Source: a virus
DNA: 38,639 nucleotides
Strand: one strand, 5' to 3'
Virus record (IMG/VR): IMGVR_UViG_3300025154_000239
Location: 1 to 38,639 of that record
Shown here: positions 1 through 38,639 of the stretch, piece by piece
Layout: every line of letters starts with the position of its first letter
How positions within the stretch are numbered: the first letter of the stretch is position 1
Made by a program: the position numbers and the translations under genes
The notes under the pieces: generated by a model
What the model was told of the DNA's origin: nothing
Seen by the model: the letters and a program-made list of their open reading frames with translations, nothing else
The model's database searches: none

Positions 1-1
1 G

Positions 2-1075
2 GAAGAGGACATTGTTTATATCAAGGACTTTTTCAACCCTGAGGATGACATCGGGCCGGGTGTGTCCGCGGCTGGCGTAGCGTTGGGAGATAGCGGATTA
101 TTGCATTATATGAGCCGCTTCTCCAGCAAGTTCTTTGAATCTGGCGCTATGCCCCTTACCATCGTTGCCATTGACGGCACAATAGACGAGCCAGAGCGCA
201 AGCGGGTGGAGAACTTTTTTAAGCGCAATATGTCGGGCATATCCAACGCCTGGCGGGTATTGGCGATGCGGATGCGGGGAACCATGAAGCCGGAAGTTAT
301 CACCCCCAAAATATCCGACATGGCGATGAGTGAAAATTACAGCCAGGCCGCCAGGAATATCGAATACGCTTTTGGTATCCCAGAGGGGATGCTCAGATCT
401 GAGAGCAACCGTGCCAGTGCCGAGGAGCATCGCAAGTCATTCTGGCAGGATACCGTCCGACCCTCCGGACAGGGGACAGAGGACATACTAAACGAGCAAT
501 TGTTTGAGCCGATGGGTTTGCGGGTCGAGCTGGCATTTGAAGATCTGGACGTATTTCAGGCGGATGAAGCCGCGCGGGCTGGCAGTCTCAAGAGCCTGGT
601 GGATGCTGGCGTGCCTCTGCTCATGGCGATGGAGCAATTGGGCTATGACCTGGACGAGGATCAGATCGCACAACTGAGCAAGCCCGTAGTACCTCCTCCA
701 GTATCCGTGCCTGCTGACAACAGCCAGAGCGACGCGGAGCAAGACCTGGCGAAGTGGGAGCGCATGGCGATCTCACGCGTGCGGGCTGGCAAATCCATCC
801 GGGACTTTACCAGCGATTGCATCCCTGATGATCTACACACCGGAATAACTGAGGCATTGCAGGACGCCAAGACTGAGGCGGATGTCAAGCGCATATTTGC
901 GGACAAGCCCGAGGGAAAGCCGGACAACCAGGCGGATGCGATACTCAAAGCCATTGAGCTGGAGGTCGCAGCTATGCAGACCAGCCAACCGATCAATGTC
1001 ACGGTCAATAATTATCAAGAAAAGCAGCATCCCGTCAAAGATGACGGGGATGAAACAACCTCAATAGTCGTATAA
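2..1075 (+). CDS. HK97-family portal protein, C-terminal part (5' end cut by window edge)
   Basis: The portal forms the dodecameric ring at the capsid vertex through which DNA enters and the tail attaches. The frame is open from base 2 and begins inside the conserved segment DFFNPEDDIGPGVSA. It matches the complete 545-residue portal at 33361-34998 from about its residue 141 onward. Conserved landmarks include AFGIPEGMLRSESNRASAEE and the downstream segment RAGSLKSLVDAGVPL. The C-terminal tail differs from the other copy: it is shorter, lacks the TPVTIKNDIKVTGNEPDETD stretch, and ends in TTSIVV. A 10-bp hairpin with one bulged base (1028-1052) lies in its last codons. An AAAGGAG ribosome binding site for the next gene follows closely. 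Confidence 0.93.
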   Translation, partial: EEDIVYIKDFFNPEDDIGPGVSAAGVALGDSGLLHYMSRFSSKFFESGAMPLTIVAIDGTIDEPERKRVENFFKRNMSGISNAWRVLAMRMRGTMKPEVITPKISDMAMSENYSQAARNIEYAFGIPEGMLRSESNRASAEEHRKSFWQDTVRPSGQGTEDILNEQLFEPMGLRVELAFEDLDVFQADEAARAGSLKSLVDAGVPLLMAMEQLGYDLDEDQIAQLSKPVVPPPVSVPADNSQSDAEQDLAKWERMAISRVRAGKSIRDFTSDCIPDDLHTGITEALQDAKTEADVKRIFADKPEGKPDNQADAILKAIELEVAAMQTSQPINVTVNNYQEKQHPVKDDGDETTSIVV

Positions 1076-1100
1076 TGATATTAGACAAAGGAGCAATAAA

Positions 1101-1625
1101 ATGGCACTTCCACTACCAAATCCAAGAACTGTAATAGGTGATTCGAGCAACCCTCTCGCAATAACCGGATACACAAAGCTAGCGCGTGTTACCCCGACAC
1201 TTTCAACCCATGCCTCGTACGCAGCCAATGATTACGTTGGTACATCCGGCGTGGCGATGGTGTTCACAGACGCCGCAAGGATCATAAACGGAAAAGGTCG
1301 GATCGTGGGCGCAACCCTGATCGACTATGCCCTGCAATCAGTAGCCTGTGAATTGTGGTTATTCGACACAGCCATAACCCCGCCGGATGACAGTGCGGCG
1401 TGGACATTATCAGATGCTCATGCGGCCCGACTGGTGTGCGTGATCCCATTTTCCACCTACTACGCCAGTGCGTTGAACAGTGTTTCTAATGGCGTTCCCG
1501 CTTTTCCTGCTGCATTTCAAACATTGGCGGCATCCAAAGACTTGTACGGTGTACTGGTTACTCGTGGTGCGCCTGCTTATGCGGACGGCGATTTGACCGT
1601 CATTGTAGATATTCTACAGGACTAA
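1101..1625 (+). CDS. Small phage structural-type protein, function unknown
   Basis: The gene encodes 174 aa, starting at ATG 1101 behind a strong AAAGGAG site. The protein is rich in Ala, Thr, Val and Asp, has no membrane segment or obvious catalytic motif, and reads like a beta-sandwich virion protein. Its stop is one base before the next start (1627), so it is co-translated with the lectin-like gene. It lies in the variable block between portal and minor head and has no counterpart in the right-end copy. A capsid- or fibre-decorating role is inferred from position only. Confidence 0.6.
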   Translation: MALPLPNPRTVIGDSSNPLAITGYTKLARVTPTLSTHASYAANDYVGTSGVAMVFTDAARIINGKGRIVGATLIDYALQSVACELWLFDTAITPPDDSAAWTLSDAHAARLVCVIPFSTYYASALNSVSNGVPAFPAAFQTLAASKDLYGVLVTRGAPAYADGDLTVIVDILQD

Positions 1626-1626
1626 C

Positions 1627-2346
1627 ATGAACAGACGACAGATGTTGTTGCTGAATAAACCGATGACGTATGAGCATACCATAAGGCGCGAATTTCTAAG
1701 CCTTCAGGGAGTAATTGGTTTGTGGATAATGAAAAAAAGCAACCCGCTCTATGAGGAAACTAGCGGAAAGGCGTTGACTCAAAGCGGAACGCCTGCGTTT
1801 ACAAAAACAAATGCGGGCGGATTATATGCAGATAAGATCATAACCGATTATTGGTCTTTTACAGACCAACCGTGGAACTCCCCTACAGGTGAAATATTTA
1901 TTGCTGGGTACGTTCAACATGATGGAAACGCGACTGCTCAAGAAACCTATCTTTCTAAATATAACTCTACTGATAATAATAGATGTTATGTATTTAGAAG
2001 ACAAGCAACCGGACAAATAAGTATTGCGTGTTCTGCTGATGGCAGTACCGTACTCGGAGTGGATAGTGGAGCTGGGGTTACATTAGGAACAACATGGGCT
2101 TTTGTTGCAGGAAGATTTATACCATCTACCAGCTTTTCTGTTTGGTTGAACAACACTCGTGTAGATGCTGCTACGATTTGCGCCGGTATTAAAGACGGCA
2201 GTAATATATTTGAATTAGGAAGTTGGTTTGGAGGTTCTGCGGGAATGGTTGGAAATATGGGCGTATTCGGTTTTTACAATAAAGCACCATCAAATCAACA
2301 GGTATTAAATTTATACAATAATACAAAGAGATTTTACCCAAACTGA
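1627..2346 (+). CDS. LamG/concanavalin-like lectin-fold protein, putative adhesin
   Basis: The protein has 239 aa. Residues from about 60 to 235 look like a laminin-G/concanavalin jelly roll: alternating strands, then FVAGRFIPSTSFSVWLNN, then SNIFELGSWFGGSAG and a terminal VFGFYNKAPS. This is the usual ending of phage and bacterial LamG_3-like domains. Such domains bind carbohydrate, so attachment to host surface glycans is the likely role. The DNA is visibly more AT-rich than the neighbouring head genes, which suggests separate acquisition. There is no matching gene in the right-end copy, where an 828-aa fibre occupies the slot. Confidence 0.7.
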   Translation: MNRRQMLLLNKPMTYEHTIRREFLSLQGVIGLWIMKKSNPLYEETSGKALTQSGTPAFTKTNAGGLYADKIITDYWSFTDQPWNSPTGEIFIAGYVQHDGNATAQETYLSKYNSTDNNRCYVFRRQATGQISIACSADGSTVLGVDSGAGVTLGTTWAFVAGRFIPSTSFSVWLNNTRVDAATICAGIKDGSNIFELGSWFGGSAGMVGNMGVFGFYNKAPSNQQVLNLYNNTKRFYPN

Positions 2347-2392
2347 TAGAGGGTAACGGCGAATATTTAGAACTTTACGAGGACATATATTA

Positions 2393-2947
2393 ATGACATT
2401 TGAGGCGTTACCCGAAAGCATAAAAGAAAGCGATATTGGACATACCAAAAACCATAACTCGATCCACGCCTGGATGAATTTGGTACGCTTAATTATGAAT
2501 CACACTAAAAACTCTATACAGAAAGAGGCGATGATTAATATTTATCCCATAGATGATGATACAAGAATAAAGCTGTCTTTTTGGAGTAAAAAAGAAAATG
2601 TTGTTGGAAACCAAAACTTCTTATCAATCGAAACACACGGTAATAAAGATACATATCATCTTGCATACGATCCACCATATCCACTAAATCACGTTACATT
2701 TTATAGCGTTGATGAAAATGGGAAAAAAAATAAAGTAATGGAATGGAGGCCGGGTACAGACTGGAATAATATATTTAGAATTTATCCTAACCTGCAAGTT
2801 GACGGCTCTTTTAGATTTGGAGGCAAGAGAACAATTGTTGCCCCTAACTCTGGCGGTTTTGAGGGAGATTTTTGTTATGACGACAATTATTTATATATAT
2901 GTATTTCAAACAACAGTTGGAAAAGAGTACAAACAAGTCTATGGTAA
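2393..2947 (+). CDS. Fibre-tip-like protein, putative head or tail fibre
   Basis: The protein has 184 aa. The N-terminus carries a segment reading DIGHTKNHNSIHAWMN, similar in style to structural-adaptor starts of phage fibres. The C-terminus (about residues 135-184) has the GSFRFGG ... GFEGDFCYDDNYLYIC ... NSWKRV pattern common at the end of phage fibre and minor tail proteins. The DNA is clearly AT-rich compared with flanking portal and head genes. It follows the lectin-like gene after 46 nt and probably works with it as a surface-binding fibre. Receptor binding is inferred. Confidence 0.6.
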   Translation: MTFEALPESIKESDIGHTKNHNSIHAWMNLVRLIMNHTKNSIQKEAMINIYPIDDDTRIKLSFWSKKENVVGNQNFLSIETHGNKDTYHLAYDPPYPLNHVTFYSVDENGKKNKVMEWRPGTDWNNIFRIYPNLQVDGSFRFGGKRTIVAPNSGGFEGDFCYDDNYLYICISNNSWKRVQTSLW

Positions 2948-2973
2948 TCAATAAATATTGGTGAGGTTATGAA

Positions 2974-3084
2974 ATGAACGACATTGACGAAGTCCGCAAA
3001 GAATTGAGAATGTTCCTGCTCACCCCGCTTGTTGGATTGCTTATGTGGGCGGTGATAATTGGTTTGGTGAAGATTATTCAATAG
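2974..3084 (+). CDS. 36-aa single-pass membrane miniprotein
   Basis: This small ORF runs from ATG 2974 to TAG 3082-3084, directly abutting the minor head start at 3085. The product begins MNDIDEVRKELRMFLLTPLV, and a hydrophobic helix continues to about residue 34. GTGAGG lies upstream at 2961-2966. In the right-end copy the same slot, immediately before minor head, holds a different membrane protein (37468-37731). The function is unknown; a holin-like or membrane-anchoring role is possible but unsupported. Confidence 0.6.
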   Translation: MNDIDEVRKELRMFLLTPLVGLLMWAVIIGLVKIIQ

Positions 3085-3789
3085 ATGATTAAACAAGCCC
3101 TGATTGACGCGGTTGAATACCTGGAAAAATGCGGGCATGAGATACCTCTTGCGCTGATGGTCTCGCTTGTCAGTCTGGGCGTCAAAACGGTGGAGTATTT
3201 CCAGTCAACACTAACCCGCATGGTGCGCAATGTCTACGACGGCGACTTGGGCGGGGAGTTTGTCCAGATCATGCAAGACCTTGTGTTGGGGCAAATCTCG
3301 CAGGCTTTTGAGACAGCATGGACAGATGACGGCAACGAGTTACCCCCGCCTGAGTACATCAGGGATGCAAGTCAAGAAATGGTACGCGAGCAATGGTCGC
3401 ACATAGACGACTTTTACCGTGCCATCGTGGACGCAAGGGTAGACCAGACCGGAGTTGACCCGCTATTGAGCCGTGTCCAGTTGTGGGCGAACAGGTACAA
3501 CGAGGCATATAACGAGGGGGTGAGATTGATCGCCCTCGAAACAGGCGGCAAGTTGGTCTGGCGATTGGGAAAAACTGAGGAGCATTGTGATACATGCTCG
3601 CGGCTAAACGGCATTGTCGCTTATGCCTCAGAGTGGGAAACAGCCGGGGTAAAACCACAGGCAGCCCCCAACGAATATTTGACCTGCGGAGGCTGGCGCT
3701 GCGATTGCTCGCTCGACCCGACTAAGAAGCGCAGGACGCCAGGCGCATTGGATAAGATACTCAGTATCATCGTAGGCGGTCATCTATGA
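3085..3789 (+). CDS. Minor head / head morphogenesis protein (SPP1 gp7 - Mu F type), left copy
   Basis: The protein has 234 aa. The C-terminal half carries the typical signature of this family: an EEHCDTCSRLNG segment, YASEWETAGV, and a later CGGWRCDC, giving a Cys cluster that probably binds metal. Such proteins sit inside the procapsid near the portal and assist assembly. Residues 1 to about 155 are nearly identical to the right-end copy, whereas the C-terminal about 80 residues are clearly more diverged, suggesting a recombination boundary. The start abuts the preceding stop, and the gene overlaps the next one by ATGA at 3786-3789. Confidence 0.85.
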   Translation: MIKQALIDAVEYLEKCGHEIPLALMVSLVSLGVKTVEYFQSTLTRMVRNVYDGDLGGEFVQIMQDLVLGQISQAFETAWTDDGNELPPPEYIRDASQEMVREQWSHIDDFYRAIVDARVDQTGVDPLLSRVQLWANRYNEAYNEGVRLIALETGGKLVWRLGKTEEHCDTCSRLNGIVAYASEWETAGVKPQAAPNEYLTCGGWRCDCSLDPTKKRRTPGALDKILSIIVGGHL

Positions 3790-4268
3790 TCCAAGTAACC
3801 ATTCGCAACGCCAAAGAAGTGGCAGCCTTCCTGAAGTCCGTTCCCGTTGGCACAAAGAAGATCGCACATCACAGCGTATTGGTTTACGTCAAAGGCAATC
3901 AGGGACACGGGCTGATGCACTACGTCCCCTACAAACACATCACGGTCAAACAGGCGGGCGGGTGGAAGTCGGACAAACAACGCCGCTATGTCATGGCGAA
4001 GATCCGCGAGGGCAAGATCGATCCGGGCGTGCCACATCGCACCGGACGTATGCAACGAGCCTGGAATATACAGCACATCGGAGACCAGGAGCGGATCATC
4101 AACCCGCTGGGTTATCCAAACTATGTCTTGCAGGACGATGAGCAAACTTTGGGACACAAGAAGCGCGGTTGGCGGGTGGTCTCGGATGTGGTCAAGAATA
4201 ACATTGCGGGCGCATTGAGATACGCCAACGCTGAGGTACAAAAATGGCTGAACGAACACGGCAAATAG
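3786..4268 (+). CDS. HK97 gp10-like neck / tail-completion-type protein
   Basis: The protein has 160 aa and is translationally coupled to the minor head gene by an ATGA overlap. It contains HRTGRMQRAWN (about residues 85-95) followed by a YPNYVLQDDEQTLGHKKRGW segment. That combination recalls HK97 gp10-like minor structural proteins, where TGR-L-R-S-W precedes a YA-x-x-V-E core. It is very basic. Placement directly after minor head and before capsid is unusual for tail completion, so a head-internal role is also possible. The right-end copy (38424 onward) is highly similar over the visible 72 codons. Confidence 0.55.
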   Translation: MIQVTIRNAKEVAAFLKSVPVGTKKIAHHSVLVYVKGNQGHGLMHYVPYKHITVKQAGGWKSDKQRRYVMAKIREGKIDPGVPHRTGRMQRAWNIQHIGDQERIINPLGYPNYVLQDDEQTLGHKKRGWRVVSDVVKNNIAGALRYANAEVQKWLNEHGK

Positions 4269-4284
4269 GTTGTATAATAATCTT

Positions 4285-4380
4285 ATGAGTGATAAAGAGT
4301 TTTGGGAACTTATCAGGCGTGCGCTTCTAATGGTCGTGAGAGCCATTGAGAAAAAGTATTCAATCGGAGGAAATGAATAA
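4285..4380 (+). CDS. 31-aa helical miniprotein
   Basis: ATG 4285 to TAA 4378-4380 encodes MSDKEFWELIRRALLMVVRA followed by IEKKYSIGGNE. It is a single amphipathic helix with an aromatic start and a basic middle. It overlaps the next start by one base (TAATG), and the downstream gene's AGGAGG-like site (CGGAGG) lies within its 3' end. A TATAAT box sits just upstream at 4273-4278, without a convincing -35. No Shine-Dalgarno is well placed for this ORF. Function unknown. Confidence 0.55.
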   Translation: MSDKEFWELIRRALLMVVRAIEKKYSIGGNE

Positions 4381-4637
4381 TGGAAAACTGTGATTATTGC
4401 AAGGGATATACAAATAACGATTCGCGGGGCAACTGCTCAGCATGTGGTGCAGGTCGCAAACATCGAGGTAAAGTTGATCGCGAACAAGCAAGTTTTGTTG
4501 CCATTAGGTTTGCAGATGCGCCGTCATCCACATCGGCACACTTCGAGCGTGATCTAACTATGCTTAGCGAAAGGATGTATGATGGTATGAGGGGTATTAG
4601 GAACGCTTTTGCAGTTCCGTTTTATGGGAGTGAATGA
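4380..4637 (+). CDS. Zinc-ribbon small protein
   Basis: The protein has 85 aa. Cysteines C4 and C7 (CDYC) and C19 and C22 (CSAC) make a four-Cys zinc ribbon at the N-terminus, followed by a basic stretch (GRKHRGKVDR) and a polar helical region to the end. GGAGG precedes the ATG by about 5 nt. It overlaps the preceding and following genes by one and four bases. Nucleic-acid binding or a structural role cannot be distinguished. Confidence 0.65.
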   Translation: MENCDYCKGYTNNDSRGNCSACGAGRKHRGKVDREQASFVAIRFADAPSSTSAHFERDLTMLSERMYDGMRGIRNAFAVPFYGSE

Positions 4638-4903
4638 TGGATAAAAAAATTACAGTAAGCGTAAAATTATCTAAAGAATTGTTAGACGGTTCTATTGGAA
4701 TTAAAGAAATAATTGAAGCGGACTTAGGCAGACAGTTGCACAATTATTTAGTGTCTGAAAATAAGAGAATAGAAAAGTTGATACTCGAAGGCGACCCTAG
4801 CAAGGAAAAGCCTGTTGGCATAAGTATGGTACAAGCACAGGCAGAAACAATACAAAATATACTAAAAGCGGAAGACAGATTTATCAAAAGTATATTTGAA
4901 TAA
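4634..4903 (+). CDS. Small acidic/helical protein of unknown function
   Basis: The protein has 89 aa (88 if the second ATG at 4637 is used). It begins with a beta-strand-like segment (KKITVSVKLSKELLDG) followed by charged helices; I see no known domain. It is AT-rich DNA, like the fibre genes upstream. It is the last gene before the terminator at 4959-4990, so it ends the portal-to-terminator transcription unit. Confidence 0.55.
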   Translation: MMDKKITVSVKLSKELLDGSIGIKEIIEADLGRQLHNYLVSENKRIEKLILEGDPSKEKPVGISMVQAQAETIQNILKAEDRFIKSIFE

Positions 4904-4958
4904 ATAACCACACCAACCAGCCCCGGCTTCGTGCCTGCGCATAAACCAGAACCGCAGA

Positions 4959-4990
4959 AATCCCGTTCTTAACAGAATGGGATTTTTTGT
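4959..4990 (+). terminator. Strong intrinsic terminator upstream of the capsid gene
   Basis: An 11-bp stem AATCCCGTTCT / AGAATGGGATT (one G-T pair) with loop TAAC is followed directly by TTTTGTT. It separates the portal/minor head block from the protease-capsid gene. About 55 nt of non-coding DNA precede it. No clear promoter is visible between it and the capsid start, so partial read-through is likely. Confidence 0.9.
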
Positions 4991-5003
4991 TACCGGAGCA
5001 TAA

Positions 5004-6821
5004 ATGGAAATCAACGCCTATCAATTCAAAATAAAACTGGCAACGGGGGAGTACAAGGGCGCTCGCTCGTGGGACTTGGTCAAGCGCATGCGCATGCCGG
5101 GCGAATACTCCGGCAAGAAATACAGCGTGCTAGGTGTCCCCTTCGGTGGGATATTCGAGGGGCGCGATGCAGACGGTGAAACTTTCTCGAACAAGACCGA
5201 TCTATGGCTGCAGGACGGCAAATCCATCCCGGTTACTTACTATCATGGCTTCGGGGCGGATGAACCCTACACCATTCAGGACGTGCCGGTCATCATAGGG
5301 ATAGCAACCTTCCAGAAAATGGATGATGAGGGCTATTGGTTCGAGGTCACGTTAGACCAAAACGAACCGCTTGCAGACAGGATCGCCGCCACGCCACAAG
5401 AGAAATTACGGGCGTCATCCGGGGCGATTGGTCACCTGGTGCGCAAGACGCGTCAGGGAGTTATAAGTGTCTGGCCAATTGGGGAACTGGCTATATTTGA
5501 CACAAACGATTGGAGACAGCCAGCGAATGAACTCGCTGTTGTTTTGGCAAAAGCTGATAGCACAGAGACACAGATACCTGCGGGTATAGAGGTCGAAGTG
5601 GAAGGCAACGCCGCAAAGTTAAATTCAACCCTATCAACTAATCCAACAGGAGAACTAAATATCATGAAAACCTTGAAACAATGGCTTGCCGAAAACGAAG
5701 GCAAGACCGAAGCCGATTACCTCGAATACGCCAAGTCGTATGTCGAGCCCGAACCGGAACCAGTCATTGACATCGACGCCTTGCTCGATGCAAAACTCGA
5801 AGCGAAGCTCGCAGCCATGACCCCCAATCCGGTCATAAGATTAACACAGGCTCCAGCGGTCATCAAATCGCTTGGCGATCCTGATCCCAAGAAAGCATTT
5901 ATGGAATACATCCGTACTGGCGCAAAGATGAAAGGTCTGGTTTCCAGCAACCTGAAATCAAACGCTGCAGCACTGCAGGAAGGCACAACCACAGAAGGCG
6001 GGTTCCTGGTTCCCAACCAGCTCATGCCGGGTATCGTTGAAAAACGCGATGAGACCAGCATCCTGCGCAAAGCCGGCGCAACCGTCAAACAAACCTCGCG
6101 CGACGTGGCAGACTTCGTGTCTGAAAACGGCAGCATGGTCGAGTTCGTGATCACTGCTGAAGAAGGCGCTGTTGACGAAGACGAACCGACTTTCGCCAAT
6201 CCCTCCGCAACCATCTACAACATGACCAAACTTGTCAAGGTTTCCACTCAATTGCTCGAGGACACCGACGAAGATCTGGAAGCCACCATTTACGGCATGT
6301 TCGGTCGGGCGTGGGGTCTCACAGAAAATAAATACTTCTGCGCAGGCTCCGGCTCCGGTCAACCCCAGGGCATTGTTTACGGCGGCACAGCCGGATTGAC
6401 CCTCGACAGCGCTGCATACGTCCACGCCGCAGAAGTTCCTGAGCTGTACTACAAGCTCGGATCGCAATACATGGACGGCGCAGGCTGGGTCATGAAAAAC
6501 GCAACCCTCGGCCTCATTCAAGGGTTGGTCGGTGACAACTTCCAATTCGTGCCAACCCCCGCCGGATCAATGCAGCCAATGCTGTGGAGCAAACCGGTCT
6601 GGGTATCGGACGCCATGCCAGCTGCAACAGCCGGTCTGAAGGCAATCGCCTTCGGTAACTATGCCTATTATGGCTGGGCAGAGCGCAAGGTCATGTCCGT
6701 GCAGCGTCTCAATGAGTTGTATGCAGGCACAGGGCAGGTCGGTTTCCTCGCCACCGTCCGGGCTGGCGGAGTTGTCCTCCAGGCTGAGGCAATCCAATAC
6801 GGAACTATGGCAGGATCATAA
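5004..6821 (+). CDS. Prohead protease - HK97 major capsid fusion protein
   Basis: The protein has 605 aa. Residues 1 to about 185 resemble the HK97 prohead serine protease (S78-type): a candidate catalytic His is H81 in TYYHG, and the candidate Ser is S138/S139 in LRASSGAIGHLVR. Residues 221-330 are a Glu/Ala-rich, probably coiled scaffold (delta-like) segment. Residues from about 335 to 605 are the HK97 coat fold, with TTEGGFLVPNQL at its start and GQPQGIVYGG in the middle. HK97 itself uses two separate genes. An internal, in-frame ATG at 5664 with AGGAG upstream could also yield a separate 385-aa coat protein, the same length as HK97 gp5. Confidence 0.92.
   Translation: MEINAYQFKIKLATGEYKGARSWDLVKRMRMPGEYSGKKYSVLGVPFGGIFEGRDADGETFSNKTDLWLQDGKSIPVTYYHGFGADEPYTIQDVPVIIGIATFQKMDDEGYWFEVTLDQNEPLADRIAATPQEKLRASSGAIGHLVRKTRQGVISVWPIGELAIFDTNDWRQPANELAVVLAKADSTETQIPAGIEVEVEGNAAKLNSTLSTNPTGELNIMKTLKQWLAENEGKTEADYLEYAKSYVEPEPEPVIDIDALLDAKLEAKLAAMTPNPVIRLTQAPAVIKSLGDPDPKKAFMEYIRTGAKMKGLVSSNLKSNAAALQEGTTTEGGFLVPNQLMPGIVEKRDETSILRKAGATVKQTSRDVADFVSENGSMVEFVITAEEGAVDEDEPTFANPSATIYNMTKLVKVSTQLLEDTDEDLEATIYGMFGRAWGLTENKYFCAGSGSGQPQGIVYGGTAGLTLDSAAYVHAAEVPELYYKLGSQYMDGAGWVMKNATLGLIQGLVGDNFQFVPTPAGSMQPMLWSKPVWVSDAMPAATAGLKAIAFGNYAYYGWAERKVMSVQRLNELYAGTGQVGFLATVRAGGVVLQAEAIQYGTMAGS
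5648..5666 (+). promoter_or_regulatory. Internal ribosome binding site and start inside the protease-capsid fusion
   Basis: AGGAG at 5648-5652 is followed after 11 nt by ATG 5664, which is in frame and becomes residue 221 of the fusion. The bases read like a former intergenic junction, with an out-of-frame TAA between site and start. Initiation here would produce the scaffold-plus-coat part without protease. The spacing is slightly long, so the use of this start is inference. Confidence 0.5.
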
Positions 6822-6830
6822 GGTGATGCC

Positions 6831-7262
6831 ATGAGAATCGAAAGACTCACCGACTATGTAAAGCCCGTAAAAAGTGTGGCAGCCCTCGTTCCTTCCAGCA
6901 CCGCGATCACCGCAACCGCGGTGGATGCCTCCGCTGGGTTCGACCGGGTCTGTCACATCATCCAACTGGGAGCCTTTGGGGCAACCAGTACATTCGACGC
7001 CGAGGTGCTGGAAAGCGCCGCGACTGGCGGAACCTACACCAAGATCACCGGGGCAGATATGACCGGTCTGGTTTCAGGTGGTGCAGGTAAAACCGTCATC
7101 ATCGACGTGCCTGTAAATTCGGCAAAGCCGTTCCAGAAATTGCGCGGCACAGCCGGAGTATCAACCGTTGGTCTGGCTGCAATAGCCCTGATGTACAACG
7201 GCTCACGCACTCTCCCGACCGACGACGCTTCAACCGTGGCGGAGAATGTATTCGTAGCATAA
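6831..7262 (+). CDS. Capsid-associated / decoration-like structural protein
   Basis: The protein has 143 aa. It has the pattern of a beta-rich virion protein that often follows the capsid gene in HK97-like phages: FDRVCHIIQLGAFGATSTFD, then ATGGTYTKITGADMTG, then PVNSAKPFQKLRGTAGVS. AAGGTGAT overlapping the capsid stop provides the ribosome site. Capsid decoration or stabilisation is inferred from position. Confidence 0.65.
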   Translation: MRIERLTDYVKPVKSVAALVPSSTAITATAVDASAGFDRVCHIIQLGAFGATSTFDAEVLESAATGGTYTKITGADMTGLVSGGAGKTVIIDVPVNSAKPFQKLRGTAGVSTVGLAAIALMYNGSRTLPTDDASTVAENVFVA

Positions 7263-7294
7263 GTCAGCGTTTCTCACGCGCTGGTTTATAAAAC

Positions 7295-7325
7295 CCCGGA
7301 GGTGGCCCTCCCCCATCTCCGGGGC
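7295..7325 (+). other. Stable intergenic hairpin in the late transcript
   Basis: CCCCGGAGGTGG pairs with CCATCTCCGGGG (12 bp including one G-T) around the loop CCCTCCC. No T run follows, so it is not a standard terminator. It sits between the decoration-like gene and the 73-aa gene and may mark an RNA processing or stability site protecting the abundant capsid mRNA. Confidence 0.7.
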
Positions 7326-7341
7326 ATAAGGAAAAAATAAA

Positions 7342-7563
7342 ATGGCAACTGTAAAGATACTTATACCCTTTATTGGAAACACAGCAGGAAAATCCATCGT
7401 TTACGAAGCCGGGCAGATCGTTGAAGTCTCGGACGGTGACGCGGATAATTTCGTACGTGGCAAATATGCGCAGTACGTCAAGGCAGCCGCGCCAGAAGTG
7501 GACGCCGTGAAGATCACCAACAAGCCAAAGGCATTGAATAGCAAGTCCATCAAAGGCAAATAA
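7342..7563 (+). CDS. Small head-region protein, function unknown
   Basis: The protein has 73 aa. It starts MATVKILIPFIGNTAGKS and contains a hydrophobic strand-rich half (to about residue 45) followed by a Lys-rich tail. Small proteins of this size and composition are common just before the head-tail connector gene in siphoviruses. AAGGAAAAAA precedes the ATG, and the stop overlaps the next start by one base (TAATG). Function unknown. Confidence 0.6.
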   Translation: MATVKILIPFIGNTAGKSIVYEAGQIVEVSDGDADNFVRGKYAQYVKAAAPEVDAVKITNKPKALNSKSIKGK

Positions 7564-8177
7564 TGACCTTACCGGAGAACGCCTATTGCACACTGGCAGA
7601 GATAAGACAGCGCCTGTCATTGACGGCGGTTGATACTGCCGGCGATACGATGCTAAAAACGATCATCACATCTGTCTCAAGGTGGATTGATGATTTCACC
7701 TGGCGCAGGTTTTACGCAGCCACAGAAACCCGTTACTACAAGGCTGAGGAAAGCGACCAGATATTCATTGACGACATCCTCTCGGTCACATCCCTCAAGA
7801 CAGACGATAATGCTGACAGAACCTATGAGACCACCTGGGCGACGACCGACTATGACCTGCTTCCAGAAAATGCCGCACTGAATGGCGTGCCCTATACGAT
7901 GATCAGCATCACCCCCAACGGGTCGTATGGCTTTCCAAAAGGTGTCTCAAAAGGTGTCCAGCTTGTTGGCTCATTCGGTTACTGCACCACCACCTCCAGC
8001 GGTAACCGAATGAGCCAACAAGAGGCCTGCCTGCTGCAATCAGAGCGCATTTACAAGCGCAAAGATTCGCCTATGGGTGTGGCGGGCGTGAGTGCGCTGG
8101 GTGTGCAAACCTTGAAAGTACCAGGGCTTGACCCTGACGTGCAAATGATGCTTGACCCATTCCGGCGGCTGGTATGA
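7563..8177 (+). CDS. Head-tail connector protein (HK97 gp6-like)
   Basis: The protein has 204 aa. The N-terminus, with CTLAEIRQRLSL and then MLKTIITSVSRWIDDFTWRR, is the helical start typical of phage gp6-like adaptors that bind under the portal. A beta-rich middle and an EACLLQSERIYKRKDSPMG helix complete the family pattern. It lies directly after capsid-associated genes, as expected. A perfect 21-bp inverted repeat (7962-8022) is embedded in the coding sequence for about residues 134-153. The stop overlaps the next gene by ATGA. Confidence 0.82.
   Translation: MTLPENAYCTLAEIRQRLSLTAVDTAGDTMLKTIITSVSRWIDDFTWRRFYAATETRYYKAEESDQIFIDDILSVTSLKTDDNADRTYETTWATTDYDLLPENAALNGVPYTMISITPNGSYGFPKGVSKGVQLVGSFGYCTTTSSGNRMSQQEACLLQSERIYKRKDSPMGVAGVSALGVQTLKVPGLDPDVQMMLDPFRRLV
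7962..8022. repeat. Perfect 21-bp inverted repeat inside the connector gene
   Basis: CTTGTTGGCTCATTCGGTTA plus C (7962-7982) is exactly reverse-complemented at 8002-8022. The stem extends three further pairs inward (one G-T), leaving a 13-nt loop. The reading frame passes straight through, and the protein around the right arm (MSQQEACLL) fits the family. It would fold into a very stable hairpin in mRNA or single-stranded DNA. Confidence 0.95.
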
Positions 8178-8575
8178 CATTACAAGCTGCCATTGCCGCG
8201 ACACAGGTTATTGTGGCGGCTGTAACGGGTATCAAACAAGCCCCGGCGTACGCGCCCGAACAGATCAGCGAGTTCCCTATTTCGATTGCTTATGCAGGAC
8301 AGGGCAGGGTAGAGTTTGGACCGGGCGGGGGCATGAAGGCGTTGCGCTCCATTGTCATTGAAATCCACGTTTCACGGCTTGACCTGCCCCGTGATCTACA
8401 GCAGGTCATGGGTTATGCTGATAGTGTGCCGTCCGCATTACTTGCAGACCCTACGTTGGGAGGAACGTGCAGCACATTCGAGAGCATTGATTATGACTTC
8501 GGCCCGCTTGGTTACGGGAGTATGGAGACCATCGGATTTAGATTTATCATCCAGAACGTGAAAATATTGAGTTGA
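8174..8575 (+). CDS. Neck / tail-terminator-type protein
   Basis: The protein has 133 aa, coupled by ATGA to the connector. It begins with a helix (LQAAIAATQVIVAAVTGIKQ), followed by alternating strands and ends in FRFIIQNVKIL. Size, fold pattern and position after the gp6-like connector suit a head-closure or tail-terminator protein. No specific signature is visible, so the assignment rests on gene order. Confidence 0.55.
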   Translation: MTLQAAIAATQVIVAAVTGIKQAPAYAPEQISEFPISIAYAGQGRVEFGPGGGMKALRSIVIEIHVSRLDLPRDLQQVMGYADSVPSALLADPTLGGTCSTFESIDYDFGPLGYGSMETIGFRFIIQNVKILS

Positions 8576-8584
8576 GGAGGAGAA

Positions 8585-8833
8585 ATGAGAATAGCAAGAT
8601 TTATGGTGTCAAATGAATTGATAAATAGTGATGATTTTCTTAAGGCTGTGCCTGACAACATGGGGATTATTGACGTGGTCACGAAACCGGGAGCGCGGGA
8701 AACCGAATACACCGTAACCCACCCAGATTTGAATGATGTCATTCTGGCGGAAGGTTGCGAATATCCGTTCATCACCCCAATTATAACCAGACAGAAAGAC
8801 GGCACGCTGGTTTGGGATTGGAACCAGCAATGA
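8585..8833 (+). CDS. Small protein of unknown function
   Basis: The protein has 82 aa behind GAGGAG, with a mixed hydrophobic/acidic composition (it ends LVWDWNQQ) and no known motif. It overlaps the first glycosyltransferase-like gene by ATGA, so it belongs to the same translational chain as the sugar cassette. Its role could be structural or accessory to that cassette. Confidence 0.55.
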   Translation: MRIARFMVSNELINSDDFLKAVPDNMGIIDVVTKPGARETEYTVTHPDLNDVILAEGCEYPFITPIITRQKDGTLVWDWNQQ

Positions 8834-9582
8834 AACAAAAGGAGATCGAGCGCACGTTACAGACATTACCCATAGCCGCATGGAAATACCCGCGCGTCTT
8901 GTTGGGTATCCCCAAAGAACGGACATTATCTCATGCTGATAAGGTGTTCGCCCCATTTATGCAGATCGCCGCTCAAGGCGTGGCAATCATGGATCACCCT
9001 TACGGGCGCATTGATATAGTCCGCAATCACATGGCCATGACCCTGTTGGATAGCGAGTACACCCACTTGTTGATGCTGGACAGTGACCACATCCACCCGC
9101 CGGACATTGTGCAACGATTGGCGCGCTGGGTGCTGCTGAGGGATGACGTCCAGATCGTTGGCGGGCTTAATTTCAGACGATCCGCACCCCATGAACCTTG
9201 TGCTTTTTTTCTGGACGAAAACAACGGGGTATCCACAATCGGTAATTGGAGCGACGGAATTATCAAAGTGGATGCGCTGGGTACAGGTTCGATGCTGATC
9301 GCCAGAGAAGTATTTGAGACCATGAAGCCGCCATGGTTTTTCAATATCTACGACGAGAATTATTGGTCGGATGTTTTCCCTGGTGAAGACATCGGCTTTG
9401 CTTTGGAGTGCAAAAAGCACGGTATCAATCAATGGGTGGATACCACAACCACCAGCCCACATGTTACTGACGGAATAATAACCGAGGCATCATTTAGACG
9501 TTACCTTGCCACACATCCGGGCGCGTATAAGACGGTCGCCACCAACGAGATGGGCGCGGGGGAGGACGGCAAAGATGCGTAG
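8830..9582 (+). CDS. GT-A-fold glycosyltransferase-like protein
   Basis: The protein has 250 aa. The start at 8830 was chosen because it gives an ATGA overlap with the preceding stop. It contains HLLMLDSDHIHPPD (about residues 79-92) with the DxD-type metal/nucleotide-sugar motif D84-S-D86. Later come ALGTGSMLIAREVF and PGEDIGFALECKKHG, the usual acceptor-side elements of GT2-like phage enzymes. It would transfer a sugar from a nucleotide donor. It is the first of four consecutive transferase-type genes embedded in the virion operon, so a virion protein is a plausible acceptor. Confidence 0.75.
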   Translation: MKQKEIERTLQTLPIAAWKYPRVLLGIPKERTLSHADKVFAPFMQIAAQGVAIMDHPYGRIDIVRNHMAMTLLDSEYTHLLMLDSDHIHPPDIVQRLARWVLLRDDVQIVGGLNFRRSAPHEPCAFFLDENNGVSTIGNWSDGIIKVDALGTGSMLIAREVFETMKPPWFFNIYDENYWSDVFPGEDIGFALECKKHGINQWVDTTTTSPHVTDGIITEASFRRYLATHPGAYKTVATNEMGAGEDGKDA

Positions 9583-10219
9583 CTTCTCCAATCTCCATGA
9601 AGGTGAGACCTGTATCATCATAGGGAATGGGCCTAGTCTTAAAGATGTTCCAGTATCTTTTTTGAAGAAGTTTAAGACTTTCGGAACCAACCGGATTTAC
9701 CTGCTGGAGAATTTCACCCCGACCTACTACGCGGCAGTCAATCCATTGGTAGTAGATCAATGCCGGCACGAGATAAACGAGCTGCATTGTATCAAATTCA
9801 TCACATCGACGATGGCGCAATTTATCTATGGAAGTTATTCGATCGTTTCCAGCGGGACGCCAAAGTTCTGCTACGAGCCATTCCGCGAGCTTTACGAGGG
9901 GTTCACGGTCACCTTTGTTGCCATGCAGCTGGCTTATTTTATGGGATTTTCGACTGTGCTGCTTGTGGGCGTAGACCATCGCTTCAAGTTTGACGGCGCG
10001 CCGAACATGCGCCAGTTCATGCAGGCTGATGACCCCAATCATTTCAGTCCTGAGTATTTCAAGGATAAGTTCTGGCACACCCCCGACCTTGAACGCTCAA
10101 ACGAAGCCTATCAAATGGCTGAGGATGCGTTCAGGGGGGATGGCAGGATCATAATTAATTTGACACCCAACAGTGGGACGGCTATCTTCGAGCGGCAGGA
10201 GCTAAAAGCATGGTTATAG
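9575..10219 (+). CDS. DUF115 / MptE-like protein (glycan-modification type)
   Basis: The protein has 214 aa from ATG 9575, which overlaps the previous gene by 8 nt. The N-terminal GETCIIIGNGPSLKDVP is the diagnostic GNGPSL element of the DUF115/6-hydroxymethylpterin-pyrophosphokinase-like family. Bacterial members, such as Maf-type proteins, act in glycosylation of surface proteins. LVGVDHRFKFDG near residue 135 continues the pattern. It is sandwiched between two sugar/methyl transferases and probably serves the same modification pathway; the exact substrate is unknown. Confidence 0.65.
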   Translation: MRSFSNLHEGETCIIIGNGPSLKDVPVSFLKKFKTFGTNRIYLLENFTPTYYAAVNPLVVDQCRHEINELHCIKFITSTMAQFIYGSYSIVSSGTPKFCYEPFRELYEGFTVTFVAMQLAYFMGFSTVLLVGVDHRFKFDGAPNMRQFMQADDPNHFSPEYFKDKFWHTPDLERSNEAYQMAEDAFRGDGRIIINLTPNSGTAIFERQELKAWL

Positions 10220-10854
10220 ACTATCTGGAAGCTGCTGAGATTTACAAGCAATTGAGACACATGCCCGTTGCAAAAATGATTGAATCTACAATCCATCAGC
10301 GCATCTGGGGTAGGATCGCATCCGAACAGGACAATGCGGCTATCATGGCTTGTTTTGCAGCCATTGAAGGTGATCACCTTGAGATCGGCACACTTCACGG
10401 CGGCACGGCTATTCTGGTCGCACTGATAAAAAAGGAGCTTAAGCTGGACGGCAAAGTGGTTTGTATCGACCCGCTGGACGGGTATTATGCGGGTACAAAA
10501 TTCCACAATGACACCGACCCAATAACCAGCGTGCCGATCTCTGCTGATGTCCTGTATGATAATATTGGCAGGTTTGACCTGCTAGACCGGATCGAGATCG
10601 TCCAGAAGAAATCAGATCCATTCCCGCTCAAGGGCAGACGCTTCGCAAGCGCGTATATTGATGGCGATCACTGGGGCAACGTTCCAACAATAGACTGGCA
10701 GAACGTCAACCGGATCACAGATCGCTATGTCATCTTCGACAACTGCGACAAAGAACATCCCTCCGTGTTGGATGCGTGCTTAAGTGCGGCCTTCACATCG
10801 GAATGGACAACTGCTTTCAGGCAGGGTATCACCTGCGTATTCGAGAGGTTTTAA
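10210..10854 (+). CDS. Class I SAM-dependent methyltransferase (Methyltransf_24 type)
   Basis: The protein has 214 aa. The glycine-rich SAM-binding loop is HLEIGTLHGGTA (about residues 57-68), followed by VVCIDPLDGYY, whose acidic residue would bind the SAM ribose, and ASAYIDGDHWG in the catalytic half. Such enzymes often methylate sugars next to glycosyltransferases. It overlaps the previous gene by 10 nt and stops 2 nt before the next one. Confidence 0.75.
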   Translation: MVIDYLEAAEIYKQLRHMPVAKMIESTIHQRIWGRIASEQDNAAIMACFAAIEGDHLEIGTLHGGTAILVALIKKELKLDGKVVCIDPLDGYYAGTKFHNDTDPITSVPISADVLYDNIGRFDLLDRIEIVQKKSDPFPLKGRRFASAYIDGDHWGNVPTIDWQNVNRITDRYVIFDNCDKEHPSVLDACLSAAFTSEWTTAFRQGITCVFERF

Positions 10855-10856
10855 TC

Positions 10857-11549
10857 ATGACAATCAAAGTGAGTACAATTGTAAGCGCCTATTTTGCAGC
10901 GGACTATCTGGCAGGCAGGCTGGACAATCTCTTCACGCAGGAGCCAAAGCCGGAGATCGTGGTCGTCTGCCAGCGCAATTCAGCAGAGCACAAGATCATT
11001 CAGGATTATGCGCTGGACGTGGTGCTGGTTCTGACCGACGACATCCCCACTATTTACGCGGCATGGAACCTGGGCATTGAGGCGTCATCGGGTGAGTACG
11101 TTACAAACGCAAACTGCGACGATAGGCTATTCCCCGGTGCGCTGGCAAAGATGGCAGCTATTTTGGACGGCAAACCAGCCTATGCGCTGGTTTATGGCAA
11201 TCAGGACATCGTAGCAGAGATTGGAGGTGATCCTACAGGCAAGTTCGAATGGGCTGAGGGCGGGATTGAACAGCTGCTCAAGGGTTGCTTCTGCGGGCCG
11301 ATGCCAATGTGGCGCAAGTCTCTACACGCCAAACATGGATATTTCGACCCTGAAATGCAGGTCGCTGGCGATTATGAATTTTGGCTTCGTATCACAAAAG
11401 CGGGCGAAAGGTTGTATCATATAAAAGAGACCGTCGGCGCATATTTGAATATCCGCACATCAGCCGAGAAAAGACAACGAAACTTGACCTCCTGGGAAAC
11501 CGCACGGGCAAGGGCAAGATATAGAAATGGAGTTGGCATATGGCTATGA
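10857..11549 (+). CDS. Family-2 glycosyltransferase
   Basis: The protein has 231 aa. It begins with the classic GT2 start (KVSTIVSAYFAADYLAGRL), then TIYAAWNLGIEASSGEYV and an acidic NCDDR motif (D88, D89) for the metal-bound nucleotide sugar, and later DYEFWLRITKAG with the expected catalytic region. ATG 10857 was chosen because it lies just after the preceding stop and removes a hydrophilic non-family extension. It completes the four-gene modification cassette. Confidence 0.8.
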   Translation: MTIKVSTIVSAYFAADYLAGRLDNLFTQEPKPEIVVVCQRNSAEHKIIQDYALDVVLVLTDDIPTIYAAWNLGIEASSGEYVTNANCDDRLFPGALAKMAAILDGKPAYALVYGNQDIVAEIGGDPTGKFEWAEGGIEQLLKGCFCGPMPMWRKSLHAKHGYFDPEMQVAGDYEFWLRITKAGERLYHIKETVGAYLNIRTSAEKRQRNLTSWETARARARYRNGVGIWL

Positions 11550-11734
11550 AATATATAATCGGTTCGGGTTCGCTGCCAGGTTTACCGGCGCGTGACCTGA
11601 CGGATGATGAGGTTTTGGAGTTCGGCAGGCTGTACCTGCTGAAATCAGGTTTATACCAGGATGAAAAGGAAAAGCCTGTCAAGAAAGTAATCGAGAAAAT
11701 CGAGAAGGAGCATAATTATGACACAAGGAATTAA
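11540..11734 (+). CDS. Small basic protein before the tail tube gene
   Basis: The protein has 64 aa. The first 45 residues include ARDLTDDEVLEFGRLYLLKS, and the tail is a Lys/Glu-rich helix. It overlaps both the glycosyltransferase and the tail tube genes by 10-17 nt, and the tail tube ribosome site AAGGAG is inside it. Function unknown. Confidence 0.55.
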   Translation: MAMKYIIGSGSLPGLPARDLTDDEVLEFGRLYLLKSGLYQDEKEKPVKKVIEKIEKEHNYDTRN

Positions 11735-12722
11735 AGCCTTAAGACGCATCCAGTTGGGCCGTGAAGCAACCGCCGGAACAGCGGTCGCAGCCACAACCAT
11801 CTGGCGCGGCATGGGAACCATTGAAGACCAGCGCGAGACCGTTTTCCCGTCCGAGAACGTCGGCTATCTGTCCGGTCTAAGCCGCGCTTATCAGCCCAAA
11901 CTTGGCGCGGTAATATCAATGGATGCTGTGGAAGCCACCTACGAACAGATATGCCATGTCCTGGAAGCTGGCGTAAAGCTGGTCCAGACGGGCGCGGCTG
12001 ATGGTTCGGGCAGCGGCAAGATTTACACCTATTCGCTGCCAGTGACCGCCGCCAACACGACCCGCACATATACCATCGAAGGCGGCGATAATATCGCGGC
12101 TGAAGAGATGGAATATGCCTTTGTGTCCGAGTTCGGTCTGGACGGGGAAGCCGGCAAGGCGCTGATGATCTCCTCAACCTGGAACGGACGCCAGGTATCC
12201 ACCGCGGCCTTCACCGCTTCGGTAGCATTGCCGACCGTGGAGGAAATCCTGTTCTCCAAATGCGTCCTGTATGCGGACAGCGTCAGTGGCACAATTGGCG
12301 CAACAACCCAGTCCAACACATTGCTCAAGGCATCCCTGAAGATCACCACTGGCTTGATCCCGGTCTATACTGCCTCCGGGCAACTTTATTTCAGCTTCAC
12401 AAAGCAAGCTGGTCCGGAAGTCACATTATCTCTGACCTACGAACACGACGCTACCAGCGTAGCCGAAAAGGCTTTTTATGTGGCTGGCACAGCGCGCCAG
12501 ATACGCCTGAAGTTCCCCGGATCAACCCTGACCACCGCCGGGACTGCTTTCTCTACCAAGATTTTACAAATCGACCTGGCTGGCAAATGGGAGAGCTTCT
12601 CAAAGCTGGATGAACAGGACGGCAATGATATTCTGACCGGCGTATTCCGGGCGCGCTATGACTCAACTGCGGCATTGTTCGCTTCGCTGAAAGTTTGCAA
12701 CCTACTAAGTTCACTTCCTTGA
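11718..12722 (+). CDS. Major tail tube protein
   Basis: The protein has 334 aa. The N-terminus KALRRIQLGREATAGTAVAA is typical of long-tailed phage tube proteins. The body has beta-barrel-like strands with a DGEAGKALMISSTWNGRQ stretch near the middle, and the C-terminus is hydrophobic. It polymerises into the tail tube around the tape measure. AAGGAG precedes the ATG by 7 nt. Its last 12 nt overlap an antisense HNH endonuclease gene, so the insertion of that gene may have altered the original C-terminus or intergenic region. Confidence 0.85.
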   Translation: MTQGIKALRRIQLGREATAGTAVAATTIWRGMGTIEDQRETVFPSENVGYLSGLSRAYQPKLGAVISMDAVEATYEQICHVLEAGVKLVQTGAADGSGSGKIYTYSLPVTAANTTRTYTIEGGDNIAAEEMEYAFVSEFGLDGEAGKALMISSTWNGRQVSTAAFTASVALPTVEEILFSKCVLYADSVSGTIGATTQSNTLLKASLKITTGLIPVYTASGQLYFSFTKQAGPEVTLSLTYEHDATSVAEKAFYVAGTARQIRLKFPGSTLTTAGTAFSTKILQIDLAGKWESFSKLDEQDGNDILTGVFRARYDSTAALFASLKVCNLLSSLP

Positions 12723-13292
12723 TAAGTGCTCACGCGCCCAGGCAATCGCCATCTGCCTGTGTATCCATTGATGGTAAGAGACTGAGCAAATAAGTAGGTT
12801 ACAATTTCTATTGTCGGATTTGTCGAGGTTTATATGATGCACGATTTCAGTACTTTTAAGATTTCTGCCAATTACTTCTCCGGATATAAGCCTGTGGGAA
12901 AAATTTCTAGTTTTCCCATTAGTTCGCTTATCGCATGGCTTCATAAGATATCCTTTGGCGCTAAGCGTTTCTTCGCTTTTGTAGGCTATCCTGGCGGTTT
13001 TCATTCGCCTAGACTGTGCCTTCATATTACACGACTTAGAGCAAAAAACCTTCTTTACAGATGGCTTTGTGTTATATTCTTTTCCACACTCAGCACAAAC
13101 CCTATCAACACGATATCTACGAGAGGATATTCGCATACAGTTCATGCAACGAGTAGATCTATTACTAATCGGTTTACCACAATCGCAACACTTATATCCT
13201 TTGATAAAATCGTATTTTTTGCTACGGCAATTTGGGCACATTCCAGAATATTTTTTTATTCCTTCGTTTCTATGGCATACGTTACATTTCAT
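12711..13292 (-). CDS. HNH homing endonuclease with N-terminal zinc ribbons
   Basis: The protein has 193 aa. Several Cys pairs occupy residues 1-95 (CNVCHRNEG, CPNC, CCDCGK, CMNC, CAECGK, CSKSC) and look like treble-clef or ribbon zinc modules. The catalytic part has STEIVHHINLDKSDNRNCNL and WIHRQ, the HNH core. It lies antisense within the late operon, between tail tube and tail chaperone, with its own promoter-like box and a GGAG site. Its DNA is more AT-rich than the neighbours. This is the signature of a free-standing mobile nuclease gene; the cleavage target is unknown but is often the allelic gap. Confidence 0.85.
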   Translation of the reverse strand: MKCNVCHRNEGIKKYSGMCPNCRSKKYDFIKGYKCCDCGKPISNRSTRCMNCMRISSRRYRVDRVCAECGKEYNTKPSVKKVFCSKSCNMKAQSRRMKTARIAYKSEETLSAKGYLMKPCDKRTNGKTRNFSHRLISGEVIGRNLKSTEIVHHINLDKSDNRNCNLLICSVSYHQWIHRQMAIAWAREHLSRK

Positions 13293-13312
13293 AGCGTCTC
13301 TCCTCTCATAGA

Positions 13313-13321
13313 ATTATATCA
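13313..13321 (-). promoter_or_regulatory. Extended -10 promoter for the antisense HNH gene
   Basis: On the minus strand TGA-TATAAT gives an extended -10 (TGnTATAAT), followed by GAGAGGAG and the HNH start at 13292. No good -35 is needed for this class. It implies expression independent of the late operon. Confidence 0.55.
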
Positions 13322-13339
13322 TGTAAAAGGTTCATTGCC

Positions 13340-13717
13340 ATGAAGATAACCTTTCCCAAGATCGTCAGACCATTACCATTGTCAGAATACATGGCGGAAC
13401 TCACACCTGTTATGCAGGTGTGGGTCAACCCGCCGCGTGAGTTCCTGGACAGCTTCGGCGAAATCTCAGAGATCATCAAACTTAAAAAAGGTGAGAAGAT
13501 AGTCCCGGATGAAAGGTTAGTAGAATATAAAGGTCGGGTCTACGCCTGGGTGTCCGAGTTATTATCGCAGGGCGAACCTGACAGTAAAATATCAGCGGAT
13601 GAATTAAAGCTTATGGTGGATGAAACCACATCGACCGATCCGCAATTCTGGGGCTGGCTGCAAGCGCGTATTATCGCAATGATCAAGGATCACCGGACGA
13701 CAATAAAAAACGCCTGA
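13340..13717 (+). CDS. Tail assembly chaperone (lambda G-like, unshifted form)
   Basis: The protein has 125 aa and sits between tail tube and tape measure, the canonical position. It has a compact helical pattern (LSEYMAELTPVMQVWVNPPR, then WWL-type aromatic helices near FWGWLQARIIAMIKDH). Chaperones of this type coat the tape measure before tube assembly. The reading frame ends at TGA 13715-13717, two codons after the slippery A AAA AAC. Confidence 0.8.
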   Translation: MKITFPKIVRPLPLSEYMAELTPVMQVWVNPPREFLDSFGEISEIIKLKKGEKIVPDERLVEYKGRVYAWVSELLSQGEPDSKISADELKLMVDETTSTDPQFWGWLQARIIAMIKDHRTTIKNA

Positions 13718-13917
13718 ACGCCGCGAGTACTCGGCTTGCGGCGGGAATAGGCACGAAAGACGAATACATGGTCAATATCGTCAAGGCTAATCATATCTAC
13801 CGAACTTGTGGCGTGCCTGTCCTGCCGTGGGAGGTGGATAAATGGCCGGATGACTGGCTGGATGCCATAACCGAGTTTGCGTATGAGCTGCCAAAGAAAA
13901 AAGAGGCAAAACCATAA
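13340..13917 (+). CDS. Tail assembly chaperone GT-like fusion made by -1 frameshift
   Basis: A fraction of ribosomes should shift at 13705-13711 into the -1 frame. There an open stretch (codons from CGC 13711-13713) runs to TAA 13915-13917, directly before the tape measure ATG at 13918. The product has 192 aa. The added 68 residues begin RLNAASTRLAAGIGTKDEYM and include WPDDWLDAITEFAYELPKKK. The T-like half has no start codon of its own with a ribosome site, so the fusion is the natural reading. It would recruit the tube protein to the tape measure, as in lambda. Confidence 0.85.
13705..13743 (+). promoter_or_regulatory. Programmed -1 ribosomal frameshift signal
   Basis: The heptamer A AAA AAC (13705-13711) is in the correct X-XXY-YYZ phase. 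Seven nucleotides later a 9-bp stem (13719-13727 with 13735-13743, GC-rich, one G-T pair) could stall ribosomes. Spacer and stem match known stimulators. Confidence 0.88.
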
Positions 13918-15633
13918 ATGGCTAATATCATTGAGATCATTACCCGTGAAATTGTAGAGGGGAAAGGGAATATAGCAGGCATTGGCAAAGAGCTGGATAC
14001 CGTCCAGGATAAAGCCAATAATGTCAATTCCGGGCAAAAGAATTTAGCAGCTACATTCGAAGACTCATGGACTGAGATTAATTCCATGCTCGAGGTCGGT
14101 GCGAAAGCCGTCCAATTGGTTGGAGAGGCATACGCTAAGACAATCGGAGTTTTCGTTGACTATGCCGAACAGGTGCGCAACATATCTCAAGTAACGGGTG
14201 AGAGCGCGGAGGAAGTCTCGCGTCTATTACAAGTCACGGATGATTACAAAATTGATGCCGAAAAACTGACACAGGTCATGAAAAAAATGGCGCGGGAAGG
14301 GTTTGCCTTCACAACCGACGCGCTGGCTGATTTGTCAGACGAATATTTGAAAATACAAGACCCGGTCGAGCGCACTAATTTTCTATTTGATACCTTCGGG
14401 CGCGAGGGGGAAGCCTTCGCTGAGGTCATGCTACAGGGCGGGGCTGCCATACGCGACCAGAGCGCCGCAATCGCCAATGGTTTAATATTGACACAACAGG
14501 CAATAGATGACGCCCGCGAGTATGAAAGAGCTATGGATGCCTTGAAAGAAACTACTGAGGCATTGGCAATATCTATAGGTGGAGAACTAATCCCGGCTGT
14601 TACTTTTTATGCAACTTTATTGGAAACAATTATTACAGACACTAAAAATGTAACTTCGGCTACAGATTTATTGGGGATATTTTTTGACAAGCTCGGCGAC
14701 TTAGGATGGGGGAATATACCGCAAACAAACGAGCAGCTAGAAAGAATGACCGATAACCTCAATGAAGAAGCTGATGCTGCTAGAAACGCCGCGACGGCGA
14801 CTGGAGATTTTGGAAAGATCGCTTCTACAACTGTGACCGGCGCACAGATGCTGGACACGCAAAACAATAAACTCGCTGATTCAATCACGGCCATGAAAGA
14901 TGCTGAGGTCGCATACGTTGATTATAAAACAGCCAACCCGCAGGATACTGCCGGTATTCAGGCGATGCGCGATAAGTGGGTCGGACTGGCTGAAAACGTG
15001 AAGGACGTTCAGGATGCTAACGACCTGCAAACAAAGGCATGGCTGGCCAACATCCTATTGCAGCAGTTGTCTTTAGGGCCGGAAGGGTTATCTGGAGCGG
15101 AGATGGCTTTCTATCTTCAATACATGGAAGATAGCGGACTGATGACCGAGGAAAGCAGGGTCAAGACTGAGGCAATGTACAATGACATGGTAACAATGGC
15201 GGGCGGATTTAGTGAGGCTGCCGAACAAGCCGGAAATATCTCAAAGGAGTTATCAAAAATTCCAAAAGAAGTTAAAAGCACCGTAACAATAACAACCTAT
15301 CAAATTGAAGCCAATTCAGATACCGCGACGGCAATAGCAACAGGCGGCGCGATAAATCCAAACTCCATCATATATGATGGAGCCTTTGCTGGCGGCGGCG
15401 GGTTCGGTGGAAATTATCTCTGGAATGAGAGCGCACAATCACGACCGGAAGTGTTCGTTGGCGGCGGCGGCTATGTCCTGACCAAACAGGATGCTATGAA
15501 AGCGTTGGGTGGCGGGAAGGCTGGCGGGGGAGCCATGATAGTTCTAAATTATTCGCCGATGCTATCAATGGGTGACCGGGTGGAGATGGAAACCGTCATA
15601 GTGCCATTACTCAAGGAACAGTTAGGATTATGA
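13918..15633 (+). CDS. Tape measure protein
   Basis: The protein has 571 aa, short for this family, so a short siphovirus tail is expected. It is helical throughout, with residues 1-120 coiled-coil-like, the region around ISQVTGESAEEVSRLLQVTD typical of tape measure N-terminal domains, hydrophobic stretches near residues 235-270, and a Gly-rich C-terminal part (GAFAGGGGFGGNYLW). It sets tail length. It abuts the GT frameshift stop and overlaps the next gene by four bases (ATGA). No peptidase or lytic domain is visible. Confidence 0.88.
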   Translation: MANIIEIITREIVEGKGNIAGIGKELDTVQDKANNVNSGQKNLAATFEDSWTEINSMLEVGAKAVQLVGEAYAKTIGVFVDYAEQVRNISQVTGESAEEVSRLLQVTDDYKIDAEKLTQVMKKMAREGFAFTTDALADLSDEYLKIQDPVERTNFLFDTFGREGEAFAEVMLQGGAAIRDQSAAIANGLILTQQAIDDAREYERAMDALKETTEALAISIGGELIPAVTFYATLLETIITDTKNVTSATDLLGIFFDKLGDLGWGNIPQTNEQLERMTDNLNEEADAARNAATATGDFGKIASTTVTGAQMLDTQNNKLADSITAMKDAEVAYVDYKTANPQDTAGIQAMRDKWVGLAENVKDVQDANDLQTKAWLANILLQQLSLGPEGLSGAEMAFYLQYMEDSGLMTEESRVKTEAMYNDMVTMAGGFSEAAEQAGNISKELSKIPKEVKSTVTITTYQIEANSDTATAIATGGAINPNSIIYDGAFAGGGGFGGNYLWNESAQSRPEVFVGGGGYVLTKQDAMKALGGGKAGGGAMIVLNYSPMLSMGDRVEMETVIVPLLKEQLGL

Positions 15634-17063
15634 CACTGACGTGGACGCTGAATATGTACTGGAATGGATATGTCGGAGGAGGAGAAACCGACGAAAGCGG
15701 GCGCATGAGGGGCGTTTCAGTAGTGCGCGGCAAAAAAACAATGTTCGGAAGTAACGGTTTTACAAGACCGCAACCCGGAATATTAACGATCGATCTTGAT
15801 AATTGGGATGGCAGGTATGATCCCTGGAACACAAGCAGCCCGCTTTACCCAGATTTTAAGCCAGGTATTTATGTTCAATTGTCTGTTGATTACGGATCAT
15901 CACACGGAGTATTTGCAGGGATTATAAAAAATATTATTCCTGGCATTGACAAGACGAGGGTGGTCATTGCCGACACGTGGGAATGGCTGAAGGGGAAAAA
16001 CTCGTATGTTGATCTGCATGAAAACATAAATACTTATGATGCAATTAGTCATGTTCTCGTATCTGTAGATTGTCCGGAGTATTTATCTATTGGCTATTTA
16101 TACAAGAATGAGAACCCAATCCCTTATTTTTGGGCTGGAGGTCAATCGGCGCACGACCTTGTGCATGAACTTAGCGAGAGCGAATTGGGGCAAATTTATG
16201 TTAATTTCTTTGGTGATTTTAAATACAAGTCTCGACAATCAACTTATACAGATGTGTCCGCAGTAACCATAACACAGGCGGATCTACTTAAGGATATTTA
16301 TCTACCTCAGCCGTGGGATAATATCCGTAACTTAGTCAAGGCGAAAGCACACCCACGAACATTGCAATCATTACAGGTATTATGGACGCTGAATGACATC
16401 CCCGCTGTCTCCCCAGGCGAGAGCATCACGCTCTACACCCCCTATTCGTACGCGGGCAAACCCGTCCCTGGTTATGCTGTAGTTTCTCCGGTTGCCAATA
16501 CAGACTACACCATGAACACAGCCAGCACAGGAGCCAGTGTAGATCTGACGGCAAGTTTCACAGTTGTACAAACCAAGTATGGTGACACATCAAAACTTGT
16601 GATAACAAACAATCATGTCAGTTTACTTGGTTATATTATATTGCTACAAGTGCGCGGGCAACCTCTGGACACGCCCGACCCCATCGAGGTCATAACTGAC
16701 AAAAGCGGCACCAGCCAGCCACGTATATTGTCCATTGATCTGCCCTGGCAACAAAACTATAACTCAGCCAGAGACTTTTCAAGTTATTTGGCGGGTTTAT
16801 ATTACCTACCAAAGCCAATTCCAATAATCCAAATAGAAGCGCGTGATTCTTTGCAATTTGATTATGAGCTTTACACTAAAATTACACTACAAATTGTAAA
16901 GCTTGGTATCTCAGCGGATTACTATATTATTGGTATTGAGCACAAGAGCCTTGATGACGGCTGCCAGAAAATAGTGACCACTTATTATCTGGAACCAACC
17001 GAATCAGTGGCAGCCTGGACGTTCTCAACCAATATTGGGGTAAGTTCAATATTGGCTTATTAG
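15630..17063 (+). CDS. Distal tail / tail hub protein
   Basis: The protein has 477 aa. The N-terminal quarter (GVSVVRGKKTMFGSNG, PGILTIDLDNWDGRYDPWN, FKPGIYVQLSVDYG) is characteristic of phage minor tail proteins that form the ring or hub at the tail tip, with a baseplate-like GIIKNIIPG element after it. The rest is beta-rich. ATGA coupling follows the tape measure. A peptidoglycan-cutting domain is not evident. The receptor-binding parts are probably the next two genes. Confidence 0.72.
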   Translation: MTLTWTLNMYWNGYVGGGETDESGRMRGVSVVRGKKTMFGSNGFTRPQPGILTIDLDNWDGRYDPWNTSSPLYPDFKPGIYVQLSVDYGSSHGVFAGIIKNIIPGIDKTRVVIADTWEWLKGKNSYVDLHENINTYDAISHVLVSVDCPEYLSIGYLYKNENPIPYFWAGGQSAHDLVHELSESELGQIYVNFFGDFKYKSRQSTYTDVSAVTITQADLLKDIYLPQPWDNIRNLVKAKAHPRTLQSLQVLWTLNDIPAVSPGESITLYTPYSYAGKPVPGYAVVSPVANTDYTMNTASTGASVDLTASFTVVQTKYGDTSKLVITNNHVSLLGYIILLQVRGQPLDTPDPIEVITDKSGTSQPRILSIDLPWQQNYNSARDFSSYLAGLYYLPKPIPIIQIEARDSLQFDYELYTKITLQIVKLGISADYYIIGIEHKSLDDGCQKIVTTYYLEPTESVAAWTFSTNIGVSSILAY

Positions 17064-17073
17064 GAGTAATACT

Positions 17074-17682
17074 ATGCCATTACCAAACACATTCCCGACC
17101 GTTGCAACAAATGACCTATGGACAGCCGCAAACCATAATACCTACCTACGCGATAACCTGAATTATCTTGACAACAAGGTAGCCGCGAATATCTGGTTAT
17201 CTGGCGCGGGTGGTTGGGCGTCTCAAACACTTGGTGCGGGCGCGGGCGGGCAGCTTGAAATGGGAACCAACAAGCAAAACATAAAGTACATCAGCTTTGC
17301 GGATGCGGCTTTCAGCTATGCGGAGTGGGGATTTGCCATGCCGGACGATTGGGACGGTGGTACTTTTACCGCCAAGTTCCATTGGATGCACCCTGCCACA
17401 ACCACCAATTTCGGGGTGGCATGGGGGCTGCAAGGTAGGGCTTACGCAAATGATGACGCGCTGGATCAGGCGTGGGGGACTGAGGTAGTGACGGTGGACA
17501 CGGGCGGCACTACCTCGGATATTTACGTCAGCCCGGCATCCGGTGCAATCACACTGGCGGGCAGTCCTGCGGCTGGTCAGTACGTCCAGTTCAGGTGCAG
17601 GCGCAAATATGATGACGGCTCCGATAACATGGCTGTGGCTGCCTATTTGATAGGCATCCAACTGACATACACGAGGACTTAA
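17074..17682 (+). CDS. Distal tail fibre-like protein
   Basis: The protein has 202 aa. The short N-terminal adaptor AANHNTYLRDNLNYLDNK resembles the attachment segment of phage minor tail fibres. The remainder is a beta-sandwich-like domain ending in AAYLIGIQLTYTRT. AGGAG lies upstream. The stop overlaps the next start by one base. Host-surface contact is inferred from position at the end of the tail operon. Confidence 0.6.
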   Translation: MPLPNTFPTVATNDLWTAANHNTYLRDNLNYLDNKVAANIWLSGAGGWASQTLGAGAGGQLEMGTNKQNIKYISFADAAFSYAEWGFAMPDDWDGGTFTAKFHWMHPATTTNFGVAWGLQGRAYANDDALDQAWGTEVVTVDTGGTTSDIYVSPASGAITLAGSPAAGQYVQFRCRRKYDDGSDNMAVAAYLIGIQLTYTRT

Positions 17683-18362
17683 TGACAATAGCATTTGATG
17701 CAATCGCTTCTAAGGCAACGACATCAGGCAGCACGACTTGGACACATACGCCATCAGGAACTCCGGCGGGCGTATTGGTTTTTATCCATCAAAGACAAGA
17801 CCAGACGGACGTTGTAACGGCGGTTACTTACGGCGGTATTACCATGACACGGTTGGCAAGAATTGGAAATGCAGGTGTATCTCTTGCTAGTTCTGAATAC
17901 GCCTATTTTCTAGGCAATGGTGTTCCATCAGGCGCACAAACCGTCTCTGTCACCCACAGCTCTGCAAAGGACTGTGCTTATGAGAGCATAACCTATACCT
18001 CTAGCACCAATATTTCTAAAGTACAGGATTATAAAACCTTATCCGCAGACGGGGCAGCCCCACGCGGTACTAATTTATCACTTGGTGGAAATACCTGTCA
18101 TGTCTCATTAGGATATGCAACAGAGCATTATGCTCTTACTCAATACGCGCCTTTGGCGGGGTGGACGGTGCGTAGAGAGACAGACCATACAAACGACTGT
18201 ACGGGGTGTGAAACCTACGATACGGTTGGAACGTCAGATGTAGCATGGGGACATGATGTGTCGGGCGAAACAACCAGGTTCTTTGCTTCGATAGCTGTTG
18301 CGGTAACTGAATTTAGTGGCGGCTCCAACCCTGCCCCCATCAGCCCGTTTTTGATGATTTAG
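17682..18362 (+). CDS. Tail-tip beta-sandwich protein, last gene of the late operon
   Basis: The protein has 226 aa. It begins IAFDAIASKATTSGSTTWTH and has the repeated beta-strand pattern of immunoglobulin-like or carbohydrate-binding virion proteins, ending with FFASIAVAVTEFSGG and a short tail. Such proteins often terminate tail operons and may bind cell-wall sugars. The 3' end overlaps the convergent minus-strand gene by 23 nt, so late and early transcripts collide here. I see no terminator at the junction. Confidence 0.6.
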   Translation: MTIAFDAIASKATTSGSTTWTHTPSGTPAGVLVFIHQRQDQTDVVTAVTYGGITMTRLARIGNAGVSLASSEYAYFLGNGVPSGAQTVSVTHSSAKDCAYESITYTSSTNISKVQDYKTLSADGAAPRGTNLSLGGNTCHVSLGYATEHYALTQYAPLAGWTVRRETDHTNDCTGCETYDTVGTSDVAWGHDVSGETTRFFASIAVAVTEFSGGSNPAPISPFLMI

Positions 18363-18756
18363 ACTTCTCGTTAAGTAATTCTGTCTCATAAGCAGACCAA
18401 CTTGCATAACCCCATGACCTTGCGATCTCATTCAATTTCTGATTGCGGGAGCGGGTGTACTTCAATCCAGACGCAGGGGGCGGTGAGGGTAGACGCTCAT
18501 CTGATTTTGGGCAACCGGAAAAATGGATCTCGTTGCATACTGGACACGCCTCAACTCGCTTAACAATTACCAACCCCAAGCGTTCTCTAAGCCGATTATT
18601 TTTAGGATCATAATCCTTGTTTACTATCTTCCATAATAATGGACGTAATTTATTTGGGTCTTCATTTGGATAATATTGTGTGACAATATCCCCCCATGAC
18701 TTCCCTTTTTCTATTTCTTCTTTTAGTGTTTTTCTTAGTTCCCACGTGTATTTCAT
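18340..18756 (-). CDS. Small zinc-knuckle-containing protein, unknown function
   Basis: The protein has 138 aa. The N-terminus is helical and basic (YTWELRKTLKEEIEKGKSW), the middle has CPVCNEIHFSGCP (C-x2-C-x7-C) and the C-terminus carries a basic RSRNQKLNEIARSWGY helix. DNA binding is plausible. It is the most promoter-distal gene of the leftward operon, separated from the GIY-YIG gene by 53 nt that contain a palindrome and a weak promoter-like sequence. Confidence 0.6.
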   Translation of the reverse strand: MKYTWELRKTLKEEIEKGKSWGDIVTQYYPNEDPNKLRPLLWKIVNKDYDPKNNRLRERLGLVIVKRVEACPVCNEIHFSGCPKSDERLPSPPPASGLKYTRSRNQKLNEIARSWGYASWSAYETELLNEKSKSSKTG

Positions 18757-18775
18757 AATAAATAACCTTATATTG

Positions 18776-18792
18776 TGTAACTAATAGTTACA
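18776..18792. promoter_or_regulatory. Palindrome upstream of the terminal early gene
   Basis: TGTAACT-AAT-AGTTACA is a perfect 7-bp inverted repeat between the GIY-YIG stop and the 138-aa gene start. It overlaps a weak minus-strand promoter pattern, with TTGTAA about 15 nt before TATAAG. It could be an operator or a short RNA hairpin; no experiment-independent way to choose. Confidence 0.4.
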
Positions 18793-18809
18793 AGCCTATT
18801 TTGTGGCTT

Positions 18810-19625
18810 CTAGACGGCATCTAACTCCCCATCTTGGAGGGATTGAATCCATACAACATCTTCGTTTGTTAAGCGGAACCATTCATTGTGATGTAGTTTA
18901 TTTCTAAACTGCTTATGTAGCCATTGTTCAGATCGAAGTCTGTTCGCTGCGTAGATAGTAGAGCGCAACGAAAGACCCGCCGCATTCATTGACGCAAGAT
19001 TAGCAAAGCGAGTTTGCACATTGTCAGTATGGCCTATTTTACATAAGCCGTTGTCCGCTTCAATTAGATAAACCCAACCAGCAACCGCGTCTGAATAATG
19101 ATCGTCATCGTCTGACGTTATTCTTTCAATTAATTCAGCCTTAGTTTCCTTTACGGTTTCCGATTTTTTCTCTTGAGGATAAGACTGTTTTATTTTATCA
19201 ACTTCTTCCAATCGGCTCTTTTCGCGCTCTATACATTCCGGTTTTCCGCATATTATTCTGTAATCTTTCCAACTGTCAACTGTGAAAGATTGGGAACAAT
19301 GCCTACAATGGCGCGTAAGATCATCGCCCCAATACTCCGATAGTTCAATGTCTATTGTTTCTTTGTGTGGACGATATTCGGTCATGCTCAAGAAAATATT
19401 ATCCAATTCATCTTTGGTTAATCTAGTCGGAATTAATACGCAATTATAACCACCGGCTCTCGACATGATAATTTTTTTGTGATTCTCTTTTGATCCACTC
19501 ACGACGTAGTTGGGGCGGATAATATAGGCGTTTGGCTCATTCCCCGTTTGTAGTCTAAATACTTTTTGCAACTTGTCTAATTCGTGCGACGCATAAGCCA
19601 TGAAAAGTAAATCGTTGGTTTCCAT
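18810..19625 (-). CDS. GIY-YIG (T5orf172/MUG113-type) nuclease-like protein
   Basis: The protein has 271 aa. Residues from about 183 to 270 form a GIY-YIG domain of the T5orf172/MUG113 type: WVYLIEADNGLCKIGHT, then TRFANLAS and RLRSEQWLHKQFRNK with the expected Arg/Glu region, ending in EWFRLTNEDVVWI. The N-terminal half has a Cys ribbon (HCRHCSQSF ... CGKPEC) and a coiled linker. Endonuclease activity is expected. It is expressed from a strong internal promoter through the attenuator-like leader at 19626-19744. Confidence 0.75.
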   Translation of the reverse strand: METNDLLFMAYASHELDKLQKVFRLQTGNEPNAYIIRPNYVVSGSKENHKKIIMSRAGGYNCVLIPTRLTKDELDNIFLSMTEYRPHKETIDIELSEYWGDDLTRHCRHCSQSFTVDSWKDYRIICGKPECIEREKSRLEEVDKIKQSYPQEKKSETVKETKAELIERITSDDDDHYSDAVAGWVYLIEADNGLCKIGHTDNVQTRFANLASMNAAGLSLRSTIYAANRLRSEQWLHKQFRNKLHHNEWFRLTNEDVVWIQSLQDGELDAV

Positions 19626-19718
19626 TTACGCTCCAAAAAAAAATACAGCCGGTGTCATCCATTTACCACACTGTCTAAGGTGAGGAGCTTGTGGATAACA
19701 TCGGCTATATTTCGGCAA
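19626..19718 (-). CDS. 30-codon leader ORF in the GIY-YIG attenuator
   Basis: It starts at TTG (19716-19718), with AAGGAG eight nucleotides upstream (19727-19732), and ends at TAA 19626-19628, directly before the GIY-YIG ATG. The product would begin MPKYSRCYPQAPHLRQCGKW. Translation would run through segments C, B and D of the leader and so could prevent terminator folding. A genuine peptide function is unproven. Confidence 0.4.
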   Translation of the reverse strand: MPKYSRCYPQAPHLRQCGKWMTPAVFFFGA

Positions 19719-19744
19719 ACAAAAAACTCCTTACACCTTAGACA
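19634..19744 (-). promoter_or_regulatory. Attenuator-like leader upstream of the GIY-YIG gene (A-C-B-D)
   Basis: Read on the minus strand: A is 19744-19727 and pairs with B, 19687-19672 (16 bp with a 2-nt bulge). C is 19710-19693 and pairs with D, 19660-19643 (18 positions: 15 Watson-Crick, two G-T, one mismatch). D is followed immediately by nine T residues and then GGAG. A:B and C:D interleave, so they cannot form as ordinary nested hairpins at once. C:D plus the T run is a complete intrinsic terminator. The layout matches the leader at 24788-24894. Confidence 0.75.
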
Positions 19745-19749
19745 AAATA

Positions 19750-19777
19750 AGTATAGCACATACCGCCTGTTTTGCAA
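19750..19777 (-). promoter_or_regulatory. Internal early promoter for the GIY-YIG leader
   Basis: Minus strand TTGCAA, 16 nt, TATACT. The -10 ends at 19750, and leader segment A starts after five more bases at 19744. Confidence 0.65.
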
Positions 19778-19788
19778 CTATAAATTTA

Positions 19789-19911
19789 TCACATCCAATC
19801 ATCATCAAGCATCCCGTCCAGAATAGCATTGGCATCATGCCACGCCCAGACAACCAGGACGATGAAGTAAATAGTAATAATTACCAGTAGTATTATTCCA
19901 AGTATCAGCAT
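19789..19911 (-). CDS. 40-aa single-pass membrane miniprotein
   Basis: It begins MLILGIILLVIITIYFIVLV, a continuous hydrophobic helix, and ends in an acidic tail (AILDGMLDDDWM). The start overlaps the RusA stop by seven bases. Size and topology allow a holin-like or regulatory role; nothing specific is recognisable. Confidence 0.6.
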   Translation of the reverse strand: MLILGIILLVIITIYFIVLVVWAWHDANAILDGMLDDDWM

Positions 19912-20267
19912 GACAGCTCCTTTATTGTTATCGTAACCTTTCCACCTGGGAACGGATCGTCAAGGTCAATGAGTATCTTTTTTATCTGGTGATCATCCGC
20001 TCCGCACGCTGCGAAAATTCCATCCAGGGCGGCCTTGCAGCTCGAGAGCAAATTATCGGCATCGAAGTGTCTACGCGTGGGGGGGCTGAATACCACCTCC
20101 ATCACGAGCGGCTTGTCGTTGGGTATCTGCATCTTGCTTTCCAGTGCGAATAGCCGACCTTCAAACTTTGCGCTTGCGGCTGCCTTTGCCTTGACCCTGT
20201 AGTGAACCCTTGCATTGGGTGACAATTCGTGGGACGGCCAGGGAAGTTCTATTGTGTTGGTCATCAT
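19905..20267 (-). CDS. rusA: RusA-family Holliday junction resolvase
   Basis: The protein has 120 aa (119 from the second Met). Family landmarks are PWPSHELSPNARVHYR near the N-terminus and the acidic metal-binding residues in HFDADNLLSSCKAALDGIF (D69, D71, D82) and DDHQIK (D91, D92). It cleaves four-way junctions to resolve recombination and replication intermediates before packaging. It overlaps its upstream neighbour by four bases and the small membrane gene downstream by seven. Confidence 0.88.
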   Translation of the reverse strand: MMTNTIELPWPSHELSPNARVHYRVKAKAAASAKFEGRLFALESKMQIPNDKPLVMEVVFSPPTRRHFDADNLLSSCKAALDGIFAACGADDHQIKKILIDLDDPFPGGKVTITIKELSC

Positions 20268-20500
20268 ACCTCACTCCACATCTTCGGCAGCGGCTTACCT
20301 TCGAGGTCATGCTCCAAAACCAGCATGTAGATATATGCCAGACATACCGCCCTGCTCTGGTTTCCAAGATATGCAATCTGTTTCAATGCCTCAACATGCG
20401 CATCCGCCAGCGACCTCTTTTCAAGGGGCAAGCCTTCTTTCCACTGGTTGAATGTATCCGCTATGCCCTGCGCATTTTCGGGGGTGATTTTCATGTTCAT
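20264..20500 (-). CDS. Small helical protein of unknown function
   Basis: The protein has 78 aa (76 from the third codon, also ATG). It is predicted helical, with TFNQWKEGLPLEKRSLADAH in the N-terminal half and a hydrophobic AVCLAYIYMLVLEH stretch in the second half. It is coupled by four-base overlaps to RusA and to the 40-aa membrane protein. No family recognised. Confidence 0.55.
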   Translation of the reverse strand: MNMKITPENAQGIADTFNQWKEGLPLEKRSLADAHVEALKQIAYLGNQSRAVCLAYIYMLVLEHDLEGKPLPKMWSEV

Positions 20501-20619
20501 TTCATTATCCAGGATACGATCACAGCCACGACGAGAAAGAACGCGGCATCAAATAAGATGGCGATCAAGCATCCTTTCAGAGAAAATGGTACTCCGGGCG
20601 TCTCTGGTATGTCGTTCAT
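20497..20619 (-). CDS. 40-aa membrane miniprotein next to the endolysin (holin candidate)
   Basis: ATG at 20617-20619 overlaps the endolysin stop (ATGA). The product begins MNDIPETPGVPFSLKGCLIA and continues as a hydrophobic helix through FFLVVAVIVSWIM to a terminal Lys. Immediate coupling to the endolysin makes it the best positional holin candidate in the early operon, although 40 residues with a single span is small for a classical holin. Confidence 0.6.
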   Translation of the reverse strand: MNDIPETPGVPFSLKGCLIAILFDAAFFLVVAVIVSWIMK

Positions 20620-21695
20620 TGCTGCAGCTCCGCAATCAAGCTGTCGATATACGCCTTGACCTTTTCCAGCGCATCGATCACGTCCTCAACATTGTTGATA
20701 GGCGGGAGAGGCGGCTGGATAACAACAGGGTCATGCAGGACATAACTATTTGCCACATACCCTGCAAGCGGGTAGTCAATTTTTGCCCACCAGATACCCG
20801 CCAGGACAGTCCCGGTCACATTGATGCGCGTGCCGGTTGGCAGCGTCTGGATTATCGAGCCGCCAGTGGATGGCATGGCTCTGACGTTCAGGTTTACGGT
20901 CGTTTGTGCGTTTGTTTCTGGCATGGGTTCCTCTGTTGGTGGTTGAGCGACCACCGCGCCAAATAAAAGAGTAAAGTTTTCATCGCTGCAAATATTTACA
21001 TCCAAGTGTTTCTGCCAATAAGTAAGTTGGTCCAAGTAAGGAAACCAGGTCAACGCCTGCCACAGATTAACGGTTGTTACTCCGATTGGGTTGGGCGGCC
21101 AATAATTATTGATCTTCTCCATGATCTTGCGCAGGCTGGATACTGGAATTGTTGGGATCTCGCTATCCCACAACGCCCCCAAAGACATGATGTAATTCTG
21201 ATACCAGGTGAAAGACTTGACGTAGTAAGCACTCCAATATGGTGCGGTGTTGATCCATAGGTATGCTTTTGGGATGTAGGTATTAAGCACCCACCCGCCT
21301 GAATAATTGCCAACGATCTTATCGGGGAAGGCGTCCCGCATGTAAGAGAAAACAGCCTTATAAAAGGCGTTCAGGGTATCCGGTGAAATTACTGTACCAG
21401 AGTTGAAATACTTCGTCTCTTCAATGTCCACCCAGACCGAGAGGCAGTCGGGATATTCATTGACCAGAACCTCAAATAATTCACATTGTGATTTAACTGC
21501 CAGTCCGGGGTAGAAATAGAAATAAAAACCGAATGGCAGCCCCAGCTCCCGGCACCACTTGACGAAGGTTGGCAGCATGTCATCCTCTGAATGTGCCGCA
21601 CCCGCCCGGATGATCACACCATCAATGTCAAGCAGCTTGAATTTTTCGAGACTATAAGAATCTTGATATAAAGACAAATCCACAACTATCTTCAT
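20616..21695 (-). CDS. Endolysin: GH25 muramidase with SH3b domain
   Basis: The protein has 359 aa. Residues 1 to about 235 are a glycoside hydrolase family 25 lysozyme: the start VVDLSLYQ with D6, and the strand LSVWVDIEET with D90 and E92 as catalytic acids. Residues about 266-320 form a bacterial SH3 domain (LNVRAMPSTGG ... GYVANSYV) for wall binding, and the last 25 residues form an amphipathic helix. It cuts the glycan chain of peptidoglycan. I see no signal peptide, so a holin should be needed. It overlaps the HNH-AP2 gene by four bases. Confidence 0.9.
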   Translation of the reverse strand: MKIVVDLSLYQDSYSLEKFKLLDIDGVIIRAGAAHSEDDMLPTFVKWCRELGLPFGFYFYFYPGLAVKSQCELFEVLVNEYPDCLSVWVDIEETKYFNSGTVISPDTLNAFYKAVFSYMRDAFPDKIVGNYSGGWVLNTYIPKAYLWINTAPYWSAYYVKSFTWYQNYIMSLGALWDSEIPTIPVSSLRKIMEKINNYWPPNPIGVTTVNLWQALTWFPYLDQLTYWQKHLDVNICSDENFTLLFGAVVAQPPTEEPMPETNAQTTVNLNVRAMPSTGGSIIQTLPTGTRINVTGTVLAGIWWAKIDYPLAGYVANSYVLHDPVVIQPPLPPINNVEDVIDALEKVKAYIDSLIAELQQ

Positions 21696-22174
21696 CTATT
21701 ATCTCCAAAGTTTGTAATGGCAAACTCGCCGTGATTTTCTAAAGCATACTTGTCATAAGCTAACGCTGCTTCTTCTGCTGTATTAAAGTATCCAATAACT
21801 ATGTGCTTTCTTTTTTCCATTGTTTGAGCTAACCATCTTTTAACTCTTTTGGTTTTATTTGTAATATAAGTAACGCCTTTATAGCCGCTCGTGTTATTAT
21901 TTTGTTTGTCCCTATTTTTCATATTTTGTGAACCTGTACAAACCCTTAGATTTTCTCTTTGATTATCTAAAGTATTGTGATTAATATGATCTGTCTCCAT
22001 TCCTTTTGGAGTATTTACAATAACAGAGTGCATATAAATTCCTATATTGTTTCCTATACATCTTCGTGCATATTTACCATCACCACTCAAACACCATTTA
22101 TGTTGATTCAACTCTTCAAAATCTTCATCATCCACTATAGCCACCTTGCCCTGTGTCAGCGGTATTTCCTTCAT
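21692..22174 (-). CDS. HNH endonuclease with AP2 DNA-binding domain
   Basis: The protein has 160 aa from ATG 22172-22174, chosen for its GGAG six bases upstream. The HNH part (about residues 45-90) has ETDHINHNTLDNQRENLRVC. The C-terminal AP2 domain has SGYKGVTY and IGYFNTAEEAALAYDKYALE. This is a common free-standing phage homing nuclease. A TTG at 22240 would extend it in frame by 22 residues through the leader. It is AT-rich and inserted just before the endolysin, with which it overlaps. Confidence 0.88.
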   Translation of the reverse strand: MKEIPLTQGKVAIVDDEDFEELNQHKWCLSGDGKYARRCIGNNIGIYMHSVIVNTPKGMETDHINHNTLDNQRENLRVCTGSQNMKNRDKQNNNTSGYKGVTYITNKTKRVKRWLAQTMEKRKHIVIGYFNTAEEAALAYDKYALENHGEFAITNFGDNR

Positions 22175-22184
22175 GCTATTCTCC

Positions 22185-22263
22185 AATAGAAATCGCCCAA
22201 ACTGGCAGGGGAAGCTGCCAAATCTGGGCGATATTCTCAATAATTTGTTGGCTCTTCCCAGCC
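22185..22263 (-). promoter_or_regulatory. Structured leader upstream of HNH-endolysin (possible third A-C-B-D leader)
   Basis: Minus strand order: A 22263-22254 can pair with B 22214-22204 (about 9 bp with one mismatch and a bulge). C 22232-22225 (ATCGCCCA) pairs perfectly with D 22199-22192 (TGGGCGAT), followed by TTTCTATT and GGAG. An inner TGGCAG/CTGCCA hairpin (22203-22208 with 22215-22220) nests inside C:D and competes with A:B. The order matches the two stronger leaders, but the stems are shorter and the T run is weak. Confidence 0.5.
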
Positions 22264-22272
22264 GATGTTCTT

Positions 22273-22301
22273 ATTCTACCACACATATCAACCTATTTCA
22301 A
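22273..22301 (-). promoter_or_regulatory. Internal early promoter for HNH-endolysin
   Basis: Minus strand TTGAAA, 17 nt, TAGAAT. It overlaps the last bases of the upstream 61-aa gene and gives the lysis block its own promoter. Confidence 0.6.
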
Positions 22302-22483
22302 GAACAGATACCGACCCCACAACCACCCGCGCTGCGGAGCATGCGATAAGTCCGCTTGTACTTCTCAATGGCGGTTTCGATGGTCTCTTCCCTGTCCAGT
22401 GAGTAGCACCGCAGCTTTTCGGGTGCTGGCAATTCCCGCCCGTCTTTTATGTTGGTAATATTGATCGCAACTTTCTCGGTCAT
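22298..22483 (-). CDS. Small protein of unknown function
   Basis: The protein has 61 aa: a strand-like start (VAINITNIKDGRELPAPEKL), then a helical basic part and a Gly/Cys-rich end (SAGGCGVGICS). The start overlaps the coiled-coil gene stop by four bases. No family recognised. Confidence 0.5.
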   Translation of the reverse strand: MTEKVAINITNIKDGRELPAPEKLRCYSLDREETIETAIEKYKRTYRMLRSAGGCGVGICS

Positions 22484-22773
22484 GCGTCCTCTCCCATGAT
22501 AATTTCTGCAGCATCTTCAAGCTGATTTTCAAGTTCTACTATGCGTTCTTGCAGGGTTGCGTTCAAGAGCGCAAGTTCGCTGTTTGCTATTATATATTGC
22601 CCGAATTGCATGTGGAGTTTCGTGTCATTGTCTTCCAGTTTTTCGACGCGCTCATAAAGTTCGGCAAGTTCTTTCAGTGCGTCATCGCCTACCTTCTTCT
22701 GTTCGCGCAAATTCATTTCAAGCCATCTGTCTCTATCAAGTGATAATCTAATGTAATCTTCGATTTCGCTCAT
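22480..22773 (-). CDS. Coiled-coil small protein
   Basis: The protein has 97 aa, almost entirely heptad-like: LKELAELYERVEKLEDNDTK and then LLNATLQERIVELENQLEDA. It probably forms a dimeric or trimeric coiled coil. There is no catalytic motif and function is unknown. It overlaps both neighbours by four bases. Confidence 0.6.
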   Translation of the reverse strand: MSEIEDYIRLSLDRDRWLEMNLREQKKVGDDALKELAELYERVEKLEDNDTKLHMQFGQYIIANSELALLNATLQERIVELENQLEDAAEIIMGEDA

Positions 22774-23009
22774 TCCTTGCCTCCTCCTCTCGATCTCTCC
22801 ATCGACAATTTAGCGTGCAAGTTCTGCAGCACGCACTCGCAGAATATCAACCTGCCAAACTCCTGCTGGGTTGGGTGTAATTCCCGGCGCAGCCAGCCGG
22901 TTCCTTTGCAGATCGTACAATCAAACCTGCCCGGACTGCCCGGCTGCCACAGGCTCCAGGATGGTATTTGACTTTGCCAGTCGTGGACGTAGGTTTTGTT
23001 GTCCATCAT
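22770..23009 (-). CDS. Cys-rich zinc-binding small protein
   Basis: The protein has 79 aa. CTICKGTGWLRRE resembles one DnaJ-type CxxCxGxG repeat, and FCECV supplies a second Cys pair about 25 residues later, together enough for a zinc site. Trp-rich N-terminus. It is coupled to the methyltransferase gene by a four-base overlap. Function unknown. Confidence 0.6.
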   Translation of the reverse strand: MMDNKTYVHDWQSQIPSWSLWQPGSPGRFDCTICKGTGWLRRELHPTQQEFGRLIFCECVLQNLHAKLSMERSRGGGKE

Positions 23010-23452
23010 CTGCCTCCGTGCTTTTGCGGATCTAAAATAAACATGGCGATATGCCTTCCAGTTCCATTTCCGGGATCGTGATCTTCAATTGACAACCATT
23101 TTATGTCACGCAGGTTTCTAACTTCTGGGTTTTGCTCAAGAAGCATAAGTATCCATTTGTCAATCGGGTAAACCAGTACCACCTTCTTGCCCTTTTTGTA
23201 TTCAGCGATTGCCTTACGCACCCACGCTGTTGGTCCCTTCTTTTTTCCGTCCTTATCAACGTAGGCTCCGAAAGGCGGGTTTACATAATTAGATTTCCCC
23301 CATTCGACAGCCAGTCCATCAAAGTCATCTGGTTTAGGGTATGGACATGGGTCAAAGTCGATTTCAAACTCTGCCTCAATATCTGCCAATAAATCATCTG
23401 GCGTTAGCCAATAATGTTTGCCGTCTGCCTTATTTCCATTTTCAAACGTCAT
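23006..23452 (-). CDS. Phage DNA N6-adenine methyltransferase (Dam family)
   Basis: The protein has 148 aa. Family landmarks are YWLTPDDLLADIEAEF, FDPCPYP and the catalytic YVNPPFG (N58-P59-P60-F61), with a Gly/Lys-rich VVLVYPIDKW strand after it. It methylates adenine in DNA, often to protect phage DNA from restriction or to mark strands. It overlaps the helicase loader gene by four bases. Confidence 0.85.
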   Translation of the reverse strand: MTFENGNKADGKHYWLTPDDLLADIEAEFEIDFDPCPYPKPDDFDGLAVEWGKSNYVNPPFGAYVDKDGKKKGPTAWVRKAIAEYKKGKKVVLVYPIDKWILMLLEQNPEVRNLRDIKWLSIEDHDPGNGTGRHIAMFILDPQKHGGR

Positions 23453-24039
23453 TTGTTGCCTCCAAATTTATCCGCCAGCATTTTTATCTCTTTTTTGGTT
23501 TTTTCTTCCAACTCCCTGTTGTCATAGTCTGTCAATGCCGGATGCTCTGAGATGTCGGCTCGGATGCCATCCACTACCTCATCGTAGATCTTCAGGAACC
23601 TTGACCGGGCAAAGCTTTCCTGCCCGTTCTCAATATCCAGGCATATTTGCGGGAACCCGCCCATACGTCTCAGTGTCTCTCTCGTGGCTGGATGGTCCAG
23701 GATCGGAGAGCTTCCGCCGCCTGACAAATTACCGGCGGGCATGCGCACTATTGATTCTCTGCACTCCGCCCAAACCGCGCTGCCTGTCTCAAGTCCGGTA
23801 TTCTTTACGCGCATCCCGGCAACCTTGCCGCGTATTTCACCTGGGGATGGTGCGAAGGCGCGTCCACTTTCAAGACAGCAGGCTTTGACTGCGAGCTGCA
23901 ATTCCTGGTATGGTACATCGCCCAACAAATCCTCCAGTACGTCAATGGTAGTCAATCCACCTTCGATGATCGGGTTGTAGTTTGGAAATGCCAGTTTGAT
24001 ATATGCCACAATATTTGTTATGTCATTACGCGTTGCCAT
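23449..24039 (-). CDS. Helicase-loader-like replication protein (G39P type)
   Basis: The protein has 196 aa. Residues 1-75 have the compact helical pattern of the SPP1 G39P family: DITNIVAYIKLAFPNYNP, then VPYQELQLAVKACCLESGR and the loop FAPSPGEIRGKV. Such proteins deliver the replicative helicase to the initiator-bound origin. No phage helicase is visible, so a host DnaB-type helicase is the likely partner. It overlaps the replication-organiser gene by 14 nt. Confidence 0.72.
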   Translation of the reverse strand: MATRNDITNIVAYIKLAFPNYNPIIEGGLTTIDVLEDLLGDVPYQELQLAVKACCLESGRAFAPSPGEIRGKVAGMRVKNTGLETGSAVWAECRESIVRMPAGNLSGGGSSPILDHPATRETLRRMGGFPQICLDIENGQESFARSRFLKIYDEVVDGIRADISEHPALTDYDNRELEEKTKKEIKMLADKFGGNK

Positions 24040-24775
24040 CGATCACCTCCGGTATTCTAAGTTTATTAAGCTTTGTGAAAAAATCCTCGTTACTGTCTTT
24101 CTTTCCCGGCTTGCTCTGCCCCTGCTTCCAGTTCTTTGCAGCCGTCTCCATGCTATCCATTAGTCCCATGCGGTTGGTCATGTTGATCTCTTTCTTCTCA
24201 GCCCACTCTGCGATACGTTGCGCTTGCTCGAACCCGACCGATTCAACCAGGGCGATCCATCTCTTTTGTTCTCTCTGGTTATTGAAGTTCCCGAAGTGTG
24301 CAAAGAACTCAGCGTCCGTTGGGGATTTTGATGGCTTTGCATCTGCATTTGATTCTGATTGTGCATTTGATTCTGTATATGTATTTAAGGGTGAATTACT
24401 CTTGACTAACTCTGGAGTAGGTATGGAGTAGGTATCGAATGGTGCAGGTAGCAAGCTTGGAGCTTCTTTTTCAAAACCACGTTGGTACTCTTGAAACTTT
24501 ATAACCCAAAAGTACTGCCTGTTATCTACATCGTAGATGTTTACCATGCCCCTGGCCGCAAACCATTCCATGCCCGACGTGATTTGTACCTGGGTAACGT
24601 CCTCTCGTAGTGGAAATATTTTTGACTTGATCCAGGATGCGTTATAAATTCCCCTGCCTTCGCAGTCCAGCCCGAGAGGTAATAGAACCCACAACAAGCG
24701 GGTGAAGTCGTCCGGCATTTCGTTGAAATCGAATGACTGTGTTATCTTGGTGTGAATGGATCTGAATTTTGGCAT
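24026..24775 (-). CDS. Replication organiser / initiator-like protein
   Basis: The protein has 249 aa. ATG 24773-24775 was chosen over a GTG nine bases earlier because AAGGTGG then serves as ribosome site. The N-terminal half (FRSIHTKITQSFDFNEMPDD, LLWVLLPLGLDCEGRG, WIKSKIFPLREDVT) resembles winged-helix replisome organisers. A polar linker follows, with a helical C-terminal part. Binding the origin and recruiting the loader is the expected role. It lies behind the strongest promoter of the window and an attenuator-like leader. Confidence 0.7.
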   Translation of the reverse strand: MPKFRSIHTKITQSFDFNEMPDDFTRLLWVLLPLGLDCEGRGIYNASWIKSKIFPLREDVTQVQITSGMEWFAARGMVNIYDVDNRQYFWVIKFQEYQRGFEKEAPSLLPAPFDTYSIPTPELVKSNSPLNTYTESNAQSESNADAKPSKSPTDAEFFAHFGNFNNQREQKRWIALVESVGFEQAQRIAEWAEKKEINMTNRMGLMDSMETAAKNWKQGQSKPGKKDSNEDFFTKLNKLRIPEVIDGNA

Positions 24776-24787
24776 AAATACCACCTT

Positions 24788-24894
24788 GTAAAAAAGAAGC
24801 CCGCCTCAATGCTTTATTCCTTCGCTTGTCACAGTTCAGGCTTTGTCATTGGGGCGGGCGTCTTCGGAATAAAAAAAAGCCGGGAACTGTGACA
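24788..24894 (-). promoter_or_regulatory. Attenuator-like leader upstream of the replication genes (A-C-B-D with T run)
   Basis: Minus strand order: A 24894-24884, E 24873-24866, C 24859-24847, B 24837-24827, E' 24820-24813, D 24811-24799, then TTCTTTTTT. A is the exact complement of B (11 bp, extendable by GGCTTT/AAAGCC), E of E' (8 bp), and C of D (13 positions, one G-T). All three pairings cross each other, so they are alternatives. C:D with the T run is an intrinsic terminator. A six-codon ATG ORF (24849-24829) begins in C and stops in B, without a clear ribosome site. Confidence 0.82.
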
Positions 24895-24899
24895 TATTT

Positions 24900-24928
24900 A
24901 TTATATAGACTTCCCGCACCAATGTCAA
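24900..24928 (-). promoter_or_regulatory. Perfect consensus sigma-70 promoter for the replication block
   Basis: Minus strand TTGACA, 17 nt, TATAAT: both boxes and the spacer match the consensus exactly. The -10 ends at 24900, and leader segment A starts after five bases at 24894, so transcription should start at or within A. Confidence 0.92.
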
Positions 24929-24931
24929 GCA

Positions 24932-25690
24932 TCAAACCCCACAGATCCCAGAACATTCATTGTCCCATAGCGACAACTGCCCTTGCTCTTCTGGGGTGCG
25001 GAAGTCAATATCAACTAATGGTCTTCTGGAAGGGTGGACAAATATTCTATGAGGCGGACGACGGTTGCGCATCTGTTCATCAACTTCTAAAGCCCCTTTC
25101 CAATCTTCAGGAATTTGTTTAATGCGTCGCCACTCAGCCGTTGAATGGTAAGGGCAGAATATACAAGAAGATCTTGGAGGTTCCTCTAAATTATGATCTG
25201 CCAACCATTTTTTGCAATCCGATCTGCTCACACCATTGTCAATCAACGGGTAAACATTGGTTATATATTTGACATCGCTATCTCTCATGCGTTTGTATTC
25301 GTCTGTGGAAATACCGATCCATTGTTCAACTTTTTGACCTTTTCGGTTGGCTTGTATCCATCGTCTCATTGGATAAATTTTCCACTGCGATGTACACTGG
25401 CGCTTCCCCTGTCCGGCTTTTCCGCTTTTGGAAATGGAATAAAATGGCGGATCTTCTTGACCATATCCATTATCCAGCGGGTCACTATGCTTCGGTTTTA
25501 CTGTGACAACCCTTACGCCGTGTTCTTCCAGCCAGGGTGTCCACTTCTCGGCAAACCGATAAGTTAAGATGCTTTCGTGGGTTGTATCCGAATGGACAAC
25601 CGCATCAACCATAGGCAATTCTTTAAGCGCGACCATAGCTGCCAATGTAAAACTCTGTACTCCCCAACCAAGTGATAATATTTTCATCAA
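24932..25690 (-). CDS. PAPS-reductase-like PP-loop enzyme
   Basis: The protein has 252 aa. The N-terminal SLGWGVQSFTLAAMV is a variant PP-loop (adenine nucleotide alpha hydrolase/PAPS reductase type). VDAVVHSDTTHES follows as the second nucleotide strand. Cys residues at C99, C159, C176/C179 (CIFC) and C246/C250 could hold an Fe-S cluster or zinc. Phage proteins of this family are frequent but their substrate is often unknown; sulfur transfer to nucleic acid is one possibility. It overlaps the DUF5658-like gene by four bases. Confidence 0.72.
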   Translation of the reverse strand: MMKILSLGWGVQSFTLAAMVALKELPMVDAVVHSDTTHESILTYRFAEKWTPWLEEHGVRVVTVKPKHSDPLDNGYGQEDPPFYSISKSGKAGQGKRQCTSQWKIYPMRRWIQANRKGQKVEQWIGISTDEYKRMRDSDVKYITNVYPLIDNGVSRSDCKKWLADHNLEEPPRSSCIFCPYHSTAEWRRIKQIPEDWKGALEVDEQMRNRRPPHRIFVHPSRRPLVDIDFRTPEEQGQLSLWDNECSGICGV

Positions 25691-25980
25691 ATCAATATCC
25701 CAATTATGTAGATATTATTCACCACCGGGTACAGAGATACCAGGCACGGCAGCCAGCACGCAGGAACCATCCGCCTTACCGCCGGGATGTTTATTGGATA
25801 CTCCAACACACCCATGAAGAAGGTTATCCACATCAGCTTAATCAGGTACGCTCTCCACATCGGCATACTGGAAAACACCGGATTGCCTTCGATCATTCCA
25901 AAGTAGGACAGCCCGATCATGGTTGTCAGGATGTCAAGCATTTCGAGAAGGATAAATAGCTTGGTGAAGTTGCGCATCAA
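25687..25980 (-). CDS. DUF5658-like membrane protein (early paralog)
   Basis: The protein has 97 aa with about three hydrophobic spans. The signature LLEMLDILTTMIGLSYFGMI ending in EGNP is shared in pattern with the late protein at 37468-37731 (LLAELLDITTTLVNLHIPGV, then EANP). This E-x-x-D-x-x-T-T ... E-x-N-P arrangement is typical of DUF5658. Function unknown. It is coupled to neighbours on both sides by four-base overlaps. Confidence 0.7.
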   Translation of the reverse strand: MMRNFTKLFILLEMLDILTTMIGLSYFGMIEGNPVFSSMPMWRAYLIKLMWITFFMGVLEYPINIPAVRRMVPACWLPCLVSLYPVVNNIYIIGILI

Positions 25981-26465
25981 TACATCTCCTGGTACAGCTC
26001 ATCCTGCCTAGCCGAATATACCGCCGTCCTTTGCCTTGTGCTCGCGTCGATCCTGCCAGGTCTCAGCAGATCATCAGCACGCATGTACCCGCAGAATAAA
26101 TAGACAGGGAGGCGACCGACAAGCAACGCAAAGTATTCTGGTTTGACAATCCAATCCTTTCCAACCTTGGCTTGCAGGCAGCCATTGATATTCTTAGTCC
26201 ACTTCACATCGACCCGGTGACCATTAACAATGGCATCATATGGCATGTAGTGTTTCCAGTTTGTGTCTGGCATAACTCCAACCATCTTACAATATGCCCA
26301 TTCAGCGCCGAATGAGTCACACTCGTGTTCAAAACGACCGGGTAAGTTCATGACATCGTAATATAGGGTATAGTTTGCACCATATCTCATGTCGTTTCTC
26401 ATCCGGTTTTCAGATATGCTCTTGATCTCGGCAATGTCGTGCTGATCCAGGGTTATGATGTTCAT
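25977..26465 (-). CDS. Candidate nuclease-fold protein (restriction-endonuclease-like)
   Basis: The protein has 162 aa. FGAEWAYCKMVGV followed by MPYDAIVNGHRVDVKWTKN gives a pattern E ... D-x(8)-D-V-K reminiscent of the PD-(D/E)xK core: an acidic helix residue, a strand Asp, then D-x-K on the next strand. It could act in DNA processing with RecT, or be a repair or defence nuclease. This is a pattern-level call only. Confidence 0.45.
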   Translation of the reverse strand: MNIITLDQHDIAEIKSISENRMRNDMRYGANYTLYYDVMNLPGRFEHECDSFGAEWAYCKMVGVMPDTNWKHYMPYDAIVNGHRVDVKWTKNINGCLQAKVGKDWIVKPEYFALLVGRLPVYLFCGYMRADDLLRPGRIDASTRQRTAVYSARQDELYQEMY

Positions 26466-26653
26466 CGTTTAGGTGTCAGCTCTGGTCTTTGAACCCAACC
26501 ATCAGCCTTGGCCTTCTCCCTACAATTTGTTGGTTCGACGCCAATTGTTTCTTTGATTAAATCACTACATACGGTGATCATCCTACCCTTGTCGGGTCTT
26601 GAAAAGTACATCATCGGATGATACACAATTCCGCAATACTCGCATTTCTCCAT
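26462..26653 (-). CDS. Zinc-ribbon small protein
   Basis: The protein has 63 aa from ATG 26651-26653, chosen for its GAAGGAG site. It begins MEKCEYCGIVYHPMMYFSRP, with C4 and C7 forming the first half of a ribbon and later Cys residues the second. It is part of a run of three Cys-rich miniproteins (26462-27055). Confidence 0.6.
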   Translation of the reverse strand: MEKCEYCGIVYHPMMYFSRPDKGRMITVCSDLIKETIGVEPTNCREKAKADGWVQRPELTPKR

Positions 26654-26654
26654 G

Positions 26655-26861
26655 TTACTTCTCCTTCCACTTTGACGGCTCCCAGTCGCAGCAGGTCTGT
26701 CCTTTCCAGCAAGAGAAAATTGCATAACATCTCTCATAGTGAAAACAATTACCACATATCTGTCCGTGCTCAGGACAAGTTTTCAAAGCATCAAATGGAT
26801 GCTCGACTCTTGTTTCAGTTCCATCACTATTGTGGATTATCAATACATCGTCGTCCGTCAT
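26655..26861 (-). CDS. Cys-rich small protein
   Basis: The protein has 68 aa with seven Cys: CPEHGQICGNCFHYERC, CWKGQTCCDWEPSKW. The spacing suggests one or two zinc sites; the final WEPS-like segment recurs in small phage/bacterial zinc proteins. It overlaps its upstream neighbour by four bases. Function unknown. Confidence 0.6.
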   Translation of the reverse strand: MTDDDVLIIHNSDGTETRVEHPFDALKTCPEHGQICGNCFHYERCYAIFSCWKGQTCCDWEPSKWKEK

Positions 26862-27055
26862 TCATCCTCCCAGGCACCATCTTCTGGCAGTCCTGTTTCA
26901 AAATCAATATTGATTGTCTCGCTACATTGTGGATAGTTACTGCATCCCCAAAATGGATCCCAATTTTGATCTTCCCTTGGTCTTTTGAGCACCATTTTGG
27001 CTTCGCAATTTGGGCACTCAGGTGCCGGTAGTAAGCGTATTTTTCTATCCATCAT
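26858..27055 (-). CDS. Topoisomerase-type zinc finger protein
   Basis: The protein has 65 aa. CPNCEAKMVLKR, then FWGCSNYPQC, matches the zf-C4 module found at the C-terminus of topoisomerase I. As a stand-alone miniprotein it probably binds single-stranded DNA. It lies downstream of the RecT block, consistent with recombination or replication. Confidence 0.75.
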   Translation of the reverse strand: MMDRKIRLLPAPECPNCEAKMVLKRPREDQNWDPFWGCSNYPQCSETINIDFETGLPEDGAWEDE

Positions 27056-27145
27056 TCACTCCTGCTGCCCGCGCACATACCAGCCAGCAGCGAAACCGGC
27101 GAACACACAGACGAAGATCAGGGCGAATAACCAATTGGGGATCAT
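27056..27145 (-). CDS. 29-aa membrane miniprotein
   Basis: It begins MIPNWLFALIFVCVFAGFAA and ends GWYVRGQQE: a single span with a basic end. ATGA overlap with the upstream stop shows it is translated in the operon. Role unknown. Confidence 0.55.
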   Translation of the reverse strand: MIPNWLFALIFVCVFAGFAAGWYVRGQQE

Positions 27146-27525
27146 GCGTTCTCCTCCCTATTTGTATCCCAATCGTCCTCGTAGTTATAACGGAGACCGG
27201 CTAGGAAAGTATGATCTTCCCATGCTTTGACGGCTGCTTTTTGTTCTTCTGTCCATTCTGATTTAGGGTAGTTTTCTTTGATTGCTTTTACGCGTTGATC
27301 ATAATATTTTAAATACTCTGTTGAAGTATCAGAATCAGCAGCAACTTTTTTTGCAACTTTGTATTGTTCCACCGATTTATCCACCAGGCGCATGGCTTCC
27401 TTACGCATCTCATCAACATCCTCAGCAGAGATCGCATGCCCATCGTCTATAGAAAGAGCAACTTCAAAATGGCAGTAGTCATAACTTCGCATTACTTTTA
27501 CACTTGCACCATCAATTATTTTCAT
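27142..27525 (-). CDS. RecT-neighbourhood protein of unknown function
   Basis: The protein has 127 aa. The start KIIDGASVKVMRSYDYCHFE is beta-strand-like, followed by a long helical, charged part (residues 35-100). Proteins with this start are common beside phage recombination genes. It sits one base after the coiled-coil Gam-like gene. A role in recombination is inferred. Confidence 0.6.
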   Translation of the reverse strand: MKIIDGASVKVMRSYDYCHFEVALSIDDGHAISAEDVDEMRKEAMRLVDKSVEQYKVAKKVAADSDTSTEYLKYYDQRVKAIKENYPKSEWTEEQKAAVKAWEDHTFLAGLRYNYEDDWDTNREENA

Positions 27526-27526
27526 C

Positions 27527-28261
27527 TCACTTCCTCCTTATGGTCACACTAGGTTCCCCAACGTCGTAGCAGCTCTTGATCTCAGGGTTCCGCTCGACAT
27601 AAACATCCAGCCGCTTGCTGTTCCAGGTCTTCTTGCCCTTGACATAGATGGCTTGATAATTCGTACCATCAACCGTGTACCCGATCTCTTTGGTGGCTGC
27701 CTTGATCTCGCTCTTGAGCTTCTCAATGTTTTCATCCACTGCCCGGCGTGATCCGGCAAACTCGGCTTCGATGTCGGACTTGCGCTTTGCTATGTCGGCA
27801 TAAACCTGCTGGGTCTGTGCATTGATCTCTGCGCTAAGTTCTAGCCTGGCATTGTCGATCTGCTCCCGGATGGTTGCCATTACTTTTGCATCCTCTTCAA
27901 GTATCAAATTGCGCTGCCGGTCAATCTCTGCCAATTGTGCTTTTATCTCATCGGGGATGACAACCATGGCAAGTGCCGCTTGTACTTTTTCACGTTGAGC
28001 TCTCATTACGGGCTGGAAGCTGTTATCTACCTCGTTCATGCGCTTCATGCCGTCAGCCATGATCGCTTCAACCTCAGCCGGGATCTTCACTTCGTCCAAC
28101 AGGTCACGTTTTTTGATCTCGATCAGGTCTCGCTGTGATTCGAACTCTGTCAGTTGGTCTAACTTTTCCTTGATGTATTCTTCAGTGGATGGTATTCCCC
28201 TGGCAGCTACCGCGAACAATCCGGCTGCGCCTGTTTTGTATGTTCCTTTTTCTTCTGTCAT
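27527..28261 (-). CDS. Coiled-coil protein, Gam-like nuclease-inhibitor candidate
   Basis: The protein has 244 aa. Residues 25-190 are long charged helices (for example IREQIDNARLELSAEINAQ), and the last 55 residues form a strand-rich end (GYTVDGTNYQAIYVKGKKTW, then VYVERNPEIKSCYDVGEP). This helix-plus-small-domain layout resembles Mu Gam-type host-nuclease inhibitors that protect DNA ends. It lies next to RecT. A different coiled-coil recombination protein is possible. GGAGG is at its start. Confidence 0.5.
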   Translation of the reverse strand: MTEEKGTYKTGAAGLFAVAARGIPSTEEYIKEKLDQLTEFESQRDLIEIKKRDLLDEVKIPAEVEAIMADGMKRMNEVDNSFQPVMRAQREKVQAALAMVVIPDEIKAQLAEIDRQRNLILEEDAKVMATIREQIDNARLELSAEINAQTQQVYADIAKRKSDIEAEFAGSRRAVDENIEKLKSEIKAATKEIGYTVDGTNYQAIYVKGKKTWNSKRLDVYVERNPEIKSCYDVGEPSVTIRRK

Positions 28262-28342
28262 GATATTCCTCCTCGAATGTAATCCCCACCTTGCCGTCTA
28301 GCCAATCAGCGGCAATGTCACGCACAGGGTAGGGATTGTTGA

Positions 28343-29242
28343 TTAGTAACCTAATTGCTCCATAGATTTTTGTTCTTTGGCGGCGGCTTTCTTTTGCTCT
28401 TTCTCCAGGTCGGCGGCAGCTTCTTCTTTGGTCATGGGTGGAAAAGCGGCGTCAACTTGGTCTAGTGTTGGCGTGGTTGCCTCAACTTCTATGACATCCT
28501 CAGGGAGGCTAAAGTCGTTGTTCCCATCCGGCAAATCCTGCCCGTTTGTTTCCTCTTCGATCTCAGCCATTGCAGCTTCATCCTGAGGATCCAAATAACC
28601 ACGCGTGCGAAGCAATAAACGCAGAACGGTTTTCTTTTCCATCTGCTCGGTTGCTGTTTTCCAGGCTCCGTCTTTGCGGTCATAGCCCCGGCTGTACTTT
28701 TGAGCGTGGGCGTGGATCTCATCGACCGTCATAAATAAGGCGGCTGACATTCCAGAGCGTTGTCCTTTGGGAGGATACATTTCAAATATTGCCATCCAGC
28801 CGCCGGTCTTGTTGGACTTCTTACTGCCACCAAGTGACATCATGCCTGTCAAGCGATCCTGCTCGAAGGTCTCACCCTCATAAAGTTTGTGAACTTCGAT
28901 GCGGCGATACTTGCCGGTACGGATTGCCATGTCATAGATGCCTTTCCATCCGATGATCAGGGTGGCTTTTTCTTTGAATGGCACAAGGTACGCCTGCCCG
29001 GTACTCTCATCCACACTCAGCCGCATGGTAGCAGCCCGCAGCGCGCTCACATAAATGCTGGACGGGGTGCATACCTGCAATTCCGGCTTGTTTGCAACCG
29101 CCAGCAATACGCTGCTGATATAGGATGCGCTGCCCTGCTCACCCAGGACAGTCGCGAAGCGGTTTTTAATGACTTCGCTTTCCAAATAACCTTGAATCTT
29201 TTCCATCGGTTTCTTTACGATTGCCTTGCTGTTCTCACTCAT
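28343..29242 (-). CDS. recT: RecT-family single-strand annealing protein
   Basis: The protein has 299 aa. Core RecT features: PSSIYVSALRAATMRLSVDE, then QAYLVPFKEKATLIIGWKGI, GKYRRIEVHKLYEGETFE, and WKTATEQMEKKTVLRLLLR. It anneals complementary single strands for recombination, repair and genome end processing. The C-terminal about 60 residues are acidic and Ala/Lys-rich. No RecE/Exo partner is obvious nearby. An 81-nt gap to the next gene may hold a short ORF. Confidence 0.9.
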   Translation of the reverse strand: MSENSKAIVKKPMEKIQGYLESEVIKNRFATVLGEQGSASYISSVLLAVANKPELQVCTPSSIYVSALRAATMRLSVDESTGQAYLVPFKEKATLIIGWKGIYDMAIRTGKYRRIEVHKLYEGETFEQDRLTGMMSLGGSKKSNKTGGWMAIFEMYPPKGQRSGMSAALFMTVDEIHAHAQKYSRGYDRKDGAWKTATEQMEKKTVLRLLLRTRGYLDPQDEAAMAEIEEETNGQDLPDGNNDFSLPEDVIEVEATTPTLDQVDAAFPPMTKEEAAADLEKEQKKAAAKEQKSMEQLGY

Positions 29243-29254
29243 TGCCTTTCCTCC

Positions 29255-29545
29255 TCAAAATTGGTGCATCTCGGATAAAATGCTGCGGTAAGTGTCCCGC
29301 AGGTCTTTCTCATCTGCCTCACGCTGTAATTCTTCCAGCCTCTCGACCATCAATGGGTACATCTCGCCGCGTGTCTGCTCAGGTCTGGCAAAGAACCATG
29401 TCTCACAGTCTGGGTCAATTGCCATCAACTCACGGGCGACCCGGTTGTATTCCCTCAACCAGACTGCGTCTATTTCTTCCCGCAATTGCCGCTTCTCAAT
29501 TCTTGCTGCCATGCCAGTGGTCTTGCCGTTCAAAGTTCGGGACAT
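29255..29545 (-). CDS. Small helical protein of unknown function
   Basis: The protein has 96 aa from the second ATG (29543-29545); the first ATG is too close to GGAGG. It is highly charged and helical (RQLREEIDAVWLREYNRVAR, then MVERLEELQREADEKDLR). It is probably a regulatory or scaffold factor, but no family is recognised. Confidence 0.55.
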   Translation of the reverse strand: MSRTLNGKTTGMAARIEKRQLREEIDAVWLREYNRVARELMAIDPDCETWFFARPEQTRGEMYPLMVERLEELQREADEKDLRDTYRSILSEMHQF

Positions 29546-29631
29546 CATTCCTCCAATAGCTACTTGATTTTTATATTCGGATGCTGTATCATGGAGTTGT
29601 CTTTTCCTCCTAGATTGGACACCCGACTATT

Positions 29632-29656
29632 TGCCTCCTGCCTGCACCGGGAGGCA
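29632..29656 (-). other. Inverted repeat after the RHH gene
   Basis: TGCCTCC (29632-29638) and GGAGGCA (29650-29656) form a 7-bp hairpin with an 11-nt loop between the RHH stop and the next gene. No T run follows. It might reduce read-through or stabilise mRNA. Confidence 0.45.
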
Positions 29657-29662
29657 TTTAGG

Positions 29663-29965
29663 TTAGGCGTAGATACCTTCACCGGTCAAGAAATCGTGCT
29701 CATCCTGAGACATTGGCGCATCGTCAGAGTAATCAATTCCAGCCACTGGTTTCCGACCATGTTGTTTTTCGAAACTCAGCGGAAAACTTTTGATACCCTT
29801 CTCACTGATGGTTCCGACCAAAGGAATTTTAGCGATAAGCCATTCCTTTTCAATAAGGGTGCGGATAACCTCTGACATTGACATGCCTTTTTCTTCCGCC
29901 AATGTTTCCAATTTCGTCCTTACCTCACTGTCTGCCCTGAAAATAAATCTCTCATCTTTATTCAT
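29663..29965 (-). CDS. Ribbon-helix-helix (CopG/Arc-type) regulator, first early gene
   Basis: The protein has 100 aa. The N-terminus RFIFRADSEVRTKLETLAEE and MSMSEVIRTLIEKE is a textbook RHH domain: a beta strand that pairs in the dimer, then two helices. The C-terminal half is a variable effector-type tail. It would bind an operator as a dimer or tetramer. As the first gene behind the main leftward promoter, which carries palindromes, it probably represses its own operon. AAGGAGG precedes the start. Confidence 0.8.
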   Translation of the reverse strand: MNKDERFIFRADSEVRTKLETLAEEKGMSMSEVIRTLIEKEWLIAKIPLVGTISEKGIKSFPLSFEKQHGRKPVAGIDYSDDAPMSQDEHDFLTGEGIYA

Positions 29966-29976
29966 AGTACCTCCTT

Positions 29977-30015
29977 ATGTATATACATTATATAACGTAT
30001 GCACATCGAAGTCAA
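29977..30015 (-). promoter_or_regulatory. Main leftward early promoter with palindromic operator
   Basis: Minus strand TTGACT (30010-30015), 17 nt, TATAAT (29987-29992). A perfect 12-bp palindrome ATGTATATACAT (29977-29988) overlaps the -10 and the expected start site, and TTATATAA (29989-29996) overlaps the -10 from the other side. This is the expected position for an RHH repressor to shut its own promoter. Confidence 0.82.
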
Positions 30016-30047
30016 GCCTTTTTGGAAACTCGCTTGCCACCAATGTA

Positions 30048-30078
30048 TTGTCTAATCAACCAAAATATGTTGTACAAT
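30048..30078 (+). promoter_or_regulatory. Rightward promoter candidate of the divergent region
   Basis: TTGTCT (30048-30053), 19 nt, TACAAT (30073-30078), followed by the first rightward gene at 30119 with AAAGGAG. The spacer is longer than ideal. It would transcribe the membrane-protein, terminase and portal block. Confidence 0.5.
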
Positions 30079-30118
30079 AATAAGTAATGGTTCCCGTTCG
30101 TTACAAAGGAGATATAAA

Positions 30119-30535
30119 ATGATCGAAAATTTGATAGCTGTGTTTGCTGTTTTGCTTACCATCTCGTTTGCGGCTGAAAGGCTCATTGAAGTCTTCAAGC
30201 CCCTGTTCGAGAAGATCACATCCCCCACCTGGCAAGGTTCAACTAAATTACTATCAGCAATCCTGATCGGCACAGCCTGCGCCTTCCTGCTGCAATTCAA
30301 CCTGTTCTTAAAATTGGGCGTGAGCGTGGCGGACATTGTTGGTTACCTATTTGCCGGACTGATAGCATCCACTGGCAGCACGACCATAAACCGGTTACTT
30401 GAATGGCTGAAGACCTTACGGAATGACACAACCACAACTGTAACAAAGACCGTCGAGCTGCCCAAAGGTAACTCCGTGGTGGTCGTAGCTGAGACATCCA
30501 GCCAGAGCGCAAAAGATCCAATTGCAGTCGGATAG
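30119..30535 (+). CDS. Multi-span membrane protein, possible holin-like
   Basis: The protein has 138 aa. Hydrophobic segments lie at about residues 5-20 (IAVFAVLLTISFAA), 45-65 (LSAILIGTACAFLLQF) and 68-90 (GVSVADIVGYLFAGLIASTG), followed by a Thr-rich, soluble tail. AAAGGAG and ATG are well placed. It is the first gene of the rightward operon. A holin function is suggested by topology only; the endolysin is far away on the other strand. Confidence 0.6.
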   Translation: MIENLIAVFAVLLTISFAAERLIEVFKPLFEKITSPTWQGSTKLLSAILIGTACAFLLQFNLFLKLGVSVADIVGYLFAGLIASTGSTTINRLLEWLKTLRNDTTTTVTKTVELPKGNSVVVVAETSSQSAKDPIAVG

Positions 30536-30541
30536 CCTGAA

Positions 30542-30826
30542 ATGGCAAACCCGATCACATCGCCGATACTGTACGGTATCTCCATCGCGGCGCTTATCTA
30601 CATGATCCTGACGTACAGGGTCAGCCGCCGGAGAGTGTGTAAGTTACTGGCCACAGTCTGTATAGCACATATTGTTTTGTTCTACACGTATTTTCTTTTC
30701 CTTGGGGGGTATCCGATCATCACCCCTGCCATCAACGGCTGGTCATCCGGCATCCGCGTCCATTCGATACTCACATTTATCCTGATGACAACCAACTTTA
30801 CCGCAAAGGTGAATCGATATGGATAA
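30542..30826 (+). CDS. Small membrane protein with about three spans
   Basis: The protein has 94 aa. Hydrophobic spans occur near 8-24, 37-56 and 72-88 (ISIAALIYMILTY, VCIAHIVLFYTYFLFLGG, ILTFILMTTN), separated by a basic loop RVSRRRVC. It overlaps the next gene by 8 nt. Function unknown; it might belong to a lysis or membrane-remodelling module. Confidence 0.6.
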   Translation: MANPITSPILYGISIAALIYMILTYRVSRRRVCKLLATVCIAHIVLFYTYFLFLGGYPIITPAINGWSSGIRVHSILTFILMTTNFTAKVNRYG

Positions 30827-31172
30827 TCTAACCACAATGATCCTGACCATTCTCGGCAGCGGTCTCCTGTCCACCATAATTGTCGTGTGGGGCAACCGCC
30901 ATGTGACTGCCTCCAGTGCGGCTGAGAACATAACCAAAGCCGCCAATACCCTGATCGAGCCGCTCGGGTTACGGATAACAGAACTGGTTGGCAAGGTACA
31001 AATCCAGCAAGACACCATAGCCAGACTTGAAGGCAAAATCAAGCAGCTGGACAAAATCAATGAACGTTGGGAGTGTGAAAATCAGGAACTGCGCGAGCGC
31101 GTGAAATATCTGGAAGATATTATCTCCAGCAATGGGCTGGCGCACTTGTTGAAACAGAAAGCAGGAAGATGA
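30819..31172 (+). CDS. Membrane-anchored coiled-coil protein
   Basis: The protein has 117 aa: one N-terminal hydrophobic helix (ILTILGSGLLSTIIVVWG), then a long coiled coil from about residue 45 (IQQDTIARLEGKIKQLDKIN, ENQELRERVKYLEDII). The topology resembles i-spanin-like proteins, but no lipoprotein partner is visible. It overlaps the next gene by four bases. Confidence 0.6.
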   Translation: MDNLTTMILTILGSGLLSTIIVVWGNRHVTASSAAENITKAANTLIEPLGLRITELVGKVQIQQDTIARLEGKIKQLDKINERWECENQELRERVKYLEDIISSNGLAHLLKQKAGR

Positions 31173-31468
31173 CAGCAAGTAATAAGCCTATCCATTTTAC
31201 CGGACAGGTTATCAAGGTTGAAACCATGTCTGACGGCGGGATAAGATTGACGTTGGACATGGGAGAGAAAGACATCGAGGCTGCGGCTGCAATGATGCAA
31301 GCCAAAAGAATGAATATGCTGGTGGAACTTGCGGCGTTATTTGTGAACGTTACACCAATTCAGATACAAGCGAAAGAGGATAATGTCAGACCAAAAACAA
31401 GATACTCCCCCTACGCCAAAAGCGAAGAAACCAAAGGCAAAAAAGTCAAAGGTAAAAGCAAAGGATAA
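31169..31468 (+). CDS. Small phage protein overlapping the small terminase gene
   Basis: The protein has 99 aa. A strand-rich N-terminal part (HFTGQVIKVETMSDGGIRLT) is followed by a helix of Ala/Met residues and a Lys-rich tail. It ends 86 nt inside the small terminase gene in another frame. That shared stretch is Lys-rich in both frames, so the overlap is probably real rather than a wrong start. Confidence 0.6.
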   Translation: MTASNKPIHFTGQVIKVETMSDGGIRLTLDMGEKDIEAAAAMMQAKRMNMLVELAALFVNVTPIQIQAKEDNVRPKTRYSPYAKSEETKGKKVKGKSKG

Positions 31469-32015
31469 GGGTATCCTTACTTTGAAGCAACAAGCCTTCG
31501 TCGATGCGTACTTTGGAAATGGTATGAACGCAACCATGGCGTATATGGATTTGCATCCAACATCAGGATATAACGCTGCCAGATCTTCAGCTTCGACCGC
31601 TCTAACAAACCCTAACATAGCCGCTGCCATAACCAAACGCCTGAAAGAAAAGGCCATGGGAGTGGATGAACTGATCGCGCGCTATGGAGAGATGGCCAGG
31701 GCAGACACGCTGCCATTTATTCGAGTAACAGATGAAGGTTTCGTGTACTTCAACTTCAACGATCCACGCGCCAAAGCACATATGTACCTGGTCAAAGAGA
31801 TCGAGAGTAAGCGCACCCGCAGGATGGAAGGATCGGGAGAGTATAAAGAAGAATGGGAGGATGAGTGGGTCAAGGTCAAATTGCACGATGCGCAACACGC
31901 CATGGATCAGATTGGCAAGATGCACAGCCTATTTATTGACCGGACAGATTTCACCAGTATGGGTGAAAAGATAAACGTCATGGTATATATGCCGGATAAT
32001 GGGCGCGACAAATGA
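31383..32015 (+). CDS. terS: Terminase small subunit
   Basis: The protein has 210 aa. After a Lys/Pro-rich N-terminal tail comes LTLKQQAFVDAYFGNG ... NATMAYMDLHPTSGYNAARS and NPNIAAAITKRL, the helix-turn-helix region of Terminase_2-type small subunits, then a helical and a C-terminal segment. It recognises the packaging site and stimulates the large subunit. It overlaps the upstream gene by 86 nt and the large subunit by four (ATGA). Confidence 0.85.
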   Translation: MSDQKQDTPPTPKAKKPKAKKSKVKAKDKGILTLKQQAFVDAYFGNGMNATMAYMDLHPTSGYNAARSSASTALTNPNIAAAITKRLKEKAMGVDELIARYGEMARADTLPFIRVTDEGFVYFNFNDPRAKAHMYLVKEIESKRTRRMEGSGEYKEEWEDEWVKVKLHDAQHAMDQIGKMHSLFIDRTDFTSMGEKINVMVYMPDNGRDK

Positions 32016-33358
32016 CAGACATCAGACCGCAGCCGCGCCAAGAAACCTTTTTATCCTCCCCAGCTGATATTGCTATTTTCGGAGGGTCGGCTGGCGGTGG
32101 AAAGACATGGGCATTATTGCTTGAACCATTGAGACACATAAACAATAAAGATTTTGGGGCAGTAATATTCCGGCGCACCATACCAGAGATCACCCACGAG
32201 GGCGCATTGTGGGATGAAGCAAAAAAGATATACCCATTGCTCAACGCAGATCCAAACGAGACAGCACGCCAATTCAAATTTCCTGGCGGGGCAAAGATCA
32301 CTTTCTCGCACATGCAGCGCGAGGATGACAAAGAGAGCTGGAAGTCATCCCAAATACCGTTGATCGAGTTTGACCAACTTGAGACATTTACAGCCTCGCA
32401 GTTCTTTTACATGCTATCTCGTAACCGTTCCATGTGTGGTGTGCGCCCATACATCAGAGCATCCGCAAACCCAGAGCCAGGCTGGTTGGCTGATTTTTTG
32501 AAGTGGTGGATTGGAGAAGATGGATATGCCATTCAGGAGCGATCCGGCGTGATACGTTGGATGGTGCGCGAGCATGACCGTATTTATTGGGCAGACGATG
32601 CAGAGAGTTTGCAGTCTGAACACCCAAACAGTACCCCCAAAAGTGTTACCTTTATTTTATCCACCGTGTATGACAATCAGACATTGTTGGATGCTGATCC
32701 AGGTTATCTCGCAAATCTACAGGCACTGGATAACATCGAGCGACAGCGTTTACTCGGTGATGGTAAGCGCGGTGGAAACTGGTTGATAAAACCGGCGGCG
32801 GGGAAACTATTTAATAAGGCGTGGTTTGAAATTGTTGATGCGGTTCCAGCGGGGGGGCGTGAGGTTCGTTTCTGGGATCTGGCAGCCACAGAAAAGAAAA
32901 CAAAATCACATGATCCAGATTTTACAGCATCCTGCAAGGGTAAGATACTGGACAAAATCACTTATATTTTAGATGCAACCGCCGAACAAATTGATCCGGC
33001 GCGGACTGACACAGACATGAAAAATACAGCCGGTCAAGACGGTAAAAACGTTGCGATCTGTTTTGAGATGGAGGGCGGAGCCAGTGGAAAACGGGACGCA
33101 AACTATATTGTGAAAATGCTGGCTGGGTATGATGTTCATGGCGTCTCACCGCAAGGTGACAAAATCACCCGCGCCAAACCTCTTGCATCTCAGGCGTTGG
33201 CTGGAAATGTAAAACTATTGCGGGGGGAGTGGAATGAGCGCTGGCTAAACCACATGCACGGACAACCAGACTTGCCGCATGATGATGAGATGGATGCGGC
33301 CAGTGGGATGTATAATGAGTTATCAGAGGAAGTTTTTGAGATCCTATTTGGAGCGTAA
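32012..33358 (+). CDS. terL: Terminase large subunit
   Basis: The protein has 448 aa. The Walker A motif is GGSAGGGKT (G24-T32), the Walker B region is PLIEFDQLETF (about residues 115-125), and the C-terminal RNase-H-like nuclease begins at EVRFWDLAAT with its first acidic residue (about 287). It is the ATP-driven motor and nuclease that packages DNA into the procapsid. The stop is two bases before the portal start. Confidence 0.93.
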   Translation: MTDIRPQPRQETFLSSPADIAIFGGSAGGGKTWALLLEPLRHINNKDFGAVIFRRTIPEITHEGALWDEAKKIYPLLNADPNETARQFKFPGGAKITFSHMQREDDKESWKSSQIPLIEFDQLETFTASQFFYMLSRNRSMCGVRPYIRASANPEPGWLADFLKWWIGEDGYAIQERSGVIRWMVREHDRIYWADDAESLQSEHPNSTPKSVTFILSTVYDNQTLLDADPGYLANLQALDNIERQRLLGDGKRGGNWLIKPAAGKLFNKAWFEIVDAVPAGGREVRFWDLAATEKKTKSHDPDFTASCKGKILDKITYILDATAEQIDPARTDTDMKNTAGQDGKNVAICFEMEGGASGKRDANYIVKMLAGYDVHGVSPQGDKITRAKPLASQALAGNVKLLRGEWNERWLNHMHGQPDLPHDDEMDAASGMYNELSEEVFEILFGA

Positions 33359-33360
33359 AC

Positions 33361-34998
33361 ATGGCGAAATTATATAGCGAGATTATCAAAGCGATCACCC
33401 ACATCCCGTCCTGGGCGTCATCCGAGGATGATTACGGGGACAAGATCAAGACTACCCAGGCGTCGTACAAGCTGGTCCCGCTGGTCTATCGCTCCATCCG
33501 CTTGCGCTGCGACGCTATTTCAAGCGTGCCGGTCAGAGTTTACAACCAGTCTGATGCCCTGGTGGATTGGCCGTTCGTGCTCTCCCCCTCCCGCTTCCTG
33601 CGTCTGACCGAGGCATCCAAACTGCTGTACGGCGCTGCGTTCTGGCTGAAATTACCGAACCCGTACCGACCCAAGACACTGGATTTTATCAATCCATTCA
33701 CGATGAACCAGCCCAAGTTATTGGCAGACGGAAGCTTGCAATTCAGCCAGACCATTAACGGTGCGGTCGTGGCAACCTGGAAGCAAGATGACATCGTTTA
33801 CGTCAAGGACTTTTTCAACCCTGAGGATGACATTGGACCGGGTGTAAGCGCTGCCGGTGTAGCGTTGGCGGATAGCGGATTGTTGCATTATATGTCCAGG
33901 TTCTCGAGCAAGTTCTTTGAGAGCGGAGCCATGCCGCTGACCATCGTTGCCATTGACGGGACGATCGATGAGCCGGAGCGCAAAAGGGTGGAGAACTTTT
34001 TCAAGCGCAATATGACCGGCATATCCAACGCTTGGCGGGTGTTGGCGATGCGGATGCGGGGAACCATGAAGCCGGAAGTCATCACCCCCAAAATATCTGA
34101 CATGGCGATGGATAGTAACTACAATATTGCCGCCAAGAATATCGAATACGCATTTGGGATCCCTGAAGGGATGCTGCGATCCGAGAGCAACCGCGCCAGT
34201 GCCGAGGAACATCGCAAGTCATTCTGGCAGGATACCGTCAGACCATCCGGTCAGGGAACAGAGGACATTGCTAACGAACAGTTATTCTCCCTCATGGGTT
34301 TGCGGGTCGAGCTGGCATTTGAAGATCTGGACGTATTTCAGGCAGATGAAGCCGCGCGGGCTGGCAGTCTCAAGAGCCTGGTGGATGCGGGCGTGCCTCT
34401 ACTCATGGCGATGGAGCAGTTGGGCTATGACCTGGACGATGATCAGATAGCAGAATTGAGCAAGAAGCCTGCGCCCGCACCCGTGTCCGTGCCGACTGAC
34501 AACAGCCAGAGCGACGCGGATCAAGACCTGGCAAAATGGGAGCGCATGGCGATCTCACGCGTGCGTGCGGGCAAGACTATCCGGGACTTCACCAGCGACT
34601 GCATCCCTGATGAATTACACGCCGGAATTTCTGAGGCATTGCAGGACGCCAAGAGCGAGGCGGACGTCAAACGCATATTTGCGGACAAACCCGAGGGGAA
34701 GCCAGACAACAAGGCGGAGGCGATACTCAAGGCGATTGAGCTGGAGGTCGCAGCCTTGCAGAAGACCAGCCAGACAGCACAACCTATCAATGTCACGGTA
34801 CACAATCATCCCGGCGAAACTCCTGTCGTGAATATCACTCAGGAGGCGCAAAAGGCACAGGAGCCGCCAAACGTGACGGTCGTGGTGGAGCCAACACCCG
34901 TGACCATCAAGAATGACATCAAAGTTACTGGCAACGAGCCAGACGAAACGGATGCGGTGCTGAAAGTCATCAGGAAACTTTCCAATGGCAAAGAGTAA
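33361..34998 (+). CDS. HK97-family portal protein (complete copy)
   Basis: The protein has 545 aa. N-terminal landmarks are YKLVPLVYRSIRLRCDAISS and SKLLYGAAFWLK; the central wing/stem region includes DFFNPEDDIGPGVSAAGVAL and IPEGMLRSESNRASAEEHRK; the C-terminal part carries extra Val/Thr-rich segments (NVTVVVEPTPVTIKNDIKVT). It is the copy to compare with 2-1075. It overlaps the fibre gene by 14 nt. The C-terminal extension absent in the other copy may interact with the different downstream fibre. Confidence 0.93.
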   Translation: MAKLYSEIIKAITHIPSWASSEDDYGDKIKTTQASYKLVPLVYRSIRLRCDAISSVPVRVYNQSDALVDWPFVLSPSRFLRLTEASKLLYGAAFWLKLPNPYRPKTLDFINPFTMNQPKLLADGSLQFSQTINGAVVATWKQDDIVYVKDFFNPEDDIGPGVSAAGVALADSGLLHYMSRFSSKFFESGAMPLTIVAIDGTIDEPERKRVENFFKRNMTGISNAWRVLAMRMRGTMKPEVITPKISDMAMDSNYNIAAKNIEYAFGIPEGMLRSESNRASAEEHRKSFWQDTVRPSGQGTEDIANEQLFSLMGLRVELAFEDLDVFQADEAARAGSLKSLVDAGVPLLMAMEQLGYDLDDDQIAELSKKPAPAPVSVPTDNSQSDADQDLAKWERMAISRVRAGKTIRDFTSDCIPDELHAGISEALQDAKSEADVKRIFADKPEGKPDNKAEAILKAIELEVAALQKTSQTAQPINVTVHNHPGETPVVNITQEAQKAQEPPNVTVVVEPTPVTIKNDIKVTGNEPDETDAVLKVIRKLSNGKE

Positions 34999-37471
34999 CA
35001 AACAATTGCTTCTGGACGTCATAGCGTATGCCGAGAAGCGGGGTATCCGCATCCCGTCTGATGTCGTGCGCAGGTTGTCCAATCAAGACGCGGCTGCCAT
35101 GATTTCCAGCATAAAGATACCGGCTATATTGCCGGAGGACTTGCCGATCTACACGTTGGACACTCCGGGCGCGGTGCCGGCCCCGAAGAAAAAATACCTT
35201 GTGCTGACATCAGACGGTTGGCAGGTGCCACAAATAACAAGGAGCGGTGGCGGCGGTTCCAGCAGGAGCAGCGGCGGGATAACCGAGGCGCCTGTAGACG
35301 GCAATGCGTACTCACGGAAAAATGCAGGCTGGGAAGTGGCTGCTGGAGGCGGTGACGTGGTTGGACCCGCTTCGGCAGTAGGCAACAACTTTGCATCGTT
35401 CAACCTTACGACCGGCAAGTTAATCAAGGATAGTGGTTCTAAGTCCTCTGACTTCGCAACAGCAGCACACGGACACGCCGGCAGCGCAATAACCAATACT
35501 CCTGCGGGTGGAATAATCGCAACAGACGTACAGGCAGCAATCAACGAACTGGACACAGACAAAACGACATTGGCGGCGGTCAAAGCGGATGCGGACGTGG
35601 CTTCTGCAATCTCACTCAAACATGCGACTGGCGGAGATACTGCTTTAGGCGCGGTTGGAGTTAAAAATCCACCGATTGACGCTGACAAAGCTATTTATAG
35701 AGATAGCACAGCCTCGGATGCTCTAGTAACCTCCACATGGACACAAATCAAGGCTTTTCTAAAGACTTATTTTGACGGTGTTTATGCCGCCGTGTTGGGG
35801 GCTGACGATAATTATGTGACCGATGCAGAGAAGGTTGTGATCGGAAATACATCGAACACGAACTCGGGGGATAATGCGGCAAATACTTCGATAGCTGCGA
35901 CCAAACTGGATGACTTCGCAACCCCAGACGCTAACACAGATTTAAATGCTAATACGACCAATCACGGGTTATTGTTACAGGCAACCGCGCCAGCAGCGGG
36001 ATTGATGAATTTTGTTGGACTGACAAATGCTGAAACAGCCTATACCAACAAGCCCCTGTTTGATACGACCAACCCTGAGGCTCTCGGAGTTGCCGCACCA
36101 GGTTCTTCCCTGATAGCCGCAAGGCGCGACCATGTGCATACCGCACCCGCAGGTGGTGGGGATGTAATCGCACCCGCAACCAACACAGACAACTTCATTC
36201 CCCAATGGAACGGGGCAAACTCCAAGACATTGAAGGACGGGCTTGAGTTAGTAACGACTGTGGACGCGACTGGTTCTGATGTGAAGATAGCAACAGAGCA
36301 GGCGGTGAGGGAGGCGTTGACGGCACTGGGAACAACTAACGGGTGGATAGCCGCTTCGGGAACATGGACTCCGCGAAGTCAAGCGTATACGAATGACCCC
36401 GCAGCAGGGGCAAACATATCTCTCGAAATGACCGATACGTCAGGTTTCGCAGTTGGGGATGTAGTAAAAGTATCTTCATCTGCGGGCGTGGAAAATGCGC
36501 TCATCACAGTTGTAACGACTAACACGTCAATAACAGTTGCTTATTTAGTAAACAACCACACAACGACAACACCTGTGGTCAAGTTGGCGGATACTCTTTA
36601 TGTCGAGCGTGCTTATACAGGCGATCCCGCTGCAGGGAATAACATTGAATTGGCTATGGCTGATACGTCAGGTTTTACGGTCGGAGATTTGGTAGAGGTA
36701 TCCTCAAGTGCGGGTAGAGAGAACGCAACAATAACGGTTGTCCACGCAAACACACACTTGACCGTAAACACATTGGCTCTTAACCATACCACAACCTCGC
36801 CGATGGTCAAGCAGGTGGTACAGAATACGTTTATCGTTGATACTTCGGGAGATTTGAGCGGTATTCTTTATGTTGGAATGAGGATAAAATTTACAGACAC
36901 TACTGAAAAATGTTTTATACTTCACGCAATAGCGACCACAAGATTAACCCTATACGGCGGTACGGACTATTCGGTTGTTTCAACGGCGGCGGTCACAAGT
37001 CCTAATTATTCGATGGTAAAAGCACCATACGGGTTCCCGATTAGTCCAGACAAATGGACTTTTACAATGAAAGACTCGGTATCTCGGGTGCAGACAACGC
37101 CAACCGCATCAACATGGTATAACCCAGGAGGGTTAGTTGTAAATTTTCCAATAGGGTGTTGGGCGATTTATTATAAAGCTCTTTCTTATATATTAGCAAA
37201 TGGCGACTTTGCTACCGCCGCATCCTGTCCTATTTATGTAACCTTATCAACTGCTAATAATTCTGCTAGTGATGTTGAATTTACTACAAAGCATTTTGTT
37301 TCAGCGGTTAATCGCCTTAATGCTCTGTTATCTACAGAGAAGGTTTTGTCTTTGACTTCCAGAACTAATTATTATATTAATGTTATGACTGACGCACCCA
37401 GTATCAATACCATCGGAGTCAGAAACGACCAAACGACCTTAGTTGTGCGTGCCGTGTGTGCTTACCTATGA
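34985..37471 (+). CDS. Large fibre protein with tandem modules
   Basis: The protein has 828 aa. The N-terminus has LLLDVIAYAEKRGIRIPSD, similar to the N-terminus of the minor head protein, then a Gly/Ser linker. Two GGDV-x-x-PA ... K-x-LKDG-type segments (about residues 118 and 393) are typical of phage fibre shafts. About residues 465-530 and 542-608 form a tandem duplicate (AYTNDPAAGANISLEMTDTS, AYTGDPAAGNNIELAMADTS). The C-terminal 200 residues are strand-rich. It occupies the slot taken by three small genes at the window's left end. Fibre or adhesin function is likely; head attachment is suggested by location. Confidence 0.75.
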   Translation: MAKSNKQLLLDVIAYAEKRGIRIPSDVVRRLSNQDAAAMISSIKIPAILPEDLPIYTLDTPGAVPAPKKKYLVLTSDGWQVPQITRSGGGGSSRSSGGITEAPVDGNAYSRKNAGWEVAAGGGDVVGPASAVGNNFASFNLTTGKLIKDSGSKSSDFATAAHGHAGSAITNTPAGGIIATDVQAAINELDTDKTTLAAVKADADVASAISLKHATGGDTALGAVGVKNPPIDADKAIYRDSTASDALVTSTWTQIKAFLKTYFDGVYAAVLGADDNYVTDAEKVVIGNTSNTNSGDNAANTSIAATKLDDFATPDANTDLNANTTNHGLLLQATAPAAGLMNFVGLTNAETAYTNKPLFDTTNPEALGVAAPGSSLIAARRDHVHTAPAGGGDVIAPATNTDNFIPQWNGANSKTLKDGLELVTTVDATGSDVKIATEQAVREALTALGTTNGWIAASGTWTPRSQAYTNDPAAGANISLEMTDTSGFAVGDVVKVSSSAGVENALITVVTTNTSITVAYLVNNHTTTTPVVKLADTLYVERAYTGDPAAGNNIELAMADTSGFTVGDLVEVSSSAGRENATITVVHANTHLTVNTLALNHTTTSPMVKQVVQNTFIVDTSGDLSGILYVGMRIKFTDTTEKCFILHAIATTRLTLYGGTDYSVVSTAAVTSPNYSMVKAPYGFPISPDKWTFTMKDSVSRVQTTPTASTWYNPGGLVVNFPIGCWAIYYKALSYILANGDFATAASCPIYVTLSTANNSASDVEFTTKHFVSAVNRLNALLSTEKVLSLTSRTNYYINVMTDAPSINTIGVRNDQTTLVVRAVCAYL

Positions 37472-37731
37472 TAACCCTCTTCCTCCTCGCAGAACTACTC
37501 GACATCACAACCACGCTTGTTAACTTGCATATTCCAGGAGTTTACGAGGCTAACCCGTTCATGGCAGGACTTCCTGTTTGGGTGTGGATTACGGTCAAGC
37601 TATCCGTGACGGTTATCATCTGCGTGCTGATGAAACGATTGGACTTCGGAAAGAAGGCGTGGATAATCCCCGCGTTGGCGAGCATCCCTCCGTTGTGGAA
37701 TTTGGGATTGTTTTTGTGTGTGGTGACATAA
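37468..37731 (+). CDS. DUF5658-like membrane protein (late paralog)
   Basis: The protein has 87 aa from ATG 37468, which overlaps the fibre stop (ATGA). There are about three membrane spans. LLAELLDITTTLVNLHIPGV, followed by EANP, is the same family pattern as the early protein at 25687-25980. It takes the position of the 36-aa membrane protein of the left end, just before the minor head gene, suggesting that this slot consistently holds a membrane protein. Confidence 0.7.
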   Translation: MITLFLLAELLDITTTLVNLHIPGVYEANPFMAGLPVWVWITVKLSVTVIICVLMKRLDFGKKAWIIPALASIPPLWNLGLFLCVVT

Positions 37732-38427
37732 ATGATTAATCAAGCCCTGATTGATGCAGTTGAATACCTGGAAAAATGCGGACGCGAGATACCACTCACG
37801 CTCATGGTCTCACTTGTCAGTCTGGGCGTCAAGACGGTGGAGTATTTTCAGGCAACGCTAACCCGCATGGTGCGTAATGTTTACGATGGCGACTTGGGCG
37901 GGGAGTTTGTAAACATCATGCAAGACCTTGTTTTGGGGCAAATCTCGCAGGCTTTTGAGACTGCCTGGACAGATGACGGCAACGAGTTACCTCCGCCTGA
38001 GTACATCAGGGATGCAAGTCAAGAAATGGTGCGCGAGCAATGGTCACACATAGACGACTTTTACCGTGCCATCGTGGATGCGAGAGTAGACCAGACCGGA
38101 GTTGACCCGCTATTGAGCCGTGTCCAATTGTGGGCGAACAGGTACAACGAGGCGTATAACATGGCAGTACACCTGATCGCATTAAATACTGGCGGAAAAG
38201 AGATATGGATTTTAGGACATGCAGAAGAGCATTGTAGCAGCTGTTCGCAGCTCAGCGGCTTGGTGGCTTACGCGTCAGAATGGGAAACCGCACAAGTCAA
38301 TCCACAAGGAAATAATTTGGCTTGTGGTGGGTGGAAATGTCAATGCCGAAGAGAGAAAACAAATAAGCGTAGATCTCCTAATGCGCTATCCAGAATACTT
38401 GACGCTGTTGCAGGTGGTCATCTATGA
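37732..38427 (+). CDS. Minor head / head morphogenesis protein, right copy
   Basis: The protein has 231 aa. It matches the left copy nearly residue for residue up to about 155, including EYLEKCGREIPLTLMVSLVS. The C-terminal Cys region (EEHCSSCSQLSGLVAYASEW, then CGGWKCQC) keeps the metal-binding pattern but differs elsewhere. It abuts the upstream stop and overlaps the following gene by ATGA. Confidence 0.85.
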   Translation: MINQALIDAVEYLEKCGREIPLTLMVSLVSLGVKTVEYFQATLTRMVRNVYDGDLGGEFVNIMQDLVLGQISQAFETAWTDDGNELPPPEYIRDASQEMVREQWSHIDDFYRAIVDARVDQTGVDPLLSRVQLWANRYNEAYNMAVHLIALNTGGKEIWILGHAEEHCSSCSQLSGLVAYASEWETAQVNPQGNNLACGGWKCQCRREKTNKRRSPNALSRILDAVAGGHL

Positions 38428-38639
38428 TTCAGGTGACCATCCGCAATGCCAAAGAAGTTTCGGCCTTCCTCAAGTCCGTACCCGTTGACACAAAGAAGAT
38501 TGCGCATCACAGCGTATTGGTTTACACAATGGGCAATAAGGGACACGGGTTGATGCACTACGTCCCGTACAAGCACATCACGGTCAAACAGGCGGGCGGC
38601 TGGAAGTCTGACAAGCAACGCCGCTATGTCATGGCGAAG
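38424..38639 (+). CDS. gp10-like protein, right copy (3' end cut by window edge)
   Basis: The first 72 codons are present. They match the left-copy gene (3786 onward) very closely, differing at only a few positions such as SVPVDTKK against SVPVGTKK and VYTMGNKG against VYVKGNQG. The start is coupled to the minor head stop. Its function is the same as argued for the left copy. Confidence 0.6.
   Translation, partial: MIQVTIRNAKEVSAFLKSVPVDTKKIAHHSVLVYTMGNKGHGLMHYVPYKHITVKQAGGWKSDKQRRYVMAK

Follow-up and report, generated by a model that had tools for sequence, protein, structure and literature searches.

The window analysed here is a 38,639-nt stretch of viral DNA (IMG/VR record IMGVR_UViG_3300025154_000239), and the leaders described below lie on its minus strand. 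Leader 1 (24894→24788) precedes a replication initiation protein gene (24026–24775; PHROG replication initiation, E 4e-8). Its σ70 promoter, TTGACA-17-TATAAT (24900–24928), matches the consensus at 12/12 positions and is kept in a sister phage, G001. Segment A (TGTCACAGTTCCCGGCTTT; 24876–24894, with TGTCACAGTTC at 24894–24884) starts five bases after the -10 box, at approximately +1, and pairs with segment B (AAAGCC..GAACTGTGACA; 24827–24844, with GAACTGTGACA at 24837–24827). Segment C (GAAGACGCCCGCCCCAATG; 24847–24865) forms a terminator-like helix with segment D (CATTGAGGCGGGCTTCTTT; 24793–24811), which has a U-rich 3ʹ end. Segment E (TTTATTCC; 24866–24873), read from the sequence, pairs with segment F (GGAATAAA; 24813–24820), identified from the sequence and from the class-wide E:F test described below. 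The Shine-Dalgarno (SD) sequence of the initiation gene, AAGGTGG (24781–24787; TTTTTACAAGGTGGTATTTATG, unchanged in G001), follows.

Leader 2 (19744→19634) is located upstream of a gene for a T5orf172/MUG113-domain, homing-endonuclease-like protein (18810–19625; PF10544, E 3e-10). Its promoter is TTGCAA-16-TATACT with an extended -10 (19750–19777). Segment A (TGTCTAAGGTGTAAGGAG, that is, TGTCTAAGGTG..AAGGAG; 19727–19744) likewise starts five bases past the -10 box and pairs with B (CTCCTCACCTTAGACA; 19672–19687). C (19692–19713) pairs with D, which together with its U9 tail spans 19635–19661 (D itself is 19661–19640, followed by U9 and GGAG), and E (TTTGCC; 19714–19719) pairs with F (GGTAAA; 19662–19667; p 0.006). 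Hence, leaders 1 and 2 each have a third crossing helix, and their full order is A-E-C-B-F-D.

Is this architecture more than chance complementarity? With both strands of the window scanned, leaders 2 and 1 ranked first and second for this architecture (scores of 67.2 and 61.3, respectively). When the whole window was dinucleotide-shuffled 120 times, the maximum was 58.3, such that neither score was ever attained, and neither was attained in 300 shuffles of the individual leader. The sequence-only reading had described two, possibly three, leaders sharing a plan of promoter, A five bases after the -10, C, B and D, with A complementary to B and C to D. Two of these are real, and their E:F helix had been overlooked. 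The third is not convincing. Leader 3 (22192–22259), upstream of an HNH_3/AP2 endonuclease gene (21692–22174; PF13392, E 1.6e-8), has a strong C:D hairpin (22232–22215 with 22208–22192), but its A:B helix is only 6 bp (GGGAAG/CTTCCC; 22259–22254 with 22214–22209) and its segment A sits 13 nt past the -10 box. Its score of 41.6 falls inside the shuffled range, below the shuffle maximum (per-leader p 0.007). Leader 3 is best read as an ordinary strong hairpin. A, B and D have no second copy of 11 nt or longer elsewhere in the window, and the absence of a further copy of A or B argues against a separate trans-acting RNA gene within it.

The architecture is not confined to this phage. Database searches in which complementarity was never a criterion led to 28 leaders, spread over 17 contigs of uncultured phages, and one more in an 18th contig. 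The crossed-helix leaders are a class found in many unrelated phage contigs. They recur several to a phage with unrelated sequences, and those within one phage are mutually distinct. Protein relatives of the initiator, the T5orf172 protein, a conserved 196-aa protein and the terminase were limited to two close phages and distant terminases. No leader was found in three viruses with distantly related terminases (Methanoculleus virus Blf4, a Rhizobium phage and a Manatee Spring phage), or at eight loci carrying HNH or LAGLIDADG genes in cultured and environmental phages. A search for the leader pattern across 394 genomes of one phylum gave zero matches, and the leader DNA had no match among plasmids.

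Pairing is strongly conserved across the class. Among seven alignable leaders, 93% of aligned cells pair, as compared with 32–50% for slid controls, and 16 of 21 pairs are altered on both sides, a result matched in 0/500 shuffles. These counts cover only type II leaders because the MAFFT alignment of type I leaders did not register B. The covariation of A with B and of C with D in homologs, on which the sequence-only reading had staked its proposal, is thus overwhelming. The E:F pairing is also significant over the class (p 1.5e-5). Under equal penalties, G-U pairs greatly outnumber A-C mismatches (56 versus 14; p 4e-7), indicating that selection acts on the sense-strand RNA and ruling out a function at the level of DNA or of the opposite strand. 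In most leaders the tail of D is U-rich and lies directly before the SD sequence (median of 6 T in 8). It is U-poor as measured in G409a, G401, G403c and G410; in G401 and G410, however, the script picked a helix that extends beyond the U run. The SD sequence follows D, is not part of any of the helices, and is not sequestered in a stem. Two leaders, G406b and G406c, deviate from the usual geometry in that A is not near +1.

Nuclease genes lie downstream of 16/28 leaders but only 2/28 pattern-matched controls; with leader 3 included, the count is 17/29 (Fisher p 3e-5). They encode HNH, T5orf172, LAGLIDADG, endonuclease VII and TnpB proteins. Replication operons lie downstream of a further group of leaders (6/28).

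Leader 1 of G001 retains the SD sequence, the promoter and the start, TGTCACAG, but A, E and C are new, with matching new B, F and D. Three two-sided changes separate the E:F helices of the two phages (TTTGCTCT/AGAGCAAA in G001; read by hand). The replaced region comprises the leader interior and the N-terminal half of the initiator, whereas the C-terminal part is 94% identical. Judging from synteny, G001 lacks leader 2 together with the T5orf172/MUG113 gene behind it, and also lacks the HNH_3/AP2 endonuclease gene behind leader 3. The leaders had been proposed to form a phage-wide system controlling successive operon blocks. This description is partly wrong, since leaders 2 and 3 belong to nuclease-gene segments absent from G001, and too narrow, since the class extends to many unrelated phage contigs.

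What do the leaders do? A:B is 11–19 bp long, and C:D, which crosses it, is about equally strong; duplex energies are mostly approximately -20 to -36 kcal/mol. Folding the leaders with and without D gave, for most of type I, the order expected of an attenuator: before D is included, the minimum-energy fold contains A:B in every leader evaluated, and once D is included, most type I leaders switch to C:D. Most type II leaders keep A:B after inclusion of D when folded without pseudoknots. The earlier suggestion of transcription attenuation is partly supported by these folds and by the covariation, but C:D was missed by a standard terminator scan. Such a scan is blind to C:D because the loop is ~25–45 nt, far above that of ordinary intrinsic terminators. 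On the strength of sequence and predicted folding, we think that the leader is probably a two-state RNA switch that works as a transcription attenuator. Transcription would begin at A, and A:B would close once B is made, trapping C in the A:B loop. When D is made, C:D would compete for the RNA by crossing A:B. The downstream gene would be transcribed provided that A:B, with support from E:F in many leaders, survives until the polymerase is beyond the U-rich stretch. Occupation of A, or opening of A:B, would instead let C:D form immediately upstream of the ribosome-binding site, and the transcript would presumably end without the gene. Where the linker between B and D is long, both helices may exist at once as a pseudoknot. 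Attenuation of this kind would keep the expression of mobile nucleases and replication initiators low or timed.

Amino-acid operon and riboswitch attenuators are likewise built on helices that exclude each other, one being a terminator-like stem. In those systems the usual order is 1-2-3-4 with shared arms (2:3 versus 3:4). In contrast, no arm is shared in the leaders described here; the helices exclude each other because they cross. The P1 c4 immunity RNA provides another parallel, with complementary leader segments that control early replication or antirepressor genes. In P4, the CI RNA is a processed RNA located between seqA and seqC, and causes termination by pairing with them (PMC4825925). 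The c4 and CI systems resemble the class in having complementary segments within one leader and RNA-pairing control of early replication or antirepressor genes. However, unlike P4 CI, all partners here lie within ~110 nt and three helices cross. Rfam covariance models, including that for c4 antisense RNA, matched no leader at the gathering threshold, and relaxed thresholds gave only chance-level matches.

The sequence-only reading had pointed to the pT181/pIP501 plasmids as an analogue. There, a leader before the replication initiator gene has a terminator-like stem whose U run lies immediately ahead of the rep start, and an alternative upstream pairing prevents the stem (PMC5703833). Leader 1 resembles this in its downstream initiator gene, its terminator-like stem with a U-rich tail and its alternative upstream pairing. 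The likeness is one of logic only. In the plasmids the pre-emptor's partner is the 5ʹ terminator arm, whereas A pairs with B in the C:D loop and not with C. The plasmid input is an antisense RNA made from the other strand. The leaders often have a third helix, and most precede nucleases. A consensus scan found a promoter-like site on the opposite strand inside 1/28 leaders, compared with 1.35 expected from shuffling. Antisense promoters are thus no commoner than chance, which argues against control by antisense RNA, and hence against membership in the pT181/pIP501 group. Phage homing endonuclease genes of the T4 type are likewise held down by 5ʹ leader structure (PMC2988022). The T4-type hairpins sequester the ribosome-binding site, and transcription from a late promoter escapes them; in the present class, the SD sequence is free, the promoter is σ70-like and two crossing helices compete. 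A search of the open-access literature turned up no account of a leader like these, and as phage leader RNAs they appear to form a class not previously described.

Our guess is that the input to the switch is the terminated leader from other copies, giving self-specific dosage control: the free A tail and loop-displayed B of a terminated leader could pair with a new leader. In its stronger form, which we consider possible but somewhat doubtful, the terminated leader is itself a small RNA that acts in trans. A leader with C:D formed would have a free A tail and display B in the loop, and this B would pair with A of a new transcript, beside a U run, forcing termination. Copy-number feedback and incompatibility of phages with the same leader would follow. 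Consistent with this idea, the A:B duplex of a leader with itself averages -22.2 kcal/mol, as compared with -7.1 kcal/mol with other leaders; the own partner is the best in 26/28 cases; leaders sharing a phage differ from one another; A ends beside a U run in most leaders; and between the window and G001 the leader interior and the initiator's N-terminal half were replaced together. However, A:B pairing in cis is kinetically much likelier, and drift constrained only by pairing, or recombination, would also diversify leaders. A wider proposal, which we offer with considerable reserve, is that of a sequence-independent, self-addressed A-E-C-Aʹ-Eʹ-Cʹ leader whose own terminated product recognizes new copies, serving as an exchangeable dosage and incompatibility module for phage replication initiators and for homing and mobile nucleases of five unrelated families.

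Alternatively, the crossed helices could form a pseudoknot just 5ʹ of the ribosome-binding site that binds a protein or sets ribosome access, with no stop in transcription. The end of D is a few to ~20 nt from the SD sequence in many leaders, several C:D helices (in G397, G404 and G409a) reach the SD sequence and have weak U runs, and the phage endonuclease gene seg43(25) has a stable hairpin of unknown role directly 5ʹ of its ribosome-binding site (PMC2988022). Nonetheless, translational or protein-gated control seems unlikely given that most members keep the U-rich tail of D, that the SD sequence is outside the helices, and that no conserved protein-readable loop sequence was found across members. 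More improbable still is a passive role for the helices, as a 5ʹ structure shielding the mRNA or fixing expression at a low, unregulated level. A starts at approximately +1, so the 5ʹ end would be paired in A:B, but one helix would be enough for protection, and the leaders have two or three that cross, are balanced and covary. We also give very little weight to ribosome sensing in the seven type II leaders, whereby a ribosome bound at a start codon after the U run and a purine-rich, SD-like sequence in A would block A:B and favor C:D. ATG or GTG does occur at one shared column in 7/7 aligned type II leaders, and leader 2 has AAGGAG ahead of TTG, but the reading frames vary from 6 to >40 codons, and a usual start codon is missing there from many leaders of type I. 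Since the frames are not conserved, a class-wide leader peptide can be dismissed. A U-A-U triple-helix pseudoknot was dropped on geometry, the purines being on the wrong strand.

A leader that works as an attenuator would be one device common to HNH, T5orf172, LAGLIDADG, endonuclease VII and TnpB genes as well as initiators, which would suggest a shared need to limit or time proteins that cut DNA or start its replication. Sequence-based RNA discovery would miss the class, since conservation is limited to the pairing and the helices cross one another. The same extreme freedom of sequence would make these leaders a natural set of distinct attenuators.

When both strands of the 38,639-base window (an IMG/VR phage record) were scanned for pairs of crossing helices with a T run behind them, the two highest scores fell to leader 2 (minus strand, 19744→19634; score 67.2), before the T5orf172 gene, and leader 1 (minus strand, 24894→24788; 61.3), before the replication initiator gene. 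The maximum in 120 dinucleotide-shuffled windows was 58.3, and 300 shuffles of each leader's own sequence never attained its score. Hence, the interleaved A-C-B-D architecture that a sequence-only reading proposed for these leaders, both sequences of which were read directly, is borne out. The same reading suggested leader 3 as a possible third case. That leader is not a convincing one: its simple hairpin is strong, but A:B has just 6 bp, with A 13 nt past the -10 box, and shuffles also attain its score of 41.6.

Leaders 1 and 2 have a third helix. Segment E lies between A and C, and F between B and D, giving the order A-E-C-B-F-D and three mutually crossing helices, A:B, E:F and C:D. With G·U allowed, E:F is TTTATTCC/GGAATAAA in leader 1 and TTTGCC/GGTAAA in leader 2. 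Combined over 28 leaders, the p value for E:F complementarity is 1.5e-5. It is clear in leader 2 (W2), G001, G397, G400 and G404, and absent in the type II group, in which B and D nearly touch.

The phage closest to the window, IMGVR_UViG_3300025154_000350 (G001), keeps the promoter, start (TGTCACAG) and end (TTTTTACAAGGTGGTATTTATG) of leader 1. The interior differs, with A, E and C changed jointly with their partners B, F and D; counted by hand, there are two-sided changes in 3/8 E:F pairs and about 4 in C:D. This pair of leaders amounts to a natural experiment. The leader of another phage, G002, is a third version, unrelated to either. The replication initiators (24026-24775 in the window; L002 in G001) are 94% identical in the C-terminal half and unrelated in the N-terminal half, which has been exchanged together with the leader interior; the Shine-Dalgarno (SD) sequence between the two is identical. 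Leaders 2 and 3 lie in nuclease-gene-bearing segments (18363-19782 and 21668-22299, respectively) that are absent from G001. Leader 1 is immediately preceded by a PAPS-reductase-like gene (24932-25690, minus strand), which G001 also lacks.

Leaders with this architecture form a class that is widespread across phage contigs. A DNA pattern of promoter, five bases, TGTC and T run, with complementarity left out, yielded 59 loci. In about a dozen of them the crossed architecture is complete, which greatly exceeds what shuffles give. With further patterns and a scan of complete contigs, the total rose to 28 leaders, spread over 17 contigs, and G412 was added to these. About 18 leaders score >50 in real contigs, and the best score in shuffled contigs is 46.6. 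Two or three leaders of different sequence occur together in several phages; no cultured phage carries one among the few loci examined. Not every member counts as independent: G402a is orthologous to G405, and most of A is common to G406a, G407, G408, G410 and G412. Membership of G406b and G406c, which are atypical in that A is not near +1, is tentative. Many members were retrieved with the TGTC start and U run as part of the search; in the eight leaders found without these terms (G002, G398b, G399b, G402b, G402c, G403b, G403c, G409c), the U run is usual and TGTC not always present.

Covariation between A and B and between C and D is present in homologs. In the seven alignable type II leaders (A2), with a 15-bp A:B and a 6-bp C:D, paired cells make up 93.2% over both helices, and 16/21 pairs have two-sided changes. 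The covariation score is 0.839, versus 0.313 in shuffles (0/500) and ≤0.20 in slid controls. G·U outnumbers A·C by 56 to 14 under equal penalties (p 4e-7) and by 40 to 7 under the harshest, although the G·U-tolerant discovery scan may have biased the G·U count somewhat. This excess indicates selection on the sense strand, and the selected molecule is therefore RNA from the leader's own promoter; DNA or antisense RNA in that role conflicts with the 56 to 14 ratio.

What is the function of these helices? The best-supported reading is a two-state attenuator. Polymerase would transcribe A, a U-rich spacer, and then E, C and B, and A:B would close with C enclosed. As D emerges, C:D would have to form at once to act at D's U-rich end; a closed A:B (and E:F) would hinder it through crossing, such that the transcript would run on through the SD to the gene. 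With A open, C:D could form, and termination probably occurs there. The D tail is U-rich in most leaders (median 6 T in 8), but C:D, with a loop of about 25-45 nt, is missed by a standard terminator scan. The fold before D contains A:B in every leader evaluated. Once D is added, most type I leaders fold with C:D in place of A:B, and most type II leaders keep A:B. Duplex energies are of the same order, about -14 to -35 kcal/mol for A:B and, two outliers aside, -9 to -36 kcal/mol for C:D; similar energies and the folding of A:B before D are requirements of a switch. Since B-D spacing is 0-1 nt in G401 and a few others, full A:B and full C:D presumably cannot coexist there. A linker of 10-16 nt may allow a pseudoknot with both helices.

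A distinctive possibility for the attenuator's input is the terminated leader itself: its A would be free and its B displayed in the loop, and it would recognise new leaders. Consistent with this, pairing is self-specific (own -22, others -7 kcal/mol), and the leaders of one phage are mutually distinct. In type II leaders the input might also be a ribosome at the start codon, but their reading frames are not conserved. An antisense RNA of the pT181/pIP501 type is not supported, as antisense promoters within the leaders do not exceed chance in a consensus scan. The window holds no further copies of A, B or D of 11 nt or longer, and only one chance-level 11-nt match to C.

Nuclease genes lie behind 16/28 leaders, and are of HNH types (G397, G398a, G399a, G399b, G401, G402a-c, G403a, G403b, G404, G405), endonuclease VII (G398b), LAGLIDADG (G409b), T5orf172 (W2) and TnpB/OrfB_IS605 (G410); of these, G405 is a fragment, and G399a is assigned by a weak PHROG match. 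Replication genes or operons follow six (leader 1, G001, G002, G403c, G406b and, with a primase, G406c), and small genes of unknown kind another six. Controls that matched the pattern and lacked the structure, annotated by Pfam for ten and otherwise by eye, precede nuclease genes in 2/28 cases (Fisher p 3e-5, a value that includes leader 3 and so uses 17/29). In the same phages, some HNH genes have no leader; hence, the leader is not obligatory.

The sequence-only reading named pT181/pIP501 as an analogue. The control logic is indeed alike, but the parts differ. P4 CI RNA and IsrK are examples of terminated RNAs that come from phage leaders and act in trans. T4-type homing endonucleases are held back by RBS-sequestering hairpins; in Aeromonas phage 25, one hairpin of unexplained role precedes an RBS. 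No Rfam family fits. We classify the leader as a probable attenuator and, by sequence and topology, as a new RNA class belonging to none of the pT181/pIP501, P4 CI RNA/IsrK, T4-type hairpin or Rfam families; the literature compared was open-access, and an earlier description elsewhere is possible.

Several other features were observed. In L058 (G398a), a repeat of the 5ʹ portion of A covers the SD (TGTCGAGGGAGG), which would let B pair with the RBS as well. A single leader recurs in contigs L079, L080 and L083, each time preceding a TnpB (OrfB_IS605) gene, with a hairpin-like repeat upstream (ACACCGGGCTTTAGCCCGGTG). Contig L055 has, around 4127-4177, an HNH/AP2-like gene with an operator-like inverted repeat flanking the promoter -10 box (AAACTGATTAGA / TCTAATCAGTTT). 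Contig L019, which bears three leaders, has an Rfam int-alpA RNA match (3240-3305, plus strand; 45 bits). In the window, a second HNH_3 gene (12711-13292, minus strand) lies next to the late operon and has a plain promoter without a crossed leader. The contig ends (1-4231 and 33335-38639) are 82-86% identical and constitute one region in two divergent copies, each with a portal gene (62-1075 and 33361-34998). Both align to a single stretch of G001 and may represent strain-variant wrap-around, duplication or chimeric assembly.

Follow-up and report, generated by a model that had tools for sequence, protein, structure and literature searches.

A consensus promoter and a structured leader at the replication-initiation gene

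The window, i.e., the whole 38,639-nt stretch of IMG/VR virus record IMGVR_UViG_3300025154_000239 that was analyzed, encodes a replication-initiation protein on its minus strand (24026..24775; phrog_16167, phrog_1408), and the Shine-Dalgarno (SD) sequence of this gene, AAGGTGG (24781..24787, -), is identical in a related phage locus, L002. The ATG lies 125 nt from a promoter that directly follows the stop codon of a phosphoadenosine-phosphosulfate-reductase-like gene (24932-25690). A promoter scan and a count of exact matches placed the -35 hexamer, TTGACA, at 24923..24928 (-) and the -10 hexamer, TATAAT, at 24900..24905 (-), with a spacer of 17 bp. An earlier note on this DNA had described an exact-consensus promoter here, and TTGACA-17-TATAAT at 24928-24900 (-) is indeed the only place in the window where both hexamers match exactly at a spacing of 15-19, against 0.03 expected by chance (shuffles); it scores 12/12 in the promoter scan. 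Transcription would be expected to start near 24894 (-). A second, near-consensus promoter, TTGACT-17-TATAAT, occurs at 30015-29987 (-) and is followed by the gene of a small Arc/CopG-like repressor (29663-29965); no crossing leader was found at that promoter.

The leader is ~105 nt long, and its helix arms follow one another in the order A-F-E-C-F'-A'-E'-D, succeeded by a U-tract, the SD, and the ATG. Arm A (TGTCACAGTTC, 24884..24894, -), the putative 5' end of the RNA, pairs over 11 bp with A' (GAACTGTGACA, 24827..24837, -). This helix is extended inward by 6 bp between F (GGCTTT, 24876..24881, -), which is followed by a U-run, and F' (AAAGCC, 24839..24844, -), a helix absent from the earlier list of pairings. 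E (TTTATTCC, 24866..24873, -) pairs over 8 bp with E' (GGAATAAA, 24813..24820, -). C (GCCCGCCCCAATG, 24847..24859, -) and D (CATTGAGGCGGGC, 24799..24811, -) match over 13 positions with one C.A mismatch, and D is directly followed by the U-tract, TTCTTTTTT (24790..24798, -). A and F thereby form a single long hairpin, hereafter A/F, whose loop holds E and C, while E' and D come after it. A:A', E:E', and C:D are mutually crossing (order A E C A' E' D), and A, A', F, and F' have no base in common with C or D.

With its G+C-rich stem and subsequent U-tract, C:D has the makeup of an intrinsic terminator, C being the 5' arm and D the 3' arm. It was absent from a loop-limited terminator scan of this strand because its 35-nt loop is far longer than usual. 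The sequence thus bears out the earlier description of a 13-position terminator stem and T run, and of a maximal promoter directly upstream of this built-in terminator and the replication-initiation gene. Folding of the leader was beaten by only 1 of 200 shuffles, the crossing of A:A' and C:D with the U-run scored 57 in the scanner described below, and in this copy alone the F and E matches gave shuffle p-values of ~0.015 and ~0.017, respectively. Conservation in relatives is stronger evidence for the crossing helices than these scores. The leader also contains a six-codon ORF, MTKPEL-stop (ATG ACA AAG CCT GAA CTG TGA; 24829..24849, -), which, as had been noted, runs from a start in C to a stop in A' (there called B); it is without conservation among relatives. 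By inspection, short frames whose start and stop are similarly placed are present in some copies and absent from others, with no evident SD, and the ORF is probably incidental.

A second leader and a candidate third in the window

We searched for the layout, A:A' crossing C:D before a U-run, with a scanner that returned one match scoring at least 54 and none scoring at least 60 in 5.24 Mb of first-order Markov-shuffled DNA. Within the window it detected a second copy (19642..19750, -) with a score of 67, exceeding every shuffled match. The earlier note had mentioned neither this copy nor recurrence of the leader as a module. On the minus strand, A (TGTCTAAGGTG, 19744-19734) pairs with A' (CACCTTAGACA, 19682-19672), F (AGGAG) with F' (CTCCT, 19687-19683), and E (TTTGCC) with E' (GGTAAA, 19667-19662), while C (AATATAGCCGATGTTATCCA, 19711-19692) and D (19661-19642) are the terminator arms, with a U-run next. 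The E:E' helix (6 bp) was read by hand, the scanner having extended A' across it. The gene that follows (18810..19625, -) encodes a 271-aa T5orf172/MUG113 (GIY-YIG-like) protein. The 14 bases ACCGGCTGTATTTT, comprising arm D and the U-run of this copy, occur again at 33021-33034 on the minus strand, in the terminase gene region.

A candidate third leader (22176..22272, -) is preceded by the promoter TTGAAA-17-TAGAAT and followed by an HNH_3 + AP2 endonuclease gene (21692..22173, -). The loop of its 5' hairpin, GGGAAG, is exactly complementary to that of a terminator-like hairpin, CTTCCC, a match that is weak taken alone. Leaders with such complementary (kissing) loops showed no clear enrichment as a class (10 of 1313 real vs 12 of 2701 shuffled terminators), and the candidate was left out of the copy count because loop matches are not clearly enriched generally. 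Its 5' hairpin (22269-22260, -) and arm C of the second leader (19707-19698) share 10 bases of perfect complementarity, AGCCGATGTT/AACATCGGCT, for which we estimate ~0.02 expected per leader pair. At locus L115 (1630-1535, -), the loop of a terminator hairpin, GCTGCATC, likewise faces that of a hairpin upstream, GATGCAGA; the ORF that follows begins MPYSKKYIRERIF and lies near an integrase gene.

Recurrence in related phage contigs

Outside the window, close copies number six, spread over five other phage contigs, and there are looser variants as well. The scanner recovered those at L002 and L003, whole contigs of relatives yielded that at L085, and a pattern scan combined with whole contigs yielded L162, L163, L165, and the looser L167. 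The eight core copies are thus the two of the window and those at loci L002, L003, L085 (6499-6609), L162 (=L105), L163, and L165 (=L106). L002 and L003 have the same layout as window copy 1 with other stem letters. In all eight, a U-rich stretch follows D and a start codon lies within ~25 nt. Copies were selected without regard to downstream genes, and we state the association by listing those genes. A replication initiator follows in three cases (window copy 1; L002, directly; L003, after a 64-aa ORF) and an HNH or GIY-YIG endonuclease in four (window copy 2; L085, HNH; L162, GIY-YIG; L163, HNH_3+AP2, where the copy sits among structural genes), the latter calls being based on Pfam/PHROGs. 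At L165 it is a truncated frame that, by eye, begins like an HNH-AP2 protein. A regular-expression test for endonuclease genes behind the copies, which missed several true endonucleases and internal starts, gave no significant enrichment.

Among the looser copies, that at L167 (=L109) stands before a GIY-YIG gene overlapping a DUF1376/primosomal protein gene, and these two genes (2284-2643 and 1532-2287 in L109, -) share the one upstream crossing leader. At L085 5185-5294 (+), the terminator hairpin is long, with A' in its apical loop and an extra stem, TGCCAGTG/CACTGGCA; this variant precedes a 48-aa ORF and then a gene with a zinc-finger, primase-like start. The variant at L171 4778-4877 precedes an Imm5-like gene.

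The replication proteins of the window (24775-24026), L002 (2584-3327), and L003/L072 (13085-13900) share their C-terminal part. The L002 protein is 94% identical to the window protein over residues 145-252, matching in the C-terminal part only, and the L003 protein is 70% identical to it over residues 113-251. Around the SD, TTTTTACAAGGTGGTATTTATG is identical in the window and L002, and the coding sequences diverge immediately after the ATG.

Between window copy 1 and L002, with helix registers set by hand, 13 pairs have changed on both sides (A, 2; F, 3; E, 3; C, 5), one pair differs in pairing state, the mismatch being that of the window copy, and almost no difference is seen in the promoter and SD stretches. 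Other copy pairs likewise keep their helices despite changes in letters. The third crossing pair of 8 bp, E/E', which had been proposed from the window alone, therefore holds up, since compensatory changes in relatives preserve the pairing. E:E' can be drawn in seven of the eight core copies (L003 is without it) and beat shuffles in five of the six testable copies (p = 0.017, 0.0005, 0.021, 0.007, and 0.002), the value for L163 being 0.13. Non-Watson-Crick pairs read on the sense strand comprised 23 G.U vs 2 A.C, a count somewhat biased in that the scanner penalizes A.C.

A comparison of folding energies among the alternatives, as had been suggested, was run on the eight copies. For ensembles with A:A' or C:D forced (nested folding), the S2-S1 differences were -1.4, -4.5, -6.4, +0.9, +3.3, -0.7, +0.9, and -3.9 kcal/mol, so that hairpin A/F and C:D are close (-6.4 to +3.3 kcal/mol) by Vienna energies, which ignore pseudoknots. 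The energies of the two crossing folds correlate (r = 0.86, permutation p = 0.003, n = 8), a relation that drops to a partial r of 0.51 once GC count and length are removed.

Searches beyond the known relatives

A TGTCACAG/CTGTGACA motif is common to several copies. The exact seed TGTCACAG..CTGTGACAAG..TTTT was found in eight stretches of IMG/VR, five of which are these leaders; being drawn from known copies, it cannot find seedless ones such as 19642-19750 and L003. In one genome per bacterial or archaeal species, the same seed gave 26 stretches and no real copy. Many of the 26 are a dispersed inverted repeat of rhizobial and Agrobacterium genomes, TCATTCCTGTGCTTGTCACAGGAATCCA...GATTCCTGTGACAAGCACAGGAATGA with TGTCACAG inside, which is apparently unrelated to the leaders (carriers: L136, L137, L140-L142, L145, L146, L148, L150-L154, and L156-L159). 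Near and distant searches of cultured-phage DNA with the copy 1 leader returned nothing, and searches with two other copies returned chance matches only. Neither ten HNH loci from cultured phages nor the viral-contig relatives of the L163 HNH gene yielded a new copy. Rfam (IsrK, C4, riboswitches, and others) gave no family above the gathering threshold and two matches at chance level only. At the sensitivity tried, the leader has so far been found only in IMG/VR phage contigs.

Several candidate functions were dropped. A ribozyme lacked a conserved core and a leader peptide a conserved ORF. Sequestration of the SD by F' was rejected as a general rule, as significant SD pairing occurred only in L106 (9 bp).

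A proposed cis-acting pseudoknotted attenuator

The sequences themselves show the promoter, the crossing helices and the compensatory changes that conserve them, the U-tract, the SD, and the order of the genes. In related phages, RNAs of this layout recur ahead of genes for replication and for DNA-cutting enzymes, which points to a reusable RNA control device. With little more than even confidence, we interpret the leader as a cis-acting pseudoknotted transcription attenuator that would set the level of read-through from a strong promoter. RNA polymerase would start at the near-maximal promoter, and the first ~65 nt would fold into the long hairpin A/F with C in its loop. E' and D would then emerge, and D would have to reach C inside that loop for the intrinsic terminator to form. 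Termination would be set by how the entangled hairpin and terminator resolve, some transcripts stopping as a knotted RNA of ~105 nt and the rest continuing into the replication or endonuclease gene. In this reading, C:D would act as the terminator, A/F would counter or shape it, and the amount of read-through would be limiting.

Should A/F and C:D prove mutually exclusive, the hairpin would be an antiterminator by topology, though without a base in common with the terminator. Such antitermination, which the earlier note had suggested, is plausible given that the predicted energies of A/F and C:D are close and that A/F would be complete before D is transcribed. Having no base in common, A:A' and C:D might also form together as a pseudoknot. 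With helices as drawn by the scanner, a spacer of 4-19 nt separates A' from D, and the A/F stem is ~16-22 bp. As this spacer is short in several copies and D is tied to the polymerase, opening of A/F is perhaps needed for C:D; on this geometric, uncomputed argument, a complete C:D may require it at least in L003. On the other side, the junction of a few nucleotides between C and F' resembles that of an H-type pseudoknot whose two stems stack, and E:E' could bridge them. Under antitermination and co-folding alike, formation of C:D, and hence read-through, would depend on A/F. No aptamer or ligand was recognized in the leader, and one shared trans regulator is not evident because the window's two copies have unlike stems. 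A narrower form of the attenuator, to which we give only tentative and rather doubtful credence, is a switch in which the terminator's 5' arm is trapped in the loop of the early A/F hairpin, and the 3' arm, still bound to the polymerase, is unable to pass through that loop. The leader would then be a portable phage module in which RNA topology and folding time decide the outcome, and, with similar doubt, an antiterminator having no base in common with its terminator.

An unlikely alternative is that the functional product is the terminated RNA of ~105 nt, which would, like IsrK of Gifsy-1 or the RNA of the P4 CI system, act in trans, pairing with the leaders of other transcripts, whether nascent or reading through, and thereby setting expression, copy number, or superinfection immunity. 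The leaders of the window, L002, and L003 do differ in their stems while the replication proteins share a C-terminal part, the promoter and SD of copy 1 and L002 are nearly identical, as expected if stems carry specificity, and IsrK is a phage RNA from a leaky terminator that acts in trans (PMC4825925). However, each segment has its partner in the same RNA, an exact-match search of the window for a separate target site turned up no more than a few matches of 11-14 nt, near the chance level, and copies upstream of endonuclease genes fit immunity poorly. Less probable again is that all three helices coexist as a compact ABCABC pseudoknot (pseudotrefoil) that protects the RNA or binds a protein, as a decoy or type III antitoxin-like RNA, with the downstream gene fed by leakage. 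In the seven copies where it can be drawn, E:E' links the two loops that would cross the other stems, the short C-F' junction is H-type-like, and the class is known, if uncommon (51 sequences; PMC3390330). Against this, L003 has no E:E' and an A'-D gap of 5 nt, too short to span a stem of ~20 bp, and the variable downstream genes, none of a toxin family, argue against an antitoxin-like role.

It is very improbable that the inverted repeats act as DNA (a cruciform, operator, or origin). The adjoining replication-initiation gene and the TGTCACAG/CTGTGACA motif would suit such a role, but the stem letters vary with compensation, the sense strand favors G.U over A.C, and endonuclease genes also follow copies, one of them among structural genes (L163). 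Although C:D and its U-tract would be acceptable alone as an ordinary insulating terminator between operons, with the other complementarities due to chance, this reading is hardly tenable given eight copies of the layout with compensatory changes, the scanner null, and a promoter directly upstream with no intervening gene.

If the pseudoknotted attenuator is correct, a small, sequence-flexible phage RNA device would couple a maximal promoter to limited or switchable output through knotting of a terminator. Such a device might account for low levels of replication initiators, and of endonucleases that may be costly, despite strong promoters. It would further offer a clean case for whether topology alone blocks a terminator, and a natural part that is compact and exists in many independent versions.

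Comparison with known systems

In a classical terminator/antiterminator attenuator, the two folds share a strand. Like the riboswitch and ribosomal-protein leaders of this kind, the present leader lies between a promoter and a gene and has alternative folds and a U-tract; unlike them, its A:A' and C:D helices cross without a shared base. The P4 CI and P1 C4 RNAs are processed and act in trans on separate target segments. Their leaders resemble ours in having a promoter and complementary segments and in terminating early, as is predicted for ours, ahead of phage genes (in P4, those for replication), whereas here no separate target was found in the window and Rfam gave no C4 match. Type III toxin-antitoxin loci have an endoribonuclease toxin gene downstream, and the genes behind these leaders are mostly those of replication proteins or HNH/GIY-YIG endonucleases.

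The put RNA of HK022 suppresses pausing and termination through an action on RNA polymerase (PMC9378689), and is similarly an RNA in an early phage transcript that controls termination; the leader described here differs in having its own terminator and crossing pairs. In T4, endonuclease genes are held down by RNA hairpins over the ribosome-binding site (PMC2988022). Structured RNA before phage HNH and GIY-YIG endonuclease genes is common to both cases, but here a terminator lies upstream of an SD that is generally free. The ABCABC pseudoknots (PMC3390330) have the order A E C A' E' C' with three mutually crossing helices, and this order and complementarity were found in seven of the eight core copies, L003 being the exception; in contrast, one helix here is a predicted terminator, and joint formation of the three is putative. 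IsrK of the Salmonella prophage Gifsy-1 has nearly isoenergetic alternative folds of -85.7 and -84.2 kcal/mol (PMC4825925). It shares with the leader a phage promoter, two near-equal folds, and, as predicted for the leader, a small RNA with a leaky terminator and a read-through message. It differs in regulating a downstream ORF in trans at the level of translation, and the leader has no Rfam match. As a phage RNA that combines a leaky terminator with two folds of similar energy, IsrK is the nearest worked example that we found.
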